A DNA stretch of 64,000 nt from Clostridiales bacterium (GTDB taxonomy: Bacteria; Bacillota; Clostridia; Christensenellales; UBA1242): assembly GCA_015055665.1 (NCBI GenBank), contig SVHX01000006.1, forward strand, positions 1 through 64,000, in the 5' to 3' direction. Under the pieces are notes generated by a model. It saw only the letters and a list, made by a program, of their open reading frames with translations. It was not told where the DNA came from and ran no database searches. Within the stretch, counting starts at the first letter, position 1. The number at the start of each line of letters is the position of its first letter. Shown in pieces: positions 1 through 64,000 of this stretch. A program made the position numbers and the translations under genes.

Positions 1-323
1 TTAACAATCTTTTTATATTCAGTTCCGTCTTCATTATATAAAGTTCCTTCAATACTATCTTCTTCAAAATAATGTATTGCCCAACCAAACACTGTTTCGT
101 GATGTATCATAGCAACACCATTTTTAGCAGAACTTTTAGCTTGTTCTTTTGCATAATTTAGAAATCCGTTGAAGTCTTTTTTATTAAGTAATGTTTTATT
201 GTCTTTTATAATTTTTGTTCCATTATTAATCTTTTCAGCAAGAGTTTCACTTGCTGTATTTTCTAAATGTTCTTTTATTAATTTTTCTTCTTCTGTATTT
301 GCTTCAAGATTTAATTTAATCAT
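1..323 (-). CDS. PcfK-like protein, partial (runs off the left edge)
   Basis: About 107 codons are visible; the C-terminus lies outside the window. The first part is acidic and helical. It is followed by a stretch containing FNGFLNYAKEQAK and then VFGWAIHYFEEDSIEGTLYN, which I recognise as the signature of PcfK-like proteins carried by conjugative plasmids and integrative conjugative elements of Firmicutes. The molecular role of PcfK is not established. The ATG at 321-323 has an AAGGAG site 6 nt upstream. It is the downstream member of a minus-strand run of small genes reaching to 2252, separated from the next one upstream by a terminator at 340-376. The family call is from memory of the motif and is fairly secure; the conclusion that this is the end of a conjugative-type element rests on it. 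Confidence 0.75.
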   Translation of the reverse strand, partial: MIKLNLEANTEEEKLIKEHLENTASETLAEKINNGTKIIKDNKTLLNKKDFNGFLNYAKEQAKSSAKNGVAMIHHETVFGWAIHYFEEDSIEGTLYNEDGTEYKKIV

Positions 324-339
324 TTCTTACTCCTTATAA

Positions 340-376
340 AATAAAAATGAGGCTATCCGTTTAGAACGGACAACCT
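340..376 (-). terminator. Intrinsic terminator built into the end of the upstream gene
   Basis: On the minus strand a strong stem (GAGG...CCTC outside, TCCGTT/AACGGA inside, loop around CTAA) is followed by ATTTTTATTTT. The left arm encodes the last codons of the 77-aa gene (RGCPF) and the loop holds its TAA stop codon, so the coding end and the terminator overlap. Confidence 0.6.
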
Positions 377-594
377 CGCCATAAAAATTTATATTCTATA
401 TATGTTTTGATAGGTAATATATACCAAGTAGGTTCTTTTATTAATTTGTGTGTTTTTCTATCTAATTGCTCATGGTTTTCATAATATTGAACTTCCCATT
501 TTGCTAATCTTAAACTATTGGTAATTAAGTGTATTTTTAATTTTGTTTTGCCATATTCTCGATAGCAGATTTTATATCCATATTTGTTTTTCAT
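361..594 (-). CDS. Small conjugative-element accessory protein, unknown function
   Basis: 77 aa, basic and rich in Lys/Tyr, with the pattern CYREYGK...LAKWEVQYYENH...DRKTHKLIKEPTWYILPI and a WRGCPF terminus. I associate this pattern with small proteins found near PcfK/PcfJ genes in conjugative elements, but know no function. No signal peptide or membrane segment. The ATG has AGAAGG 7 nt upstream. It is followed by an intrinsic terminator whose stem lies within its last codons. It belongs to the same minus-strand run as its neighbours. Confidence 0.6.
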   Translation of the reverse strand: MKNKYGYKICYREYGKTKLKIHLITNSLRLAKWEVQYYENHEQLDRKTHKLIKEPTWYILPIKTYIEYKFLWRGCPF

Positions 595-605
595 ATAGTA
601 CCTTC

Positions 606-806
606 TTAATCTGTTTTATCTATTGAAATTCCGAAGCTTTCAATTTTAAATTGCAATTGTGGATATTTGTTTTTTAAATCTTCTATGATAGGTGAGTAAT
701 CTTTAAAGTTTATTTTTGAAAATCCTGTAGCTATATCATTTTCTATAAATCTATCTATATCTATATAAATTTGTTTAATATCATTTTCTTCTAATTCTAA
801 TAACAT
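606..806 (-). CDS. Small acidic hypothetical protein
   Basis: 66 aa. The N-terminus (MLLELEENDIKQIYIDIDRF) is acidic and likely helical; the rest has the alternating pattern of a small alpha/beta fold. Not recognised. The start is supported by GAGGTGA 5 nt before the ATG. It lies 12 bp after the next gene upstream on the minus strand, so it is probably cotranscribed with the other element genes. The composition is more AT-rich than the chromosomal genes further right. Confidence 0.55.
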   Translation of the reverse strand: MLLELEENDIKQIYIDIDRFIENDIATGFSKINFKDYSPIIEDLKNKYPQLQFKIESFGISIDKTD

Positions 807-818
807 TATTTCACCTCA

Positions 819-1145
819 TTATTCTATTTTCATTATTCTTAAATCTATAAAAGAGTGGTAATTATAATTGAATTTATCAGTTATATTCCACCAAAGTTCA
901 TGTTCTTGATTATCTTTTAAATCTTCAATATTAGTATCTAGTTCATACCAATTTATTAATTTGTCTTCATCATCAAAAGCATTTGCAACCCAACTCATGT
1001 TTGGATTTTTTTCTTGTTCTATAATTTGTTTAAATCTATTAACTGCTTTTTGATAAGTGTCATATAAATTAATATCTATTCCATTGCAATCGTTTGTAGA
1101 ATAGTCAAAAAGCACTAAATAAACTATTTTTTTATTATTATCCAA
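819..1145 (-). CDS. Hypothetical protein of the conjugative-type element
   Basis: 108 aa with an apparent TTG start; a GGAGG site lies about 11 nt upstream inside the end of the previous gene, and the two coding regions overlap by 8 nt, which suggests translational coupling. The sequence is acidic, with conserved-looking aromatic positions (YLVLFDYS, SWVANAFDDEDKLINWYEL, HELWWNITDKF). No family recognised. The TTG start is the weakest point of the model. Confidence 0.5.
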   Translation of the reverse strand: MDNNKKIVYLVLFDYSTNDCNGIDINLYDTYQKAVNRFKQIIEQEKNPNMSWVANAFDDEDKLINWYELDTNIEDLKDNQEHELWWNITDKFNYNYHSFIDLRIMKIE

Positions 1146-1554
1146 TTCTTCTTAAACCTCCGTATAATGTGTTAATTACAATTGTTCCAAATTCGCTACA
1201 ATCGTTATCTGTTTTATTCCATACATAAGCATACGCATATTTTGTTGTGTTATCTCCAATAAGAAGTTCGTCCCAATCTTCTTTATAGCTGGTAACAATT
1301 AAAAAATTGTACAGTTCGCCAAACTCTGCAAAATCATGAGTTACTGCATAAACTGTACAATTATATTTTTCTTCTATTTTATTTATTTTTTCTAACAATT
1401 CTTCATCTTGAAATGCCCAAAATCCTGCATATCTTTCAAAGTAACATACATTGTTTTCTTCTATAAATCCTTCAATATAAGGTTTATATATGTTTAATTT
1501 TTTCATAAGTTTAACTGCATATTCTTTTCTTTGTTCTTTTGTTGCTTGTTTCAT
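1138..1554 (-). CDS. Conserved hypothetical protein of conjugative elements
   Basis: 138 aa. Motifs such as YKPYIEGF, FERYAGFWAFQDEEL, YNCTVYAVTHDFAEFGELYNFL, YKEDWDEL and CSEFGTIVI form a pattern I remember from small proteins encoded in integrative conjugative elements of Clostridia; the function is unknown. I place the start at the ATG at 1552-1554 because AGAGGTG sits just upstream. An in-frame ATG 27 nt earlier overlaps the previous gene and has no such site. Soluble, mixed alpha/beta, no signal peptide. Confidence 0.6.
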   Translation of the reverse strand: MKQATKEQRKEYAVKLMKKLNIYKPYIEGFIEENNVCYFERYAGFWAFQDEELLEKINKIEEKYNCTVYAVTHDFAEFGELYNFLIVTSYKEDWDELLIGDNTTKYAYAYVWNKTDNDCSEFGTIVINTLYGGLRRIG

Positions 1555-1564
1555 TTTACACCTC

Positions 1565-1984
1565 TTAATCTTTGTATTCATCTAATGCTTTTTTTAATCC
1601 CATAACTAGATTTTGATGTTTGTTAATTTCATCTAGTGTTAGTCCTAATGCATCAAGTGTTGGTTCTATATCATATGTAACACAATATTCATGATTAGAT
1701 AATTCATATCTAAACATTTCGTATATAAAACCTGTTCCGTCTTTATCATTTTTAATTTCATTTTCAATTTCTTCTCTATGTCTTTTGAACATATTGTGCA
1801 TTGCTTCTGAGTCTGTTTTTCTAATATATCCACCAGCACCGATAGAATATATTTTGTCTGTGTCTTTTTCTTTAAGACCAAACTTTTTCATCATGTCTTT
1901 AAATTGTTCATTACTAAATGCAAATCCAAAAGGGAAATCATTTATTTCTTTTTGTTGTTTTTCTTTTAATTTTAAATATTTCAT
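1565..1984 (-). CDS. DUF7659-like hypothetical protein
   Basis: 139 aa. It starts with a helical LKEKQQKEINDFPFGFAFS, then EQFKDMMKKFGL, DTDKIYSIGAGGYIRKTD and YELSNHEYCVTYD. This resembles the family I know as DUF7659, found in mobile elements of Firmicutes. The family name is from memory and the function is unknown. AAGGAG precedes the ATG at a normal distance. It is tightly packed with the genes on both sides (about 10 nt each), consistent with one operon. Confidence 0.6.
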   Translation of the reverse strand: MKYLKLKEKQQKEINDFPFGFAFSNEQFKDMMKKFGLKEKDTDKIYSIGAGGYIRKTDSEAMHNMFKRHREEIENEIKNDKDGTGFIYEMFRYELSNHEYCVTYDIEPTLDALGLTLDEINKHQNLVMGLKKALDEYKD

Positions 1985-1994
1985 TTTTTACTCC

Positions 1995-2252
1995 TTAATC
2001 TAAATTTTCAAAATCTTCTATATAAATTTTGTTAAACTCTGGACCGTATTCAAAGTATAAATTGTTTTCTTTGTCTAAATATAAATCGTATTCTTGTACT
2101 GAAAACTTACCAGCTTTATTAAGTGAACATATTACATAGTTTTCTTTTATTTCTAAAATGTTAAATATGCAATGATATTCACCATCGAAAAAATCATATT
2201 CATTCATGTAATATTCTTTATATTGATTGATTTTTTCTATTGAATTTTTCAT
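1995..2252 (-). CDS. First gene of the element's small-gene operon, hypothetical
   Basis: 85 aa, acidic. The second half is a beta-rich stretch with many aromatics (YDLYLDKENNLYFEYGPEFNKIYIEDF). Not recognised beyond a likeness to small conjugative-element proteins. The ribosome binding site AAAAGGAGG lies directly upstream and is itself part of the left arm of the long inverted repeat at 2259-2558. It is the most upstream gene of the minus-strand run, so its promoter should lie in the 2260-2735 interval. Confidence 0.55.
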   Translation of the reverse strand: MKNSIEKINQYKEYYMNEYDFFDGEYHCIFNILEIKENYVICSLNKAGKFSVQEYDLYLDKENNLYFEYGPEFNKIYIEDFENLD

Positions 2253-2258
2253 ATTTAA

Positions 2259-2558
2259 TACCTCCTTTTGCCTTTTGGCAGAGGCGTTGTATCATATTTT
2301 GGCACTTATCGTTTTACTTGAAATTCTATTGTAAAAGACAACCGAACAAAATGATAAAATATTGTTCTAAGATATATAACAAAAAATGCCAGGACTTAAT
2401 CCTGACATAAACTAAAATATTAAAGTATTTCAACTGCAATTTTATTAAACAATCTTAAAGATAATATGTTTTCACAACTTACCTCAATATTTTCTCATTC
2501 GGTTGTGTTTTACGAAAAATATGATACAACAGAACAACAAAAGACAAAAGGAGGGTAT
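2259..2558. repeat. Long imperfect inverted repeat in the element-end leader region
   Basis: The left arm (about 2259-2364) and right arm (about 2487-2558) are reverse complements in three blocks: CCTCCTTTTG near the outside, the perfect 15-mer GTTGTATCATATTTT (2286-2300 versus 2516-2530) in the middle, and GTAAAA-ACAACCGAA plus AAATATT on the inside. The left arm contains the Shine-Dalgarno site of the gene ending at 1995; the right arm carries the mirrored AAAAGGAGG but no reading frame follows it. About 120 nt separate the arms. No gene is visible from 2253 to 2735. Confidence 0.65.
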
Positions 2559-2703
2559 GATATAATATATAAAAATTTAAGTTTTTAATTTTTTCTCCTA
2601 ACTTTTAAACTTTCTCCTATTTTTAATATGTTTTTAGGAGAATACTTTAATTTTGCATTGTTTTTATAAGAAAATTTGTTAATATATATTGATATTTAAT
2701 AAA

Positions 2704-2733
2704 TAAAAAATCCCTAAATATGGGGATTTTTCA
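2704..2733 (-). terminator. Terminator after tRNA-Thr
   Basis: Read on the minus strand, AAAAATCCCC-loop-GGGATTTTTT forms a short stem followed by T residues, directly after the CCA end of the tRNA gene. Confidence 0.6.
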
Positions 2734-2734
2734 A

Positions 2735-2810
2735 TGGAGCTTACAAGCAGATTCGAACTGCCGACCTCGTCATTACCAATGACGTGCGCTACCTACTGCG
2801 CCATGTAAGC
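2735..2810 (-). tRNA. tRNA-Thr (anticodon GGT)
   Basis: A complete 76-nt cloverleaf with an encoded CCA. Acceptor GCTTACA pairs with TGTAAGC; D arm GGCGCAGTAGGTAGCGC; anticodon stem CGTCA/TGACG around loop TTGGTAA, anticodon GGT; T arm GGCAG-TTCGAAT-CTGCT. It lies at the junction between the conjugative-type genes to the left and ordinary chromosome to the right, the usual position of an attachment site. Confidence 0.95.
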
Positions 2811-2849
2811 ATATTAAATTATGTTTTAAAAATTTTTTTGAAATTTTAT

Positions 2850-2921
2850 GCCAGATTTTATGCCAGACCAAAATGGCAACCATATATAGATTTAAAATTT
2901 TAAAAAATGTCTATATATGGT
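2850..2921. repeat. Direct repeats and hairpin beside tRNA-Thr (possible recombinase arm sites)
   Basis: TTTTATGCCAGA occurs twice head to tail, followed by the perfect 12-bp inverted repeat ACCATATATAGA (2879-2890) / TCTATATATGGT (2910-2921). Both lie between the intact tRNA-Thr and the first 5' fragment. Short direct repeats next to a tRNA junction are typical of integrase arm-binding sites, but no integrase gene is visible here; the role is inferred. Confidence 0.4.
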
Positions 2922-2960
2922 GTATTTTTGGAGTAATTTTTATTATTTTGTCTTGCTGTC

Positions 2961-3005
2961 GATGTCCTTACCAATGTAATGCGCTACCTACTGCGCCACG
3001 TTAGC
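2961..3005 (-). pseudogene. 5'-half fragment of tRNA-Thr
   Basis: Starting at 3005 and reading leftwards, the sequence matches the intact tRNA-Thr from the acceptor 5' strand through the D arm (the GGCGCAGTAGGTAGCGCA stretch) and the anticodon loop TTGGTAA, then diverges. No T arm or acceptor 3' strand follows. The flank TTTAATATGC directly upstream is also shared with the intact gene. Confidence 0.75.
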
Positions 3006-3010
3006 ATATT

Positions 3011-3040
3011 AAATTTTTGCAGACTTTTGCCCGTCTGCAA
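3011..3040 (-). terminator. Hairpin between the two tRNA-Thr fragments
   Basis: TTGCAGAC (3017-3024) pairs with GTCTGCAA (3033-3040). On the minus strand the stem is followed by an A/T-rich tract, so it looks like a leftover terminator. Confidence 0.4.
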
Positions 3041-3077
3041 GGGGCTATATATTTACACTTATTCGGTACTCTGCGGA

Positions 3078-3118
3078 GCCTTACCAAGGCGGTGCGCTAC
3101 CGACTGTGCCACATCAGC
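3078..3118 (-). pseudogene. Second, more diverged 5'-half fragment of tRNA-Thr
   Basis: From 3118 leftwards: GCTGATGTGGCACAGTCGGT, then AGCGCACCGCC and a TTGGTAA loop, again a threonine-type 5' half with anticodon GGT. The 3' half is missing. It is more diverged from the intact tRNA than the fragment at 2961-3005, which suggests it is older. Confidence 0.65.
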
Positions 3119-3184
3119 GTGTTGTGTGTTTCTTGAGGAGAAACGTGTTGTCTGGTAATGGGAAGCGGTTACAATTGATTTGAG

Positions 3185-3442
3185 TTATTCCTTAGGTGTG
3201 GATTTGTATTCGCGGATTAGCATTATTAGGTGGTATGTATTAACTATTACAAGTCCGCCGTTAAGGATTGCTGTGCTGATTGCTGGAAGTAGGCATCCGT
3301 ATACTACAAAAACAATTGAGCCTACTAGGTTAAGGACTCTCATGCGGATATCTCCTACAAGTGTAGTTGTCTTGAATAACATCGAGAATAGTATTAATAC
3401 TGTTGCGGCTATTCCAATTATCTCAACAACAATATGGTTCAT
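3185..3442 (-). CDS. YgjV-like small inner-membrane protein
   Basis: 85 aa, almost entirely hydrophobic, with about three membrane segments (residues 5-25, 35-57, 60-78). The block LNLVGSIVFVVYGCLLPAIS followed by AILNGGLVIVNTYHLI resembles the YgjV/Imp-YgjV family of small membrane proteins of unknown function. AGGAG lies 6 nt before the ATG. It stands alone between the tRNA fragments and the HExxH gene. A reading frame on the opposite strand is open over the same DNA but has no ribosome binding site and no family resemblance. Confidence 0.65.
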   Translation of the reverse strand: MNHIVVEIIGIAATVLILFSMLFKTTTLVGDIRMRVLNLVGSIVFVVYGCLLPAISTAILNGGLVIVNTYHLIMLIREYKSTPKE

Positions 3443-3571
3443 TGATACTCCTTATGCAATCTAACTTCCTACATTTTGTCGTAAGTAGAACTTATGACTA
3501 CTATATTTTATATATTTTTCATTGTAAAGTCAAGGGGTTAGGTGATGTTTTTTTGTAAAAATACATAATCT

Positions 3572-4531
3572 TTATGGGGTTAATGTGTCAGTGAGGTGAG
3601 GATATAAAATTTCTCTGTTGGTAGAAACGATTGATAGCATTTGATTGTATCTAGAGATGAGTTTGTTAATTATATCGTTTTTATGTGCTAATATTTGTTG
3701 GTGTTCGTGAGCGAAGTCGTTGTTTGTTTTGAAATACTCGTTACTAATTAGGGTGTAGTCATCAAAAATCTTTTTGCTTATATCGTCAACATTAATATCT
3801 TCTGGTATAATGTTGCTATTAACAATTGCACGGGCAAAATCCTTGTCGTGTGCGAAGTAAAGTTTTCTAATATTGTCCATAGTTACCATAGCATAATGTC
3901 TTGCATCATGTTCAATTGGAAATGTAGCGTTATCTCTTACATAATCTATGCATGTGTTGTTATTTCGTAGTGTTTTGTACATACGATCAAATATTACAAC
4001 GAAAAAATCTAAGCAGTTATCTTCTGTTAGGGATGTGTTGTTGTCATAAATTTGGGTGAGCAAATCACTTTGGAAGGTGTGTTTCGATTCATGTAATATG
4101 GTTTCAAGGATTTCGTATTTTATATTCTTGTAACTGCCCATTTGGTCAAAGCAATCTTGATAGCCTAGACTGATGTATTTCTTAATATATTCATACAAAC
4201 ATTGTTCGTATTTAGAGCTGTTGAAAGGGTTATAGTTCGCGTAAAAATCATATAGATTGCTAATGTGATTAGGATCAAAGCAATCTATTTTTAATTCCTT
4301 TAAGGTTTCGATTCGTAATGTGTTTATTTTAATGTGGTATTTATTAACAACCTTGCCCTGATTGCCAAATTTTTCATCTTCTTCGAAGCTAATTTCTAAT
4401 GGCAAATTGCAATTATGAATGTCGTAATTGACTTTGCAAATTTGCAATAGTTGTTTACGGATATCTTCATAAGACTGGTAAGAGTCGTATTGAGTTAAAT
4501 AGTTTTTGCATTGTAAATATAATTGTTCCAT
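3572..4531 (-). CDS. HExxH-containing putative zinc metallopeptidase-like protein, unknown family
   Basis: 319 aa, soluble, no signal peptide. Around residue 147 it has ETILHESKHTFQSD, an HExxH zinc-binding and catalytic motif in a helical setting, and about 60 residues later FPIEHDARHYAM, which fits the xPxExxAR pattern that supplies the third ligand in several small metallopeptidase families. These two motifs in order are the evidence for a metallopeptidase-like protein; no named family was recognised and activity is inferred. It has its own promoter (4639-4666) and is divergent from the eight-gene array, so an association with the array is possible but unproven. Confidence 0.5.
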   Translation of the reverse strand: MEQLYLQCKNYLTQYDSYQSYEDIRKQLLQICKVNYDIHNCNLPLEISFEEDEKFGNQGKVVNKYHIKINTLRIETLKELKIDCFDPNHISNLYDFYANYNPFNSSKYEQCLYEYIKKYISLGYQDCFDQMGSYKNIKYEILETILHESKHTFQSDLLTQIYDNNTSLTEDNCLDFFVVIFDRMYKTLRNNNTCIDYVRDNATFPIEHDARHYAMVTMDNIRKLYFAHDKDFARAIVNSNIIPEDINVDDISKKIFDDYTLISNEYFKTNNDFAHEHQQILAHKNDIINKLISRYNQMLSIVSTNREILYPHLTDTLTP

Positions 4532-4638
4532 CTCTTCTCTCTAAATTAAATTTTACGCTGATAATATTATTTGTTTGGCTGTTTTTCTTGTAGTGTAGGC
4601 AGTAATTGATGATAAAATCTTTAATTTGCAACTAATTA

Positions 4639-4666
4639 ATTATAGCACAGGTAGATTGTATTTCAA
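4639..4666 (-). promoter_or_regulatory. Promoter of the HExxH gene
   Basis: On the minus strand TTGAAA (4661-4666) and TATAAT (4639-4644) are separated by 16 bp. It lacks the conserved upstream box seen at the divergent array promoter. Confidence 0.5.
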
Positions 4667-4691
4667 AATATATGTTTGTTGTGAGGATGTG

Positions 4692-4742
4692 TTTTTTCTC
4701 AAAGGGTATTGAAATTGGAAAAATAGTGTGATATAATGGTAC
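4692..4742 (+). promoter_or_regulatory. Promoter of the eight-gene array, with conserved upstream box
   Basis: TTGAAA (4709-4714), a 17-bp spacer ending in TGTGA, then TATAAT (4732-4737), so also an extended -10. Directly upstream is TTTTTTC-2 nt-AAAGGGTA, and GGTAC follows the -10. The same arrangement recurs at 59987-60040, 60695-60750 and, on the minus strand, 59372-59430. About 150 nt of leader with no clear gene separates it from the first ATG. Confidence 0.7.
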
Positions 4743-4887
4743 AACTAAGAAAATGTGTATGGATATTATGGGTTAATATAGGGTTAGGGTAGCATGTTAA
4801 GATATATTCTTGGTGGAGGGATATTGTGTTCAAAGAAAATATCCACTATGATAAAAGATTAATAAAAAACAATAGAGGAGTAAATTC

Positions 4888-5568
4888 ATGAACGAAAAAG
4901 TAAAGCAAATGGTGGAAGAGTACAAGGAGTATAGTAAGAAAGCTTTGCAGACATCTATAAACATAAGTAAAAAGCAGGAAGAGTTCGATAAAGAAATGTA
5001 TAAGCTAGAGAAACAACTCAAACAAGAGCAGGGTCGTGTTGATTACTTGAAAAGACAGCTAATATACGTTGGATTGGAAGAAGTAGTAGAGGAACTTAAG
5101 CATCATCCTTTTGTGCAAAATTTAGGTAAAATGCAAGTAAGTTGTTGGTTAAGGATGAGCTATGGCTCAAAGAGCTCTGGTCAAATAGTTTTATTGGAAG
5201 AGCAGTTAGAAAAAATAAAAAAATATTTGTTGGCTGAGGACTTTGATTTTGATTTAACAATTAGTTTTTCAGACACAAATAAAACTGTTAAAGTGGGCTT
5301 ATTTTCGTTTGCTCACACGATTCAAAAAGACGGTAAATCACTTGTTGAGCATGTTAAAATTCAGCCATTTGAGAATAGAAAAGAATATGGCTGGTATTGC
5401 ATTGATGATTATAGCCAAATAATCGTTCAACATCACCTAGGAGAGATATTTGGGGATAATACAAAAAGGGTTCCTAAAGTTTGGAGAGATTGTGTTCGAG
5501 CAGTACTAGAAAAAGAAAATACTAATAGTGATGAGCTTGATGCTACAAACACTGTTATGGGTGAGTAA
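4888..5568 (+). CDS. Array paralogue 1, unknown family
   Basis: 226 aa, no signal peptide or membrane segment. Residues 1-65 are a charged heptad-like helix (KKQEEFDKEMYKLEKQLKQE), likely coiled coil. Next come a VVEEL segment at the place of the family's VIDEIA motif, a beta-rich middle, the family signature IQKDGKSLVEHVKIQP near residue 150, then WYCIDDYSQII, a PKVWRDCVRAVLEKE helix and the tail NTVMGE. AGAGGAG lies 8 nt upstream of the ATG. It is the first gene after the shared-type promoter and 22 nt from the next copy. Function unknown; the family is defined only by comparing the copies in this window. Confidence 0.8.
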   Translation: MNEKVKQMVEEYKEYSKKALQTSINISKKQEEFDKEMYKLEKQLKQEQGRVDYLKRQLIYVGLEEVVEELKHHPFVQNLGKMQVSCWLRMSYGSKSSGQIVLLEEQLEKIKKYLLAEDFDFDLTISFSDTNKTVKVGLFSFAHTIQKDGKSLVEHVKIQPFENRKEYGWYCIDDYSQIIVQHHLGEIFGDNTKRVPKVWRDCVRAVLEKENTNSDELDATNTVMGE

Positions 5569-5590
5569 TATTTATTAGGGGTAAAAGATT

Positions 5591-6280
5591 ATGGATATTA
5601 GACGTGAAATTGCTGGATTGTATAGACGCGAGCAAGAAAATAGAGATATACATAAGTATCTTGCTGAGGCGAGGACTGAAGATGAACTCCGCAAGGCAAA
5701 AGATCATGCAGATTGGAACAAAATGGTCATTGCAATGGTAGGTGGTAGGCAGTGTCTATATACATTGGGGGAGATTCTTGATGAGATTGCTAACATTGTT
5801 GGTACAGATAGAGGAAATATAAGAGCGAGTATAACTATCGAGCCAAGTGGAGATAAGAGAAGGTCTTCTCGAGAATTGAATATTGATCTTGATTTGGTGA
5901 AAATTCTCGAAAAAATCAATGGGGATTATCCTCTGGGGGATATGGTAATAAGTCTATACTTAAATGGCAAAGAGTGGTTTAAGTTCGTACGACCATGTAG
6001 GCTAGGAGATGTCCAAAAAGATGGATCTTCCTTGGCAGATCATATTCGTGTTGAAGATAGCAAGAAAAAGTCTTACTATGGAGAGCCAATGGGCAAATAT
6101 GTGATTGATGATTGTAATAATGTAGTGATGAGCTATACAATACAAGAACTTGCACACGAAGAGCGTGCTAATAACTATGTTCCTGGCTATATTAAGCAAG
6201 CAATACTAAATATTAACGATAGGGAGTGTGGAAAGGTGGTAGATACTGCCGATTCTGCAAAAGAAATGGGAGATAATTAA
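5591..6280 (+). CDS. Array paralogue 2, unknown family
   Basis: 229 aa. The N-terminal helical part (LYRREQENRDIHKYLAEART) is the most diverged in the array and partly polar rather than a clean coiled coil. The family core is clear: ILDEIANIVG, a beta-rich region, VQKDGSSLADHIRVED, KYVIDDCNNVVM, QAILNINDRECGK, and the tail SAKEMGDN. AGGGG lies upstream of the ATG, 22 nt after the previous stop. The tail resembles TESAEEMGNN in the DUF378 protein at 34474-34926. Confidence 0.8.
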   Translation: MDIRREIAGLYRREQENRDIHKYLAEARTEDELRKAKDHADWNKMVIAMVGGRQCLYTLGEILDEIANIVGTDRGNIRASITIEPSGDKRRSSRELNIDLDLVKILEKINGDYPLGDMVISLYLNGKEWFKFVRPCRLGDVQKDGSSLADHIRVEDSKKKSYYGEPMGKYVIDDCNNVVMSYTIQELAHEERANNYVPGYIKQAILNINDRECGKVVDTADSAKEMGDN

Positions 6281-6301
6281 AATTTTTGGTGGAGGAAATT
6301 T

Positions 6302-6967
6302 ATGAAGAACTTTAAAGAATTTAAGCAAACTTATGCGGATAAGAAAAAAGCGGTGCAAGATGCTAATATTTTCTTGAGTCTAAAGGAACAGGAGTATCTT
6401 AGGGAAATTAGAGATGCAAAAGAGTTGGTTGATGCTTATGGCAAAGATCTCAAAAATATGGAGAATACCGTTTTTGAGGTAAAACTCGCAGATGTTATTG
6501 ATGAGATTGCTAAATTATGGAGAGAACAACCACCTGCTGTTACTGCTAAGATGTCTAGGGTGTTTGATACTCAAACATACGCTAGAATAACATTGGGGAA
6601 TGCACTAAGTGGTATTTGTAATTATAAGGATAAAATTATTGTTGATATTAAAGGCAAAGATTACAAGCACAAGATGCGAATTGAACAGCCTTTTAATCCA
6701 ACTGAGATTCAAGAGGATGGTCGTCCATTGTATCTGCATATGGAACTTAAAAAGGAAGAGATATTGAAACGTGCAGACGGAGATTGGGTGCCGACTTATC
6801 GTTATGTAATTGATGATTATAGTGTAATGACACTTAAATACAAGTACCATGCGTTATTGAACAATGATTTCGCCGGGATAGCCCCTATTCTTAAAGAGGC
6901 GATAATAAATGTTGTTGATAGAGAATATGGAAATTCCGAGTCGGAAGACGTAATGGGTGATGAATAA
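6302..6967 (+). CDS. Array paralogue 3, unknown family
   Basis: 221 aa. Helical N-terminus (KQTYADKKKAVQDANIFLSL, then ELVDAYGKDLKNMEN), then ADVIDEIAKLW, IQEDGRPLYLHMELKK, RYVIDDYSVMTLKY, EAIINVVDREYGN and the tail SESEDVMGDE. A GGTGGAGG ribosome binding site stands in front of the ATG. The last roughly 22 nt of coding sequence before the stop region are identical to those of paralogue 4, much more than the rest of the two genes, hinting at recent exchange or selection on the tail. Confidence 0.8.
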   Translation: MKNFKEFKQTYADKKKAVQDANIFLSLKEQEYLREIRDAKELVDAYGKDLKNMENTVFEVKLADVIDEIAKLWREQPPAVTAKMSRVFDTQTYARITLGNALSGICNYKDKIIVDIKGKDYKHKMRIEQPFNPTEIQEDGRPLYLHMELKKEEILKRADGDWVPTYRYVIDDYSVMTLKYKYHALLNNDFAGIAPILKEAIINVVDREYGNSESEDVMGDE

Positions 6968-6997
6968 GGATAAATTATTTTGGTGGAGAATAAAGTT

Positions 6998-7651
6998 ATG
7001 AGTAGTGTTGATTATAAAAGCTGGGCAGCTAAAATAGATAAACTTCAAGAACAAAACCGCGAAGCTGAGGAATTTATAAACGTCGAAAAACAAAAGTACT
7101 TAGAGTCTATAAAAAAGGCAAGTGATTTAATAGATTCTAATAGCAGAATAATAAGAGCTTTTGGTAATACAAAAATTCATGCTAATTTGGAAGATGTTAT
7201 AGATGAAATTGCAAAAAGATTACAGATAGCCAAAGATGATTTGAAGGTGAATCTAGATGTTCAAAGAGGCATGCGTAGCCTTGTTGGAGGTTATGAAGAT
7301 GTGCAAAGAGAACTTGATGCAATAAAAAGAGGCGATCTTTTTGGAATTATCAAAGTGTATATTTTTTCAGGAAAGCATTCTAAATTAATATTCGAATTGC
7401 CATTAAACTTTTATGATAGACAAAAAGATGGCCAAGGCTTAGATAAGCATATTGTTTTTGTTCCGACAGATCAATATCGATATAAAGTAGAGATAGACGA
7501 TTATCGTAATCTGACTATAGGATGTAGTGTCAAAGAACTTATGTCTTCTAGCCAAGGCGAGCGATATCCTTACATAGTTAAAGAAGCGTTTAAGGCTGTT
7601 AATGCAAGGGAATGTGAAGCCGAGTCGGAAGACGTAATGGGAGATAATTAA
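6998..7651 (+). CDS. Array paralogue 4, unknown family
   Basis: 217 aa from the ATG at 6998, chosen because GGTGGAG is 9 nt upstream; an in-frame TTG at 6980 would place that site inside the gene. Coiled-coil-like N-terminus (KIDKLQEQNREAEEFINVEK), EDVIDEIAKRL, then RQKDGQGLDKHIVFVP, VEIDDYRNLTIG, EAFKAVNARECEAES and the tail SEDVMGDN. Follows the family architecture closely. Confidence 0.8.
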   Translation: MSSVDYKSWAAKIDKLQEQNREAEEFINVEKQKYLESIKKASDLIDSNSRIIRAFGNTKIHANLEDVIDEIAKRLQIAKDDLKVNLDVQRGMRSLVGGYEDVQRELDAIKRGDLFGIIKVYIFSGKHSKLIFELPLNFYDRQKDGQGLDKHIVFVPTDQYRYKVEIDDYRNLTIGCSVKELMSSSQGERYPYIVKEAFKAVNARECEAESEDVMGDN

Positions 7652-7673
7652 AATACAAAAGGTGGAAAGTATT

Positions 7674-8348
7674 ATGGCACAAAGTTGGAAGGCGTTAAAA
7701 GGTGAATATGATGCAAGGTTAGAGTCGATAGGTAAGGCGAAGGTGTTCCTTGCGGAAAAGGAAAAACAATATGAAGCAGAAACTAAGCCAGCTAAAGACT
7801 TTATTAAAAGAGAAAATGTTGAGTTGAGTATATTGCGAAATCAAGAAATATCTATTAATGTAGCGGAAGTTATTGATGAACTTGCTAAGGTTGTAGGGGC
7901 TAGGGATAATGTGATTTTCGTAAAGACCGCAATAGCTGGTTCGCGTAGTTATTCTGGTACACGTGAGAACTTGCAAAATCAATTGTATGTTGACATGAAA
8001 AAGCGTGGGGCAAAAGGAGAGGTAATGTTAACTATCTCTGGTAAGGATAACGAATATTTTACTATTGAGTTTCCGATTGAGTTTTATGCTGTACAGAGGG
8101 ATGGCAGGCTTATGGGAGAGTGTATTGATATTGTTCCTAATAAGTTGATTAATTACAATCGTCCTTGGATGTTTGAGATGAATTGTGGTTTCGGAAATCT
8201 AGTTGTTAAGCATAAAATGTGTGAGTTACTAGGTAGTGGGTATCAAGGATATTGCAAGTATTATCCAGAGGCTTGGCGACAGGCGGTTGTAAATGTATTA
8301 GAAAGACAACACGAAAGCGCTCAAGAATCTGTTATGGGAGATGAGTAA
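7674..8348 (+). CDS. Array paralogue 5, unknown family
   Basis: 224 aa from the ATG at 7674 (AAGGTGGAAAG upstream; a GTG at 7662 overlaps that site). N-terminus SWKALKGEYDARLESIGKAK, AEVIDELAKVVG, a beta-rich core with GEVMLTISGKD, VQRDGRLMGECIDIVP, and the tail AQESVMGDE. With paralogues 6 and 7 it forms a subgroup: 5 and 6 share GEC(I/V)DI, 5 and 7 share YDAR near the start. The codons for its final MGDE also form the Shine-Dalgarno site of the next gene. Confidence 0.8.
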   Translation: MAQSWKALKGEYDARLESIGKAKVFLAEKEKQYEAETKPAKDFIKRENVELSILRNQEISINVAEVIDELAKVVGARDNVIFVKTAIAGSRSYSGTRENLQNQLYVDMKKRGAKGEVMLTISGKDNEYFTIEFPIEFYAVQRDGRLMGECIDIVPNKLINYNRPWMFEMNCGFGNLVVKHKMCELLGSGYQGYCKYYPEAWRQAVVNVLERQHESAQESVMGDE

Positions 8349-8852
8349 ATGCAAGAGGCTTGTGAGGTATTAGTAAGTGTTTCTGATGTTGTTGCTGAAA
8401 TAGCTAAAGAGATGAATTGTAATAAGTTAAATGTTAGTGTTAGAGTAGTTGGACCAGATTGCCTAGAGTCTGGAGAAAAACGACATCTTAAGGCTGGTCT
8501 AGAGTATATGTCTAAATCTGGTAAAATGGGAGAGATTATTCTAACCATATTAGATGGTGAAAGGTGTGTGTGCCCCAATATTAGATTGCCATTTAATTAT
8601 AATTTAATTCAGAAAGATGGAAGATGTCTAGGAGAGTGTGTTGACATAAAACCCATACCTGCTATTTGTGAACATATATCAGAAATAAAGCCAAAAGAGT
8701 GGCGATACTCGATAGCTTGTGAAAATCTAGTTGTTACTCAAAAAATAGAAGAATTGTTAGGTAATTATTACCCAAAAGTTTGGAGTAGGGCTGTTCGTGC
8801 AGTATTAAGGAATCAAAATAAAAACACTCAAGAAAGTATAATAGGTAGGTGA
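8349..8852 (+). CDS. Array paralogue 6, lacks the N-terminal helix
   Basis: 167 aa, about 55 shorter than its neighbours. It begins almost at the core motif (VSDVVAEIAKEMNC) and has no coiled coil. The core follows: GEIILTILDGE, IQKDGRCLGECVDIKP, YSIACENLVVTQKIEELLG, and the degenerate tail ESIIGR. The ATG begins immediately after the stop of paralogue 5, using GGAG inside that gene's last codons. Most similar to paralogue 5. It could be a truncated duplicate or a deliberate core-only partner; the frame is intact. Confidence 0.75.
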   Translation: MQEACEVLVSVSDVVAEIAKEMNCNKLNVSVRVVGPDCLESGEKRHLKAGLEYMSKSGKMGEIILTILDGERCVCPNIRLPFNYNLIQKDGRCLGECVDIKPIPAICEHISEIKPKEWRYSIACENLVVTQKIEELLGNYYPKVWSRAVRAVLRNQNKNTQESIIGR

Positions 8853-8857
8853 AGTAA

Positions 8858-9523
8858 ATGAGTGATAATTGGAAATCTGTAAAAGCTGAATATGATGCAA
8901 GACAAAGTAGAATATTAGAAGCTAAAGATGCCATAAAGAGTAGATATGAGATTTTTCTAGAAGAAACAAAAAAATATAATGAAGTAGTTGAAAATGAAAA
9001 AAAGGAATTAGACTCTCTAGGAAACGAGGTTGTTAGAGTAAATGTTGCTGAAGTAATACAAGAATTGGCTAATATTTGTGGCATAGAGAAGAAAGAATTA
9101 AAAGTGAAATTTTTAATAAGTGGATATAACCCAAACTTTGGTATTTACCATAATACACTTAAAGATTGTACCGCGGGAATGCAACAAATAAAGCGTGGTG
9201 GTGATTGTGGTTTTGTGTCGGTATATGTGCGTTGGGGAGAACGCACTTTATGCACTTCATCTTTCCCATTGAATGGAAATGATATTCAAAGCAATGGAAA
9301 AGAACTTAAGAAGAACGTAGTGATAAAAGAAGAGGACGATTCAACATATTCAATAGCTTTCAAAAATGAATCAATTGTTATTGCCAAACATGAGTTTGGT
9401 GCGATAATGGGGATAAGTGATCGTTTTAAGTGTTGCGTTTCGCGATCATGGTTTGATGCAGTACTCGGGGTGCTAGAGAAACAGAGTGAACACGCACAAG
9501 AAAATGTCATGGGAGATGAGTAA
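8858..9523 (+). CDS. Array paralogue 7, unknown family
   Basis: 221 aa. N-terminus NWKSVKAEYDARQSRILEAK resembles paralogue 5; a charged helix continues to about residue 55. AEVIQELANICG follows. The signature is altered to IQSNGKELKKNVVIKE, so the usual KDG/RDG pair is lost. TYSIAFKNESIVIAKHEFGA, AVLGVLEKQSEHAQ and the tail ENVMGDE complete it. The ribosome binding site (TAGGTAGGTGA) covers the end of paralogue 6. Core features are close to the distant copy at 60786. Confidence 0.8.
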   Translation: MSDNWKSVKAEYDARQSRILEAKDAIKSRYEIFLEETKKYNEVVENEKKELDSLGNEVVRVNVAEVIQELANICGIEKKELKVKFLISGYNPNFGIYHNTLKDCTAGMQQIKRGGDCGFVSVYVRWGERTLCTSSFPLNGNDIQSNGKELKKNVVIKEEDDSTYSIAFKNESIVIAKHEFGAIMGISDRFKCCVSRSWFDAVLGVLEKQSEHAQENVMGDE

Positions 9524-9534
9524 GGGAGAGAATT

Positions 9535-10173
9535 GTGGTTGAATTGAGTTTTAAAAGTATTGTGGAAGAGATAAATAATGCTGAAAAGCGCAAGCTGGAG
9601 GCATCAAAGTACATAATGGAGCAAGAGAGGGCTTATAAAGAAAGAACTGCAGAAGCTAGAAATGTGATTGCGAGTTCGTCTTCTCGTATTATGGATTTGA
9701 AATGTAAGATGTATAAATTTCATCTTGTAGACATTATTAAAGAGATGGAGAAGTTAAAAGGCGAAGATCTTAGTATTAGATGCGATATCGTTTTTGACGA
9801 GCCTCAGTATGGCACACAGAAGGATCTTTGTAATAAATTAACCGAGATGTATTGTGATGATGATCTAGTTAATATAGTTGTAGATATGTATGGATCTAAG
9901 GGGTGTGTAGGAGGGATGGAATTTGCTATGCCGCTAGACACAATTCAGAGAGATGGTAGCGAATTTGTAGAGCATATTAAGGTTAGGCGTGCGGGATGTG
10001 GTAAGGTATTTACATATCTTATTGAAGACTGGAGCCAGTTGACTATACCATTTACTGTATCTGAACTTACTAGTTCTAATATAGAGACTCCGATCCAAGA
10101 TGCAGACTTAAGACCAGCACTCTACAACTTAATGGATAGAGAAGCTTATTATGAAAATGATGATGTAATGTAG
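9535..10173 (+). CDS. Array paralogue 8, unknown family (last of the array)
   Basis: 212 aa with a GTG start at 9535; GGGAGAG lies just upstream. N-terminal helix (EEINNAEKRKLEASKYIMEQ), VDIIKEMEKLKG at the motif position, then IQRDGSEFVEHIKVRR, TYLIEDWSQLTIPFTVSELT, ALYNLMDREAYYEN and a tail cut to DDVM: the stop comes where the other copies continue GDE. A strong terminator follows at 10187-10258, closing the operon. Confidence 0.75.
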   Translation: MVELSFKSIVEEINNAEKRKLEASKYIMEQERAYKERTAEARNVIASSSSRIMDLKCKMYKFHLVDIIKEMEKLKGEDLSIRCDIVFDEPQYGTQKDLCNKLTEMYCDDDLVNIVVDMYGSKGCVGGMEFAMPLDTIQRDGSEFVEHIKVRRAGCGKVFTYLIEDWSQLTIPFTVSELTSSNIETPIQDADLRPALYNLMDREAYYENDDVM

Positions 10174-10186
10174 GTCGTTGAGATAC

Positions 10187-10258
10187 AAAAAGAAGAGTAA
10201 AATATCTTGAGGTAATTCCTATAAGGATGCTCGAAATAATATTACTCTTCTTTTTTTT
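10187..10258. terminator. Terminator of the array, usable from both sides
   Basis: AAAAGAAGAGTAA and TTACTCTTCTTTT pair around a loop of about 45 nt, with T-runs on both strands. It also closes the convergent degV gene. Confidence 0.75.
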
Positions 10259-10272
10259 CGTTATAAATATAT

Positions 10273-11142
10273 TTATTTCTTACGGATAGTGCCAACGCCA
10301 ACAACTTTAGGGCCTGCATTGATAGCTATTGCTGCTCCAATGCGGAAGATGTCTACTGGTGGGTAGCCAAAGCGTTTTTCTGCCTCTTCTGCCATGATTT
10401 TGCCGTCTTCGGGATTATTACCGCATACTACAAAGTATTCGGCATTAGGTTCCATTTCTGCAGCGATTTTGTCTAGAACGCCAGGGATGATTTTCTTTTC
10501 GCCACGAACTTTTTCTTTGGTTGTAATTTCGTTATCGCAGATACGCATAAGAGGTTTTAGTCCAAGTACATCACCAACAAATGCAGCAGCACCAGATATG
10601 CGACCGCTTTTGCCTGCGTATTTTAGTGTATAAAGTCCTGCGTAGATTAATGATCTACTCATATAATCTTCTAGATATGATACAATCTTCTTGGTGTCTT
10701 CGCCAGCATTAAGCTTTTCTGCAGCAAGAATAACAGGCAGACCATATCCGCCCGAGTAGCTACGGCCATCAATAGGGTAGATATTAATTTTTCCTTTTGC
10801 CTCGGGGGTTTCTTCAATAAATGTTTCAACAGAGTTCTTGGCGTTATTAAATGTTGCAGAGCCTTTGGAATTGATAAGAACCAAGATAACGTCTTCGTAT
10901 CCTTCTTTGAATAGTTCGGTATATAGTTCGACGAACTCGAAAGGTGTTATTTGAGAGGTTGTAGGTAGACTCTTGGCGTTGTCTAGTATTGTATAAAATT
11001 CTTCGTTGCTAAAGTCTACGCGACTGGTGTAAGACTTGCCGTCTACTGATAATTGAAAAGGTAGTATTCTGATGCCTAGCTTTTTCTCAAGTTCTTCGCT
11101 AATATCGCTAGCACTATCTGTAATTATAATTCTTTTTTTCAT
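10273..11142 (-). CDS. DegV family fatty-acid-binding protein (copy 1)
   Basis: 289 aa, normal for the family. DegV/FakB-type proteins bind a fatty acid between two domains and, in characterised Gram-positives, present it to the kinase FakA. Seen here: DSASDI near the start, PTTSQITPFEF around residue 60, SATFNNAK, and KSGRISGAAAF around residue 180, all typical. A second DegV lies at 31444-32280. It sits after the marR-yhhN pair on the same strand with about 20 nt spacing, so may be cotranscribed. No fakA is seen in the window. Confidence 0.9.
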   Translation of the reverse strand: MKKRIIITDSASDISEELEKKLGIRILPFQLSVDGKSYTSRVDFSNEEFYTILDNAKSLPTTSQITPFEFVELYTELFKEGYEDVILVLINSKGSATFNNAKNSVETFIEETPEAKGKINIYPIDGRSYSGGYGLPVILAAEKLNAGEDTKKIVSYLEDYMSRSLIYAGLYTLKYAGKSGRISGAAAFVGDVLGLKPLMRICDNEITTKEKVRGEKKIIPGVLDKIAAEMEPNAEYFVVCGNNPEDGKIMAEEAEKRFGYPPVDIFRIGAAIAINAGPKVVGVGTIRKK

Positions 11143-11161
11143 AATAAAATCTCCTATAATA

Positions 11162-11866
11162 TTAATTGTTTTTTTCTATTGTATTAGTTTGTGCGTGGTT
11201 AATGGAGTAGGCTAGTATGCACTCGGCTGGGTAGTAAGTAGCAAGGCATAGTATTAGTCCGATTGTGCGATCCATTGTGCCGAAGTTTTTGAATAGTAGC
11301 ATAAGATCGCTAAACATAAATAAAATTGTGCCAATTGCTATTATTACATTAAGCGTTGAGCGAGTTCTAATCATATTAGATATAGCCTTACTAACCATTA
11401 TTGATATAATTAGTGCGTATAAAATAACAACAATCTCCATGAGAATACTTTCAAAATTAAACATTGGAGCAAATATAATCATTAGTGTGATAGGTACGAA
11501 TATTGCTCCGGCTATAATAAGGTCTTTCCATTTAAATTCTTGTAGAGAGATAAAACTTACAAAGAAGAATATATGTCCTACCGCAAATAGCAATGCTCCT
11601 AATATGAAGTTGACCTCGATCATTACATCTCCAAGAAATGCAAATGTAAGACCTGTTAGTAAGATTGCGGAAAATCGCAAGTTGGCTTGAGGTATTTTCT
11701 TGAGATTAAGTATATTAATTGCACCTAATAATACAAATAGTCCGCTGGTGATAGACTTAACAGAAACAAGGTTGATCCCTTGAGTGTTGTATCCGATATA
11801 GATAATATCTCCAATCATTACAAGCGTAATGAGGATTATATTGCTAATTAGCATTTTCTTATTCAT
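11162..11866 (-). CDS. YhhN family membrane protein (lysoplasmalogenase-like)
   Basis: 234 aa with about eight hydrophobic segments. FLGDVMIEV, GALLFAVGHIFFFVSF, LFMFSDLMLL and YYPAECILAYS are the YhhN/TMEM86 signature positions, including the conserved Asp residues. Characterised members hydrolyse the vinyl-ether bond of lysoplasmalogens; plasmalogens occur in many clostridia, so the role is plausible but inferred. Its ATG overlaps the stop codon of the upstream marR gene (TAATG), so the two are translationally coupled. Confidence 0.8.
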   Translation of the reverse strand: MNKKMLISNIILITLVMIGDIIYIGYNTQGINLVSVKSITSGLFVLLGAINILNLKKIPQANLRFSAILLTGLTFAFLGDVMIEVNFILGALLFAVGHIFFFVSFISLQEFKWKDLIIAGAIFVPITLMIIFAPMFNFESILMEIVVILYALIISIMVSKAISNMIRTRSTLNVIIAIGTILFMFSDLMLLFKNFGTMDRTIGLILCLATYYPAECILAYSINHAQTNTIEKNN

Positions 11867-12324
11867 TAGTTGTCCTCCTCTATTGTGTTAGAGCAAAACA
11901 AAGATAAATTGTTGCTAATAGTTAGCAGACATTTGTAAAATATTTCTCGTTCGCTATCGCTAATGCCAGCACTAGCAATACTTACAATATTGTTGATCTT
12001 ACTAGATATAATCTCTCCAATTTCTATACCTTTAGTAGTTAAAGAAAGTGGGCTATTATAGCGTTTATTTGTCTTGGATGAGCATGAGATTAGCCCCAAT
12101 TTCTCTAGTTGGTCGATTGATCTAGACATAGAGGCTTTGTCCTCGTCGCAGACTTCGCAAAGTTCCTTGGCTGTCATTGTTGCCTTGTGTCGATATAGAT
12201 AATATATGCATGAAACGTGAGGGCTCTTGAGATCGAACTCTTGCATTTCTTGCGTCTTGATCCTTCTGATATTTCGGCTAATCTTGGCTATCTGGACTGT
12301 GAAAGTTTCGAATCTGTCTTTCAT
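11866..12324 (-). CDS. MarR family transcriptional regulator
   Basis: 152 aa. The winged-helix core is clear: TMTAKELCEVCDEDKASMSR, then SIDQLEKLGLISC and a wing around KRYNSPLSLTTKG. Helices at both ends would form the dimer interface. It heads the marR-yhhN(-degV) unit, and a near-perfect palindrome over its promoter (12385-12398) fits autoregulation. The ligand is unknown; membrane lipid or drug stress would match the neighbour but is a guess. Confidence 0.85.
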   Translation of the reverse strand: MKDRFETFTVQIAKISRNIRRIKTQEMQEFDLKSPHVSCIYYLYRHKATMTAKELCEVCDEDKASMSRSIDQLEKLGLISCSSKTNKRYNSPLSLTTKGIEIGEIISSKINNIVSIASAGISDSEREIFYKCLLTISNNLSLFCSNTIEEDN

Positions 12325-12384
12325 GCCAAACTCCTAAATTATTTAAAAATTTTTCTTATAATATAAAACTTGTTGATTTTTCAA

Positions 12385-12421
12385 CTACTATATGGTAGCA
12401 TATAAAATATGGTGGTGTCAA
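12385..12421 (-). promoter_or_regulatory. marR promoter with putative MarR operator
   Basis: On the minus strand TTGACA (12416-12421) is followed after 18 bp by TACCAT. The -10 lies within CTACTATATGGTAG (12385-12398), a palindrome matching its own reverse complement at 12 of 14 positions. Position and symmetry suggest the MarR binding site. Confidence 0.45.
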
Positions 12422-12551
12422 CGACTTTTGAGTGGTTGGTTAAAAATTATCTTGCAAACTAGAGGTTGTGAGCAGAAAATTGTGATGTTTGTCACTTTTT
12501 GTTTGTGGGGACTGGCTTAAATATGGTAAAATATATCGTTGGAGAGTGTAT

Positions 12552-13040
12552 ATGGATATAGATATTAAATGTGATGAAGGAAGGTTTAAACTAAGGTCGT
12601 GCGGAGCAATTGTGTCTGGCGATTATATGTTAGTTGATAAAGCACGAAACTTTGACGGGTTTGTGTATCTTGGTGGTCATGTAGCACTTGGCGAGAATAG
12701 TAAAGACACGATAATTAGAGAGTCTAGGGAAGAATTGCAAGTAGAGGTAGAGATAGAGAAGCTTATATGTATTAATGAGAATATCTATCCGATATCTAAT
12801 GGTGAGTCGGTTGCACATGAAGTATCGTTCTATTATCTACTGAAGCCTACTACCGAGTTGCCTCTACAAGACATAACAACAACCGAAGTTGACAACGGAG
12901 TGGAAATAACTCATCATTATAGCTGGGTGAAATTGGCTGAAGCCAGAGAGAAAAATGTAAGACCGAGCTGGCTTGCCGAGATGATATTGACTGGTACTGA
13001 GAATTATTATCATCTTAGCGACCAGACGGAGAAGTTATGA
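12552..13040 (+). CDS. NUDIX hydrolase
   Basis: 162 aa from the ATG at 12552, which has GGAGAG 5 nt upstream; an earlier in-frame start at 12489 has no site and lies upstream of the likely -10 (TAAAAT near 12528). The NUDIX box (GGHVALGE...RESREEL, residues 40-62) is complete, so it should hydrolyse a nucleoside diphosphate linked to another group. The specific substrate cannot be told. The C-terminal half has HYSWVKLAEA typical of small NUDIX enzymes. Overlaps the next gene by 4 nt. Confidence 0.85.
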   Translation: MDIDIKCDEGRFKLRSCGAIVSGDYMLVDKARNFDGFVYLGGHVALGENSKDTIIRESREELQVEVEIEKLICINENIYPISNGESVAHEVSFYYLLKPTTELPLQDITTTEVDNGVEITHHYSWVKLAEAREKNVRPSWLAEMILTGTENYYHLSDQTEKL

Positions 13041-13708
13041 ATAGAAATGTTCTGAAGATTATTGCGTTATTGACAATGATAATTGATCATATAGGAGCTG
13101 TGTTCTTTCCTGATGTATTAATACTTAGAATTATTGGTAGGGTGGCATTTCCTATATTTGCGTTCTTTGTAGCAGAAGGATATTACTATACCAAGAGCAA
13201 AGCTCGATACGTTATTACTATGTTAATTTGTATGGTGATATCTTGGGCACCGTTTGTATTATGCTTTAGTCATAGATGGTATGTTGCAAATGTTATTGGG
13301 ATATTCCTCTTGTCGATATTGGGTATGTATCTTATAGATAAAATCAAGACATCCAGCATGAAGGAAATATTTGTAGCGTTATTTATATTATACATAATAG
13401 TTTTGTTTGTATTGGATACATTGCAAGTAATGCCCGAAACTACAATAGGTGTTATGCTACCAATAGCCTTCTATGTGTTTAGGGGGGCTAGGTGGAAACA
13501 GTTGCTCGCGGGAGCGGTTGTGTTGGTTGCAAGAGGACTATTGGATGTGGTGTTATACAGCTCGTGGATACAGATGTTTGCGGTGCTAACGATACTATTG
13601 TTAATACTATACAATGGTGGCAAGGGTAGACTTAATCTTAAGTATCTATTCTATATTGGTTATCCGTTGCACTTGATAGTAATATGGTTAATCAATATAA
13701 TGATTTAA
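13037..13708 (+). CDS. TraX family membrane protein
   Basis: 223 aa with seven or so membrane segments. MIIDHIGAVFFP near the start, RIIGRVAFPIFAFFVAEGYY and LKYLFYIGYPLHLIVIWLI near the end are the TraX pattern. F-plasmid TraX acetylates pilin, but chromosomal Firmicutes members have no known substrate and probably act as membrane acyltransferases. Nothing else in the neighbourhood suggests conjugation. Coupled to the NUDIX gene by an ATGA overlap. Confidence 0.8.
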   Translation: MNRNVLKIIALLTMIIDHIGAVFFPDVLILRIIGRVAFPIFAFFVAEGYYYTKSKARYVITMLICMVISWAPFVLCFSHRWYVANVIGIFLLSILGMYLIDKIKTSSMKEIFVALFILYIIVLFVLDTLQVMPETTIGVMLPIAFYVFRGARWKQLLAGAVVLVARGLLDVVLYSSWIQMFAVLTILLLILYNGGKGRLNLKYLFYIGYPLHLIVIWLINIMI

Positions 13709-13728
13709 TAAATAATAGGTAATAAATT

Positions 13729-14487
13729 ATGAAATATGAGTTAAGAAAAGAAAAAGAAGTTGTATCAAGCTTGGTTGATATTAATCTTGAGCTAGGGCTG
13801 ATTGGGGCGCAAAGCATAGTACAAGATAATATGTGTGATTACTTTAAGTTAATTGGTGCAGATGGCCCAACAATGGTGCCTAAGTGTAATTGCTTTTTTG
13901 TAGTATCTAAAAGCAAAATAAAGTTTAACAAGATGTGTAAGTGGCAAGACGATCTTATTGCAGAAAGTTTGATTGTTGGCAAGTCAAGAATTAAGCTAAA
14001 TCTATTAACGAGTCTTAAAGATGATGATGGTAAAATTGTTGCAGAGTGTATGCAAGAAATGGTCGCTATTGATGCTACAACAAGATCGATAAAGATGTTG
14101 TCTGACACACTTGTTCCTGAAGACTTGGAAGTGTCTGGTGAGAGCGACATGGCATTTAATAGATTGGTAATTGATTATGAAGATGTGGATGCTTGCAAGG
14201 TTGTTGCAGTGGACTCTGGTAATGTCGACTTTTACAAACATACAAACAATATTGAGTACATAAAGATGATGTTAAGTTCGCTTAGTGTAGAGTACTTGGC
14301 AAGTCATCAAATAGTTGAGTTTGAAATAAATTATGTGACTGAATCGAGAGCTGGTGATGTGTTAACTATATATCGCAAAGAGCTTGATGATGGCAAGATT
14401 GCCTTCCAGCTAAAGAGGGGAAATGATGTAGTTACTAGAGCATTGATTTCTGTATGCGTACGAGAAAATAAAGTTGATTTATTCTGA
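13729..14487 (+). CDS. Acyl-ACP thioesterase (FatA/FatB-like)
   Basis: 252 aa, the length of bacterial double-hotdog acyl-ACP thioesterases, which release fatty acids from acyl carrier protein. The N-terminal hotdog carries DATTRSIKML at the place of the conserved substrate-loop segment. The C-terminal hotdog has VDFYKHTNNIEYIKM, corresponding to the Asn/His catalytic region of plant FatA/B, and FEINYVTESRAGD. Follows the TraX-like gene by 20 nt. Expected in the cytoplasm; supplies free fatty acids for envelope lipids. Confidence 0.8.
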   Translation: MKYELRKEKEVVSSLVDINLELGLIGAQSIVQDNMCDYFKLIGADGPTMVPKCNCFFVVSKSKIKFNKMCKWQDDLIAESLIVGKSRIKLNLLTSLKDDDGKIVAECMQEMVAIDATTRSIKMLSDTLVPEDLEVSGESDMAFNRLVIDYEDVDACKVVAVDSGNVDFYKHTNNIEYIKMMLSSLSVEYLASHQIVEFEINYVTESRAGDVLTIYRKELDDGKIAFQLKRGNDVVTRALISVCVRENKVDLF

Positions 14488-14549
14488 CGTGTAGCTGTAT
14501 GTAATTGACAATAACATATATAATAATGACAATAATTTGAGGTTTAGGT

Positions 14550-15095
14550 ATGAAGAAGGTTGTTTTGATATTGAGCGAAGGATATGAGGAATTGGAGGCA
14601 ATTAGCGTAATAGATATTCTTCGTAGAGCTGGTGTTACTCTTGAGGTAGTAGGTGTTGGAGATACTAATATTACAGGTGCTCATGGAGTTACAATGGTGT
14701 GTGATGACGTGTATGAGTATTATGGTATGCTTGATTTCGATGGCGTTGTTTTGGTTGGTGGTATGCAAAATGCAACAACACTAAGTCAAGATGAGAGTGT
14801 TATCAGATTGATACAAGAGTATGTGTCTTGTGGCAAGATGGTGGCAGGTATTTGTGCTACGCCAGCATTAGTGTTCTCTGAGGCGGGGATACTTGAGGGA
14901 AGGCGTGCAACTTGTTATCCGTCAGATAGTCTTGTGTCGCAGTTGGGTATGAGTTATGTGGATGAGGCTTGTGTAGTAGATGACAATATTATCACTAGTC
15001 AGAGTCCAGATACTGCTCTCGAATTTGCATTGACAATTGTAGAGTATTTGGGTTATAATGCTAGTGCAGTTTATTCTGATCTGCAAGGAAAATAA
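14550..15095 (+). CDS. DJ-1/PfpI family protein
   Basis: 181 aa, normal for DJ-1. MKKVVLILSEGYEELEA holds the conserved Glu, and AGICATPALVF near residue 100 holds the nucleophile-elbow Cys. GVVLVGG and TSQSPDTALEFAL are also typical. Family members include deglycase-, chaperone- and protease-like proteins, so the reaction is not assignable. It is 3 nt from walJ and likely cotranscribed with it and htrA. Confidence 0.85.
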   Translation: MKKVVLILSEGYEELEAISVIDILRRAGVTLEVVGVGDTNITGAHGVTMVCDDVYEYYGMLDFDGVVLVGGMQNATTLSQDESVIRLIQEYVSCGKMVAGICATPALVFSEAGILEGRRATCYPSDSLVSQLGMSYVDEACVVDDNIITSQSPDTALEFALTIVEYLGYNASAVYSDLQGK

Positions 15096-15098
15096 TAT

Positions 15099-15884
15099 AT
15101 GAGATTTTGTTCGCTGGCTAGTTCCTCTAAGGGTAATTGTAGTGTGGTATATTCTGATCAAGAAATACTATTAATTGACATGGGGATTACCCTTAAAGAT
15201 TTGGAAGAAAAATTTAATAGACTTAAGCTTAATATGGAGAACATCATAGGTGTTCTTGTTTCGCATGAACATGGCGATCACACCAAGGGTATTCTTAGTC
15301 TTGTTCGTAAGTATGGTGTGCCGGTGTATACTCATTATAATGCGTGCGACGGAGTTATCAACAAAACAAAAATATCTAGCCTATGTGTTACACGATTTTC
15401 TGATGACACATTTAGTGTGGGCAATTTCCGCGTAACACCATTTAGGGTTAGCCATGATGTTTGTTGTGTTGGATTTAATATAGAGGAATATTGCAACAAG
15501 ATAAGTATTGTAACAGATTTGGGATATACTACTAATGAGATAGTAGAAAGGCTATATGGTAGCAGGTTGGTAGTAATCGAGTCGAACCATGATGAAGATA
15601 TGGTTGTTGCTAGTACCAAGTATCCGCCTGTGCTTAAACGTCGTATACTTAGTGACAAGGGACACCTTAGTAATATTAATTGTGCCAAGGTTGTTGCTAA
15701 GCTTGCACAGAATAATGTAAGGCAGGTACTCTTTGCTCACCTGAGTGAAGAAACTAATACTCCTGCACTTTGTTATAGTACTATTTGTGATTATTTGGAA
15801 TCGGTAGGCATTACTCCTGATGTTAATATCAAATTGGATATTGCTAAGCCTAATGGCGTGGGGCCAATATTCCTTATATCGTAA
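15099..15884 (+). CDS. walJ: WalJ/YycJ-type metallo-beta-lactamase-fold hydrolase
   Basis: 261 aa. Begins MRFCSLASSSKGN, as in YycJ/WalJ proteins, and has the metal motif SHEHGDHTKG near residue 52 plus later ligands at the expected spacing (SNHDEDM, FAHLSEETN). In Bacillus-type genomes it ends the walRK operon next to htrA and rlmH, and the same neighbours stand here although walRK itself is not in the window. Proposed role is a nuclease-like or cell-wall coordination function; the enzyme activity remains uncertain in the family. Confidence 0.85.
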   Translation: MRFCSLASSSKGNCSVVYSDQEILLIDMGITLKDLEEKFNRLKLNMENIIGVLVSHEHGDHTKGILSLVRKYGVPVYTHYNACDGVINKTKISSLCVTRFSDDTFSVGNFRVTPFRVSHDVCCVGFNIEEYCNKISIVTDLGYTTNEIVERLYGSRLVVIESNHDEDMVVASTKYPPVLKRRILSDKGHLSNINCAKVVAKLAQNNVRQVLFAHLSEETNTPALCYSTICDYLESVGITPDVNIKLDIAKPNGVGPIFLIS

Positions 15885-15936
15885 TAGCTAAAATATTATG
15901 CCTCTCTACTCAAATATTGGTAGGGTGGTTTTTTTT

Positions 15937-16953
15937 ATGAAAAAATTAGCCATGATTCTGGCTGCGTGTATGATTTGTAGTGGGTGTAGTGTTCTTGATA
16001 TAATGGATGGCGTAGGAGATTATGACAAAGCGATTGAAAGCAAACAGATTACATTATACGAAAATTCTACAACTCAGGAAGTGGCTAGTGCGGTTGGACC
16101 TGCGATAGTGGGTATTAGTGGTAGGTATAGTAATGGAGAGAGTGTTGGGAGTGGTGTGTGTCTAGCCGAAGGCGGATATATACTTACAAATTCTCATGTA
16201 ATCTCTGGTGCTGACAAGATAACGCTATATCTTAGTGACAAGTCTTCGGCGACTGCTAAAATAATCTACGATAACCCTGTTCTTGACCTTGCAATTATCA
16301 AGAGTAGCAAAAATATGCCGTATTTGCCTATTGGCAGTAGTGATGATATCTTGGTTGGAGAAGATGTATTGGCAGTTGGTACGCCATTAACCTTGACTCT
16401 TACGCATACCTTTACCAAGGGGATTGTTAGTGCACTTAATCGCACGCTTAAGGTAGATAGCGATTCTGGCGAGGGGTATATGCAGAATCTAATTCAACAT
16501 GATGCTAGTCTTAACCCTGGTAATAGTGGAGGGCCTTTGCTCAATGGAAGAGGGGAGGTAATTGGCATTAATACTCTGAAGATTGCGACCGGTGAGGGTA
16601 TTGGATTTGCTATTCCTTCCAAGAGCTTTGAAAGTTTGCTGGGTAGTTATGTCAAAAATATTAATTACGAAGTGCCATATTTGGGGCTTTATGGTTATGA
16701 TAGCGAGATAGCAAACTATGAGGATAGTTCTATTAGTAGCCTAGGCTTTTATGTATTGAGTGTCAACGACAATAGCCCTTTAATTAATCTAGGTGTAACA
16801 AAGGGGTGTGTTGTTACGGAATTCAATGGCAAGAAGATTAATAACACTCTCGATCTTAAGGATGAACTATACAAATTAACCACAAGCGATATGGTTGAGC
16901 TGGTTTATGAAAATAATGGCGTTAGTAACAAGGTTAAAGTATGTCTTAAATAG
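15937..16953 (+). CDS. htrA: HtrA-like trypsin-type serine protease, probable lipoprotein
   Basis: 338 aa from the ATG at 15937 (GGGTGG upstream). The N-terminus is a signal sequence ending in ICSGC, a plausible lipobox, so it is probably anchored outside the membrane. The catalytic triad is present: His in TNSHVI (about 86), Asp in VLDLAII (about 117), Ser in NPGNSGGPL (about 196). A PDZ-like domain covers about residues 250-338. Shorter than Bacillus HtrA (about 450) because the long cytoplasmic N-terminus is absent. Follows walJ; a terminator follows. Confidence 0.9.
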   Translation: MKKLAMILAACMICSGCSVLDIMDGVGDYDKAIESKQITLYENSTTQEVASAVGPAIVGISGRYSNGESVGSGVCLAEGGYILTNSHVISGADKITLYLSDKSSATAKIIYDNPVLDLAIIKSSKNMPYLPIGSSDDILVGEDVLAVGTPLTLTLTHTFTKGIVSALNRTLKVDSDSGEGYMQNLIQHDASLNPGNSGGPLLNGRGEVIGINTLKIATGEGIGFAIPSKSFESLLGSYVKNINYEVPYLGLYGYDSEIANYEDSSISSLGFYVLSVNDNSPLINLGVTKGCVVTEFNGKKINNTLDLKDELYKLTTSDMVELVYENNGVSNKVKVCLK

Positions 16954-16965
16954 TAGGTTGTTATT

Positions 16966-17026
16966 AAAATAGTGGATATATCTTGGGGCAAGATTGTGGC
17001 TTTGGGGATTATTCCGCTATTTTTTT
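16966..17026 (+). terminator. Terminator after htrA
   Basis: AAAATAGTGGA pairs with TTCCGCTATTTT (G-T pair allowed), followed by a T-run. The remainder of the gap to 17114 shows nothing further. Confidence 0.55.
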
Positions 17027-17113
17027 GTGCTAAATTCAAGTATTAAGGGGTGCGTAAAGTACTAAAAATTAGGAGAAAATGCATAAATCATTAAAAAATT
17101 ATCTTAGTAGCAC

Positions 17114-17142
17114 TTGATTATAATTATAAATTATAGTATTAT
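17114..17142 (+). promoter_or_regulatory. Promoter of the CPBP-rlmH-mfd run
   Basis: TTGATT (17114-17119), 17 bp, TATTAT (17137-17142), upstream of the first CPBP gene. Confidence 0.45.
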
Positions 17143-17214
17143 ATATATAAGCGTAGAAAGTGTAGATAGTTATAAATCTAACACTTTAATTACCAAATTA
17201 TAAGGTAAATGGTT

Positions 17215-18273
17215 ATGAATAAGAAAAATTTCGAAATTAAGGATAATAGATTCTCGGTATTAGATGCGTTCCGATTTTTCTTTTATCTATTCGTAGTAAT
17301 TACGGTATTCTCGTTTGTGTTCTCTGTTGCTTTGATTGTAATATCGGCAGTGACAGGCAAGACAACTGAGGAGCTTAACAGTGGATCTATTGTAGATATC
17401 ATATCTGTGATGGCATCCCCCGTAATTATAATTGTATTTAGTATAGTGTATAGCAAGATTCGTAAGGTTAAGCTATCTAGTACGTTTAATGATGGGCAGA
17501 AGATAAGCCTATTGCCAATCTCTGTATCGATAGTATTAGCAATTATTGCAATATTCTTATTTACTCCTTTCATGGAGTTGGTGGAGTATGGTTTCATGCA
17601 ATTTGGATACAATCCAGATTCGACAATACCTCTCCAGGACAAGATGACAACTAGTCCGGGATTCTTCTTTCTTGGGGTGTTCTTGTACGCAGTTCTTCCT
17701 GCTGTGGCAGAAGAAATTGTGTTCCGCGGAGTTATTCAAACTTCGTTACAATCTAGATTCAAAGGCTATGTGGCAATACTTGTGACTGCTGTGTTGTTTA
17801 CATTAATGCATGGATCTTTGCAACAGACGGTGTATCAGATGGTTATGGGTATAATGCTTGGATATGTAGCTTGTGTTGGCGGATCAATATTATACTCCAT
17901 AATACTGCACTTCCTTAATAACTTATTTGTGTTGTTATTTGGATGTTTTGATATTGTTTCGTATCTAAGCGAAGACGCGATTTATTATAATATTTATAGC
18001 ATGATATTCCCTATATGCTTGTTCCTACTAGGAGTGGGGCTTGTTGGAATATTGTTCTGGGTACTTAAATATCTTAGGACCAAGAATTTCTTTAGGTACG
18101 AAGGTAATAAGAAAAAGAAACCTCCTAAATCTCAAGAACCGGAGAACAAGATTGGTTTGCGTGAAATGTGGAAGAATCTTGATAATAAAGAAAGAATATT
18201 CATGTTATCTGGGCTTGTCTTAGTAGGCGTGCTATGGATAATTGCTACAATTGATGGGTTTGTTATTAAATAA
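17215..18273 (+). CDS. CPBP family intramembrane metalloprotease (copy 1)
   Basis: 352 aa from the ATG at 17215, which has AAGG at a better distance than the ATG 6 nt earlier. Eight or so membrane segments. AVAEEIVFRGV (the EExxxR motif, about residue 165), TLMHGSLQQ and HFLNNLF provide the Glu and His residues of the CPBP/Abi (Rce1-like) family. These cleave membrane-associated or prenylated substrates, or are linked to bacteriocin immunity; the substrate here is unknown. A basic proline/lysine linker and a last membrane segment follow. Tandem with a second copy. Confidence 0.85.
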   Translation: MNKKNFEIKDNRFSVLDAFRFFFYLFVVITVFSFVFSVALIVISAVTGKTTEELNSGSIVDIISVMASPVIIIVFSIVYSKIRKVKLSSTFNDGQKISLLPISVSIVLAIIAIFLFTPFMELVEYGFMQFGYNPDSTIPLQDKMTTSPGFFFLGVFLYAVLPAVAEEIVFRGVIQTSLQSRFKGYVAILVTAVLFTLMHGSLQQTVYQMVMGIMLGYVACVGGSILYSIILHFLNNLFVLLFGCFDIVSYLSEDAIYYNIYSMIFPICLFLLGVGLVGILFWVLKYLRTKNFFRYEGNKKKKPPKSQEPENKIGLREMWKNLDNKERIFMLSGLVLVGVLWIIATIDGFVIK

Positions 18274-18278
18274 AAATT

Positions 18279-19415
18279 ATGAAATACTATAATGTCGAAG
18301 GAAACAAAAAGTCAATAAAAAAAGTATTTGCCATATATTATATATGTATGGCAGTATTTTGCGTATTGAGGGTGCTAGCGAGTGTAATTACTCTGCCTAT
18401 ATCTGATGCTCTCTATAACACATTATTTTCGCTAATAATTCAGATAGGCATATTATGTTTGCTCCCATTTGGCTTGTATATGTTGTTGCTTAAAGTAAAG
18501 CCTAGAGAGGCGTTGCAACATTGTAACGCGTTCCGAATTAACTGGGTAGTTATTCTGATTAGCGTTGTACTAGGAATATTGTGTTTTTTTATTAACATAG
18601 CTGTTTCCTCGTTATTTAACGGGATGTTAGCCTTTACTGGGTACGAATTCCCATCAGGTGGCGGAGAGTCGGATTATTCGGTAGGCAACTTCTTCCTGCA
18701 GATATTTCTTGTAGCTGTAATTCCGGCAATTGCCGAGGAATTCTTACATAGGGGGCTATTACTTCAGGGGATTAAACATATTGGATTTAAGAAAGCTATT
18801 ATAATCTCAAGCCTTATGTTTGCTCTTCTTCACTTTAATATTCAGCAAGTCTTCTATGCTTTCGTATTAGGCTTGATAATGGGATTTGTTTCTGTTGTTG
18901 CCAAGAATATTTGGCCAGCAGTTATTATTCACTTTGTCAACAATGCAATCTCGGTGTATATTGACTTCGCTTCTGCAAAGGGTTGGGTGTTTGGTAATGT
19001 ATTGGATCTGCTAGAGTCTTTCTTGATGAAGAACAATATATTCGTTATATTTGTAGTGATTAGTCTAGTAATGGTTGTTATAGTGTCGTTACTTTGTCTA
19101 TTTATATGGTTATTATATAGACAGGCGTTGGTGCGTAGAGTTCATAAAGCAATTGACAAGGCGTATGAGCAGATGGGCAGTGCGTTTGCATCTCCAATCA
19201 AGGTGAGTGATAGTCATGAGGTAATAGTTGACCTTATCGAGAGCAGTACGCTTATTGATCTTGAGGCTAAAGTCCTTGATAATCCAATCAATGCCGTTAT
19301 GCCTAAAGAAAAATCAAGGTATAAAGCCAGTTATATGGACATGGTGTTCTTGTGGGGCGGTGTAGTACTTGGTGCACTGGTTACCATATTTACGTATGTT
19401 TGGGGGTTGCTATAA
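18279..19415 (+). CDS. CPBP family intramembrane metalloprotease (copy 2)
   Basis: 378 aa, multi-pass. AIAEEFLHRGLL, ALLHFNIQQ and VIHFVNNAI are the three CPBP motifs. Same topology as copy 1, with a cytosolic stretch of about 80 residues before a final membrane helix. The proximity (5 nt) and shared layout indicate an old tandem duplication; the sequences are well diverged. The stop codon overlaps the rlmH start (TAATG). Confidence 0.85.
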   Translation: MKYYNVEGNKKSIKKVFAIYYICMAVFCVLRVLASVITLPISDALYNTLFSLIIQIGILCLLPFGLYMLLLKVKPREALQHCNAFRINWVVILISVVLGILCFFINIAVSSLFNGMLAFTGYEFPSGGGESDYSVGNFFLQIFLVAVIPAIAEEFLHRGLLLQGIKHIGFKKAIIISSLMFALLHFNIQQVFYAFVLGLIMGFVSVVAKNIWPAVIIHFVNNAISVYIDFASAKGWVFGNVLDLLESFLMKNNIFVIFVVISLVMVVIVSLLCLFIWLLYRQALVRRVHKAIDKAYEQMGSAFASPIKVSDSHEVIVDLIESSTLIDLEAKVLDNPINAVMPKEKSRYKASYMDMVFLWGGVVLGALVTIFTYVWGLL

Positions 19416-19885
19416 TGAAGATTAATGTAGTTGTGGTGGGAACTCTCAAAGAAAAATACTGGATAGATGCGTGTAAGGAATACGAAAAGCGTATATCTAG
19501 ATTTCATACTCTTAATATTATTACAATAGACGAAGAGAAGTTGCCTAAGGTGGCAAGCGAGGCGGATATTTCTCGTTGTCTTGTCAAAGAAGGTAATAGG
19601 ATTGATAAGTATCTTAAGGGATACATTGTTGTGCTTGATGTTATGGGTAAGTCGGTCGACAGTCCTAAGCTTGCTAGTATTATCGAGAATTCTAGCCTAA
19701 ACTACGATCAGATAACCTTTGTTATTGGTGGTAGCTATGGACTATCAGAAATGATTAAGGATAAGGCGAACTTAAGATTAAGTTTCTCGCCTATGACGTT
19801 TCCTCATCAGTTATTTAGAGTAATGTTGCTCGAACAGATATACAGAGCTTCTACTATTAGCAACAATATTCTGTATCACAAGTAG
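19415..19885 (+). CDS. rlmH: 23S rRNA (pseudouridine1915-N3)-methyltransferase RlmH
   Basis: 156-157 aa, exactly the family length, from the ATG at 19415 overlapping the previous stop. It methylates pseudouridine 1915 in helix 69 of 23S rRNA using SAM. SPOUT-fold signatures: FVIGGSYGLSEM (SAM knot), SFSPMTFPHQLFRVMLLEQI, and the terminal ILYHK. An upstream in-frame start (19352) inside the CPBP gene is unnecessary. The walJ-htrA...rlmH order follows the usual Firmicutes arrangement. Confidence 0.95.
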   Translation: MKINVVVVGTLKEKYWIDACKEYEKRISRFHTLNIITIDEEKLPKVASEADISRCLVKEGNRIDKYLKGYIVVLDVMGKSVDSPKLASIIENSSLNYDQITFVIGGSYGLSEMIKDKANLRLSFSPMTFPHQLFRVMLLEQIYRASTISNNILYHK

Positions 19886-19901
19886 ATGAAGGGGTATTAT
19901 T

Positions 19902-20393
19902 ATGACTGATGAAGAATATATGGCAATTGCTCTTAAAGAGGCCAGCAAAAGTCTAGCTAGTGAGGATGTGCCTGTCGGAGCTATTATTGTACGTGATGGC
20001 AAGATAATTGCTAAAGGCTATAATACTAGAGAAAAATATCAATTGACTACTGCTCATGCTGAGATAAATGCTATTAATGATGCTTGCAAACAAGTTGGTC
20101 GTTATAGGCTAGATGGTGCAATTATATATGTTACCAAAGAGCCATGCCTTATGTGTATGGGAACAATTCTGTCTGCGCATATTGCTAAGATTGTATATGG
20201 TGCTAGTGATTATAGGTTTGGCACTAGTCATCTTGCAGACAACAATAATTTCAATCACAAATGCGAGATTGTTGGCGGAGTTTTGGGGGATAAGTGTGAG
20301 GCTGAACTTAAAAAATTTTTCAAGAATTTAAGGGGTAAAAATGCAAGTACTAGAAAGGTTAAAGATACAACCAACGAAGAAGTCGGAAACTAA
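19902..20393 (+). CDS. tadA: tRNA-specific adenosine deaminase TadA
   Basis: 163 aa. Converts A34 to inosine in tRNA-Arg(ACG). Zinc deaminase motifs: TTAHAEINAI (His ligand and catalytic Glu, about residue 50) and TKEPCLMCMGTIL (two Cys ligands, about residue 80); IVYGASDYRFG is also TadA-like. The C-terminus is longer than needed, and its last 53 nt overlap the next gene in another frame. Confidence 0.92.
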   Translation: MTDEEYMAIALKEASKSLASEDVPVGAIIVRDGKIIAKGYNTREKYQLTTAHAEINAINDACKQVGRYRLDGAIIYVTKEPCLMCMGTILSAHIAKIVYGASDYRFGTSHLADNNNFNHKCEIVGGVLGDKCEAELKKFFKNLRGKNASTRKVKDTTNEEVGN

Positions 20394-21213
20394 AGTACAA
20401 GCAATTATTGTGCGGGTGACACCATCTAAGAACTCTTACAATGGAGAGATTTTGGGGAGAAGTCTGGTGGACTGGGTGGCTTTTGCTTGCAACAAGCTAA
20501 ACAAAAAAGTTGTTGATTTTAGCCCCAAAAGTTCTTTGATAGAGTTGGCAAAAAACAATATTGATAGTTCTTATGATTATTCAATTATTTTAATGTCGAC
20601 CACACCACTACTAACTGCCGATACAATCGATTCGATTATTGAGTATGCGGTATACAAGGATGTCAACTTGTGTAAATTGCCTGTAGGGTATATTGTTAAG
20701 AATAGTTATATGCTGAGCGGTAATACTCTGGATATTGATAGCCTGTATTCGCAGAATTTGGAAGAATTCTTCCTTGTAGAATCCAAGAAGCAATATGTTG
20801 AAGCCGAGGAGATACTGCAGAGCAGGATTAATAGTTTCCATATGCGAAATGGTGTTGAGATCGAAAGACCTAAGAATACCTATATTGGCCCTGAGGTCGA
20901 TATCGAGCCGGGGGTAATTATTATGGTGGGTAATGTCCTCAAAGGTCATACAAAAATTGGTGCGGGTGTGATACTCAAAGAGAATAATGTGGTTAGTAAT
21001 AGTAAGATAGGTGCGGACTCTTGCGTTGCGGGGGCAAGCATTGAGGAATCTATCTTGGGCAGAGAGTGTTATGTGTCTAGCTATTCGACTATTAAGCATA
21101 GTATTGTCGGGGATAGATGTATAATTGGTGCGGGTTGTCATATTAGTAGATATAATTTGGCTGCAAGTTCCAAACTTAATGCAAACACTATATTGGGAGA
21201 AGATAACAAATGA
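20341..21213 (+). CDS. GlmU-like protein with a degenerate nucleotidyltransferase half
   Basis: 290 aa, against about 450-460 for GlmU. The N-terminal half keeps the general layout (MSTTPLLTADTIDSII resembles the PLl...tl segment of GlmU) but lacks the glycine-rich uridylyltransferase loop (LAAGxGTRM). The C-terminal half is a left-handed beta helix of hexapeptide repeats beginning GVEIERPKNTYIGPEVDIEP, strongly GlmU-like but short. In Firmicutes glmU lies just upstream of pth and mfd, as here, so this is a positional homologue. Catalysis is doubtful; a regulatory or scaffold role is possible. Start supported by AAGGGG; overlaps tadA by 53 nt. Confidence 0.65.
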   Translation: MQVLERLKIQPTKKSETKVQAIIVRVTPSKNSYNGEILGRSLVDWVAFACNKLNKKVVDFSPKSSLIELAKNNIDSSYDYSIILMSTTPLLTADTIDSIIEYAVYKDVNLCKLPVGYIVKNSYMLSGNTLDIDSLYSQNLEEFFLVESKKQYVEAEEILQSRINSFHMRNGVEIERPKNTYIGPEVDIEPGVIIMVGNVLKGHTKIGAGVILKENNVVSNSKIGADSCVAGASIEESILGRECYVSSYSTIKHSIVGDRCIIGAGCHISRYNLAASSKLNANTILGEDNK

Positions 21214-21764
21214 TAGCTATAATTGGACTTGGAAATCCAGGAAAAAATTATGAAAAAACCGTTCACAATCTAGGCTATATGGCACTAGATTATTTTGCCG
21301 ATAGACATAATTGCCAGTTCTCGAAATCCAAGTATTCGGGCAAGGTTGCAGAAGTTGTAATCGGTGGAGAGAAAGTTATTCTTATTAAGCCAGAAACTTA
21401 TATGAATCTTAGTGGTAAGAGCGTAGTAGAAGTAATGAATATGCATAAGCTTGATCCTAGCATGATTCTGGTACTATCTGATGATATTGATCTTAACTTT
21501 GGTGCAATTAGGGTAAGGTCTAAGGGCAGTGCAGGCACTCATAATGGATTAAGAGATATTGTAGGTAGGATTGGCGAAGGGTTTCCTCGTATAAGAATTG
21601 GTGCTGGCAGACCAGAAAGTGGCGATCTTGCAAGCTATGTGCTTAGTAGGATAAGCGATAATCGTTTGCAAGAACTTGATGTCACAATGGATAAGGTTGC
21701 AAATATAATAGAGTTATTTGTTAAGAATAAGACTGTCGAAGGGATTGACGTAAATAGGGTATAG
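21210..21764 (+). CDS. pth: Peptidyl-tRNA hydrolase
   Basis: 184 aa, normal length. Releases tRNA from stalled peptidyl-tRNA. GLGNPGKNYEKTVHNLGYMA carries the catalytic Asn10 and His20 positions; LSDDIDLNFG holds the conserved Asp; GSAGTHNGLRDI and FPRIRIGAGRP are family signatures. Starts with an ATGA overlap with the GlmU-like gene and is 3 nt from mfd, so translation is coupled. Confidence 0.95.
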   Translation: MIAIIGLGNPGKNYEKTVHNLGYMALDYFADRHNCQFSKSKYSGKVAEVVIGGEKVILIKPETYMNLSGKSVVEVMNMHKLDPSMILVLSDDIDLNFGAIRVRSKGSAGTHNGLRDIVGRIGEGFPRIRIGAGRPESGDLASYVLSRISDNRLQELDVTMDKVANIIELFVKNKTVEGIDVNRV

Positions 21765-21767
21765 ATA

Positions 21768-24700
21768 GTGTTTAGCAAATTTATAAGAGGTGGCAATTTC
21801 GAATTGCTTAAGAGCTCAATAGAAGAGGGAATTAACACAAGTGTGTTTGGTCTTAACCTCGGAGAAAAATTAGCACTAGTTGGGGATAGTGCGTTTCTTT
21901 TTTATGTTGTTGAGAGCGAAGATAATGCTGCTACTGTTATTGAGAAACTGCAGGGGATGGGTAGAGCTCCAAGATTCATGGGTAATGTGCTAGATCCTCT
22001 AGATAGTGATTTCGAGTCTAGTATAGACGAGTCTACAATACTTAGAGATATTGTATCGGGTAAGTGCGATACGCTTGTTATAACTCCTGTAATTATTGCT
22101 AGTAGATTTCCAGACAAATCTCGTTTGGCATCTATTCAAGTATCTGTTGGAGATACTATGGAGATGTCAAATATAGGTAAGTTGTTATCTGGGTACGGAT
22201 ATCGCAGAGTGGATATTGTATCAAGTATGGGCGAATATGCTCTAAGGGGAGATGTTCTTGACGTCTATCCGCTAGGTGGAGAACCGATAAGAATAATGAC
22301 AGACTTTGATGTGGTAGAAAGTATTCGAAAGTACAACCTTGTAACTCTTCTGACATCAGAAGCTATCAACTCGTGTGAGATTCTTAGTGGCAATCTTATT
22401 AATGTTAGTGGTGCTGATATCGAGGATGTTTATGCCGAGCGTAAGATCAAGCATGATGATCTGTATCACGACCTTATATCGGGCGAAAAAAATGACCCGA
22501 GATTAATTGTATTTGACAAAGGATATAAGTCAACTATTTTTGATTACGCGGATGATGCTGTAATTGTCTTTGATGGGGCTAAAGGTATATACGACAAATT
22601 AGAAAAATATATATCAGAGTACAATGCTAGATTAGAAGATAGTTCTTTGCGAAAAATAGCAACTATGCAAAGTGTCAAAAATTGCCTAAACTTTCCTAAT
22701 AATCACACTTTGGTCGCCTTCCATTATATTAATCAGAATAATAGGATATTTGCTCCCAAGAAGGTCTTTAATATAAGGACGTTGCCGGCGGTTAATTATA
22801 CTGGTAATTCTAGTGTGCTAAGGCTGGATATAGATAATTTCTTGAGTAATGGGTATACAGTTATTTTGTGTGCGGGTAGTAACGAAAATACTAATAGGCT
22901 TACTTCTCAATTGGGTGATCTTGCTAGCAAGGCAAGAGTTTCTGGAAGAATATCTCAGTGCGACAAGGGGCTCAATATTGTTTCGCGAAAGTATCCGCTA
23001 GATATTATTCTGCCTGAAGAGAAGTTAGCGGTAATATCTGACACAAGTTTGTTTGGCAGACCTAGAAAGATTATCGGAGCTAGCAACGCTCTATCGTTCC
23101 TTGATGGTCAAGTCCCTGAAGAAAATGATTATGTTGTTCACAACACACATGGAATAGGTAGGTGTCTGGGGGTTAAAACATTAACGCTTGGACAAGCTCC
23201 GAGAGATTATGTTGTTATTGAGTACAAGAACAGTGATAAGGTATATCTGCCTGTTGAGAACATGAATCAAATAAGCAAATACGTCGGCTCGGACAAAGCA
23301 CCTACAATTAACAAGCTTGGCGGAACGGAATTTGCCAAGACTAAAGAGCGAGTGAAGTCGGCCGTCAAGAAGATGGCTTTTGACTTGGTTGCACTTTATC
23401 GTGAGCGTATGAACAAAGAAGGATTTAAATATAGTGCAGATGACGAAATGCAGATTGACTTCGAGCGAAGTTTTGGGTTTGACGAAACGGTAGATCAGCT
23501 TAAGGCTATTAATGATTGCAAGTCGGATATGGAATCGGGCAAGGTAATGGATAGGCTGGTTTGTGGAGATGTCGGATTTGGTAAGACTGAGGTTGCTTTG
23601 CGTATAGCATTTAAGACAATCCTTGGTGGCAAGCAAGTGGCACTTATGTGTCCGACTACAATACTTAGTGAGCAACATTTCAATACGGCTAAGGCTAGGA
23701 TGTCGAGCTTTGGCGTTAAGATTGCTGTACTTAATAGATTATGTTCGTCACAAGATGAGGCAAGAATTAAGAAGGACTTCAGTGATGGTAAGATAGATAT
23801 GTTGTGCGGAACACACAAATTATTATCGAGTGATATTAATTACAATAATTTGGGACTTCTTGTTCTTGATGAGGAGCAGAAGTTTGGTGTTTCGGATAAA
23901 GAAAAAATTAAGAATTTTAAGAAAAATATTAATGTGCTTACTCTTAGTGCAACGCCAATTCCTCGTACTCTTAATATGTCTTTGATGGGGGTAAGGGATA
24001 TATCTGTAATCGAAACTCCGCCAGTGGAGAGGCTACCTAGTGATGTTCAGGTAGTGGAATATAACGAGCATATCATAAGATCTGCAATTGCACGAGAATT
24101 AGAGCGAAATGGACAAGTGCTAGTTATCTATAACAAGGTAGAGAAGATATACAACTTTGCTTCGCGAATCAAGATGTTGTCACCAGAAGATGCAACCATT
24201 TCAGTTGCTCATGGACAGATGGATAAGAAAGAACTGGAGAAAGAGATATTTAACTTGTATAACGGCAAGACGCAGGTGCTTGTTGCAACAACGCTTATCG
24301 AAAATGGCGTAGATCTTCCTAATGCTAATACGTTAATTGTTATTAATGCTGATATGTTGGGTCTATCTCAGCTATACCAGTTAAAAGGTCGTATCGGAAG
24401 GTCGGATAAATATTCTTATGCTTATTTCACTTTTGACAATCGCAAAGAGTTAAATGAAAATGCTTATAAAAGATTGCAAGCAATCAAAGAATTTAGTCAG
24501 ATGGGTAGTGGCTTTAAGATTGCAATGCGAGATCTTGAGATAAGGGGAGCTGGTAGTCTGCTTGGTGCAGAGCAAAGCGGACATATCGAGAAGATTGGAT
24601 ACAATATGTATGTGGATCTTATCTCTGAGAGTGTTAGCGAGATCAAGGGCGAGAAGGTGACTGCTCGAACTGATATCAAGGTAGAAACTATGTTACCTGC

Positions 24701-25103
24701 GTTCTTGCCACATGATCTCGAGCCTAGTACAAGTAGAAGGATGGCTATATACCGAGAGATTTCTAATATCGAAACTGAAGAGACTGCAACTCAGTATAAG
24801 GATAAGATAATTGAAATATATGGCTATATTCCTCAGGAACTTGACAATCTAATTGAGATAGCTTGGATGAAGAACTATCTTAGTAAATTGGGCGTTGTAA
24901 GGCTTGTGGCGGGTAAGACAAGCAAAATATATCTAGAGTCTAGAGAATTTCTTAACGCTAATATTACAAAGGCGGTGGCGGAATACGGAGATAGTGCAAG
25001 TATCGAGGTTTCGACTATCCCTTGTGTTGTATTAACAATATCTTCTGGAGAGCAAATACTAGACGGCATTGCAAAATTTGTGAGATTATTGGGAGATTTT
25101 TGA
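21768..25103 (+). CDS. mfd: Transcription-repair coupling factor Mfd
   Basis: 1111 aa with a GTG start right after pth. It pushes stalled RNA polymerase off DNA and recruits UvrA. UvrB-like N-terminal region; CarD-like polymerase-binding domain around residues 455-520 (VVHNTHGIGRC, VYLPVENM); Walker A GDVGFGKTE near 600; DEEQKFGV near 700; LSATPIPRTL; helicase and translocation motif RIGRSDKYSYAYF near 875; C-terminal TRCF domain. Slightly shorter than E. coli Mfd (1148) but complete. Canonical position after pth. Confidence 0.97.
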   Translation: MFSKFIRGGNFELLKSSIEEGINTSVFGLNLGEKLALVGDSAFLFYVVESEDNAATVIEKLQGMGRAPRFMGNVLDPLDSDFESSIDESTILRDIVSGKCDTLVITPVIIASRFPDKSRLASIQVSVGDTMEMSNIGKLLSGYGYRRVDIVSSMGEYALRGDVLDVYPLGGEPIRIMTDFDVVESIRKYNLVTLLTSEAINSCEILSGNLINVSGADIEDVYAERKIKHDDLYHDLISGEKNDPRLIVFDKGYKSTIFDYADDAVIVFDGAKGIYDKLEKYISEYNARLEDSSLRKIATMQSVKNCLNFPNNHTLVAFHYINQNNRIFAPKKVFNIRTLPAVNYTGNSSVLRLDIDNFLSNGYTVILCAGSNENTNRLTSQLGDLASKARVSGRISQCDKGLNIVSRKYPLDIILPEEKLAVISDTSLFGRPRKIIGASNALSFLDGQVPEENDYVVHNTHGIGRCLGVKTLTLGQAPRDYVVIEYKNSDKVYLPVENMNQISKYVGSDKAPTINKLGGTEFAKTKERVKSAVKKMAFDLVALYRERMNKEGFKYSADDEMQIDFERSFGFDETVDQLKAINDCKSDMESGKVMDRLVCGDVGFGKTEVALRIAFKTILGGKQVALMCPTTILSEQHFNTAKARMSSFGVKIAVLNRLCSSQDEARIKKDFSDGKIDMLCGTHKLLSSDINYNNLGLLVLDEEQKFGVSDKEKIKNFKKNINVLTLSATPIPRTLNMSLMGVRDISVIETPPVERLPSDVQVVEYNEHIIRSAIARELERNGQVLVIYNKVEKIYNFASRIKMLSPEDATISVAHGQMDKKELEKEIFNLYNGKTQVLVATTLIENGVDLPNANTLIVINADMLGLSQLYQLKGRIGRSDKYSYAYFTFDNRKELNENAYKRLQAIKEFSQMGSGFKIAMRDLEIRGAGSLLGAEQSGHIEKIGYNMYVDLISESVSEIKGEKVTARTDIKVETMLPAFLPHDLEPSTSRRMAIYREISNIETEETATQYKDKIIEIYGYIPQELDNLIEIAWMKNYLSKLGVVRLVAGKTSKIYLESREFLNANITKAVAEYGDSASIEVSTIPCVVLTISSGEQILDGIAKFVRLLGDF

Positions 25104-25174
25104 TAATTTTATTTGCAATTTGGATATTATTATAGTACAATAGATAAGTACAATTATATTTGAGAGGCTTTATT

Positions 25175-26887
25175 GTGAAAAAATTTACTAAAAAAATATT
25201 GACTGTAGCATGTGCATTAGCAATGTGCATTATATGTTTGACTGGCTGTAGCTGGCTTAAGGTAGACAATTATAAGTATTATTACGAAACTGTTGTTGTT
25301 TCTGTAGATAAGAAGAATTTCTATAAGAAAGATCTTGTAGAAGCATTTAATAATTACGGTTACCAATACTACGAATCTTATGGATATACTCTTGAGGACT
25401 CGGTTAATCAGACAATCAATACAATGGTTGATAGATGGTTGTTGCTAGATAGTATTATTACTAGTGGCAAATATGAGATTTCTCCTGAGGAAGAGCTAGA
25501 GATTAAGGCTCAGGCATTTGATTATATGCAAGATTCGATCTTCACCTTCGAAACACAGGTTAGAGAAGAGTGGGAGCTAATGGCCGAAACTGAAGAAAGC
25601 GAGGAAGAGAAGAAATCTCTTAGAGTTGAGGAAGAGGTTTATGAGCCATCAACTTATTACGAAGATGGTATGGTAATTAGAGCTGGTCATGTTCATGATG
25701 ATAACGAAACTTTCTTGGATGGAACTATTGCTAAGGATTCGCACTTCACTAAGGATAGACAGGTGATTACTGATCCTAAAGTTTCTAACGAAGCTTGGGC
25801 TAGATATATTACTAGTCTTCAGAAGGCTGCAGAAGGCGAGGGTAGAAGTACTACCGAGGCTGACGTTCTTAGATTTGAGGAAGATAGATTAATCGAACTT
25901 CTTACTAATAACTTGTATCTTGAGAAGTACGAACACGATTTCTTTAACAACCTAGAGGTTGACACTAGCAAGATTGTAGAATATTACAAGAAACAATACA
26001 AGGCTCAGAAGGATAGATTCCTATCTGACGAGAGCTTGTATCATACTGCTATGAAGGATGCTGCTAAGAATTATATTTATTTCCATCCAAATAGTGGTAA
26101 TGAGTATGTTAATGTTAAGCATATCCTAATTAAATTTAGTGATGCTCAGACGCAAGCATTGACTGCTCTTGAGAAAGAGAAAGAGAACGGCTCAATTACT
26201 GAGGCTGCTTACAATGCAAAAAAGCGTAATATTGTTAACCAGACAACTTCTACATTTGAAATGGATGGAGAAACTAAGACTTGGAACGCAATCGTATCTA
26301 CTGATGATCAGACGTCTGTATATGAGTATGTTCAGTCCAAGGTAACTGGTGCGACTCTTAAAGAAAGATGTGCACAGTTTAATGAGCTTATGTATATCTT
26401 CAATGATGACGAAGGTAGCATGAATAGTGAATTTGATTATGTTGTTAATCTAGATACATCTGTAGCAGATCAAATGGTTAAGCCTTTCGCTAATGGTGTT
26501 AGAGCATTGGATAAGAGTTCTAATGGCGAGCAAAGTGAGTGGTTAAATGATACCAAGGGCGGCGAAGGTGCAGGATCAATGGACTATATTGTTAGCGAAT
26601 ATGGTATACACATTATATTCCATGCTGGCAATGCCGTTAATCTTGTAGATGAAAATAATATTGATAATATTGCAGATGAGGAGATCTTGAGATTGTTGTG
26701 TACTACAATGACTACTCCAGAGTCTAATAAATCAATATTTAATCTAATATATGATACTCTTAAGCTTGAGGAAAATGCTTATAATGTAAAATCTCAAGGA
26801 GATATTAATACTATTAGGACTGAGCTTGCTAGCAAGGGTATCAAGATTAAGATCTACGAAGACAATATCAAGGATCTATGGAAGTAA
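25175..26887 (+). CDS. PrsA/SurA-like foldase lipoprotein
   Basis: 570 aa from the GTG at 25175 (GAGAGG upstream). The signal sequence ends in CLTGC, a lipobox, so it is anchored on the outer face of the membrane. A SurA_N-like helical region follows (LVEAFNNYGYQYYESYGYTL...VDRWLLLDSII). A parvulin-type peptidyl-prolyl isomerase domain appears split by an insertion: YVNVKHILIKFSD near 313 and VSEYGIHIIFHAGN near 477. Larger than Bacillus PrsA (about 290), with an acidic linker. Likely helps fold secreted proteins. A terminator follows. Confidence 0.8.
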   Translation: MKKFTKKILTVACALAMCIICLTGCSWLKVDNYKYYYETVVVSVDKKNFYKKDLVEAFNNYGYQYYESYGYTLEDSVNQTINTMVDRWLLLDSIITSGKYEISPEEELEIKAQAFDYMQDSIFTFETQVREEWELMAETEESEEEKKSLRVEEEVYEPSTYYEDGMVIRAGHVHDDNETFLDGTIAKDSHFTKDRQVITDPKVSNEAWARYITSLQKAAEGEGRSTTEADVLRFEEDRLIELLTNNLYLEKYEHDFFNNLEVDTSKIVEYYKKQYKAQKDRFLSDESLYHTAMKDAAKNYIYFHPNSGNEYVNVKHILIKFSDAQTQALTALEKEKENGSITEAAYNAKKRNIVNQTTSTFEMDGETKTWNAIVSTDDQTSVYEYVQSKVTGATLKERCAQFNELMYIFNDDEGSMNSEFDYVVNLDTSVADQMVKPFANGVRALDKSSNGEQSEWLNDTKGGEGAGSMDYIVSEYGIHIIFHAGNAVNLVDENNIDNIADEEILRLLCTTMTTPESNKSIFNLIYDTLKLEENAYNVKSQGDINTIRTELASKGIKIKIYEDNIKDLWK

Positions 26888-26900
26888 TTACAAGCTAAAG

Positions 26901-26927
26901 AAAGTTCACATCTAATGTGAACTTTTT
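26901..26927 (+). terminator. Terminator after the PrsA-like gene
   Basis: AAAGTTCACAT, loop CTA, ATGTGAACTTT, then T residues: a perfect 11-bp stem. Confidence 0.85.
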
Positions 26928-26969
26928 GCATTAAAGAACTAAAATAAAAAATAAAACGGGAATAATTAA

Positions 26970-27701
26970 GTGACTAAACATAATTTCGATATTAACTATC
27001 ACGCAAAAGTTGTGTCGAGGGTTGTTAATGGTATTAGCAACCTATTCTTTGTTTATTGTATGATAATTATGCTTGCTTTGATATTATTCTCCTCTGCTAC
27101 TTTAGAGTGTACTGTTGTGGGGGAGAGCATGATTCCTACCTACAATGCAGACACTCACAAGGGTTCGGATTATGTGTATGTTAATAAGTATGTGGATGAC
27201 TATCAATATAGCGATATAATAGTTATTGATATTGGCGAAACAGATCCAATTATTAAGCGTGTAATTGGCTTGGGTGGAGATGTAATTGATATAGTAAAAC
27301 TTGATAAAGTTGGATACAGGTTAGAAATTAATGGCGAGATTATCGAGGAAGATTATATAGAGTACAAGTTTTATGATACTGTGGACGGGAGGAAAGTTCC
27401 ATTGCATCTAACAGAGCAAAATGGTATTTACAAGTCCTACGAGGCTTTTAACACATTACGTTCTACTCATAGCGAATTGTTTGTTAATGGTAAGCTTGTA
27501 GTTCCAGAAGGGCATATATTTGCTCTGGGGGATAATAGGCACGTTAGTCGGGATAGTACTTATTATGGTACATTTGCAAGTGAGAATATATTGGGTGTTG
27601 TAGAGAGTTCTCGAAATGCGGACGATAGCGAGTTCTGGTTTTATGTAGAGTATATTCTTGAAGGCAAATTTGTATATACTATAAAAAATTGTTTGTACTG
27701 A
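26970..27701 (+). CDS. lepB: Signal peptidase I
   Basis: 243 aa, GTG start. Cleaves signal peptides at the outer membrane face. One membrane anchor (about residues 22-45), then the catalytic Ser in VVGESMIPTY (about 54), the catalytic Lys in DPIIKRVIGLGGD (about 96), and box E FALGDNRHVSRDS (about 188). An insertion of about 60 residues between the Lys box and box E is within family variation. Expressed separately from the PrsA gene (terminator between), but the neighbourhood is concerned with secretion. Confidence 0.92.
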   Translation: MTKHNFDINYHAKVVSRVVNGISNLFFVYCMIIMLALILFSSATLECTVVGESMIPTYNADTHKGSDYVYVNKYVDDYQYSDIIVIDIGETDPIIKRVIGLGGDVIDIVKLDKVGYRLEINGEIIEEDYIEYKFYDTVDGRKVPLHLTEQNGIYKSYEAFNTLRSTHSELFVNGKLVVPEGHIFALGDNRHVSRDSTYYGTFASENILGVVESSRNADDSEFWFYVEYILEGKFVYTIKNCLY

Positions 27702-27768
27702 TTAAATATTTGTAAGAAATGATAATTTGTAGTAAACTATAAATACCTAAGTTGTTAGGAGGATGAAG

Positions 27769-29280
27769 ATGTTGTCGAAAATAAGTAAATATAATATATT
27801 ATGTATCATAGCAATATTAATGATGGCGTTTATGCTAGCACCTAATGTGGCAGTAGCTAATGCGTCAACTGGTGATCCTGTTGTTTTAGAAGAAGGAGTT
27901 GACGGAGAAGGTGGCGAGTCAGGTTCTGGAGAAGGTGAAGGTGCTGGCTCTGGAGAGGGGGAAGGCTCTACCGAGGAAGAGCCTCCGTTTGTGTCCAAGA
28001 TAGAATTTGAAGGCCCAGCTGTTACAACTTCTATGATAACAGATAGCAATCTATACGAAGCACTATTAGAGATCTTTAGAGATTATTATGAGGGGTTATT
28101 TGGTGAGACGTATCAGGGGGATAAGATCTATACAGATATGTTTAGAGATATCTCTATAATTAATCTTGATCGCAAAGGCATTGCGTCTTTTAGCGGTATG
28201 GAAAGATTAGAGCTAGACTCATTAACAACATTTAGTGCTAATATTAACGAAATTAAATCTTTCGATCAGACTATATTTAGATATACTGATGAGGATATCT
28301 TCGAAAGTTTGTCTTTGGCGGGTAATGATCTAGGCAGTATTGATATCTCTAACCTTACGGGGTTAACTTATGTAGATCTTAGTAGTAATAGATTGACACA
28401 TGTGGATTTTGGTAATATCGTTGGTAAGGTAAAGGATGCTAGTGTGGAATTTAATCTAGCTAATAATAACTTTTCTTCTATCGAAGATATTGTTCTTCCT
28501 AATCGTAGGATTGGTCATGTAACGCTTAATATAATCAACAATAATATAACTAACTTTAATGAGTCGCACTTTTCTTCGTACTTTACTATGAGAATAGGTG
28601 TTCAGGGGTTAGTTGGAAGTGATAGTGTTGTTAATGTTGATACTGGTAATAATCTTAAAGTTTATAAGATTGGCGGAGGTCTTGCTGTTAGGATTAGGAA
28701 GACAGACTCAGAGAACCCTAACGATTGGGTTAAGACTATAACAGATGATCAGATAGAAGATGATTATATAATGGTTGATCTACCAGTAGGCGAGTATGAG
28801 TATATATATGCTATCAATAATGGTGTTGTAGATGGCGAAATTGATTGGATAGATGCTTTCAAGCATAATGATGCAAGCAGGAGATATCTTAACGGCGAAG
28901 ACTTTGGGGTGTTGCCTCAGAAGGTTGGATACTACTTTACTCACAAAGGCAAAGATTACGAAACCCTTAACAAGGTAACAGGTAAGGTAACGGTTACTCT
29001 ATCTGCTAAGGATGAAGGAGCTGAGATATACTATTCGGTTAATGGTGGCGAGTGGGTTAAAGGAAATGTTGTTAACTGTGATCAAGGTGGTAGCTATTCT
29101 ATTAAGGCGAAAACTGTACTTGATGGTGTAGAGAGCGAGGAAGAAAGTATCTGGGTAAGAACATCTCTTAACTTGTATATCTCAGACTGGTTAATGTTGG
29201 TATTACTTGTATTGCTAGCTCTTGTTTTGTTCCTAGTTGTACTACCAATTATTAGTAAGAAATATTTTAAGAAAGATTAA
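27769..29280 (+). CDS. Secreted leucine-rich-repeat surface protein with C-terminal anchor
   Basis: 503 aa from the ATG at 27769 (AGGAGG 6 nt upstream; the ATG at 27763 abuts the site). Order: signal peptide (about 1-32); a low-complexity Gly/Ser/Glu linker (about 45-75); leucine-rich repeats (about 140-265, e.g. LTGLTYVDLSSNRLTHVDF); a beta domain; a chitobiase-C-terminal-like module (AEIYYSVNGGEWVKG, about 410-465); a membrane helix (about 470-495); basic tail SKKYFKKD. It is therefore displayed on the cell surface. Function unknown; LRRs suggest protein or glycan binding. The same chitobiase-like module starts in the subtilase at the right edge. Confidence 0.75.
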   Translation: MLSKISKYNILCIIAILMMAFMLAPNVAVANASTGDPVVLEEGVDGEGGESGSGEGEGAGSGEGEGSTEEEPPFVSKIEFEGPAVTTSMITDSNLYEALLEIFRDYYEGLFGETYQGDKIYTDMFRDISIINLDRKGIASFSGMERLELDSLTTFSANINEIKSFDQTIFRYTDEDIFESLSLAGNDLGSIDISNLTGLTYVDLSSNRLTHVDFGNIVGKVKDASVEFNLANNNFSSIEDIVLPNRRIGHVTLNIINNNITNFNESHFSSYFTMRIGVQGLVGSDSVVNVDTGNNLKVYKIGGGLAVRIRKTDSENPNDWVKTITDDQIEDDYIMVDLPVGEYEYIYAINNGVVDGEIDWIDAFKHNDASRRYLNGEDFGVLPQKVGYYFTHKGKDYETLNKVTGKVTVTLSAKDEGAEIYYSVNGGEWVKGNVVNCDQGGSYSIKAKTVLDGVESEEESIWVRTSLNLYISDWLMLVLLVLLALVLFLVVLPIISKKYFKKD

Positions 29281-29289
29281 AATTTTATT

Positions 29290-29355
29290 AAAAAAGAACT
29301 CTATAAAAAAGCAACACCTATTGAGGTGTCACTTCGTAATTAGAGTTCTTTTTTT
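29290..29355. terminator. Bidirectional terminator with nested hairpin
   Basis: The outer stem AAAAAGAACTCTA / TAGAGTTCTTTTT encloses a second hairpin ACACCT-ATTG-AGGTGT. T-runs on both strands; it separates the convergent LRR and DUF885-like genes. Confidence 0.8.
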
Positions 29356-29380
29356 TGTGAATAAAATATTTATTCTAGCG

Positions 29381-30589
29381 TTAATTGCTAAACTTTTTGC
29401 CAACGCGAGCAGTTATGTGGTTCTTTGCAATTTTTCTCTGCATTTTAGGATGATATAGGGCAAAGAAATCGCCACAATTAATAGTTTTTAGGGTATTGAG
29501 GTAATCAACTGGGTTGTGGGCAAAATCGTGATTGATAGCCTCTTCGGTAGCGAGAGCTCCTAGTATATAACTCATATAATGTCCCGGGTATTGAGTGTAG
29601 TCTAGCATATAATTAATTGCTTTGTCCTTAGGGTATCTTCCTAGTAGGAATACGTACGCATCTTCGCAACCTTTGTCAAGATTCTTCTTAAGTAGATGGT
29701 GGACGATATTAGCTCCCTCATACATCATATCGCTAGAGTATGCAGAATTTTTGCTATGACACATAGCGTACATTGCCCAGCCGTTAATAAGGAAGGTTGC
29801 TCCATTGTCAAAGCAGATATTATATTCGCCATCTGCAACCGTATTATAGAAGTATCCGTAGCCGGGGTACACATTAAAGTATATCATGTGTTCCAGCTGA
29901 ACATCAGTTAATTTGTTGTGATTGGAATAGATAAAAAGTCTATTGGTATTAAATGATACATTTTTGCTAACCCACTCGCCATAACCATAATCATCTACTA
30001 TAGATATTGGAACGGTTTTGCGAATATTACTTCTTCCATAGATATGGGATAGTCCTACATTATTCTGCAATCCCGCAATGATATTTCTTGCAGTATTTTC
30101 GTAACCGGCAGGAGGGAGGGTTCTTCCTCTCACTCTAATTGTTTCGCTCTTGCGGTGATGATTGAGTTTGTGCAAAACAGGCTTGTAGTATGCTCCTAAT
30201 ATTTGCTTGATCATAGGAATAAGTGGGTTTTTATTGGATTGATGTGTTGCATGGTCAAGCATTATTTCGAAGAACGCTTTGTATTCGGCGAATTCTGTTT
30301 TGATTTTGTTTTTGAAATATCCAACAAGGCAGTGAGGTATGTATAAGATATTGTCTTGTCTTTTTAGAACTGCCTTGATAAAAGTTTCCTTGAATTTGGC
30401 TGTTTTTAATACTTTAAACTGATTCATTACTTGGAGTAGGGAGAATCGGTTACGGTAGAATTCGATCTCAGTGTCCATAATTGCTCGCTCATACGAGTTG
30501 AGCTTAAGGCTATGGCGTTTGACATCCTTATATACGATATTATCAAAAGGAAGTTTTTGCTTCCAGTTTGCATAAGTTAAAGTTTTCAT
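29381..30589 (-). CDS. DUF885-like protein lacking metal-binding residues (probable pseudoenzyme)
   Basis: 402 aa, no signal peptide. The C-terminal half keeps DUF885 landmarks: MIYFNVYPGYGYF where active members have HExxPGHH, INGWAMYAMC where they have EGWALYAE, and YPGHYMSYILGALA matching the conserved PGQxxSYxxG segment. At each place the zinc-binding or catalytic residue is changed (HE to FN, HH to YG, E to N). The N-terminal 200 residues are basic and helical and are not recognised. The frame is intact, so it is a maintained protein that has probably lost peptidase activity. Alignment is by eye. Confidence 0.55.
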   Translation of the reverse strand: MKTLTYANWKQKLPFDNIVYKDVKRHSLKLNSYERAIMDTEIEFYRNRFSLLQVMNQFKVLKTAKFKETFIKAVLKRQDNILYIPHCLVGYFKNKIKTEFAEYKAFFEIMLDHATHQSNKNPLIPMIKQILGAYYKPVLHKLNHHRKSETIRVRGRTLPPAGYENTARNIIAGLQNNVGLSHIYGRSNIRKTVPISIVDDYGYGEWVSKNVSFNTNRLFIYSNHNKLTDVQLEHMIYFNVYPGYGYFYNTVADGEYNICFDNGATFLINGWAMYAMCHSKNSAYSSDMMYEGANIVHHLLKKNLDKGCEDAYVFLLGRYPKDKAINYMLDYTQYPGHYMSYILGALATEEAINHDFAHNPVDYLNTLKTINCGDFFALYHPKMQRKIAKNHITARVGKKFSN

Positions 30590-30639
30590 AATATTTTCCT
30601 TTTTCCATTTTTCTTTAGAAATATAATGATATATAGTTA

Positions 30640-31239
30640 TTATTTTGTTTTCTTGCGTCGTTTGGGTATGCGGATTTTCTTAAGTTGTGACCAGAACAAA
30701 ATCATTAATTGTCCGACAATTCCTATAATAAATATAAACCAGAGGCTAGATGAATTGACAAACAGGTAAATATTAATTATTGTACTCCAGAATAATCCAG
30801 ATACCGCAAGTGTGGTGATGATCTTATTAAACCAAATGGCTGAGAATACAACTAGTATTATCATAGACACCGTAGCGGTAACAGTAAATGTAAGCCAAAT
30901 CCTAGGTAGGTCAGTAGACTGTTGAAGTATTAGATATACTACTGTTGCTAAGAACCATGCCAGGCATACGCTTAATGACGTAATTACAACGTGGTTGTGA
31001 GGGAACACTTTGTGCAGTTTTCTCTCTGGATAAATTAGGTCGTTAACTGTTATGCCAAAGAAGTCTGCAATATGTGACATTGTTTCGACATCAGGAAGGA
31101 CGCTTCCCACTTCCCATTTGGATACAGCCTTGTCGGAGTAGTTAAGTTTCTCGGCAAGAGCTAGTTGGGTAAGGCCGTTAGCTTTGCGTAAACGTATAAG
31201 ATTGCTACTAAAGTTGTTCCTTATTTCGTCTTGAGTCAT
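30640..31239 (-). CDS. HTH (XRE) regulator with membrane domain (copy 1)
   Basis: 199 aa. Residues 10-65 form a Cro/CI helix-turn-helix (NGLTQLALAEKLNYSDKAVS, KWEVGSVLPDVETM, FFGITVNDLI). Then come four membrane segments and a basic tail KKIRIPKRRKKTK. Membrane-tethered XRE proteins are common in Firmicutes and may sense membrane state; the target is unknown. A paralogue with the same layout lies at 33643-34386. Divergent from degV copy 2 across a 200-bp region with competing hairpins, so regulation of degV is plausible. Confidence 0.8.
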   Translation of the reverse strand: MTQDEIRNNFSSNLIRLRKANGLTQLALAEKLNYSDKAVSKWEVGSVLPDVETMSHIADFFGITVNDLIYPERKLHKVFPHNHVVITSLSVCLAWFLATVVYLILQQSTDLPRIWLTFTVTATVSMIILVVFSAIWFNKIITTLAVSGLFWSTIINIYLFVNSSSLWFIFIIGIVGQLMILFWSQLKKIRIPKRRKKTK

Positions 31240-31302
31240 ATCTTCTCCTTAAATAGATACAATATTGTACCACAAAAAATTACTTTTTTGCAAATGATTT
31301 TA

Positions 31303-31345
31303 AGACTCTCTTGGCAGGAGAGTCGAAAAATAATTAAGAGAGTCT
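31303..31345 (+). promoter_or_regulatory. Competing inverted repeats between xre and degV
   Basis: AGACTCTC (31303-31310) can pair with GAGAGTC at 31318-31324 or with GAGAGTCT at 31338-31345. Located in the divergent promoter region; it could be an operator with a repeated half-site or an RNA switch. Only the pairing is seen. Confidence 0.35.
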
Positions 31346-31362
31346 CCTTAGGTATAATTAGA

Positions 31363-31391
31363 TTGGCAAAATAATAAATTTGTATTACAAT
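31363..31391 (+). promoter_or_regulatory. Promoter of degV copy 2
   Basis: TTGGCA (31363-31368), 17 bp, TACAAT (31386-31391); about 50 nt before the ATG, which has AAGGAGAG upstream. Confidence 0.45.
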
Positions 31392-31443
31392 GTATATAGT
31401 TAAAGCGAGTGTGTGCTTGGCAAGATAATTAAGGAGAGATTTT

Positions 31444-32280
31444 ATGAAGATTGCAATTTCTGCAGAAAGTACAATTGATTTGCCTCAGGAGTTACTGGAC
31501 AAATATAATATATCTACAATACCATTTGGTATTACATTTAAAGATGCCCTTACCAGCGATCACTTTGGTATAGCGGAAGAAATATTCGAATTTGTTAACG
31601 AAACCAAAGTTTTGCCTAAGACATCTGCTATTCCGCCAGAGGGGTATAGGGAATATTTTGAAGAATTAAAGGGCAAGTATGATGCTGTAATTCATATCTG
31701 TATTAGTTCGCTCATGAGTAGTTCGTATAATAACGCAAGACTAGTTGCCGAAACCATGGAAAATGTATGGGCAATAGATAGTGCTAATTTATCTACAGGT
31801 ATAGCATTGGTTGCTATTAAGGCTAGTCAGATGGTCAAGACAAAGGCAACTCCTGAGGAGATTGTTGCCGAGATCGAAAGTTACAAAGAGAAAGTAAGAG
31901 TAAGCTTTGTGCTAGACAAGCTTAATTATATGTACAAAGGCGGTAGATGCAGTGCAGTAACGTTGCTAGGTGCTAATATTCTTAAGATTAAACCTCAGAT
32001 TGTTGTAACATCTGGAAGGATGGGGGTTGGCAAGAAGTATAGGGGTAATCTTAATAAAGTTATAGAGAATTACGCTAATGATGTAGTTGCCGAGTCTGCT
32101 AATGCAGATAAGTCAATTGTATTCATCACACACTCCTCACCAATGCCAGAGTGTGAGAAGATTATCGAAGAGCGTTTAAAAGCTGCTGGTTTCGAAACAA
32201 TATACAATACGTTTGCTGGTGGCACAGTTAGTAGTCACTGTGGACCTAATTGTATAGGAATTTTATTTGCAGATAAATAA
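31444..32280 (+). CDS. DegV family fatty-acid-binding protein (copy 2)
   Basis: 278 aa. SAESTIDLP at the start, LPKTSAIPPEGY around residue 60, SSLMSSSYNNAR, and YKGGRCSAVTLLGANILKIKP around 170 are DegV landmarks. Diverged from copy 1 (10273-11142), so the two may prefer different fatty acids, as described for FakB paralogues; this is inference. Monocistronic by its own promoter, with the iron alcohol dehydrogenase downstream having another. Confidence 0.9.
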   Translation: MKIAISAESTIDLPQELLDKYNISTIPFGITFKDALTSDHFGIAEEIFEFVNETKVLPKTSAIPPEGYREYFEELKGKYDAVIHICISSLMSSSYNNARLVAETMENVWAIDSANLSTGIALVAIKASQMVKTKATPEEIVAEIESYKEKVRVSFVLDKLNYMYKGGRCSAVTLLGANILKIKPQIVVTSGRMGVGKKYRGNLNKVIENYANDVVAESANADKSIVFITHSSPMPECEKIIEERLKAAGFETIYNTFAGGTVSSHCGPNCIGILFADK

Positions 32281-32349
32281 TAACACGAAAACTTGGTGCG
32301 TAATTGCATTAAGTTTTTTTGTTAATTAAAGCTATATTCACATAATTAA

Positions 32350-32378
32350 TTGTTAAAAAGCGGGTATTGTGTTAAAAT
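32350..32378 (+). promoter_or_regulatory. Promoter of the iron alcohol dehydrogenase
   Basis: TTGTTA (32350-32355), 17 bp, TAAAAT (32373-32378); the ATG at 32411 follows AGGGGATAG. Confidence 0.45.
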
Positions 32379-32410
32379 AAATTAAAATATTAAGCATTAG
32401 GGGATAGTGT

Positions 32411-33610
32411 ATGAATTTATTTCAGAAGATATATTGTAGAACTTATCAATTGGGTATGAGGGTGGCTATGCCTATGATGCCTTATCGTGAGCCAGAAATC
32501 CTTAATAGCGTGGCAGAAATTCCTGCTATATTGGAAGGCAAGGAGATTAATAAAGTCCTAGTTGTAACAGACGCAGGCATTAGGGGACTTGGTCTTGACA
32601 AAGGGTTACTGAGATCGTTAAGAGATGCGAAGGTTAAATACGAAGTATTCGAAGATGTTATGCCTAACCCTACAATTGATGTAGTAGAGAAGGGGGTGGA
32701 ATTGTATAACGCTTCATCTTGTATGGCTATTATTGCTCTTGGCGGTGGAAGTGTAATAGATTGTGCTAAGGCTATAGGTGCAAGAATTGCTAATCCTAAT
32801 AAGTCTCTCAAGAAGATGAAAGGTCTACTTAAGGTTAAAGGTCCGTTGCCATTGTTCTTTGCTATACCAACAACAGCTGGTACTGGTAGCGAAACCACGG
32901 TAACAGCAGTAATTACAGATGGTACCACACACGAAAAATATACGATTAACGATTTTGACCTTATCCCTAATTATGCAGTCCTTGATGCTAGTCTTACATT
33001 GGGCTTGCCTATTAATCTAACCGTAACAACTGGTCTTGATGCACTTACTCATGCAATCGAAGCGTATATTGGGGGATCAACAACTAACGATACTCGCAGA
33101 CACGCTCTCGAAGCTGCAAGACTAATATTTGAGAATTTGCCAAGGGTGTGCGAAGATGGCAAGAATGAAAGAGCAAGAGCTAATATGCTTAAGGCGTCAT
33201 ATCAAGCTGGACTTGCTTTTACTAAGTCTTATGTGGGTTATGTTCACGCTGTTGCCCATACTCTAGGGGGGAAATATGGTATAGCTCATGGGCTAGCAAA
33301 CGCAGTATTGTTACCATATGTATTGGGTGAGTATGGTACCGTAATCCATAAAAAATTGAAGGTGATGGCTGTATATTGTAATATTGCTAGACCATATGAT
33401 AACGAACAAATTGCATCCAACAAATTAATTAACAAGATAATTGAGATTAATGAGCAATATGGTATTCCTAAGACGTTTGATTGTATAGTTGAGCAGGATA
33501 TCCCTATGCTTGCTAGGATTGCTAGTGCAGAGGCTAATCCGCTATATCCAGTACCAAAGCTTATGAACGCCAAAGAATTAGAAAAGTTTTATTATAAGGT
33601 CAAAGCATAA
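32411..33610 (+). CDS. Iron-containing alcohol dehydrogenase
   Basis: 399 aa, typical of group III NAD(P)-dependent alcohol dehydrogenases. GGGSVIDCAKAIG (nucleotide binding, about 110), PTTAGTGSETT (about 158), GLDALTHAIEAYIGG (about 213), YVHAVAHTLGGKYGIAHG (about 280); the metal-ligand Asp/His/His/His pattern is present. Such enzymes reduce aldehydes (acetaldehyde, butyraldehyde, lactaldehyde) in fermentation; the substrate cannot be fixed. The N-terminus is slightly extended and basic. Closed by a terminator. Confidence 0.88.
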   Translation: MNLFQKIYCRTYQLGMRVAMPMMPYREPEILNSVAEIPAILEGKEINKVLVVTDAGIRGLGLDKGLLRSLRDAKVKYEVFEDVMPNPTIDVVEKGVELYNASSCMAIIALGGGSVIDCAKAIGARIANPNKSLKKMKGLLKVKGPLPLFFAIPTTAGTGSETTVTAVITDGTTHEKYTINDFDLIPNYAVLDASLTLGLPINLTVTTGLDALTHAIEAYIGGSTTNDTRRHALEAARLIFENLPRVCEDGKNERARANMLKASYQAGLAFTKSYVGYVHAVAHTLGGKYGIAHGLANAVLLPYVLGEYGTVIHKKLKVMAVYCNIARPYDNEQIASNKLINKIIEINEQYGIPKTFDCIVEQDIPMLARIASAEANPLYPVPKLMNAKELEKFYYKVKA

Positions 33611-33612
33611 AA

Positions 33613-33655
33613 TAAAAAAGACTGAGGTTACATATTTATGCCTTAGTCTTTTTTG
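33613..33655. terminator. Shared terminator overlapping the end of the convergent xre gene
   Basis: AAAAAAGACTGAGG pairs with CCTTAGTCTTTTTT. The right arm encodes the last residues (KKD) and stop of the minus-strand gene that ends at 33643. Confidence 0.8.
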
Positions 33656-34386
33656 TTTTTGGTGTCGTTTGAGTCAGTGCTTGTCTTGTTGCTTTTAAGT
33701 TGCTTTTTCTCAAGTTTTCTGGCTCTTTTTTCTTGTTTGCGAAGTACTTTGCGTTCTTTGCGTTTTGCTTTCTTTTTTAGTTTTTCCTCGCTGACAGGAG
33801 CTTTTGGCTTTGGTTTGACGAAAGCCCAAATTGCAAGTCCTACTTCGATTGGAATTCCAAGTATAAATATCATCCACATCCAAGGTGTAAGGTGGAATAG
33901 AGTAACGAAGATGGATGCTAATAATGTCCACAAGAAAATTGTGATTACGGTAAACTTGTAGATGTGTCTACCCCAATATTTATGGAAAGGTAGCATTACA
34001 AGACTAATGATTGGCAAACTCCACACATATACTTGCCATATAGCTTTGCCCATAAGTAGCTGTGTTGCAACGAAGATTACTGTGGCAATTAGCCATACAG
34101 CAGATGCTGCAATAAGAATCTTGGCAAGGCTATTAATTAGCTTCTGTTTGTCGCTAATATCAGACTGCTTAACTGCGTTATCCTCTATTAATGCCCTAAG
34201 TGGAACATTATAGATGATTGCAATTTGTTCAAGCGTTTCGATACTAGGTGTAACCTCTGCGTGTTCCCATCTGGATATAGCGTTGTCGGAGTAGTTGAGT
34301 TTAGCTGCTAAATCGTTCTGGGTGAGATTGTGTTTCTTGCGCAAATTTATTAAGTTGTCCGCTATTATCTGCTTAATATCTTTCAT
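33643..34386 (-). CDS. HTH (XRE) regulator with membrane domain (copy 2)
   Basis: 247 aa. Cro/CI helix-turn-helix at residues 13-65 (HNLTQNDLAAKLNYSDNAIS, RWEHAEVTPSIETL), four membrane segments at about 90-190, and a long Lys/Arg-rich C-terminal tail (about 45 residues) that could bind nucleic acid or acidic lipid heads. Paralogue of 30640-31239; the tail is the main difference. Its 3' end is part of the terminator shared with the alcohol dehydrogenase gene. Confidence 0.78.
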   Translation of the reverse strand: MKDIKQIIADNLINLRKKHNLTQNDLAAKLNYSDNAISRWEHAEVTPSIETLEQIAIIYNVPLRALIEDNAVKQSDISDKQKLINSLAKILIAASAVWLIATVIFVATQLLMGKAIWQVYVWSLPIISLVMLPFHKYWGRHIYKFTVITIFLWTLLASIFVTLFHLTPWMWMIFILGIPIEVGLAIWAFVKPKPKAPVSEEKLKKKAKRKERKVLRKQEKRARKLEKKQLKSNKTSTDSNDTKNKKD

Positions 34387-34473
34387 ATTAATATTATAAA
34401 ATATTAAAATATTAATGTCAAATTGTATAAGCCAATTTTAGTTGCGAATAACCGATCTTTGTCAAAATTCTAC

Positions 34474-34926
34474 TTAATCGTCTTTGTTTTTGTTTTTGCA
34501 AGATTTTGATGATCCGCTCTTGTTGCAATGGCAACCGTTTTGGTCGTTATTGCCCATTTCTTCTGCACTTTCGGTAGTGTAGAGGTTATGATTCTTTTCT
34601 GATTTTAGTTTGTTAGCTAGAGAAAAGTCTTCTGCACTTTCTGTTGATGCAAGAGCTGCATTGTGGCTGTGGATTCTTTTGTTTTCCTCAGCTTTGGATA
34701 ATTCTTTGTCATCTTTTTTAAATGATACAACGAATTTTCCTTTGTTCATTATAAAGTTAACTACAACTACAATACTTGCTACTCCTACAAGTGTGTAGAC
34801 TAGTCGGCTAAATACATTGCTTTGAGATCCGAAAATTCCAGCAACGAAGTCGAATTGTAGTATGCCTATGCAGAACCAGTTGATACATCCGACACAGACT
34901 AATAAAAAAGATATAAATGATAACAT
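34474..34926 (-). CDS. DUF378 membrane protein with long Cys-containing tail
   Basis: 150 aa. The first about 65 residues are a DUF378-type two-helix membrane unit (VCVGCINWFCIGILQFDFVA, RLVYTLVGVASI). The rest is a hydrophilic tail unusual for this family, with a repeated motif (STESAEDFS, TTESAEEMGNN) and a Cys cluster (NGCHCNKSGSSKSC). TESAEEMGNN resembles the C-terminal tails SAKEMGDN and SEDVMGDN of the 4.9-10.2 kb array. DUF378 function is unknown; the tail motif suggests a possible link to the array module. Confidence 0.7.
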   Translation of the reverse strand: MLSFISFLLVCVGCINWFCIGILQFDFVAGIFGSQSNVFSRLVYTLVGVASIVVVVNFIMNKGKFVVSFKKDDKELSKAEENKRIHSHNAALASTESAEDFSLANKLKSEKNHNLYTTESAEEMGNNDQNGCHCNKSGSSKSCKNKNKDD

Positions 34927-35072
34927 AATTTCTTTGCCTCCATGTTTTTAATACTCTTAGTTTGTGCTGAATATCACGGAATATGTACGAAATAATCTGA
35001 AATTTACTTTTTGTTAGTGTACAGGTGTTGGTGGGGGTGAAATTACCTGTTATTTAAGGTGAAAATTCGCAT

Positions 35073-35116
35073 ATTCCCGCCGAGCGGGAATTGAAAAATA
35101 GGATTCCCGCTCGGCG
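35073..35116. repeat. GC-rich alternative hairpins upstream of the GT8 operon
   Basis: ATTCCCGC-CGA-GCGGGAAT (35073-35091) is a perfect 8-bp hairpin. CGCCGAGCGGGAAT (35078-35091) can instead pair perfectly over 14 bp with ATTCCCGCTCGGCG (35103-35116). The two exclude each other. Strikingly GC-rich against an AT-rich background; about 130 nt before the GT8 start. Otherwise the gap 34927-35244 shows no gene. Confidence 0.6.
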
Positions 35117-35243
35117 AAAACAACTCGGGAAATTATTTGTTATAATTCACTTGAATTCTTGCGTAAAATAGGGTAAATTAGTGATGTAATAAATCGGAGG
35201 CGAGTCCTCTACTAATAAAAATGATTTATGGGAGAAAATAATC

Positions 35244-36257
35244 ATGCCAATTAAAAATGTAAAGAGAAACAAAAAGTTAATACCTATCTTCTGTGCAACA
35301 GATGATAATTATATGCCTTACCTTGAGGTGGCACTTAGGTCACTCAAGGCTAACGCAAGCAATCAGTATAATTATATAGTTCATGTACTTAATTCTGGAT
35401 TAAGAAGCGACCTAAAGGAAATCGTATCAAGACTTAATGATGATAATTTTACAGTAGACTTTTATAATGTGTCCAAATTCGTAGAGCCATACAAGAAATA
35501 TTTTAAGAATCTATATCACTTTACTGTAGAGATGTACTATCGTATCTTTATTGAGAAGATGTTCCCTCAGTACAAGAAGGCTATTTATCTTGATTGTGAT
35601 ATCACTGTGCTTGGAGATATTTCTAAGCTATTTAATATTAATCTTGGTAACAATCTAGTGGGAGCTATTCCTTGCAAGATAATTGCAGATCATCCAGTAT
35701 TTAGTAGATATTCTACAGAAGTATGCGGAGTAGAGCATGGCAAGTACTTTAACTCTGGTGTATTGCTTATGAATCTAGATAAATTTAGACAAGAGAAGTT
35801 GGTTGAGAAATTTATTTATCTTATCAACACTTACAACTTTGATGTTATTGATCCAGATCAAGCGTATCTTAATGTATTAACCAAGGGTAAGGTTAAGATT
35901 CTTCCTAACGGTTGGAATAAGCAGTCAATAGATATTCCTACAGAGGGGGATCTAAATCTTGTACATTATGCGTTGTACAAGAAACCTTGGCAATATGATG
36001 ATGTAATCAATGCTGAGTACTTCTGGCAGTATGCTAAGGAATCTCCTTTCTACCATACTATTCTTGAGAATAAGGCTAACTTTAATGATGTTAAGCGTGC
36101 TCAGAAAGAGAAAGCTAATATTGAAATTGTAGAACATGCTGCAAGACTACTTGATGTAGAGAAAACATTTAATAATTGTTTGTTCAAGGAGAGCAACTTG
36201 CTTGACAAATTGGATCTAAATGGTGTATATAATATAGAGGTGCCTAGCGAGGTATAA
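35244..36257 (+). CDS. Family 8 glycosyltransferase
   Basis: 337 aa. IPIFCATDDNYMPYLEVAL at the start, IYLDCDITVLGDI with the metal-binding DxD (about 117), YFNSGVLLMNL (about 170) and NLVHYALYKKPWQY (about 240) are GT8 hallmarks. Transfers a sugar, usually galactose or glucose, from a nucleotide sugar to an envelope glycan or glycolipid. First gene of a three-gene unit with an acyltransferase and a CrtO-like protein, suggesting assembly of an acylated glycolipid. Confidence 0.88.
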   Translation: MPIKNVKRNKKLIPIFCATDDNYMPYLEVALRSLKANASNQYNYIVHVLNSGLRSDLKEIVSRLNDDNFTVDFYNVSKFVEPYKKYFKNLYHFTVEMYYRIFIEKMFPQYKKAIYLDCDITVLGDISKLFNINLGNNLVGAIPCKIIADHPVFSRYSTEVCGVEHGKYFNSGVLLMNLDKFRQEKLVEKFIYLINTYNFDVIDPDQAYLNVLTKGKVKILPNGWNKQSIDIPTEGDLNLVHYALYKKPWQYDDVINAEYFWQYAKESPFYHTILENKANFNDVKRAQKEKANIEIVEHAARLLDVEKTFNNCLFKESNLLDKLDLNGVYNIEVPSEV

Positions 36258-36280
36258 TATTGTATATTAGTGAGGAATTA

Positions 36281-37108
36281 ATGGATAAGAGTCCAGAAAG
36301 ATTGGAAGTTCTTGCTAAAATAGAAGATAATGAACGAAATGGGCGTTGGTACGAGCCGGTCGAGAACGATCCCGAAGCTCTAGAGCTATTGCCTAACAAA
36401 GTCGATTATCTTAATAAGAAGCTAACTAGCAAGATTAAGACTTTCTTTGCCAATAAGGGAGCGACCAAATTCTACGAAGATATGATTAAGAAAGGTCAGT
36501 TTATTATTAAAGGTGTAACTGGCATTGAGAATTTTCTAAGCGTAGAAGGTGGAGCAATTCTTACTTGTAATCACTTCAACCCATGTGATAACTATGCGGT
36601 GTGGAGATCGATTAAACCTTATATGGGCAAAAGATTGCTTTATCGTGTTATTAGAGAAGGCAATTACACGAATTTTCCTAATCCTATTGGATTCTTTTTT
36701 CGTAATTGTAACACATTGCCACTTAGCCGTAATACGGAAACTATGAAGAAGTTTCTTTCTGCAATGAAGGTTCTTCTTGAACGTGGCGAGAAGGTGTTGG
36801 TATTCCCCGAACAGGAGATGTGGTGGAATTATCGTAAGCCAAGACCGCCTCAGCCTGGTGCTTATAGATTCGCTGTAACTAGTAGTGTTCCGGTAATCCC
36901 TGTATTTATTACAATGGAAGATAGCGAAACTATTGGGCAAGACGGGTTCCCAATTCAGGCGTATACTGTTAACTTCTTACCGCCAATTTATCCAAATAGC
37001 GAATTGTCTAAGAAGGATAATATTCAGTATATGGCAGATGCTAACTATAAGGCGTGTGTTAAGGCGTACGAAGAGGGGTATGGTATTAAACTTAAGTATC
37101 TCAAGTAA
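36281..37108 (+). CDS. PlsC-like 1-acyl-glycerol-3-phosphate acyltransferase family protein
   Basis: 275 aa from the ATG at 36281 (GAGG upstream); an in-frame TTG at 36260 is possible. TCNHFNPCDNYAVW gives the HX4D catalytic motif (about 97), FPEQEMWWN matches motif III, and VPVIPVFITM motif IV. Transfers an acyl chain from ACP or CoA to a lyso-lipid or related acceptor. The N-terminal 60 residues are a charged extension outside the core domain. Between GT8 and CrtO-like genes with short spacing. Confidence 0.82.
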   Translation: MDKSPERLEVLAKIEDNERNGRWYEPVENDPEALELLPNKVDYLNKKLTSKIKTFFANKGATKFYEDMIKKGQFIIKGVTGIENFLSVEGGAILTCNHFNPCDNYAVWRSIKPYMGKRLLYRVIREGNYTNFPNPIGFFFRNCNTLPLSRNTETMKKFLSAMKVLLERGEKVLVFPEQEMWWNYRKPRPPQPGAYRFAVTSSVPVIPVFITMEDSETIGQDGFPIQAYTVNFLPPIYPNSELSKKDNIQYMADANYKACVKAYEEGYGIKLKYLK

Positions 37109-37125
37109 TCTCTCCGGGAGTATAT

Positions 37126-37767
37126 ATGGCTCTATATTTGACCATAGTGGCTCTAGGTGTATCATTGTTAGCGTCGGCTAATCTGATATTTTTCCCTGAG
37201 TCGTTTGATAATTATGCAATATGGATTATAGTTGTGTTGCTACTTAGTGTTGTTGCCGAAATTGCAATAACAGCAACATTTTCTTTCCTTGCAGAATTAT
37301 TGCCAGAGAAGTGGTTTAACCCTAAGAAAAAGCTATTCCAAGTTTCTAGAAGAGAGCAAAGATTCTACGAAAAGCTTGGTATTAAGATATGGAAGGATAG
37401 AATTTGCGAATTGGGAGATTTGATTGGACACAACAAGAAGAAGGTTAAAGACCCTAAGAGCGTAGAGTATGTGCAGATGTTTATCCTTGAATCTAACCGA
37501 GCAATGGTAGGTCATTATATGGATGCAATTGCCTCATTTGCTATAGTGTTTATGTTACCATTTAAGTATTTTTGGCGAATATCCATGCCAGTTGCAATAA
37601 TTGCAATGATACTTAATTTGTTGCCAACAATGATACTTAGATATAATTTGCCTAAATTTCATATAATACTTAAGCGACTCAAAAGACTGGAAGGTAGGCT
37701 TAAGATTAAGCCTAGCGAACCTAGCAATATTGTTAGCGATAAGGTAGTAGAAAAACAACCCGAGTAA
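37126..37767 (+). CDS. CrtO-like (glycosyl-diaponeurosporenoate acyltransferase family) membrane protein
   Basis: 213 aa, four membrane segments (two N-terminal, two around 145-190). WFNPKKKLFQVSRREQRFYE followed by LGIKIWKDRICELG is the recognisable CrtO-family block, and LPTMILRYNLPK closes it. The family name comes from staphyloxanthin synthesis, but no carotenoid genes are here; many Firmicutes carry such homologues with an unknown acceptor. GGGAG lies 7 nt before the ATG. Acts in the membrane, plausibly with GT8 and PlsC-like neighbours. Confidence 0.65.
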   Translation: MALYLTIVALGVSLLASANLIFFPESFDNYAIWIIVVLLLSVVAEIAITATFSFLAELLPEKWFNPKKKLFQVSRREQRFYEKLGIKIWKDRICELGDLIGHNKKKVKDPKSVEYVQMFILESNRAMVGHYMDAIASFAIVFMLPFKYFWRISMPVAIIAMILNLLPTMILRYNLPKFHIILKRLKRLEGRLKIKPSEPSNIVSDKVVEKQPE

Positions 37768-37813
37768 TATATAGAGATTTCGTGAATCTATATTGTACTC
37801 AGGTTGTATTTTT
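37754..37813 (+). terminator. Terminator of the GT8-PlsC-CrtO unit
   Basis: A long stem: ACAACC...GAGTA...ATATAGA pairs through TCTATAT...TACTC...GGTTGT, then ATTTTTG. It starts inside the last codons of the CrtO-like gene. Confidence 0.65.
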
Positions 37814-37836
37814 GTAATATGATTTTTGTAATATTG

Positions 37837-38100
37837 CTATACTTGTTTGTTGTTTTCTACAATTAGTTTGTCAAAGTGAACGGTTTCGACAAAGTCATCT
37901 TCTCTAAATGTAACCGTTCCAAACATGATATAGTCGCGGATATGTTTGGCGAGAATAATTGGTGTTGGACTATCAAAGTGCTCGCATATTGTTTTGATAT
38001 AGAATTCAAAGTGGTCAATCGTGAAGTCTTCCTTGAAGGCACATTTGTAGCTAGCTGTCATTTTAGTTTCTTTTAGAGTCTTTGCGTATAACCTAACCAT
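37837..38100 (-). CDS. Conserved-looking hypothetical protein
   Basis: 87 aa, soluble. Features: KETKMTASYKCAFKEDFTID, FYIKTICEHFDSPTPIILAK, GTVTFREDDFVETVHFDKL. Mixed alpha/beta; I cannot assign a family. GAGGA lies about 9 nt before the ATG. Convergent with the CrtO-like gene and separated from it by that terminator. The opposite-strand frame over the same DNA has no start signal. Confidence 0.55.
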   Translation of the reverse strand: MVRLYAKTLKETKMTASYKCAFKEDFTIDHFEFYIKTICEHFDSPTPIILAKHIRDYIMFGTVTFREDDFVETVHFDKLIVENNKQV

Positions 38101-38298
38101 TTATATAATCCTCGGTGTTTAAATTTATCCTAAATATTTTAACATAATTCGTGTTAATTTGCATACAAATTTTACACATATTTGCATACAATATATCTGT
38201 ATTAATTAGATTTTATTAATACTTTCGAAACAACTTTTTGAAACTATTATTACAATATTTCAGGTTAAAAATTTTTGTAAAATCTATATAAAAAACTC

Positions 38299-38327
38299 TT
38301 GACAAAAATTATAGATTGTTGTAATAT
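38299..38327 (+). promoter_or_regulatory. greA promoter
   Basis: TTGACA (38299-38304), 17 bp, TAATAT (38322-38327): a near-consensus housekeeping promoter. Transcription should begin a few bases before the leader hairpin. Confidence 0.65.
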
Positions 38328-38340
38328 ATTGTACGTTGAT

Positions 38341-38366
38341 GAACTTGCAAAGCAATTTGCGAGTTC
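38341..38366 (+). promoter_or_regulatory. Leader hairpin of greA
   Basis: GAACTTGCAAA-GCAA-TTTGCGAGTTC forms an 11-bp stem (one mismatch-type pair) near the very 5' end of the transcript, followed by a T-rich stretch. It may act as an attenuator or mRNA stabiliser. Confidence 0.5.
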
Positions 38367-38400
38367 TAATTTTACTTTTTGATACAAGGAGAAAATGAAA

Positions 38401-38868
38401 ATGGCAGAGGTATTTTTAACAAAGGAAGCATACAAAGAATTAGAGGAAAGGCTTGCTTATCTCAAGAGTGACGGAAGAGTTGATGTTGCTGAGAAGATAA
38501 GAGTTGCTAGATCCTTTGGCGATATTAGTGAGAATAGCGAATATGATGCAGCTAGGGAAGAAGAGGCTCTTCTTGAGCAGGAAATTGTTCAGATAGAAGA
38601 GAACTTGAGAAACGCTAAGATTATCAAGGGCAAGGGTGATACTTCTAAGGTTGGTGTAGGATGTACTGTTGAGGTATTAGATATGGAATTTAACGAGAAT
38701 CTTACACTAAGAATTATGGGAAGTATCGAAAGTGATCCTACTATTGGTCAAATTAGTAACGAAAGCCCAACTGGTAGAGCCCTAATTGGTGCAGAAAAGG
38801 GTGATGTTGTGGAAGTTACTACTCCTGCTGGATCTATTAAATATAAAGTACTAGCTATTTCTTATTAA
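38401..38868 (+). CDS. greA: Transcription elongation factor GreA
   Basis: 155 aa from the second ATG (38401), which lies 9 nt from AAGGAG; the first ATG (38395) is only 3 nt from it. Stimulates RNA cleavage by backtracked RNA polymerase. The N-terminal coiled coil (residues 1-75) carries the tip residues in SFGDISENSEYDAAREEEA; the C-terminal FKBP-like domain has GCTVEVLD, ISNESPTGRALIGAEKGDVV and VTTPAGSIKYKVLAI. Own promoter and terminator. Confidence 0.95.
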   Translation: MAEVFLTKEAYKELEERLAYLKSDGRVDVAEKIRVARSFGDISENSEYDAAREEEALLEQEIVQIEENLRNAKIIKGKGDTSKVGVGCTVEVLDMEFNENLTLRIMGSIESDPTIGQISNESPTGRALIGAEKGDVVEVTTPAGSIKYKVLAISY

Positions 38869-38880
38869 TATTTGAGATTA

Positions 38881-38912
38881 AAAGTTTGCAAGGAATCTTG
38901 CAAACTTTTTTT
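38881..38912 (+). terminator. greA terminator
   Basis: AAAGTTTGCAAG, loop GAAT, CTTGCAAACTTT, then a T-run: a perfect 12-bp stem. Confidence 0.9.
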
Positions 38913-39053
38913 TATTGATCATATCTGATTTTGTTTTTATTAAATAAGACAAAAAACAACAAAAAGCCATGGTGTAATTAAGGAATAATAACAAGGATAT
39001 ACATTAGTTATATTATACAATTATTATATATTATTATGATATGTGAGGATTGT

Positions 39054-41357
39054 ATGTGGCAGTTAAGCAAAAATGACTTTGTAGTAAGTAAGATTAATAC
39101 ACGCTTTCTTCGAGTTCTTGTAATGCTAGCGATATATGTGTTGTTATTAGGAGTAAACAATACATATATTTATAATTCTAGCTTGATGCCGTTTGGGGTG
39201 AGTGTTGTTTTTGCATTGTTATTTATGAAATTTAATGGTTACATACTTGCTATAATCTATCTTGTGTCTAGGGTATATCCTTGGCAACTTGGAGGTGTTG
39301 TTGAGGCTGCAGTTGTATCCTTGGTATTGGTATTTATAGAGTGGTTGGTATGTAGTGGTAAAATTAGATTAAACAAAACAAAAGTACTAATATGTATGTT
39401 GCTATCCATGATAGGTTTTTTGGTTAGAGGTTTTGGGGATTCTAAACAAATACTTGCAACAATTATTGCGATGGTATTGGCGGTATTCTTTCTATATTCG
39501 TGTATGTGTTTTTTTGAGGCAACGATAGGAAGAGGTTTCGCTAATGGTATTAATCTAGATGAGAAAGTATGTGGTGCAGCGTTGCTAATTATCTTCAGTA
39601 TAGGCATGGGTAATGTATATATAGGCGTTGTGAGTATAGGTCTACTATTTGCAACGATTATATTATTGCTTGTATCGCGTATATGTAATGCGAGTATTGT
39701 ATTGGTTAGTTCCTCTCTTATGGGTATTGGGATGGCAATTCTTAATGCGGATCCGATTTACATATCATTGTTCGTGTGTATGAGCGTTGCTGCAATTGGG
39801 TTTAAATGTAGTTGGCGTGTTTTAACTGGAGTGGCTGTACTTTTGGCGTATGTTTTGTTTGGGTTGCTTTTTGGCATAGGACTGGATCTTGGCAGTGTAT
39901 TGGGAGTATTGATTGGTGCAATAGTTGCAGTTTGTATTCCTAGTAAACTGTTGCTATCCATATCTGGCTTGCGACAAAATATCAAACAGTCTATGCTTGA
40001 TTCTGTTTATGTAACTTCTCGAAAGGAGATGGCGATTAGGATTGGCGAGCTTAGTAAAATATTTGCACGCATGGATAATGTATATAGGCAAATGATTAAA
40101 GGTAAATTATCTGTAGAAGACTCTAAAGATATCTTAAAGTCTGAGCTTATTGCAACAGCTTGTGATGGCTGCGATAATAGGGATAGATGCTTTAGAAGTA
40201 GTGGCGTTTATATGGATAATTGTTTTGATTCGATTGTCGATATTGGATATGCGAAAAAACGTTTAACACTTGTCGATCTGCCCGAGTATTTGACGATTAA
40301 TTGTGCCAGGGTTAATGAGGTTGTGCAAGTGTTTAATAGATTGCTTGAATCATATAATGACTATAGTGAGTCTGTCAATAATCTAGATACAAGTAGGGCG
40401 TTGATTGCTGATCAGTTAGGTGGTGTTAGCGTACTACTGCACTCGTTGGAAAGCAGCTTGTCTGAAGATGTTGTTGTAGATAATAAATCCTCTGAGCTTG
40501 TAAAAGAACGATTGATATACAATAATATTGCATGTATAGATTGTGTGGTTTGTGTTGGGGAAAATGGCGTAATAATATCAGCAATTGTCAACAACGATAG
40601 CGGTAATGACAAAACAATTGTAAATACGATATCAAAAATGTTTAAGCACAAATACAGGATTATGTCGCAAGAGGAGCTTGTTGGGGGTGTACGCGTTGTT
40701 ACTCTTGAAAGAGCGGATAACTATGAGATTGCTTTTGGTTGTGCGGTGCGAACAAAGTCCGGCAAAGTTGTGTCAGGAGATACGCACTCTATTGTTTCCA
40801 TTGGCGGGGGAAGGTATATGGCGTCAATATGTGATGGCATGGGGAGTGGTGCTGGGGCTCGTGATATTAGCCTGCTCACTCTTGATTTGATTGAGAATTT
40901 TTATCAGGCAGGATTTGATAACGAGATCATTTTAAGTTCTGTTAATAAATTACTCAGCCTTAATGAGAGTGAAAGCTTTTCTACAATAGACTTGTGTGTA
41001 ATTGACTGCAAAAAAAACTATTATGATTTTGTTAAGCTTGGTGCGACTAACGGTTATGTAATAAGAGCAAATAAGGATATCGAAGTAATATCTAGTAGTG
41101 GATTGCCGGTAGGTGTGCTTGAGAATATTTGTCCGCATATCACTAAGTTGTGCATTAGCAATATGGATATTGTAGTGATGGTGTCGGATGGTGTAGGTGA
41201 TGTCTTGGGAGATATGTCTGGATACTTAAGATCTATAGATATTATTAACCCTCAAACGTTGGCTAACGACATAATTAATTTGGCAATAGCTAAGTCGCAA
41301 GGAGAATCTTGTGATGATATGACTGTGGTTTGTGTAAGAGTGTTAGAAAATGTGTGA
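39054..41357 (+). CDS. spoIIE: Stage II sporulation protein E (SpoIIE phosphatase)
   Basis: 767 aa from the ATG at 39054 (GAGGA 7 nt upstream; an ATG 18 nt earlier lacks a site). Dephosphorylates SpoIIAA to activate sigma F in the forespore and sits at the polar septum. Residues 1-300 hold about ten membrane segments; 300-540 the central region with a Cys cluster (CDGCDNRDRC); 540-767 the PP2C domain with ICDGMGSGAGAR and VMVSDGVGDVLG supplying metal-binding Asp residues. Strong evidence that the organism can form endospores. Stands alone after greA. Confidence 0.93.
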   Translation: MWQLSKNDFVVSKINTRFLRVLVMLAIYVLLLGVNNTYIYNSSLMPFGVSVVFALLFMKFNGYILAIIYLVSRVYPWQLGGVVEAAVVSLVLVFIEWLVCSGKIRLNKTKVLICMLLSMIGFLVRGFGDSKQILATIIAMVLAVFFLYSCMCFFEATIGRGFANGINLDEKVCGAALLIIFSIGMGNVYIGVVSIGLLFATIILLLVSRICNASIVLVSSSLMGIGMAILNADPIYISLFVCMSVAAIGFKCSWRVLTGVAVLLAYVLFGLLFGIGLDLGSVLGVLIGAIVAVCIPSKLLLSISGLRQNIKQSMLDSVYVTSRKEMAIRIGELSKIFARMDNVYRQMIKGKLSVEDSKDILKSELIATACDGCDNRDRCFRSSGVYMDNCFDSIVDIGYAKKRLTLVDLPEYLTINCARVNEVVQVFNRLLESYNDYSESVNNLDTSRALIADQLGGVSVLLHSLESSLSEDVVVDNKSSELVKERLIYNNIACIDCVVCVGENGVIISAIVNNDSGNDKTIVNTISKMFKHKYRIMSQEELVGGVRVVTLERADNYEIAFGCAVRTKSGKVVSGDTHSIVSIGGGRYMASICDGMGSGAGARDISLLTLDLIENFYQAGFDNEIILSSVNKLLSLNESESFSTIDLCVIDCKKNYYDFVKLGATNGYVIRANKDIEVISSSGLPVGVLENICPHITKLCISNMDIVVMVSDGVGDVLGDMSGYLRSIDIINPQTLANDIINLAIAKSQGESCDDMTVVCVRVLENV

Positions 41358-41497
41358 TTGAATTATTGATGCACGGGTGTTTTAGTGGTATCTATTTATT
41401 GGGTTATCTCTGTTTATTTAGTTCGTTGTATTTATTTGGTTTTTTAGTTTAAGTATGTTATCATTTAGTTAATGAAATACATTTAGAGGTAATTATA

Positions 41498-42724
41498 ATG
41501 GCGGAAGAAGATAAAAAGAATTGGCAAAAGACCAAAGAAGAAAGAGAGAAAGCTGCCCAAGGTGTTATCGATCATTTTAAGGATTTAAGAGGATACAATT
41601 TATCTAATGATGCATTTACGCTTGGTCATGATGCTAATGATACTCCCGTACTTAAGCACAAGACCAACTTTAAGATGAGCGAATTGCCTGAGGGCTGGAA
41701 GTATGGCGTGTATTATTTAGATACTGCGTATCCAAGAGTAGGTATTTGGAACGAGGAAGGGGTTTTTATTCCTACCGAGAGCGAGTTGGATAAAAGTCAA
41801 GTAGCGACATACCGAGATGCAGACGATCTTGCTAATATGCTTAAGGCGACAAATGAACGAGTAGCTGGTACTAATGTTACATTCCCAGGCAACAATACAA
41901 TAAGAATAGATGGTGTGGATAAAATAGATTTGCCAACAGCAGATCTAGTAATGCGAAAAAATTCATATGGCGAAACTGTAATTATGTCCACTCTTAATCC
42001 AGAGATTGAGTTTAGGGTTGAGATTGTAAGATCTGCTGAGCAAAACAATGAAAACGCATCTCTTGATGCTGGTGGTGAAGGTCACGGAATTGGTAATGAA
42101 ACTGTTATGGGAAAAGACGCTTATGCAAGTGTTGACAATACTCTGAATAACCCTTCTTATAAACCATTAAATGTTCGTGTTGATGAGTTGGATCTCAATA
42201 TGTTGGATTGGGATCATATGAGTTATGCGGATGCTAATTATCAGTGGACTCAAGACGGAAATGTGGTTCGCAAAGAAGAGTATGGGGATAATCAATCATT
42301 GAATACTCGCAGGGTGGAGACTAATAGGAATCTGATTGCAATAATGAACGTAAATATTCTTTGGAAAAAGGCTTATGTGTTGGGCAAGGGAGGGGATTCT
42401 AGGAGTGTGGATGCCTTGCAAAATAGGACAAATGCGGAGTTTTTTGATCATGTTATGCAAACGTTGCGAAATGTTATTGGTGACGAAACCAAAAATAGAG
42501 CTCCTAGATTTAGTAATATAGCTGCAGATATATACAATTCTAATATGCAAGACAAAGATCTATGCAAAGCGATTATGCATTTTATTCATATGCCAGAGAT
42601 TGCTAAACTTTATGGAATTTATGTTGATTCAACTGTTCAAGAGGCTATTGATAAGGCTCAAGAAAGAAGTGATGAGATGGATGATGAATCTGTCATGACA
42701 AGGAAGTTTCCTCCTCACAATTAA
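41498..42724 (+). CDS. 408-aa unknown protein with tail-like motifs
   Basis: 408 aa, no signal peptide or membrane segment, acidic N-terminal helix (KKNWQKTKEEREKAAQGVID). The middle is beta-rich (about 60-185); a Gly/Glu/Asn linker (about 190-215) holds NETVMGKDAYASVDN; the C-terminal third is helical and ends DDESVMTRKFPPHN. ETVMGKD and DESVM resemble the ESVMGDE tails of the array proteins. No family recognised. AGAGG precedes the ATG; TTGGTT-17 bp-TATCAT is a possible promoter without the conserved upstream box. Closed by a strong terminator. Confidence 0.65.
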   Translation: MAEEDKKNWQKTKEEREKAAQGVIDHFKDLRGYNLSNDAFTLGHDANDTPVLKHKTNFKMSELPEGWKYGVYYLDTAYPRVGIWNEEGVFIPTESELDKSQVATYRDADDLANMLKATNERVAGTNVTFPGNNTIRIDGVDKIDLPTADLVMRKNSYGETVIMSTLNPEIEFRVEIVRSAEQNNENASLDAGGEGHGIGNETVMGKDAYASVDNTLNNPSYKPLNVRVDELDLNMLDWDHMSYADANYQWTQDGNVVRKEEYGDNQSLNTRRVETNRNLIAIMNVNILWKKAYVLGKGGDSRSVDALQNRTNAEFFDHVMQTLRNVIGDETKNRAPRFSNIAADIYNSNMQDKDLCKAIMHFIHMPEIAKLYGIYVDSTVQEAIDKAQERSDEMDDESVMTRKFPPHN

Positions 42725-42791
42725 ATGAGTCATATATTGAGGTTTGTTCCTCTTAAATGGTATCTAAATTGGCGTGCGTAAATAAACAAAC

Positions 42792-42836
42792 AAAAAGAAC
42801 AGCACAATGATTAATACATTGTGTTGTTCTTTTTTA
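42792..42836 (+). terminator. Terminator after the 408-aa gene
   Basis: AAAAGAACAGCACAATG pairs with CATTGTGTTGTTCTTTT around a 7-nt loop, followed by T's. Confidence 0.85.
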
Positions 42837-43046
42837 CAAGAAAGACAAGTTGTTACCTGATTACTTTCTTACATGTTAAATTTAAACAATCATTTCGGAT
42901 AAAGTTTTGTGGCGGGGTGTGTGTAGCGTAAAAAAAATTAATATTAGCTTGGATTTGTTTGAATAAGAATTTTAAATTTTTAATTATTAATCTTTGTTAT
43001 TACTTGTACTTGTGGTATAATTATAAAAACAACATGAGGAAATACT

Positions 43047-43679
43047 ATGAAAAAAATTTTAAGTCTAATATTTGCTGCATGGTTAATATTTATAGGTTCA
43101 TTTTTTATAGAAGCATGTAAAGACGAAGATATTAAAAATAAAGTTGTGTTCTATGTTGATGGACAAGAATATGCATATTTTGAGACAAACGGAAATGAAG
43201 AAATAAAATTGCCTGATGATCCTACAAAAGATGGATATGTGTTTAATGGATGGTATTTATTTGAAGATAAATTTAATGAAAAAGCATACACAGAAAAAAC
43301 AATTTCAACAGATATTTCAGTATATGCAAAGTGGGAAAAGTTATATTCAATAACCACTCAATGCACCAATGGTGGGTCAATTTATATTACTAATACAAAT
43401 AGTCTCAATAATATTAAAGCTCTTGAAGTCATAGAATTTATTATTATACCGGAAACTAAGACAAATATGCCTGGAGGAGATTGGGGAGCATCTGGTTCAA
43501 TTGAAGTAGAATATTATTCATATATGCTTCTAGGATTGAACATACAAAGCGAAAATGATTCTATTTTGTATGTGCAAGATGGAGTTTATCAATATAATAA
43601 TTGGGAATTTACAAAATATAAGTTTGTTATGCCTCGTGATAATGTAAATATAAGTGCAATGATTGTGATAATCAATTGA
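43047..43679 (+). CDS. Secreted protein with InlB-type B repeat
   Basis: 210 aa. Signal sequence (about 1-22) ending near IEAC, a possible but poor lipobox because Glu is at -2. Residues about 33-95 form one Listeria-Bacteroides (InlB B-type, Flg_new) repeat, seen in VVFYVDGQEYAYFET, DGYVFNGWYLFEDKFNEKAY and DISVYAKWEK. The rest is a beta-rich domain with no match. Codons are more AT-rich than those of neighbouring chromosomal genes, and the gene lies next to tRNA-Ser with a repeated 3' end, which together suggest acquisition by transfer. Confidence 0.7.
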   Translation: MKKILSLIFAAWLIFIGSFFIEACKDEDIKNKVVFYVDGQEYAYFETNGNEEIKLPDDPTKDGYVFNGWYLFEDKFNEKAYTEKTISTDISVYAKWEKLYSITTQCTNGGSIYITNTNSLNNIKALEVIEFIIIPETKTNMPGGDWGASGSIEVEYYSYMLLGLNIQSENDSILYVQDGVYQYNNWEFTKYKFVMPRDNVNISAMIVIIN

Positions 43680-43856
43680 GAAATAGATTGCATAAATTAA
43701 TTTGGCACTCACGCGTGTGCTTGTCTTGATACAAGTGGTGTCGCTACGCTCCACAAAAACAAATTTAATGATTGAATCAAAAAATAGAGCAATGAAACTT
43801 GTTCAATTTTTATAAAAGTCTAAATAAAATAAAAATTTCGATTTAGCTTACGCTTA

Positions 43857-43875
43857 GCGGAGTTGGAGAGATTCG
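43857..43875 (-). repeat. Duplicate of the tRNA-Ser 3' end
   Basis: GCGGAGTTGGAGAGATTCG is identical to 43989-44007 inside tRNA-Ser (T-arm and acceptor 3' strand), 132 bp away in the same orientation. Looks like a former attachment-site duplication. Apart from this and the terminator, 43680-43986 shows no gene. Confidence 0.7.
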
Positions 43876-43944
43876 GAGCCGAGCGAAAGCGAACGCCCTC
43901 ATGCAGAGCATGAGTACACTGAAAGAGTGAGAATCTCGATATGA

Positions 43945-43978
43945 TAAAAAAATAGTAAAACGAAAAAATTCGTTTTAC
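43945..43978 (-). terminator. Terminator of tRNA-Ser
   Basis: On the minus strand GTAAAACGAA-TTTT-TTCGTTTTAC followed by TATTTTTTT. Confidence 0.75.
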
Positions 43979-43986
43979 ATATTGCT

Positions 43987-44077
43987 TGGCGGAGTTGGAG
44001 AGATTCGAACTCTCGTGCCGATTGCTCGACAAACGCATTTCGAGTGCGTCCCGGTACGACCACTTCGGTACAACTCC
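43987..44077 (-). tRNA. tRNA-Ser (anticodon CGA)
   Basis: A 91-nt type II tRNA with encoded CCA and the long variable arm expected for serine. Acceptor GGAGTTG pairs with CAACTCC; anticodon stem CGCA/TGCG around CTCGAAA, anticodon CGA; T arm GAGAG-TTCGAAT-CTCTC. Its 3' 19 nt are repeated at 43857-43875. Confidence 0.95.
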
Positions 44078-44202
44078 ATATTGTTAACTTGTATATTTTA
44101 GCACAAAAATTGGCTATTGTAAAGATATATGGGTTGATTTTTGCTTAGCTGTTTCAAAAATATTTTGGTTATATAATATTGCAAATAATGTAATAATTAA
44201 GT

Positions 44203-44760
44203 ATGGTGAAAATAATATTATATATATCGGCATTTGTTCCTATGTATCTACTATTTATACTTAATCTTGTAATTGAGTTGATTAATAAAAATTTAACATT
44301 AAATATAACTAATACTGTGGTGTTGGTAAGTCTTACCATATTAACATTAATTGGTTTCGTGGGGTTGATGTGGGTGGTAAAATCCAAGTCGGATACTCGG
44401 GGAAAGATTACTATTATTAGCAAAAAGAACCTGACTGATCAGCACTTTCTTAATTATTTTTCGTTGTTTGTTTTGCTTGCATTGGCATTTGATCTATCTA
44501 AAATCTGTTTTGTAGGAGTTTTTGTTGCGATACTAATATTTATAGGTGTCGTATATATAAAGAATAATATATATTATGTTAATCCTTTACTTAATATATT
44601 GGGTTATAGCTTTTATGACATTGTATATTTGGATGAAAGCGGCAAAGAGGGGGAGTTGAGGATATTTTACAAAGGTGAGCTAGAAACTAATGGTAAGGTG
44701 TATCTATTGAGTCTTAAGAAAAAGAATCTCAATTTTCTTGAAGATGATAAGAGCGTGTAA
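44203..44760 (+). CDS. KwaA-like four-pass membrane protein, without KwaB
   Basis: 185 aa with four membrane segments (about 5-27, 37-60, 84-103, 105-125) and a C-terminal cytosolic beta part. The last helix and following motif, FIGVVYIKNNIYYVNPLLNI then LGYSFYDI, match what I remember of KwaA, the membrane component of the Kiwa anti-phage system (IGxIYI-TN-YANPxLALLGFxIY). No KwaB (DUF4868) gene is adjacent. It lies beside tRNA-Ser, a usual place for defence genes. The ribosome binding site is weak. The assignment rests on motif memory and is moderate at best. Confidence 0.45.
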   Translation: MVKIILYISAFVPMYLLFILNLVIELINKNLTLNITNTVVLVSLTILTLIGFVGLMWVVKSKSDTRGKITIISKKNLTDQHFLNYFSLFVLLALAFDLSKICFVGVFVAILIFIGVVYIKNNIYYVNPLLNILGYSFYDIVYLDESGKEGELRIFYKGELETNGKVYLLSLKKKNLNFLEDDKSV

Positions 44761-44858
44761 TATATTCGAAAATTAAAATTATTTAAAATAAAGTTATATT
44801 TGGTGCTCCCCTGTAATATATTAAAGTAGAAAGAATTGTTCGAGGGGGTAATGGCGAG

Positions 44859-46376
44859 GTGTTTGAGCCAAATTTTACAAGGATTGTTAGTAGTGTAAGA
44901 AGAAATATTGGGAGAACTCAGTCGGTGGTGGAATTGAAATTGCCGGCGGTAGACGGTGATGTAAGTAAGATTTTTTCGGTTGGTGCTAGGTCGCATATAA
45001 AATCTTGCGAGCCTATTGGTAAAGAGGTATCGTTCTTTGGAGTAGTGGACTTTCAGGTGGTTTACCAAGGGGATATTATTTCTGCAGTGGATTATAGTGC
45101 AGACTTCAAAGACAGGTTTGTTGATGATGCAGATGTTGTTGGAGAGGTGGTTGCCACTAGTAATGTTATTGATGTGAGTAGTTCTATTGTGGCTGGTACT
45201 ATTCGTGTAACCGCTGTTATAGAGGTGTGCTTGTCTGTTATTGAGTCAAAAGACATTAATGTTTTAACGTCTGTAGGTGGTGATGGGGCGCATATTCTTG
45301 CGAGCGATATTGCGTATACTACCTATCTTGGCAAAGCGTATGAAAAGCTTGACGTTAGTGATGAGTTGAGTCTTGATGGGGTTGGTAATATATTGATGGT
45401 TACGCCTTGCGTTTCGTTAACAAGTGTCAATCCTCAAGAAAATTACATATCTATAAGTGGAAAGATTTGTCTAGATATATGCTATCAAGGGGTGCAAGGC
45501 GAAAAAGACTTGTGTTCTCATTACCATGAAATTGATTTTGGCGGAGAGGTTGCGTACGACGGCGTTAATGGCGAGTCTATAGTTCAAAGCTTGGTAGGCG
45601 TAATTACTAATGAGATGCGAGTGTCTACTGAGATAGAAGGTAGTTCTGCGCGTATGAGTGTATACGTTCCTATTGCGTATACTGGTTATGTGTATGATGA
45701 AAATAGGCTTAGTGTAATTGATGACTTGTATTTGGAGCGAGAGTATTTGTCTGTAACGTGCGAAAACTTTAGCACAGTGTCTAGTGGTTCTTCGATATTT
45801 TTCAAAGATAACATTGGTGGAACGGCAAGCATTGGAGAAACGGCACCTTTTATAGATAATGTGCTTGGAGTGTGCACAAATAATATAATGCTTGCAAGTG
45901 CTAGAATTGAAGATGGTAAATTATTTGTTGAGGGAGTTGCGAGTAGTACTGTAATGTATTATACGAAAGAAACAGAAGATATTACGGCAACAGAAGTTGA
46001 GATGCCATTTGCAATAGAGCAGAAGGTAGATGCAGAAAGAGCTGAGGTTGTATCTCTTAGTTTGGGAAATGTATCTGCTCGCAGTAGAAGGGGCAAAGAA
46101 ATTGAGGTGTCTGCAACGCTAGGTGTTATGGCTGATGTTTATTCTGAGTCGCAGTCTTGTGTGATAAGTGCCGTATCTGTAGGGGATGCAAAGACAGAAG
46201 ATGATTGTCAATTGTATTTGTATGTGGCAAGGCAAGGACAGTCGTTATGGGATGTTGCAAAAGAAACAAGCGTTCCCGAAAATGTGTTGCTTGAGCAAAA
46301 TGCAAAAATTGAATTGCCAATAAAGGCTGGTGATAAGCTGGTTGTTTACAAGCCAAGTGTTGCAAGATTTGAATAA
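44859..46376 (+). CDS. sipL: SipL-like SPOCS (DUF3794) and LysM spore morphogenesis protein
   Basis: 505 aa, GTG start with GAGGGGG upstream. Several SPOCS/DUF3794 repeats are visible, each with the G...V.F.V.Y/SG...Y pattern (EPIGKEVSFFGVVDFQVVYQ, ENYISISGKICLDICYQG, LFVEGVASSTVMYYTKE). The C-terminal LysM is LYVARQGQSLWDVAKETSVP to KAGDKLVVYKP. This architecture is that of SipL, which in Clostridioides difficile binds SpoIVA and is needed for coat and cortex assembly. Followed by its own terminator, then the spoIIR-sleB-ypeB run. Confidence 0.82.
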   Translation: MFEPNFTRIVSSVRRNIGRTQSVVELKLPAVDGDVSKIFSVGARSHIKSCEPIGKEVSFFGVVDFQVVYQGDIISAVDYSADFKDRFVDDADVVGEVVATSNVIDVSSSIVAGTIRVTAVIEVCLSVIESKDINVLTSVGGDGAHILASDIAYTTYLGKAYEKLDVSDELSLDGVGNILMVTPCVSLTSVNPQENYISISGKICLDICYQGVQGEKDLCSHYHEIDFGGEVAYDGVNGESIVQSLVGVITNEMRVSTEIEGSSARMSVYVPIAYTGYVYDENRLSVIDDLYLEREYLSVTCENFSTVSSGSSIFFKDNIGGTASIGETAPFIDNVLGVCTNNIMLASARIEDGKLFVEGVASSTVMYYTKETEDITATEVEMPFAIEQKVDAERAEVVSLSLGNVSARSRRGKEIEVSATLGVMADVYSESQSCVISAVSVGDAKTEDDCQLYLYVARQGQSLWDVAKETSVPENVLLEQNAKIELPIKAGDKLVVYKPSVARFE

Positions 46377-46384
46377 AATTAAAA

Positions 46385-46418
46385 AAATGTGATATGTGTC
46401 ATACGTATCACATTTTTT
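46385..46418 (+). terminator. Terminator after sipL
   Basis: AAAAAATGTGATA and TATCACATTTTTT pair around an 11-nt loop. Confidence 0.8.
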
Positions 46419-46519
46419 GTTGTAAAACAATGGGGTTATGACAAAAATCGACACAAAATTGAAATTGTTGAGTTTTACAGCATTGCGCAATAGGTAATAA
46501 TTGTACTAAGGAGAAATGT

Positions 46520-47053
46520 ATGTGTAAGAAGATATTGATTGTAGTGTTGGTGTTTGCTAGTTTAATGTTTAGCGGGTGTTCTATGAGCTCGGCTTCAAAG
46601 AGTGATGTCGTAAGAATACATATCAGAGCAAATTCAAATGAAGGAATTGATCAAGATGTCAAACTAATTGTTAGGGATAATATAATAGATTATATTACGC
46701 CGTTGATTGCTTCGTGTAATTCTTCCAATGAGGTTAAAAGTGTGTTGGGAGATAATTTAAATAATATTAAACTAGTAGCTAGTGATACGTTGACAAGGTG
46801 TGGCTTTGAGTATGGTTGCTCGGTTGGGCTTAGAAATGAATTTTTTCCAAGTAGAGATTATGATGGAGTAACTTTCGGTGCTGATTATTATGATGCGTTA
46901 ATTGTTGAGCTGGGAACGGGTAAAGGTGATAACTGGTGGTGTGTGGCGTATCCGCCGTTGTGTTTCGTTGGTGAGGATATTGAAGGTGATAATGTAAAGT
47001 ACAAGAGTAAGTTGTTAGAGTTGATTAATGGTTTCTGGGGAGGAGCAAAATGA
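46520..47053 (+). CDS. spoIIR: Stage II sporulation protein R
   Basis: 177 aa. The secreted forespore signal that triggers SpoIIGA to process pro-sigma E in the mother cell. The N-terminus ends in FSGC, a lipobox-like site. Core motifs VVRIHIRANSN (about 32), FEYGCSVGLRNEFFP, YDALIVELGTGKGDNWWCV and YPPLCFV are diagnostic. AAGGAG precedes the ATG. A 4-nt ATGA overlap joins it to sleB; finding a sigma-F-type gene directly ahead of germination genes is unusual. Confidence 0.92.
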   Translation: MCKKILIVVLVFASLMFSGCSMSSASKSDVVRIHIRANSNEGIDQDVKLIVRDNIIDYITPLIASCNSSNEVKSVLGDNLNNIKLVASDTLTRCGFEYGCSVGLRNEFFPSRDYDGVTFGADYYDALIVELGTGKGDNWWCVAYPPLCFVGEDIEGDNVKYKSKLLELINGFWGGAK

Positions 47054-47691
47054 ATAAAAAGTGGTTTGCGTTAATGTGTATGATAGTACTACTTTGCACT
47101 TGTGTAATATGCTTTGTGGCTATTAAAGAAGAACCAGTTGATGCTAGTGCTCCCGATATGGCTGAAATTCAGACTAGGTTAAGAGATCTAGGGTATTATA
47201 ATGGTGCAATTAATGGTCTATATGATGATGCAACTGTTGTGGCTATCAAGAATTTTCAAGCTGATAATGGGATATATGTATCGGGGGCTGTTGGTGGTGT
47301 CACGGCTAATGCTTTAGGGATATATATGTCGCAACAAGAAAGCAATGATCTCTATCTACTTGCAAAGTGTATACATGCGGAGGCAAGGGGAGAAAGTTAT
47401 GTGGGGCAGGTTGCTGTAGGTGCGGTAATTCTTAATAGAGTTGCTAGTCCGGATTTTCCAGATACTATTTATGGTGTAATATATCAGCCTTGGGCGTTTA
47501 CCGCTGTGCATGATGGTCAGATTAATCTAGAGCCAGAGGCGAGTGCGTATCAAGCAGCCACAGATGCTCTTACTGGTTGGGATCCAACATATGGTAGTCT
47601 ATATTATTATAATCCTGTAACGGCTACATCAAGTTGGATATTTGATAGACAGCCAGTTGTAACTATCGGTAAGCATATATTTGCTATATGA
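47050..47691 (+). CDS. sleB: Spore cortex-lytic enzyme SleB
   Basis: 213 aa. One signal/anchor helix (about 5-25), a peptidoglycan-binding domain with the QTRLRDLGYYNGAINGLYDD pattern (about 37-95), then a hydrolase_2 (SleB) domain from AKCIHAEARGESYVGQVAVG (about 107; Glu of HAEARGE is the catalytic candidate) to the C-terminus. Lytic transglycosylase acting on spore cortex muramic-lactam peptidoglycan during germination. Directly followed by ypeB, its usual partner. Confidence 0.93.
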   Translation: MNKKWFALMCMIVLLCTCVICFVAIKEEPVDASAPDMAEIQTRLRDLGYYNGAINGLYDDATVVAIKNFQADNGIYVSGAVGGVTANALGIYMSQQESNDLYLLAKCIHAEARGESYVGQVAVGAVILNRVASPDFPDTIYGVIYQPWAFTAVHDGQINLEPEASAYQAATDALTGWDPTYGSLYYYNPVTATSSWIFDRQPVVTIGKHIFAI

Positions 47692-47707
47692 AATTGGGGA
47701 GAAGTGT

Positions 47708-49042
47708 ATGAAAAAAACTATTAGAGCGTTGGCTATTCTTTCGACGGTATTGGGGTCGCTGATGGTTGTATTTGCAATGCTATTTATAAGCTTCTGGGTG
47801 ACGTCTAACACGTATAAAACACAGCTCGAAAATTCTTATATGCGAAGCTTTTATGAAGTAGTAGACACCATAAATACTCTTGAGGTAGATCTGTCAAAGA
47901 TTGTTGCAACTAATGAATTAGGCAGCCAGCGTGAGTTGCTCGGAGATATATATAACAATTGTGCTCTTGGTGTTGCTAACTTGGGTCAATTGCCATTAAG
48001 TGGCAACAAAGTGTCAGAAATCAATAAGTTATTGAACACAACAAGTGGTTTTGCTTATAGTTTGTTGCTTGAGAATTATGTTGGTAATAATATAGGTGAT
48101 GAGGACTATGATCAGATAGAAAGTATCTATAATAATGTTAAAGCTATCCAGTATGATATCAATGAATATATGCGAAAGCTTAGATATGATTATAGTATAT
48201 TGGATGATGTAAATTTTGGAGAGGAAAGCGAGGCTAACTTTTCGGCTGGTATAGTGGGGACAGAATCTTCTAATTCCGAAGTGCCGACGCTTATCTATGA
48301 TGGACCGTTCTCAGATAGTGTTCTAAACAAAGAAATTGTTGGGCTTGAAGATGCTTTAGTTTCGCAAGAGGAATCTTACGAGGTAGTGTCTAGATTGTAT
48401 CCGGATGGCGAAATTGCTTATCTTGGAGACACTTCTGGTAAATTCGAAACATACAATTACGAAGTTGTATTAGACTCAAGCAATAACAATCTTGAGCTAT
48501 ATGTGTCTATCACTAAGAAGGGAGGATTCTTGCTTAGTATAACATCTTTTGGCTCTGGTGTTGGTGAACCTATATCTATTGAGTCGGGTGTAGAACTTGC
48601 TGAAGATTGGGCAAAGGATGTAGGTATAACTAATATGTATAGTGTCTGGTATCAGCAGTCGGGGAATATGTTGTATGTCAATCTTGCGCCGATCGTAGAT
48701 AGGGTGATTCATTATAGTGATCTCATTAAAGTAAAAGTTGATCTATGTCTTAATACTGTGGTTGGTTGGGAGGCAGCAAGTTATGCAACTAATCACACAA
48801 CACGTAGCTTTGAGAGTAGTATAGGTATAATAGAAGCGGGTAGTAAAATTAGCAACTTGCTTACTATCGTGGAGCGAAATTTATGTATAGTTCCTAATGA
48901 GTTTGTGGGGGAGTCTTCGGCGTATGAGTTTATATGTACATGGAAAGATTACACTTATTATATCTATATAGATAGCCTTACTGGGGAGGAACTTAATATA
49001 ATGCGTGTTATAGATACAAGCAATGGTCAATTGCTTATGTAG
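47708..49042 (+). CDS. ypeB: Germination protein YpeB
   Basis: 444 aa from the ATG at 47708, which has GGGGAGAAG upstream; an in-frame start 27 nt earlier overlaps sleB. YpeB is needed to place and stabilise SleB in the spore. N-terminal membrane anchor (about 5-30), a helical region with TYKTQLENSYMRSFYEVVDT, then PepSY-like repeats (GVELAEDWAKDVGITNMYSV; AGSKISNLLTIVERNLCIVP; YYIYIDSLTGEELNIMRV). The sleB-ypeB order is conserved in spore formers. Confidence 0.92.
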   Translation: MKKTIRALAILSTVLGSLMVVFAMLFISFWVTSNTYKTQLENSYMRSFYEVVDTINTLEVDLSKIVATNELGSQRELLGDIYNNCALGVANLGQLPLSGNKVSEINKLLNTTSGFAYSLLLENYVGNNIGDEDYDQIESIYNNVKAIQYDINEYMRKLRYDYSILDDVNFGEESEANFSAGIVGTESSNSEVPTLIYDGPFSDSVLNKEIVGLEDALVSQEESYEVVSRLYPDGEIAYLGDTSGKFETYNYEVVLDSSNNNLELYVSITKKGGFLLSITSFGSGVGEPISIESGVELAEDWAKDVGITNMYSVWYQQSGNMLYVNLAPIVDRVIHYSDLIKVKVDLCLNTVVGWEAASYATNHTTRSFESSIGIIEAGSKISNLLTIVERNLCIVPNEFVGESSAYEFICTWKDYTYYIYIDSLTGEELNIMRVIDTSNGQLLM

Positions 49043-49048
49043 GTAAAT

Positions 49049-49083
49049 AAAAATACAACCACAATAATTTTGGTTGTATTTTT
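49049..49083. terminator. Terminator between ypeB and the convergent gene
   Basis: AAAATACAACCA pairs with TGGTTGTATTTT, T/A tracts on both sides. Confidence 0.8.
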
Positions 49084-49103
49084 TGTGTTTGCTTTAATAA
49101 ATA

Positions 49104-49649
49104 TTAATTGTTTGTAAAGTCATCCTCGTGAGGTTCTGGCCATACTCGCTTGCCAGTGATCTTCTCGGCTAGCATTGCTTGTGCTTCTAGTTCTTTTTCG
49201 GCGTCATGTACTTCTTCGTATGCTCTATCTAGTTTTCTTTGAATCCATTTGCTTCTAAAGGATTTGCTTGTAAGTTTTGTTCCGATTCCGCAACCTACTA
49301 ATGCGGAAGAAATTGTCCCAAAACTAGTAGCGATAACTCCCGAATCAAGATAATTATCTAAAGCTGTTCCTACGGCGAGCCCAGCAGCTGTAATTGCAGT
49401 TGTGATTCCTAAGCTTAAGACTTTATCCCAATCAGACCTGTATCTTGGGTTGGTGATAAGACTTTGTCTTGCTTTGATGTCTTCGACCTTCATGTGGGCT
49501 TTGTCAACTCTACGAACAGTGCGTTTAACATCTGCTAAGAATTGATCGTGAAATGTCTGCTTGCCTTTTTCGGAAGACTCGTTATATGCTACTGCGTTTT
49601 TGTTTGCCCATTTAATATATCTTGAATAAGTATTATTATTTTGTTCCAT
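49104..49649 (-). CDS. Hypothetical protein with glycine-rich hydrophobic hairpin
   Basis: 181 aa. Charged helical N-terminus (about 1-70), then a Gly/Ala-rich hydrophobic pair (ITTAITAAGLAVGTALDNYL, ISSALVGCGIGTKLTS, about 80-125) resembling a glycine-zipper membrane hairpin, then a long charged helix (RKLDRAYEEVHDAEKELEAQ). Not recognised. The promoter is TTGACA-17 bp-TATACT about 75 nt upstream with TGTGA before the -10, like the array promoters but without their GGGTA box. GGTGG serves as ribosome binding site. Confidence 0.6.
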   Translation of the reverse strand: MEQNNNTYSRYIKWANKNAVAYNESSEKGKQTFHDQFLADVKRTVRRVDKAHMKVEDIKARQSLITNPRYRSDWDKVLSLGITTAITAAGLAVGTALDNYLDSGVIATSFGTISSALVGCGIGTKLTSKSFRSKWIQRKLDRAYEEVHDAEKELEAQAMLAEKITGKRVWPEPHEDDFTNN

Positions 49650-49689
49650 AACTATTTACCACCTTTTTTAGTTATATGCATAGTATATC

Positions 49690-49728
49690 ACAAAATCAAG
49701 ATTTTGTCAATATTTTGTATATTCTCAT
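49690..49728 (-). promoter_or_regulatory. Promoter of the 181-aa hypothetical gene
   Basis: Minus strand TTGACA, 17 bp ending TGTGA, TATACT. It shares the spacing and extended -10 with the array-type promoters but not their upstream box. Confidence 0.5.
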
Positions 49729-49833
49729 TTTAATTGCAACAGTTTTTGTTGTAGACTATGCAAGTAGGATTCTTTTAGTTCTTTCTTTTTTTGTGTAAAA
49801 CAAGATATACGAGTTCTTTTCTTTGTGTCCAAA

Positions 49834-49864
49834 AATAAAAGATATCCTAGTGTAGGATATCTTT
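49834..49864 (-). terminator. Terminator after the 167-aa hypothetical gene
   Basis: AAAAGATATCCTA-GTG-TAGGATATCTTTT, a perfect stem, with T-rich sequence on the minus-strand 3' side. Confidence 0.75.
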
Positions 49865-49880
49865 TAACAATATTGTCATT

Positions 49881-50384
49881 TTATTTTTCAAATTGAGAAT
49901 CAATACTTTTTTGCTCTGCAATATTTTTAAGTCTATTATCTACTTTAATGTTATTATATCTGTCGGTTGCTTTTGCCACTTCATAACCAGTCATATTGTG
50001 ATTATTTAACCAACATTCATCTAAACAACTAGAAGAACTAATTCTATATTTAATTCCACCTTCTTGAATATATAGAATTACTCCACTAGAATCGCCAATT
50101 TTCCAATTGTCATATTCTTCAACAAATACTGGAGTTCCATCGAGATTTTCTCCTGTTAATCTTATAAATCTTTTTATTGAACTGGGATACTTATTGTCTG
50201 CAAGAAAACATTCACTGTGTGGATAGGTTATGTTTTGTCCATCAACTTCAATAGTTCTATCTGTGTCTCCATAAAAGAGAAAAGCACGATTGTATGTTTT
50301 AGACAATAACTCTTTTCTTACTTTAACTTCTTCACTTTCTTCTTTCTTTACAATTTTATTTTTTAAAAAATCTAATATTTTCAT
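49881..50384 (-). CDS. AT-rich hypothetical protein
   Basis: 167 aa from the ATG at 50384, with AAAGGAG 8 nt upstream; an in-frame ATG 21 nt earlier would put that site inside the gene. A short basic helical start (MKILDFLKNKIVKKEESEEV) is followed by a compact alpha/beta domain with SECFLADNKYPSSIKRFIRL, GTPVFVEEYDNW and SSSCLDECWLNNHN. No family recognised. Codons are AT-richer than those of the flanking housekeeping genes, resembling the element genes at the left end, so it may be acquired. Confidence 0.55.
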   Translation of the reverse strand: MKILDFLKNKIVKKEESEEVKVRKELLSKTYNRAFLFYGDTDRTIEVDGQNITYPHSECFLADNKYPSSIKRFIRLTGENLDGTPVFVEEYDNWKIGDSSGVILYIQEGGIKYRISSSSCLDECWLNNHNMTGYEVAKATDRYNNIKVDNRLKNIAEQKSIDSQFEK

Positions 50385-50603
50385 AATGGTTTCTCCTTTA
50401 ATCATTATATCTTAATAGTGTAAACCTGGTTCGGTACTGTTATTAATCTTAAATTACACATATTCTAACACACTTGATTTGAGATTTCAAGATCTAATTG
50501 AAAATTTAAGTGGTTTTTTGTGTGCCTAAGTGAGTTAGGTTGAGGCGTGTGATTTATTTGCAAATAGTGACTCATTATGATAAAATATTTTTAGAGGTTA
50601 TTT

Positions 50604-51218
50604 ATGGAATTAAAAGAAGTTATTAAAAATAGGCATTCATGCAGAGCATATCTGCCAACGCCAATATCGGATAATGTGATTAGAGATATAATTGAGTCGG
50701 CAAGACTTGCTCCATCGAGTAAAAACGCCCAGCAATGGAAGTTTGTGTGTATTAAGACAGATAAAGAAAGCAAAGATATAGCGCAACTGCTCGAAAACTA
50801 TTATATTGAGAATAAAAACAAACCAGATAAGATGCAAGGTGCGAGTAGTGTGTTTGCAACTGGCAAAATCTTGGAGCAGTGTCCGGCAATAATCTTGGTC
50901 TTTGAGGATAGTGAGTGGATTAATAGAGTGCGTTGCGAAGATATTTCTGCTATGCTAAGTATAGGCGCGTCGGTTGAGCATATGATGTTGACTGCTACCG
51001 ATCTAGGTCTTGGATGTTTATGGATATGCGATACGTTCTTCGTCCATAATGAGCTAGCGGATTATGTGCTAGATAAATTAAAGGGTACTGAGTATGAGAA
51101 ATTCATCAATCGAAATAATCGTCTTGTTTGTGCAATGGCACTAGGGGAGATGGGTGAGCCAAGATATGACGTTCCTAGAAAGTCAATTGAGGATATATTG
51201 TGTATAATTAACAATTAA
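50604..51218 (+). CDS. Nitroreductase family protein
   Basis: 204 aa. FMN-dependent reductase fold: IKNRHSCRAYLPTPISDNVI at the start with the FMN-phosphate-binding RxSxR-like pattern, SARLAPSSKNAQQWKFV (about 32-48), then IGASVEHMMLTATDLGLGCLWI (about 118-140) and the C-terminal GEMGEPRYDVPRKSIEDI. Reduces nitroaromatics, quinones or flavins; the natural substrate is unknown. Single gene with its own terminator. Confidence 0.88.
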   Translation: MELKEVIKNRHSCRAYLPTPISDNVIRDIIESARLAPSSKNAQQWKFVCIKTDKESKDIAQLLENYYIENKNKPDKMQGASSVFATGKILEQCPAIILVFEDSEWINRVRCEDISAMLSIGASVEHMMLTATDLGLGCLWICDTFFVHNELADYVLDKLKGTEYEKFINRNNRLVCAMALGEMGEPRYDVPRKSIEDILCIINN

Positions 51219-51230
51219 GAAAAATTAAAG

Positions 51231-51260
51231 AAAAAGAACAGCGAGTGCTGTTCTTTTTTG
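51231..51260. terminator. Terminator between nitroreductase and pyk
   Basis: AAAAAGAACAGC-GAGT-GCTGTTCTTTTT; serves both convergent genes. Confidence 0.85.
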
Positions 51261-51270
51261 AGTTTGCAAA

Positions 51271-52668
51271 TTATTCTATTGTGCAGACTTTCATAACATT
51301 GCTGATTGTGTCTGTTGTTCCGGTTGTAACAATTATATCGTCACCAGTTTTTGCAAGTTTAACGCCTTTGGCAACTGTTGTTGCTAGACTAAATATATCT
51401 ACGTTGCTAAGCTTGGAGAATATTGGCATAACGTTCCACTCCATGCTTAGGTAATGGTATGTCTGAGGGTTGTCTGTAATTGCTACTATTGGGGCAGAGG
51501 GTTTAAATCTGTTCATTACACTAGCGGTTTTGCCAGAGTGGGTGTATAGAATAATTGCCTTAGTATCTAGTTTAAACGAGCAATTGGTTGCGCTATGGCT
51601 AATAACTTCGGTCATATCGTTGGTATGAAAGTTGGTTGTAAAGAAGTTCTTCTTAAATGGAATATCTTTCTCTGCTTGGGTACAGATCTCTGCCATTGTT
51701 TTGACAGCTTTGTCTGGGAAACTACCAACGGCTGTTTCGGCAGATAGCATTACTGCAGACGCTCCGTTATATACCGCATTGGCTACGTCGACAGTTTCGG
51801 CTCTGGTAGGGCGGGGGTTACCAATCATGCTCTCTAGCATCTCGGTTGCGACGATTACAGTCTTGCCTTTCTCGTTGGCATAATTAATTAAATCCATCTG
51901 AATTTTTGGTAGTCTACTAGCTGGCAATTCTACGCCTAAATCTCCGCGGGCTACCATTATGCCGTCTGATATATCTAAAATTTCTTGAATATTTTTAAGT
52001 CCCGTGCCATTTTCGATTTTTGAGATTATTCTACAAGAATATTTGTGCTCGTGCATGAGTTTCTTAAGTTCTCTTACATCATCTGCAGAGTTAACAAAAC
52101 TTGCAGCTATCATATCGCAATTGTTCTCGAACGCCCAGATAAGGTCTTCTTTGTCTTTCTTACTAATAAATGGTAGGTTGAGAGGGGTGTCTTTGAGGGT
52201 TAGCCCTTTGTTATTGCTAAGTACGCCACCGGCTTGGACTTTGCATATAACTTCGTAGCCTTTGTTCTCTACTACACTGAGTTTAATTAGTCCATCATTG
52301 GCAAGTATGGTGCTGCCTTTCTTAAGAGCTCCTAGACACTTAGGCTCGGTAACGGCCACACCTTGATCGGATCCTTCCTTGGCGTAGCCATATAGTGTAA
52401 ACAGCTTGCCTTTTCTTAATATTCCGCTTCCGCCCTCGAAAGTCTTAACTCTTACTTCTGGACCACGAGTGTCTGCCATGATGGCAACTGGGAGTTTAAG
52501 TTCGTTACGCACTTTCTTGATAAGGTCGATAGATGTTTGTCTATCTTCTTTGTTTCCGTGGCTAAAGTTGATTCTGATTACATTAGCACCGGCTTGGATA
52601 ATACTTTTAAGTGACTTGTAGTCGTTGGTAGCAGGGCCTAATGTTGCTACAATTTTTGTTTTTCTCAT
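51271..52668 (-). CDS. pyk: Pyruvate kinase
   Basis: 465 aa from the ATG at 52668; a longer frame upstream encodes an unlikely hydrophobic leader. Converts phosphoenolpyruvate and ADP to pyruvate and ATP. RKTKIVATLGPATND, VIRINFSHGNKEDR, IMADTRGPEVRV, SRIISKIENGTGL with the catalytic Lys, DGIMVARGDLGVELP and NPRPTRAETVDVANA are all present. The C-terminal regulatory domain is complete, and the extra phosphoenolpyruvate-synthase-like domain of Bacillus Pyk is absent. Confidence 0.96.
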   Translation of the reverse strand: MRKTKIVATLGPATNDYKSLKSIIQAGANVIRINFSHGNKEDRQTSIDLIKKVRNELKLPVAIMADTRGPEVRVKTFEGGSGILRKGKLFTLYGYAKEGSDQGVAVTEPKCLGALKKGSTILANDGLIKLSVVENKGYEVICKVQAGGVLSNNKGLTLKDTPLNLPFISKKDKEDLIWAFENNCDMIAASFVNSADDVRELKKLMHEHKYSCRIISKIENGTGLKNIQEILDISDGIMVARGDLGVELPASRLPKIQMDLINYANEKGKTVIVATEMLESMIGNPRPTRAETVDVANAVYNGASAVMLSAETAVGSFPDKAVKTMAEICTQAEKDIPFKKNFFTTNFHTNDMTEVISHSATNCSFKLDTKAIILYTHSGKTASVMNRFKPSAPIVAITDNPQTYHYLSMEWNVMPIFSKLSNVDIFSLATTVAKGVKLAKTGDDIIVTTGTTDTISNVMKVCTIE

Positions 52669-52912
52669 TTTTCCATTTTTCCTTAATATTAATTTTTCAG
52701 ATTTTACACAATTTGCTATGCAAAAGGAGTAAATAAACATATATACATATTCATTATATACCAATTCGTTGCTAAAATAAAATAAATTGATGCATTTGAA
52801 AAAATTTTTGTGAATTTTTCAAAAATATCAGTAAGTATGCGTTATCCAATTGCATAAAAATCCTAGTTATGATACAATAACATTAGTAAATTTTTTGACC
52901 GAGGAGATAATT

Positions 52913-53320
52913 ATGAGTATTTGTGATAAATTAATAGATTTGAGGATTATGCTAACGACTGCCTGTGATGGTTTTTCGGTTGAAAATGGTAGTAAAGACA
53001 CAATACTTTCGACTAGGACGAAGGTATTGCATTTGTTGAGCGGTAGGGACATGACTCCTGCAGAGCTAATAGATGTATTGGGAGTAGCTAAGAGTAACTT
53101 GGCTAATCTTTCGAAGTCTATGATTGAGGATGGCGTAATCGAGAGTTATAAGAACGCGGATAATATGCGTAATGTGTATTATAGGGTGTGTGATAAGGGG
53201 CTAGAAGAATTGCGTGATTACAAGAAGGCTCTATCTAATATTCTATGCGGCAAGCTAAAAAACTGTATAGACGTTGAGGAAAATATTGATAGGATTATAA
53301 TGGCTCTAAGAGGTGAATAA
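52913..53320 (+). CDS. MarR-like winged-helix regulator
   Basis: 135 aa from the ATG at 52913 (GAGGAGA upstream); an earlier in-frame start lacks a site. The winged helix is MTPAELIDVLGVAKSNLANL then SMIEDGVIESYKNADNMRNV with the wing at VYYRVCDKG. Short N-terminal and C-terminal helices would dimerise. The cysS start codon comes directly after its stop, so this regulator is cotranscribed with cysS and may respond to cysteine or tRNA charging; that is inference from position only. Confidence 0.7.
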   Translation: MSICDKLIDLRIMLTTACDGFSVENGSKDTILSTRTKVLHLLSGRDMTPAELIDVLGVAKSNLANLSKSMIEDGVIESYKNADNMRNVYYRVCDKGLEELRDYKKALSNILCGKLKNCIDVEENIDRIIMALRGE

Positions 53321-54703
53321 ATGATTAAATTATATAATTCTTTGACTAGAAGAAAAGAAGAATTTAAGCCAATTAATGAGGGGATTGTTAAGATGTATAC
53401 TTGTGGACCTACAGTGTATTATTACCCTCATATTGGTAATATGCGTGCTTATGTATTTATGGATACATTAAGAAGAGTGCTTAAGTACAATGGCTACAAG
53501 ATAAATGGCGTTATGAATATAACTGATGTAGGGCATCTAACAGATGATTCGGATAACGGCGAAGACAAGATGGAGAAGATGGCTAAGTCTACTAATACTT
53601 CTCCTTATGAGATAGCTGCAAAGTATACGAAAATATTTTTTGATGACCTTAATTCTCTTAATATAGATGTACCAGAACATATAACCAAAGCAACTGAATA
53701 TATAGATCAGATGATTAACTTTGTTAAGAAGTTGGAAGACAAGGGGTATACGTACATAATTGATGATGGTGTGTACTTTGATGTAAGTAAGTTCCCAGGG
53801 TATGGTCAGCTTAGTCAGAAGGATATGGAATCGATAGGGGTTGCTAGAGTAGAGGAAAACGACCAAAAAAGGCATCCTTTTGACTTTGCGTTATGGAAAT
53901 TTGTTGAGCCTTCGCACATCATGAAGTGGGATAGCCCATGGGGCGTTGGTTGTCCTGGCTGGCATATAGAGTGTTCGGCAATGAGTGGGGATATATTAGG
54001 AGAACACTTTGACATCCACACTGGTGGAATAGACCACAAGTCTATACACCACGAAAACGAGATTGCTCAGAACGATTGTGCATGGGGGCATAGGGTCGTT
54101 GAGTGTTGGATGCATAACGAGTTCTTGCAGGTTGATGGCGGCAAGATGAGTAAGAGTCTAGGCAATATATACACTATTAATCAGCTAAGTGATATGGGGT
54201 ATGAACCCCTTGCGTATAAGTATTTTTGCTTGAATACAAGTTATTCTAAGAAGATTAATTTTACTTTTGATGCAATTAAGGCTGCTCAAAGTGCTCTTAA
54301 TAGTATTAGAAAAATTTTGCAAGAGCACAAAAACGGCAGTGCAAAGGTTTCTGCAGAGGTGATAGCCGGTTACAAAGAAGAATTCCTTAATGCTATTAAT
54401 GATGACCTTAATACACCACTTGCACTTGGTGTGCTATTCAAGATGATTAAGTCCGAGGCAAAAAGTATTGATATATACAATCTTGCACTCGATTTTGATA
54501 AGGTATTTGCAATTGGTCTTGATAGAGTGGTTGTGGAAGAAGTTGTAGATATCCCTGAAGAAATCCAAGAACTTGCTGAGCTTAGATGGCAGAGCAAACA
54601 GGCTAAAGACTGGACAAAAGCAGATGAGTATCGCAAGATAATTACAGACAAGGGGTATGCTATCCTTGATTCGAAAGACGGATACAAGATAGAGAAATTG
54701 TAG
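53321..54703 (+). CDS. cysS: Cysteinyl-tRNA synthetase
   Basis: 460 aa, normal length. Charges tRNA-Cys. MYTCGPTVYYYPHIGNMRAY holds the zinc-ligand Cys and the HIGH-type motif (HIGN), GVGCPGWHIECSAMS the other zinc ligands, GIDHKSIHHENEIAQ, and KMSKSLGN the KMSKS loop (about 275). The C-terminal DALR and anticodon parts are present. Follows the MarR-like gene without a gap and is 1 nt from the methyltransferase gene. Confidence 0.97.
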   Translation: MIKLYNSLTRRKEEFKPINEGIVKMYTCGPTVYYYPHIGNMRAYVFMDTLRRVLKYNGYKINGVMNITDVGHLTDDSDNGEDKMEKMAKSTNTSPYEIAAKYTKIFFDDLNSLNIDVPEHITKATEYIDQMINFVKKLEDKGYTYIIDDGVYFDVSKFPGYGQLSQKDMESIGVARVEENDQKRHPFDFALWKFVEPSHIMKWDSPWGVGCPGWHIECSAMSGDILGEHFDIHTGGIDHKSIHHENEIAQNDCAWGHRVVECWMHNEFLQVDGGKMSKSLGNIYTINQLSDMGYEPLAYKYFCLNTSYSKKINFTFDAIKAAQSALNSIRKILQEHKNGSAKVSAEVIAGYKEEFLNAINDDLNTPLALGVLFKMIKSEAKSIDIYNLALDFDKVFAIGLDRVVVEEVVDIPEEIQELAELRWQSKQAKDWTKADEYRKIITDKGYAILDSKDGYKIEKL

Positions 54704-54704
54704 T

Positions 54705-55310
54705 ATGCGACATTATTTTGTAGCAAGAGAGCATAATAGTGATGAGTTCTTCGAGTTTGGTGAAGTATTCAGGGGAGAGAATTTCCTATTTAAGAGTTGT
54801 TCGGATGTCTTTAGTAAGAACGAGCTTGACTATGGGAGCAAAGTTCTAGTTGGTAGTATACTTAATCACTCAGATATATTCTCGGGCAAAATTATGGATA
54901 TGTGTTGTGGATATGGCACGATTGCAATATTGCTTAGCAGATTTATAGATGCAGAGTATTATATGTGTGATGTTAATTCTACTGCTGTAGAGTTAGCGAT
55001 TAATAATGTCACTCTGAATAAATCCAATATAGATACTGAGAAGATTTCTTGCGGTAATATGTTTGATGGTATTGAGATGGAGTATGATCATATAGTTTCT
55101 AATCCGCCTATCAAGGCTGGCAAGAGCAATTTGTTAGCCTTTGTAGATGGTTCGTATAGCCACTTAAAGGTGGGGGGGACTCTGACTATTGTAATTAAGA
55201 AAAATCTTGGTGCCGATTCATTGAAGAAGTACCTAATTAGCTTGTTTGGCAATGCTGAAGTTTGGGAACGCGACAAGGGGTATTATATACTTCATGCAAT
55301 GAAAAAGTAA
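54705..55310 (+). CDS. RsmC-like class I SAM methyltransferase
   Basis: 201 aa. IMDMCCGYGTIAILLSRFID is the SAM-binding glycine motif (about 65), MCDVNSTAVELAINN motif II, and DHIVSNPPIKAGK the N/DPPY-type motif IV of N-methyltransferases (about 130). Matches the small RsmC/YbxB-type methyltransferases of Firmicutes that modify a guanine in 16S rRNA; the exact target is not proven. Starts 1 nt after cysS, likely translated by coupling. Confidence 0.82.
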   Translation: MRHYFVAREHNSDEFFEFGEVFRGENFLFKSCSDVFSKNELDYGSKVLVGSILNHSDIFSGKIMDMCCGYGTIAILLSRFIDAEYYMCDVNSTAVELAINNVTLNKSNIDTEKISCGNMFDGIEMEYDHIVSNPPIKAGKSNLLAFVDGSYSHLKVGGTLTIVIKKNLGADSLKKYLISLFGNAEVWERDKGYYILHAMKK

Positions 55311-55382
55311 GTATTATGCAATAATTATTTTGTTGTGAAATTTTGTCTATATTAAGCGGATAAATCAATGTATGCATAATAC
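55311..55382. repeat. Inverted repeat GTATTATGCA / TGCATAATAC (pair 1)
   Basis: GTATTATGCA at 55311-55320 and TGCATAATAC at 55373-55382, 52 nt apart, between the methyltransferase and lipoprotein genes. The same pair occurs at 62003-62064. Confidence 0.5.
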
Positions 55383-55419
55383 ACGCAATAACGAAAGAAA
55401 AGGTGAGGTAAGGTATTAA

Positions 55420-57870
55420 GTGATTAAGATGTTAAAGGTTGTGATGCTTGCATTAGTTGTGATGCTTGGTAGTCTTACCATGACTGCGTGTTGCGGAGCT
55501 AATGACAAGACATTGAGTATAGTTTTTAAAAATGCTGACGAGAGATTAGAACTTGTCAATTACAAAGAAAGTGTTGGTAACGGTGGTCAGGTTGATGTGG
55601 AATTTACTATACCTAAAGGCTATGAACACGAAACAATGACAGCTGTGATTGATGACACATGGGAGATGAAGTATACTACAACTTTTAGTGGTGAATTTGA
55701 TGAAGGTTATTCCTATACTGTTGACAAGAAGATAAGCTTTAGTTATTTCAATCTCAGAAGAGATATGACGTTGGTATTTGACATGACTAACGTTACCAAG
55801 AAGGTTTTTGATATAGAGATTGATGAGGATCTAAGTAGGCTCGCAACCTCTAAAGATGGCGGCAAAGATGTTGTTAAACTTAAGGCTATTACAATAGACC
55901 AAGAATACCAAGGCAACCTTATGAAGGTTGATGAAGAGATTGCTACGGGTGAGTATTATATTAATGATGGCAAGATTGGTATTGAGTACGGCGAAGAAGT
56001 AGTACTATGTTACACAAGAGGTGACGGAAGTCCCGAAATTACGGATATATATGGTAGTGTGGGTAAGTTTACTAATAAACAAGATATTGTTACTAATGGC
56101 AATAATCAATTCCTTCACTTTGAGGTAGCTAAGCGTGGAGCAACTTATTACAATGTTTACTCCAACGGACATGCCAATACAACAACAAGACTCTTCTATA
56201 TTGGGCAGATTGTAGAGCCGATTAAATTATCATCCAATTTGCCAGGATACGAGGCGACCTACGGCTTTGAATTAGAGAATAACGAAAATAAATTTGCAAT
56301 CCTTACCAATAGGCAAGATTTTGCTTCTGATTTGCTTACCATTAATATGTATAGATCTATACCAGCAACTAGTTATGATGCCAATAATCCGGATATGGTA
56401 AGGCAGTTGGTAGATAGTGGCGACCCAGACGATGACACGGATGATGTATACAATGTGTACGAAAGAATTACAAAGTATAAGGATGATAATGGACAGAAAG
56501 TCCTAAAATCCGAGCCTTTGCTATACGATTATTACAATAGATATGATGTTTATAGTATGTATTTGGGTGATGTTGATGATATCGATAATGACATATTTAT
56601 TGATAATAATGAAAAGAGCGCCAATTTACCAACTGAGTTATATTTTAGCATAGATAGCACAGAAAGTTTGGACAACTTTAAATTTAAATTATATAGTTAT
56701 GAACGTCAGGAGTATTTAGAACAGCATGGCGGACATGATAAGGATACCGCAAAGTATCCTATGAAAGAATTAGACATCAACAATGCTTTGGCTTTGACTA
56801 ATGGTAAAAAATTATTTAAGCTAGATAGCACTGTTCTTGAAGATTTTATCAAAAATAGGTCAGCAACCGTAGGTGGTACTACTTATGAATATAAAACAGG
56901 TATGGCTATATTATATTGCCAGATGGTAAGTCCTACTTATATAAAAAATAGTGATGATACCAATAAATACACTGTTATAAATTATCCAACAGTTTATAAT
57001 ACTGCTCAAGCAATAGATTACAATTATCAAACAATATTCTATATAGATGATGGTGTGTCTATAGACTATGGTTATGTGGATATGCATGCCTTTGATGAAG
57101 ATCTTGTAGTATTTGACAATACTAAACTTTGGATAAAAAATGGTAATAAATTTGATTATCTATATGATCCTGAGGATAATGATGGTTCTAATCTTAAGGT
57201 AGATGCTATAGGGATGCCTTATAACGAATACTATAACCCAATAATAACTCAAATGGTATTTGATTGTGTTCAAACTAATAAGGCTATAAGGACAAATATT
57301 ACTCTTGAGCAAGCTAAGGTCAGTAATCATCTATTGGGAACGGCACTGGATTTGCGGTCATGGAAATATAATAATAGCAATTATCCGGGATTTCAATATA
57401 CGTTTACTGTTACATATAATTTGACTACTGAGAATAGGTCTAATATTGCGATGGATTACTCTAATAAGGAATTTGCTAAGGCTCAAGATGTCATTTATGT
57501 TACTAACAATGTGTTATTCAAAGACTACAAAGACTTTAATGTTGTTAATATGAATACCAATGATATTGATATTACCGACAAGGCAACTCCGCCTCATAGT
57601 TATTTTGGTATAAATTCGGATGTTTTTTACTTTGCAACAGCTAAGTATCTACAGAATATAGATGTTTATGTGGGTACATATAATTCTGGTACGCAAGAGT
57701 ATGAAGGTGAAGCCAATGAGAAACGCCAGATTTCATCATATCACGAATTGTATGATATACGAGGCAAGGCTGTATTTGTATTTGTTAATGCATCCAGATT
57801 CCAAGTATATGTATTGTATCAAGATAGTAATGTATATGGAGATGTAGGCTCTGCGTATTTTGCATTTTAA
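55420..57870 (+). CDS. Large surface lipoprotein, unknown function
   Basis: 816 aa with a GTG start (AAGG 6 nt upstream). The signal sequence MLALVVMLGSLTMTAC ends in a lipobox-like TAC, so it is lipid-anchored on the outside. The rest is beta-rich, acidic and full of Asp/Asn/Tyr, with calcium-binding-like clusters (DSGDPDDDTDDVYNVYE, DVDDIDNDIFIDNNE) and no recognised domain. Probably an adhesin or nutrient-binding surface protein. Its 5' region holds a 10-bp inverted repeat pair; a terminator follows. Confidence 0.65.
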   Translation: MIKMLKVVMLALVVMLGSLTMTACCGANDKTLSIVFKNADERLELVNYKESVGNGGQVDVEFTIPKGYEHETMTAVIDDTWEMKYTTTFSGEFDEGYSYTVDKKISFSYFNLRRDMTLVFDMTNVTKKVFDIEIDEDLSRLATSKDGGKDVVKLKAITIDQEYQGNLMKVDEEIATGEYYINDGKIGIEYGEEVVLCYTRGDGSPEITDIYGSVGKFTNKQDIVTNGNNQFLHFEVAKRGATYYNVYSNGHANTTTRLFYIGQIVEPIKLSSNLPGYEATYGFELENNENKFAILTNRQDFASDLLTINMYRSIPATSYDANNPDMVRQLVDSGDPDDDTDDVYNVYERITKYKDDNGQKVLKSEPLLYDYYNRYDVYSMYLGDVDDIDNDIFIDNNEKSANLPTELYFSIDSTESLDNFKFKLYSYERQEYLEQHGGHDKDTAKYPMKELDINNALALTNGKKLFKLDSTVLEDFIKNRSATVGGTTYEYKTGMAILYCQMVSPTYIKNSDDTNKYTVINYPTVYNTAQAIDYNYQTIFYIDDGVSIDYGYVDMHAFDEDLVVFDNTKLWIKNGNKFDYLYDPEDNDGSNLKVDAIGMPYNEYYNPIITQMVFDCVQTNKAIRTNITLEQAKVSNHLLGTALDLRSWKYNNSNYPGFQYTFTVTYNLTTENRSNIAMDYSNKEFAKAQDVIYVTNNVLFKDYKDFNVVNMNTNDIDITDKATPPHSYFGINSDVFYFATAKYLQNIDVYVGTYNSGTQEYEGEANEKRQISSYHELYDIRGKAVFVFVNASRFQVYVLYQDSNVYGDVGSAYFAF

Positions 57871-57883
57871 TTTTTAATAACAA

Positions 57884-57912
57884 AAAAAGAAAGCTTGAGG
57901 CTTTCTTTTTTC
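57884..57912. terminator. Terminator between the lipoprotein and rubrerythrin genes
   Basis: AAAAAAGAAAGC-TTGA-GGCTTTCTTTTTT; works for both convergent genes. Confidence 0.85.
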
Positions 57913-57918
57913 TGTTTT

Positions 57919-58581
57919 TTAGTAGTTCTCGTGTCTTAATTCGAAGTATGCTTGAGCGTGGTTGCATACTGGGCAGGTTTCTGGGGCTTTCGTTCCAACG
58001 CAGATGTGTCCACAGTTGCGACACTCCCATACCTTAACTTCAGACTTCTCAAATACAGATTTGGTTTCTACATTATTAAGTAGTGCTCTGTATCTTTCCT
58101 CGTGAGCCTTCTCAATAGCTGCTACGCCTCTGAATTTCTCAGCAAGTTCCTTGAATCCTTCTTCGTCTGCAACTCTAGCGAACTCGTCGTACATATCTGT
58201 CCACTCGTAGTTCTCGCCTTCTGCTGCAGCTAGTAGGTTAGCTGCAGTATCGCCAAGTTCACCAAGTTCCTTAAACCACATCTTAGCGTGTTCTTTCTCG
58301 TTATCTGCTGTTGTTAGGAATAGGGCAGAGATTTGTTCGTAACCTTCCTTCTTAGCAACGCTAGCAAAGTATGTATATTTGTTGCGAGCTTGGCTCTCTC
58401 CAGCGAAAGCTGTTCTAAGGTTTTCCTCTGTTCTAGTTCCGGCGTATTTGTTAGCAGGTTTCTCACTAATAAGCTCTAAGTTATCGCCTGTAGCTCCACA
58501 TATAGGGCATACTGCAGGAGTGCCTTCTGGAAGCTCGAAAGTCTGACCGCATAATTTACATTTGTATTTAAGTGTTTTCAT
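57919..58581 (-). CDS. Rubrerythrin with rubredoxin-like domains at both ends
   Basis: 220 aa from the ATG at 58581 (AGGAGA 7 nt upstream). Non-haem diiron peroxidase that removes hydrogen peroxide in anaerobes. The middle (about 45-180) has [15 protein letters not shown] and [13 protein letters not shown] iron-ligand motifs. The C-terminus is a classical rubredoxin-like unit ([12 protein letters not shown]...CPVC). Unusually the N-terminus also has a CKLC...CPIC ribbon, as in reverse rubrerythrins. Monocistronic. Confidence 0.9.
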
Positions 58582-58746
58582 ATTGTATCTCCTATGTAAT
58601 AATTTACATTGTAAGTATAACAAAAAATTATTAAACGTGCTAGAGATTTGTTGAAGGTTGTTAAAAATTTTTTAAATGAGATTAATATATTATGGTACTA
58701 TGCAAAAGTCTAATTGTTGAGTAAGCATAGGATTTTAAACAAAATA

Positions 58747-58766
58747 TCCAGACGTGGGGGTCTGGA
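58747..58766 (-). terminator. Terminator of the repeat-containing gene at 58782
   Basis: TCCAGAC and GTCTGGA pair around a 6-nt loop; on the minus strand TATTTTGTTT follows. Confidence 0.65.
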
Positions 58767-58781
58767 CGTAGAAACATATAT

Positions 58782-59339
58782 TTATTTTGACATATCAAGG
58801 TCGTCACTATCGATAACAATTTTGCCACACTCTGGGAATAGTCCAGAGATGGTAGTGTTTTTGCTGCGAAAATATTGTTCGTCTAATGATTGAGGAGCGA
58901 ATTTAAATCCGTTAGCTTTCATGAATTCAATTCTTTCATCTTCGGACATTGCTCCGAATTTAAGTTTGAAATCGTCTACAATTTTTTGTGCTGAGCAGCT
59001 AGATTGTTGAGCGTCTTCAATTGGATTAGAGCCAAAGTCGAAGCCAAAAGATTGTAGATAAGACTCTCTTTCTTCATATGTCATATTCTGAAAGTCGCGT
59101 CTAAAAGATTCGACAATAGTTTCTGCACGAGTAGGGGTGTCTTCTAATACGAGAGTGGTGCGTAGTTGTGTTAGGGCGTCTTTGGCATTATTAATATAGA
59201 TTAGTGCTACTTCGGCATTTTTGCTATAATCTTCGCTAGTAAGTAGCGGGTTGTTCTTATTCTTGTTGTAGTAATAACTCGCAAGAGCTAGGCTATTAAT
59301 TTGTTCGTTGATGATTTTAATTAGTTGTTCGTTAGTCAT
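58782..59339 (-). CDS. Unknown protein with two tandem about 35-residue repeats
   Basis: 185 aa from the ATG at 59339 (GAGGTGG just upstream; an ATG 12 nt earlier overlaps that site). The N-terminal 80 residues are helical (LIKIINEQINSLALASYYYN). Two repeats follow: AETIVESFRRDFQNMTYEER to GFDFGSNP, and AQKIVDDFKLKFGAMSEDER to GFKFAPQS, sharing IV-F---F--M---ER and G(F)xF. The tail is acidic (DSDDLDMSK). Not recognised. Driven by a promoter of the same type as the eight-gene array (59372-59430), which ties it to that family's regulation. Confidence 0.65.
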   Translation of the reverse strand: MTNEQLIKIINEQINSLALASYYYNKNKNNPLLTSEDYSKNAEVALIYINNAKDALTQLRTTLVLEDTPTRAETIVESFRRDFQNMTYEERESYLQSFGFDFGSNPIEDAQQSSCSAQKIVDDFKLKFGAMSEDERIEFMKANGFKFAPQSLDEQYFRSKNTTISGLFPECGKIVIDSDDLDMSK

Positions 59340-59371
59340 GTTCCACCTCATAAGATATTATTTCAATAATT

Positions 59372-59430
59372 TGTACTAAGAGTATAGCATACGTAATTTT
59401 CAATTGCAATACCAATTAGAAAAATTTTTC
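59372..59430 (-). promoter_or_regulatory. Array-type promoter of the repeat-containing gene
   Basis: Minus strand: TTTTTC, a few nt, TTGGTA, then TTGCAA (59404-59409), 17 bp, TATACT (59381-59386), then CTTAGTAC. Matches the promoters at 4692, 59987 and 60695, with one G fewer in the GGG run. Confidence 0.65.
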
Positions 59431-59578
59431 AATAATTTTTGAGCGAGAATGCTTGCATTTGTTAGCGAGAAATACAAGTTCAAGTCCTTTTCGTTGGAAA
59501 AGATGCCGTTGCTAACGGCATACAGATATCTGCACACACAAAAAAATTCGAACTGGTTGTTCGAATTAGTTTTTTGTA

Positions 59579-59599
59579 TGGTGCGGATAACTGGACTTG
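59579..59599 (-). repeat. Duplicate of the tRNA-Leu 3' end
   Basis: 21 bp identical to 59741-59761 at the 3' end of tRNA-Leu, 162 bp away and in the same orientation. A separate terminator-like hairpin (AATTCGAAC-loop-GTTCGAATT, about 59546-59568) follows it on the minus strand. The interval between the copies holds GAAAACAA/TTGTTTTC and GGCAGA/TCTGCC hairpins but no gene. Confidence 0.7.
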
Positions 59600-59713
59600 T
59601 CAATGTGGCGGAGCCATATTTGCCGAGCGTGTCTCGGCTACACAGCTGGTTCAAAGAAAACAAGCAATTGTTTTCTGGCAGATAAAATCTGCCGGTACAG
59701 TTATAAAGAAACA

Positions 59714-59740
59714 AAAACGACACTTTACGTGTCGTAATTT
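59714..59740 (-). terminator. Terminator of tRNA-Leu
   Basis: Minus strand ACGACAC-GTAAA-GTGTCGT then TTTTG, just after the CCA end. Confidence 0.7.
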
Positions 59741-59824
59741 TGGTGCGGATAACTGGACTTGAACCAGCACGGGTCGCCCCACAAACACCTCAAGCTTGCG
59801 CGTCTGCCATTCCGCCATATCCGC
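59741..59824 (-). tRNA. tRNA-Leu (anticodon GAG)
   Basis: 84-nt type II tRNA with encoded CCA. Acceptor GCGGATA/TATCCGC; anticodon stem CAAGC/GTTTG around loop TTGAGGT, anticodon GAG; long variable arm; T arm CTGG-TTCAAGT-CCAG. It lies between two outward-facing array-type promoters (59372-59430 and 59987-60040). Confidence 0.95.
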
Positions 59825-59986
59825 ATATTATTTTTTTGATTACTTAATTAGTATATCACATATGGAAGACTTTTTCAAGTTATTTTTGATGAAAAGTAAA
59901 GAGGGAATATGTTTTTTGCTGTTAATTTGTTTTTAAAAATTGAAACTGATATTGTAGACAAGATGAGGTTGGGTTAGTAGGATGAA

Positions 59987-60040
59987 TTTTTTCCAAAGGG
60001 TATTGACAAGTGGGTAAGAGTGTGATAAAGTATGGGTACT
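59987..60040 (+). promoter_or_regulatory. Array-type promoter of the 177-aa gene
   Basis: TTTTTTCC-AAAGGGTA, TTGACA (60003-60008), 17 bp ending TGTGA, TAAAGT (60026-60031), then GGGTAC. Nearly the same as the promoter at 4692-4742. Confidence 0.7.
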
Positions 60041-60064
60041 TTAATGAACGGAGGAAAAGTTATA

Positions 60065-60598
60065 ATGGTTAAAAATAAGCAACCCGTTGTATATGTTGCA
60101 AGACGTATATTTGATAAATCTGGCAGATTTTATTGTGTAGGGTACTTTGTTTCGAAAGCATATCTCTTACATAAGGAGACTACTTATAAGAAAAATGGGA
60201 TAGCTAATACTAATTATACTGTAGATATTGGCCCAGAAAGATATGAAGAAACATGGAATGGCGAGCTAAGACATATGGATCAACTTCTACCTAGAGATGT
60301 AATGGATGAAAACTATTGTATTATTTATGATAGTGCCGAGACTTGCCATAGAGTATTCTCAAATTATCAGGATTGTTATAAATACACAGGTAAAGAAAAT
60401 AAAAGGCTACATGCTGAGCGTCTTAAAGAATTTTCTAAAGGATCTCAAAAATATAATGAGGCTAAGGCTATATATGATGGAGCTCTTGAATTCGCAGAAA
60501 ATATTGAGAGAAAATATATTTCAGAGGCTGGAGAAATTAGAGATAGACTTGCTGAAGATGAGATAGGCTTGATGGATGCTGAGGAAGCAACAAGATAA
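60065..60598 (+). CDS. 177-aa unknown protein of the array-type regulon
   Basis: 177 aa from the ATG at 60065, chosen because GGAGG lies just upstream and the promoter's -10 ends at 60031; the in-frame ATG at 60032 would lie at the expected transcription start. N-terminal half beta-rich with many aromatics (VVYVARRIFDKSGRFYCVGY, YCIIYDSAETCHRVFSNYQD); C-terminal half a long charged helix (RLKEFSKGSQKYNEAKAIYD, then ENIERKYISEAGEIRDRLAE), likely coiled coil. No family recognised. A terminator at 60613-60659 separates it from the next unit. Confidence 0.7.
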   Translation: MVKNKQPVVYVARRIFDKSGRFYCVGYFVSKAYLLHKETTYKKNGIANTNYTVDIGPERYEETWNGELRHMDQLLPRDVMDENYCIIYDSAETCHRVFSNYQDCYKYTGKENKRLHAERLKEFSKGSQKYNEAKAIYDGALEFAENIERKYISEAGEIRDRLAEDEIGLMDAEEATR

Positions 60599-60612
60599 TA
60601 AATGTTGATATT

Positions 60613-60659
60613 AACAACGCCAATAGCATGAAAATGTATGTTAGAGGTGTTGTTTTTTT
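60613..60659 (+). terminator. Terminator after the 177-aa gene
   Basis: AACAACGCC pairs with GGTGTTGTT around a loop of about 25 nt, followed by a T-run. Confidence 0.65.
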
Positions 60660-60694
60660 GTACAAAAACTTAGAATTTTGTGCAAAAAATTGAA

Positions 60695-60750
60695 AGTTTT
60701 TTCTAAAAGGGTATTGAAATTTGATTTTAAGTGTGTTATACTCTTGATAC
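60695..60750 (+). promoter_or_regulatory. Array-type promoter of the ninth paralogue
   Basis: TTTTTTCTA-AAAGGGTA, TTGAAA (60714-60719), 17 bp, TATACT (60737-60742), then CTTGATAC. Same order and spacing as at 4692-4742. Confidence 0.7.
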
Positions 60751-60785
60751 TAAAAAATTTTGAAATAAAAAGGTGGATTTATTTT

Positions 60786-61466
60786 ATGGGTAAAAATATT
60801 TTTGAATTAATTGATGAGCAGGTAGCAACTACCAAGAGTATTGACGAGGCTATCGCTGATGAAAAGAAAAACTACGAAGAAGTAATGAGTGTTCTTCTAG
60901 GTGCAAGAAGAGAAAGTAATGACTTGGCTAAAACTTACATGAGAACTGCTGTAAGAGCAAATATTGGCGATATAGCTGATAATCTTGCTGCTATTTGGGG
61001 TTGTAGCCCTGATGATATCCAAATTACTAGTCACACAGATTTTGCTAAGACTACTGGTGTGGATTACACATCAAGAGATTTTGGTTTAAGAATTGATCAA
61101 AAGGATAACGGATTACGTGCTATATACGTGGAATTTACACAAAGAAATAAAAATGGTGAAGTTGTAAATTCTGAAGAGCTTATGATGCGTTATAATGGTT
61201 ACCTTGGACAAAGTAAAGGTAGGATACTAAAAGATTGTGTAACATATGGAAGAACTCAAATAAATGAAAATACATACGTATGGGATATGCGTCTAGTTAG
61301 ACCTAGACATGTAGATATGGAATTCCCTGCAGGTATAGTATACAATCTTTCTAAAAACAATGGACTCAAAAAAGATTCTCATATTGCAGTAAGAGATGCT
61401 GTAATTAAGTATGCAAACGAGCATGAATATGTTAGTCTAGAGCTAGAGCTAGCTGATGAGGAGTAA
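60786..61466 (+). CDS. Distant ninth member of the array family
   Basis: 226 aa from the ATG at 60786 (AAAGGTGG upstream; earlier in-frame starts precede the promoter). N-terminal helix with KSIDEAIADEKKNYEEVMSV; then ANIGDIADNLAAIWGCSPDD, which lines up with NVAEVIQELANICGIEKKE of paralogue 7; GRILKDCVTYGRTQINENTY, matching the position of the IQKDG block and following strand; and HIAVRDAVIKYANEHEY for the last helix. The tail is ELADEE rather than VMGDE. It shares the promoter type of the array 55 kb away. Homology is by eye but supported in order along the length. Confidence 0.65.
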   Translation: MGKNIFELIDEQVATTKSIDEAIADEKKNYEEVMSVLLGARRESNDLAKTYMRTAVRANIGDIADNLAAIWGCSPDDIQITSHTDFAKTTGVDYTSRDFGLRIDQKDNGLRAIYVEFTQRNKNGEVVNSEELMMRYNGYLGQSKGRILKDCVTYGRTQINENTYVWDMRLVRPRHVDMEFPAGIVYNLSKNNGLKKDSHIAVRDAVIKYANEHEYVSLELELADEE

Positions 61467-61479
61467 TTAGAGGTCATTT

Positions 61480-62001
61480 ATGTCAATATTTAAAGATTTT
61501 TTGGAATTCCGAAAATCAAAAAAAGAGGCTAAAAACACTACTTTGCCAGAGAAAAAGGTTTGGGATATTAATACTCTATACTTTTGTAACGTTGGCGATA
61601 TGGATAAGCAGAAAGAGAGGGGAAATTTATACCATTGTAGGTTTAGATTTCATGCTTACAGGTTGTTCGAGGAGTTGACTCCTAAAGAGATTAAACAACA
61701 CCTAGAAGATACCTATGGTAAGAGTGTCTACTTTGATTGGCCCCAATACCAAGAAGGTAGGGCGGATACAATTAGATATTTTAGAGATCCGTTTACAGGC
61801 AAGGTGATACCTTTGCTCACGTTTGATGATATAGTAAAAACTGAGAGCTGTAGTATTTCTTGTGTGTATAAAGCGGTGCCAATGATTTATGCAATAAAAA
61901 ATAAAGATGCAGTTAATCAGTATCTAACCGAGCAGGACATTAAAGACTGGGAAACTGCTTATACAGAGGCTTCTAATGGTTATGGTAACCCAGAAAAATA
62001 A
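61480..62001 (+). CDS. 173-aa unknown protein following the ninth paralogue
   Basis: 173 aa. A basic helical start (MSIFKDFLEFRKSKKEAKNT) precedes a compact domain with NTLYFCNVGDMDKQKERGNL, YHCRFRFHAYRLFEELTPKE, RYFRDPFTGKVIPLLTFDDI and WETAYTEASNGYGNPEK. No signal peptide, no family recognised. Only 13 nt after the ninth paralogue and before a strong terminator, so it belongs to the same transcript and presumably the same function. Confidence 0.7.
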   Translation: MSIFKDFLEFRKSKKEAKNTTLPEKKVWDINTLYFCNVGDMDKQKERGNLYHCRFRFHAYRLFEELTPKEIKQHLEDTYGKSVYFDWPQYQEGRADTIRYFRDPFTGKVIPLLTFDDIVKTESCSISCVYKAVPMIYAIKNKDAVNQYLTEQDIKDWETAYTEASNGYGNPEK

Positions 62002-62002
62002 A

Positions 62003-62064
62003 GTATTATGCAATTATAAAAAGCAGGGCTAAAAGCCTTGCTTTTTTCGTGTTTTGCATAATAC
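62003..62064. repeat. Inverted repeat GTATTATGCA / TGCATAATAC (pair 2) around a terminator
   Basis: GTATTATGCA at 62003-62012 and TGCATAATAC at 62055-62064 enclose the terminator hairpin. Same 10-mers as at 55311-55382. Confidence 0.5.
62019..62047 (+). terminator. Terminator of the 60.8-62.0 kb unit
   Basis: AAGCAGGGCT pairs with AGCCTTGCTT, then TTTT. The rest of 62048-62273 shows no gene. Confidence 0.75.
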
Positions 62065-62273
62065 TTATTTTGAGTGTTGTGTGCGATATTAATTTGAATA
62101 GAAAAGTATGTAATATGAGCAAGTTGCGTTGGTGGTTGCTTATGTAAAAATGATATTTGATTACTATTAAATCTAGGTAGCATAGTCAATTCGTTTGCCA
62201 AAATGTCAAAAAAATATTATCATATTATCAGTAGTATTCATCTCTATAAGAGATGAAAGGATAACTAGGTAGT

Positions 62274-64000
62274 ATGATTAGGAAAAAAATTCACAAAATA
62301 ATTCTTGCGGTTGTTATGATGTTGCTATTAGTAACAACTTTTTGTGTGTTTGTAAAAACTCGCAAAGAGGATTCTGGTGTATCAGAGGAATTTGAAGCTT
62401 TCGCAAGTAGTTATATTAATATTAAAGAGGCTGAACAATGTTCAGATACGGGAGTAGTTGTTCCGAACGAAGAAATCCACTCGATAGGCGAGGGGTACAT
62501 TGATGCATCTGGTCTTGCAAATGTATTAGGTGGAAGTGTTGCTATTGATGGTACATCTGCTAAGATGATTATTGGCAACCGAGAGTATCTATTCGAAAGC
62601 GATAGTTATATGGTTAGCTCTCAGTCGACTATTAAAGCCATGGATAGAGTTGCAAGCGTAGATGGCTCTAGTCTTGCTATATCTCTTAATTCGGTCGAAG
62701 ATGTTCTTGGATATAGGTTCACTCAATCTGACGATAGTATAACATTTAAACACAAGTTCGAAACTAAGAGGTTGATTGTAAGATCGAGCAATGCGTCTTT
62801 AAATTATTGCAATGAGGTTGCAGTTGCCGAAGGGTATGATGATCTACATATATTGCAGTATGCAAGTATTGAGGATGCAGAATTGGCATACGAATTTTAT
62901 TCTTGTCAAGAATATGTGGATAGGGTTATTGTGGATTCTTATATCTATACTTCCAGTACACTAGAAGACTCGGAAGTTGATGGCTCGTATAACGAAACTA
63001 CCGGAGAATTTTCGTATACTTCGTGGGGAGCTGGTGCAATGGGTGTTAATGAGTACTCTAAGTATCTCAAAACATTGCAGGGTAATCTGCCAGAAGTAGT
63101 GGTTGCTGTACTAGACACAGGCATAGATAGTGATCATGCATGGTTCGAGGGAAGGATAGCAGAAGGAGGCAAGAACTTTAGTGGTCAGAAGGTAACCTCT
63201 ACTGCAGAGTACGAGGACGGTCATGGACACGGTACGCACGTATCGGGAATAATAACTGATCTTACATTGGATAATGTTAAGATATTGCCAATTAAGGTTA
63301 TGAAGGATAATGGAACGGGCGACCACTCTTGTATTGTGCTTGGACTTGAATATATTAAGGAAATTAGCAAGACTCTTAATATTAAAGTTATTAATATGAG
63401 TATTGGTGGGCCGTATGGCGAGGGGAGTAGTGCACAGCAGGAATACATAGATATAATTGACGAGCTATACGACCTAGGAATACTTACGGTTGTTGCTGCG
63501 GGTAATGATTCGCAAGATGCGAGTAACGACTCTCCTGCCAATGTAGAAAATGCTATTACAGTATCGTCAATTTCTCAAGATTATAGTGGTAATGGTAAGT
63601 ATATATTTAGTTATTTTTCCAACTATGGCAGTTACATAGATTATTGTGCTCCTGGTGGAGCTGTCACAAGTGCAAGAGTCGGTGGGGGAACTGTGGCGGA
63701 TAGCGGGACTTCGATGGCAGCTCCTCACGTTTCTGCGACTGTTGCACTACTTTATACAGACAAAGACAAAAATTATCACATATCTCAAATAGAACCCATG
63801 CTTGATCTTAATGCCACTGACCTAGGTACTTCTGGTTGGGATTTTGAATTTGGTGTAGGGCTTGTTAACTTGAGTAAGGCTAATGTCTTATTGCTTGAGG
63901 AAGTTACTTTCAGTACAACTGATGGAGCAGATGGTAGTATAGAATTAACGTTAAGCCACTCGAACCCTGATGCAAAAATATATTACACGCTAGACGGAAG
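62274..64000 (+). CDS. Subtilisin-family (S8) protease, cut by the right edge
   Basis: At least 575 codons, open to the edge. ATG at 62274 with AGGT upstream. N-terminal signal or anchor helix (about 6-28), then a propeptide-like region of about 220 residues whose early part (GYIDASGLANVLGGSVAIDG) resembles copper-amine-oxidase-type stalk domains. Catalytic domain: Asp in VAVLDTGIDSDHA (about 282), His in GHGHGTHVSGI (about 323), oxyanion Asn in VVAAGNDS, Ser in DSGTSMAAPH (about 479). After it begins a chitobiase-like repeat (SNPDAKIYYTLDG). Secreted protease; the end is outside the window. Confidence 0.88.
   Translation, partial: MIRKKIHKIILAVVMMLLLVTTFCVFVKTRKEDSGVSEEFEAFASSYINIKEAEQCSDTGVVVPNEEIHSIGEGYIDASGLANVLGGSVAIDGTSAKMIIGNREYLFESDSYMVSSQSTIKAMDRVASVDGSSLAISLNSVEDVLGYRFTQSDDSITFKHKFETKRLIVRSSNASLNYCNEVAVAEGYDDLHILQYASIEDAELAYEFYSCQEYVDRVIVDSYIYTSSTLEDSEVDGSYNETTGEFSYTSWGAGAMGVNEYSKYLKTLQGNLPEVVVAVLDTGIDSDHAWFEGRIAEGGKNFSGQKVTSTAEYEDGHGHGTHVSGIITDLTLDNVKILPIKVMKDNGTGDHSCIVLGLEYIKEISKTLNIKVINMSIGGPYGEGSSAQQEYIDIIDELYDLGILTVVAAGNDSQDASNDSPANVENAITVSSISQDYSGNGKYIFSYFSNYGSYIDYCAPGGAVTSARVGGGTVADSGTSMAAPHVSATVALLYTDKDKNYHISQIEPMLDLNATDLGTSGWDFEFGVGLVNLSKANVLLLEEVTFSTTDGADGSIELTLSHSNPDAKIYYTLDG

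Follow-up and report, generated by a model that had tools for sequence, protein, structure and literature searches.

The 3′ ends of tRNA genes are classical doors for mobile DNA, and tyrosine integrases that act at tRNA genes usually have the segment from the T-loop to the CCA as their attachment segment. To our knowledge, mobile DNA at tRNA 3′ ends always comes with an integrase and cargo. Here we analyse protein-free units of about 110–210 bp that lie directly behind tRNA genes of an uncultured, gut-type member of the Clostridia. The starting point was a window of 64,000 nucleotides (positions 1 to 64,000 of contig SVHX01000006.1, assembly GCA_015055665.1), which is part of a draft metagenome-assembled genome (MAG) of 1.26 Mb in 18 contigs, referred to as G000.

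The units resemble tRNA-targeting integrative elements (prophages, ICEs, IMEs, tycheposons) in that the segment from the T-loop to the CCA is regenerated at one end, with a second copy at the other, and a direct repeat of the tRNA 3′ end flanks the insert. Unlike these elements they are gene-free and too short to hold an integrase of their own, they carry an antisense tRNA arm and a hairpin core, and one family occupies many different tRNAs. There is also a likeness to integrons. Like an attC site, a unit is an imperfect inverted repeat that might fold as a single strand, with two boxes around an unpaired or bulged centre, and like integron arrays the units occur in tandem and keep structure more than sequence; insertion at one fixed end would be a further likeness. 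In contrast to integrons, the units contain no cassette genes, no GTTRRRY core could be demonstrated, each bulge is an entire hairpin, the arms copy the host tRNA, and the fixed end is a tRNA gene. No integron integrase was found, and since this is the defining test, we do not class the units as an integron.

REP and REPIN elements are likewise short non-coding hairpins, and a GTA motif by the core hairpin of the units recalls the GTAG of REP. Unlike elements mobilised by RAYT (IS200/IS605 type), the units are tRNA-adjacent and carry host tRNA copies, and many carriers lack a Y1 transposase. With MITEs the units share the small size, the non-autonomous character, inverted repeats, and ends that carry a direct duplication; in the units, however, the inverted repeats are derived from the target, the duplication is 21 nt long, the site is fixed, and no parent transposon was found (pattern scans of viral contigs were negative). 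We could not assign the units to a described repeat family. No description of such units was found in the openly licensed full-text literature; an earlier description elsewhere is possible.

Results

The 3′ end of tRNA-Leu(GAG) is repeated at the end of a hairpin-rich unit

An initial sequence-only reading of the window had noticed that the 3′ end of a tRNA-Leu is duplicated downstream together with a terminator-like hairpin, and that a tRNA-Ser is in the same situation. These observations hold. The copy matches the 3′ end of tRNA-Leu(GAG) at 21 of 21 positions with a start-to-start distance of 162 bp, and among 2000 shuffles of the 450 nt downstream of this tRNA the best match reached at most 16 of 21, so that the repeat is far beyond chance. 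Terminator-like hairpins are present behind both copies (Table 1). The 140 nt between the tRNA and the copy contain a partial reverse complement of that tRNA and four hairpins, and the unit folds with a z-score of about −4.8 on either strand. It is followed by a second, truncated unit, the core of which is 90% identical over 41 nt to the tRNA-Trp unit of the congener G002. At tRNA-Ser(CGA), 19 nt of the 3′ end are repeated. In a different part of the window (4888–10173), eight consecutive ORFs of about 170–230 aa on the plus strand look like tandem paralogues, most of them ending in a similar motif (VMGDE or VMGDN).

Table 1. Features of the two unit-bearing tRNA sites in the window. Positions refer to the window.
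Feature	Position	Strand	Basis or remark
Host gene tRNA-Leu(GAG)	59741..59824	-	ARAGORN; RF00005
Tail 1: tRNA 3′ end, T-loop C56 to CCA, CAAGTCCAGTTATCCGCACCA	59741..59761	-	
Proximal terminator-like hairpin with T-run, contributed by the unit	59712..59735	-	sequence
Antisense arm part 1, ATAACTG (reverse complement of tRNA CAGTTAT)	59698..59704	-	
Hairpin hp1, within the antisense T-loop	59677..59693	-	fold
Hairpin hp2, within the antisense T-loop	59655..59676	-	fold
Antisense arm part 2, TTGAACC (reverse complement of T-arm GGTTCAA)	59648..59654	-	
Core hairpin hp3, conserved, GTAGCCGAG...CTCGGC	59622..59641	-	covariation; model R1 match, E 3e-11
Core hairpin hp4, conserved, ATATGGC...GCCACAT, then TGAC	59603..59619	-	covariation
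Tail 2: exact 21-nt copy of the tRNA-Leu(GAG) 3′ end	59579..59599	-	
Second terminator, 3′ of tail 2	59540..59567	-	weak similarity to the proximal terminator at the unit-free tRNA-Leu(gag) of G002
Second unit, truncated	59435..59535 (59435-59567 including terminator)	-	no third tail
Second unit: antisense arm	59523-59535		
Second unit: hairpins	59502-59522, 59487-59502		
Second unit: anti-T-loop	59478-59486		
Second unit: core	59435-59477		
Host gene tRNA-Ser(CGA), second tRNA in the window with a unit	43987..44077	-	ARAGORN
Unit behind tRNA-Ser(CGA)	43857..43986	-	
tRNA-Ser(CGA) unit: terminator	43946-43978		
tRNA-Ser(CGA) unit: antisense arm	43925-43938		
tRNA-Ser(CGA) unit: hairpins	43876-43914		
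tRNA-Ser(CGA) unit: tail copy, 19 nt	43857-43875		

Units recur at many tRNA genes and in related genomes

Each tRNA gene of G000 was compared with its own flanks. Units were found at at least 13 of about 32 tRNA genes, about half, and truncated units at two more (tRNA-Tyr and tRNA-Glu-ctc). Tail copies lie 3′ of Thr-cgt (two), Ile, Lys-ctt, Asn (two), Trp, Leu-taa (two), Leu-tag, Ser-cga and Leu-gag; Ser-tga, Gly-gcc, Arg-acg and fMet also have units. The copies normally span 19–21 nt, from T-loop position C56 to the CCA. In G000 and its relatives taken together, a copy of the tRNA's own tail with at least 17 of 21 matches was present in 36 of 261 distinct tRNA contexts, compared to 2 of 1332 when tails of other tRNAs were used. 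An antisense arm of at least 9 nt was seen at 16 of the 36 unit loci (7/175 in swapped comparisons) and, among contexts with no remaining tail copy, in 12 of 106 (9/519 swapped).

Congeners of G000 also carry units, as do two more genera in the family (G040 and G104) and at least one further family in the order (G007); G150 is a possible case. They are likewise present in named MAGs of uncultured Clostridia. The sampled tRNA loci of G006, G008 and G198 had none. Matches to model R1 in G000 were confined to tRNA-adjacent sites. Among 200 genomes of the order, this model found the core in G000 only, plus two weak matches, one at a locus with no tRNA (L136, in G051) and one inside a tRNA-Ile unit (L137, in G177). 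The core sequence is thus largely genus-specific, and the architecture extends to G040, G104 and G007. In a genome-wide pattern scan, three matches outside the Clostridia (L124, L125 and L127) had no nearby tRNA and were taken as chance.

Copies of tRNA 5′ parts were observed too. Upstream of tRNA-Thr(ggt) (2735–2810), copies of its 5′ half lie at 2964–3015 (88%) and 3077–3128 (67%), as a mirror of the 3′ units. On contig C3 of G000 (L021), tandem 79-bp units precede tRNA-Leu(caa), each containing 21 nt repeated from the tRNA 5′ end, a hairpin and a partial reverse complement of this repeat, i.e., a 5′ version of the same design.

The units have a conserved architecture and a covarying core

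In the direction of the tRNA, the order within a unit is terminator, antisense arm, two hairpins, T-loop complement, turn, forward piece and tail copy. The antisense arm is complementary to the acceptor/T-stem strand of its own tRNA and is interrupted at the T-loop by the two hairpins, the sequence of which varies between most units; the T-loop complement reads CTCGAACC or similar. In some units, e.g., at tRNA-Ile, the arms reach the anticodon loop. The forward piece consists of GGTAYTCGGG..., hairpin hp3, CCCGA, hairpin hp4 and GAC, followed by the tail copy. Antisense arm and forward copy could pair into a stem of tRNA 3′ sequence from which hairpins protrude near the T-loop; this pairing is missing from the minimum-energy folds of some units. 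The core covaries, with 8 of 17 pairs changed on both sides, a value that none of 500 shuffles reached and that compares to 0–2 in slid controls. TTGAC in the core was considered as a promoter motif and rejected, as it is absent from other core classes.

Hairpin mismatches on the tRNA-sense strand were A.C in 12 cases and G.T in 2, and a single conserved position accounted for many of them. The opposite strand was the more stable one in 32 of 38 units, and its loops are purine-rich (e.g., GAA, AAA, GAAA). Because of these mismatches, the higher stability and the purine-rich loops, the strand opposite the tRNA is favoured as the folded form in this genus, which we regard as suggestive only. For tRNA-Ile units the preference is reversed, and in the genus of G040 the loops indicate the other strand. 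Behind tRNA-Ile of G003 (L096) lies a compound array in which short palindromic and long units alternate, all of them ending in the tRNA-Ile tail.

Comparison of congeners indicates insertion

The congener G002 (MAG RGIG3907) has a tRNA-Leu(gag) that is identical at 84 of 84 positions and carries no unit, and in G004 and G005 the same tRNA has units with different cores. Behind tRNA-Trp, a unit is present in G000 and G002 and absent from G004 and G005. G003 has no unit at tRNA-Asn, and its proximal terminator is matched by the one downstream of the G005 unit; likewise, the proximal terminator of G002 at this tRNA is matched by the one that follows the array in G000. At tRNA-Leu(gag), the terminator following the first unit of G000 resembles that of the empty site in G002 (p 0.005). 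Given these displaced terminators, a unit has been placed between the CCA and the old terminator, together with a terminator and a tail of its own. The comparisons argue strongly that the units are insertions.

Sequences adjacent to the tails fall into a few classes, one of which is common to Ile, Lys, Trp and fMet in G000. Alike cores were found in 8 of 119 pairs from different tRNAs of the same genome and in 0 of 35 pairs from the same tRNA in different genomes, and the core at tRNA-Thr-ggt of G009 is identical over 34 nt to that at tRNA-Thr-cgt of G000. Arms and tails match the local tRNA despite the cores that different tRNAs have in common. Tandem units occur, in which the tRNA-proximal unit tends to be the most complete and distal ones are often truncated, and distal tails are usually no better than proximal ones. 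The truncation of distal units would fit addition beside the tRNA.

Search for a mobilising enzyme or a parent element

No ORF was found within the units. The GTA motif prompted a RAYT/REP idea, which was rejected because the Y1 transposase (PF01797) does not track the units; it is absent from the unit-bearing genomes G001, G003, G004, G005 and G009. Retroelements (group II introns, retrons, DGRs) were dismissed as well, with reverse transcriptase (PF00078) in only 3 of 12 genomes and not in G000. The only tyrosine recombinase in each of the complete carriers G040 and G104 has an Xer-like length, and no second recombinase common to all carriers was seen. Since Xer is universal, its presence is evidence neither for nor against a role. 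Neither core pattern scans of viral contigs nor blastn searches against phages and plasmids yielded units; two matches in human-gut phages proved on inspection to be tRNA-Leu matches that lack tail copies, and a phage or plasmid origin was set aside. A known structured RNA was rejected too, Rfam matches above the gathering score being tRNA only.

Two other loci of tRNA-associated DNA were noted. At L017, a 1-kb segment (1578–2625) with an ORF of 247 aa (1618–2361) is bounded by tRNA-Arg(tcg) on one side and by a 30-nt repeat of this tRNA's 3′ end on the other; it has no hairpins of the unit type and is perhaps a separate small integrated element. On contig C4 of G000 (L033), a fragment of a phage-type integrase ends a few hundred bases from the unit-free tRNA-Ser(gct).

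Discussion

Our data favour, with somewhat better than even confidence, a family of non-coding, non-autonomous insertions directly behind tRNA genes that act as folded single strands. The sequence-only reading had suggested a common mechanism for the two sites in the window, for instance a small integrating element family, and had pointed to a scan of the genome's tRNA genes and to insertion polymorphism as checks. The many further unit-bearing tRNA genes, the presence or absence of units at identical tRNAs between congeners and the ancestral terminators displaced behind units all support that suggestion.

It had also considered minimal remnants of such elements. An element family is in line with our results; remnants of ordinary integrase elements fit less well, because the intervening DNA has its own conserved architecture. 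The corresponding explanation, scars of conventional prophages, ICEs or IMEs of which the bulk was deleted between attL and attR, would account for tail copies that run from the T-loop to the CCA like the usual attachment segment. We hold it to be very unlikely: the spacer is conserved in architecture and size at dozens of loci, the complete carriers G040 and G104 have no integrase beyond Xer, and viral contigs, phages and plasmids gave no match other than tRNA-like ones. The draft state of G000 and the Ns in one fMet array could raise the suspicion of chance or an assembly artefact, which can practically be dismissed in view of the shuffling result and of identical architecture in independent MAGs from different studies. 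A structured regulatory RNA, selected for control of the tRNA either as an antisense RNA or as a read-through switch based on competition for pairing between tail, antisense arm and tail copy, would agree with the covarying core, the strong folding (z about −4.8) and, on one strand, purine loops of GNRA-like type and mismatches that wobble pairing could accommodate. Such a function is quite unlikely when a congener with an identical tRNA lacks the unit, truncation and tandem duplication are frequent, a terminator lies between tRNA and unit, the preference for the folded strand is not uniform, and no Rfam family matches.

Template switching during replication or repair would need no mobile element. 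The strand would fold back at the terminator hairpin, the tRNA would be copied backward and, after another switch, forward, and the resulting triplets of tRNA, antisense and sense copy would expand by slippage. This would readily explain why both arms match the local tRNA, as well as the near-identical tandem copies (e.g., at tRNA-Gly of G002) and the similar pattern at 5′ tRNA ends, and it would need host proteins only, which are the ones available. It is at odds with the occurrence of the same core class at different tRNAs and in different species and of different cores at the same tRNA, with the fixed start at T-loop C56 and the conserved covarying hp3/hp4 core, and with the new terminator that a unit brings; on balance we consider it rather unlikely. 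Some observations are also difficult for an insertion family. Simple recombination does not explain arms that match each new tRNA, the strand that would fold differs for tRNA-Ile units and in the genus of G040, the 5′-end copies before tRNA-Leu(caa) may mean that the process is not specific for the T-loop, and no candidate mobilising enzyme emerged among Y1 transposase, reverse transcriptase and a second tyrosine recombinase.

If the units are inserted elements, as we favour, insertion would take place at the tRNA-proximal end (T-loop/CCA), and older units would shift outward and decay. The 21-nt tail would be the attachment or target-duplication sequence. In the folded single strand, the antisense arm would pair with the forward copy and rebuild a double-stranded tRNA 3′ end with flanking bulged hairpins, which may work like an integron attC site. 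The enzyme would act in trans and could be the resident Xer-type recombinase or one from an unseen helper element. Arms that match each tRNA could arise by copying during insertion, by later conversion by the tRNA gene, or by repeated fold-back synthesis. A more specific version, tentative and in our opinion improbable though worth stating, is a protein-free integron-like system with tRNAs as docking sites and hairpin cassettes with target-copied arms, the folded single strands of which would be captured by the resident Xer to build ordered arrays.

Conclusions

In this reduced genome, a gene-free structure occupies the 3′ side of nearly half the tRNA genes. The units carry a forward and a backward copy of their target, and their architecture is kept while sequence and host tRNA change. 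They would represent either a new class of target-copying mobile DNA or the product of a mutational process that creates hairpins 3′ of tRNA genes. In both cases, the use of attachment-site repeats beside tRNAs as markers of genomic islands would be affected.
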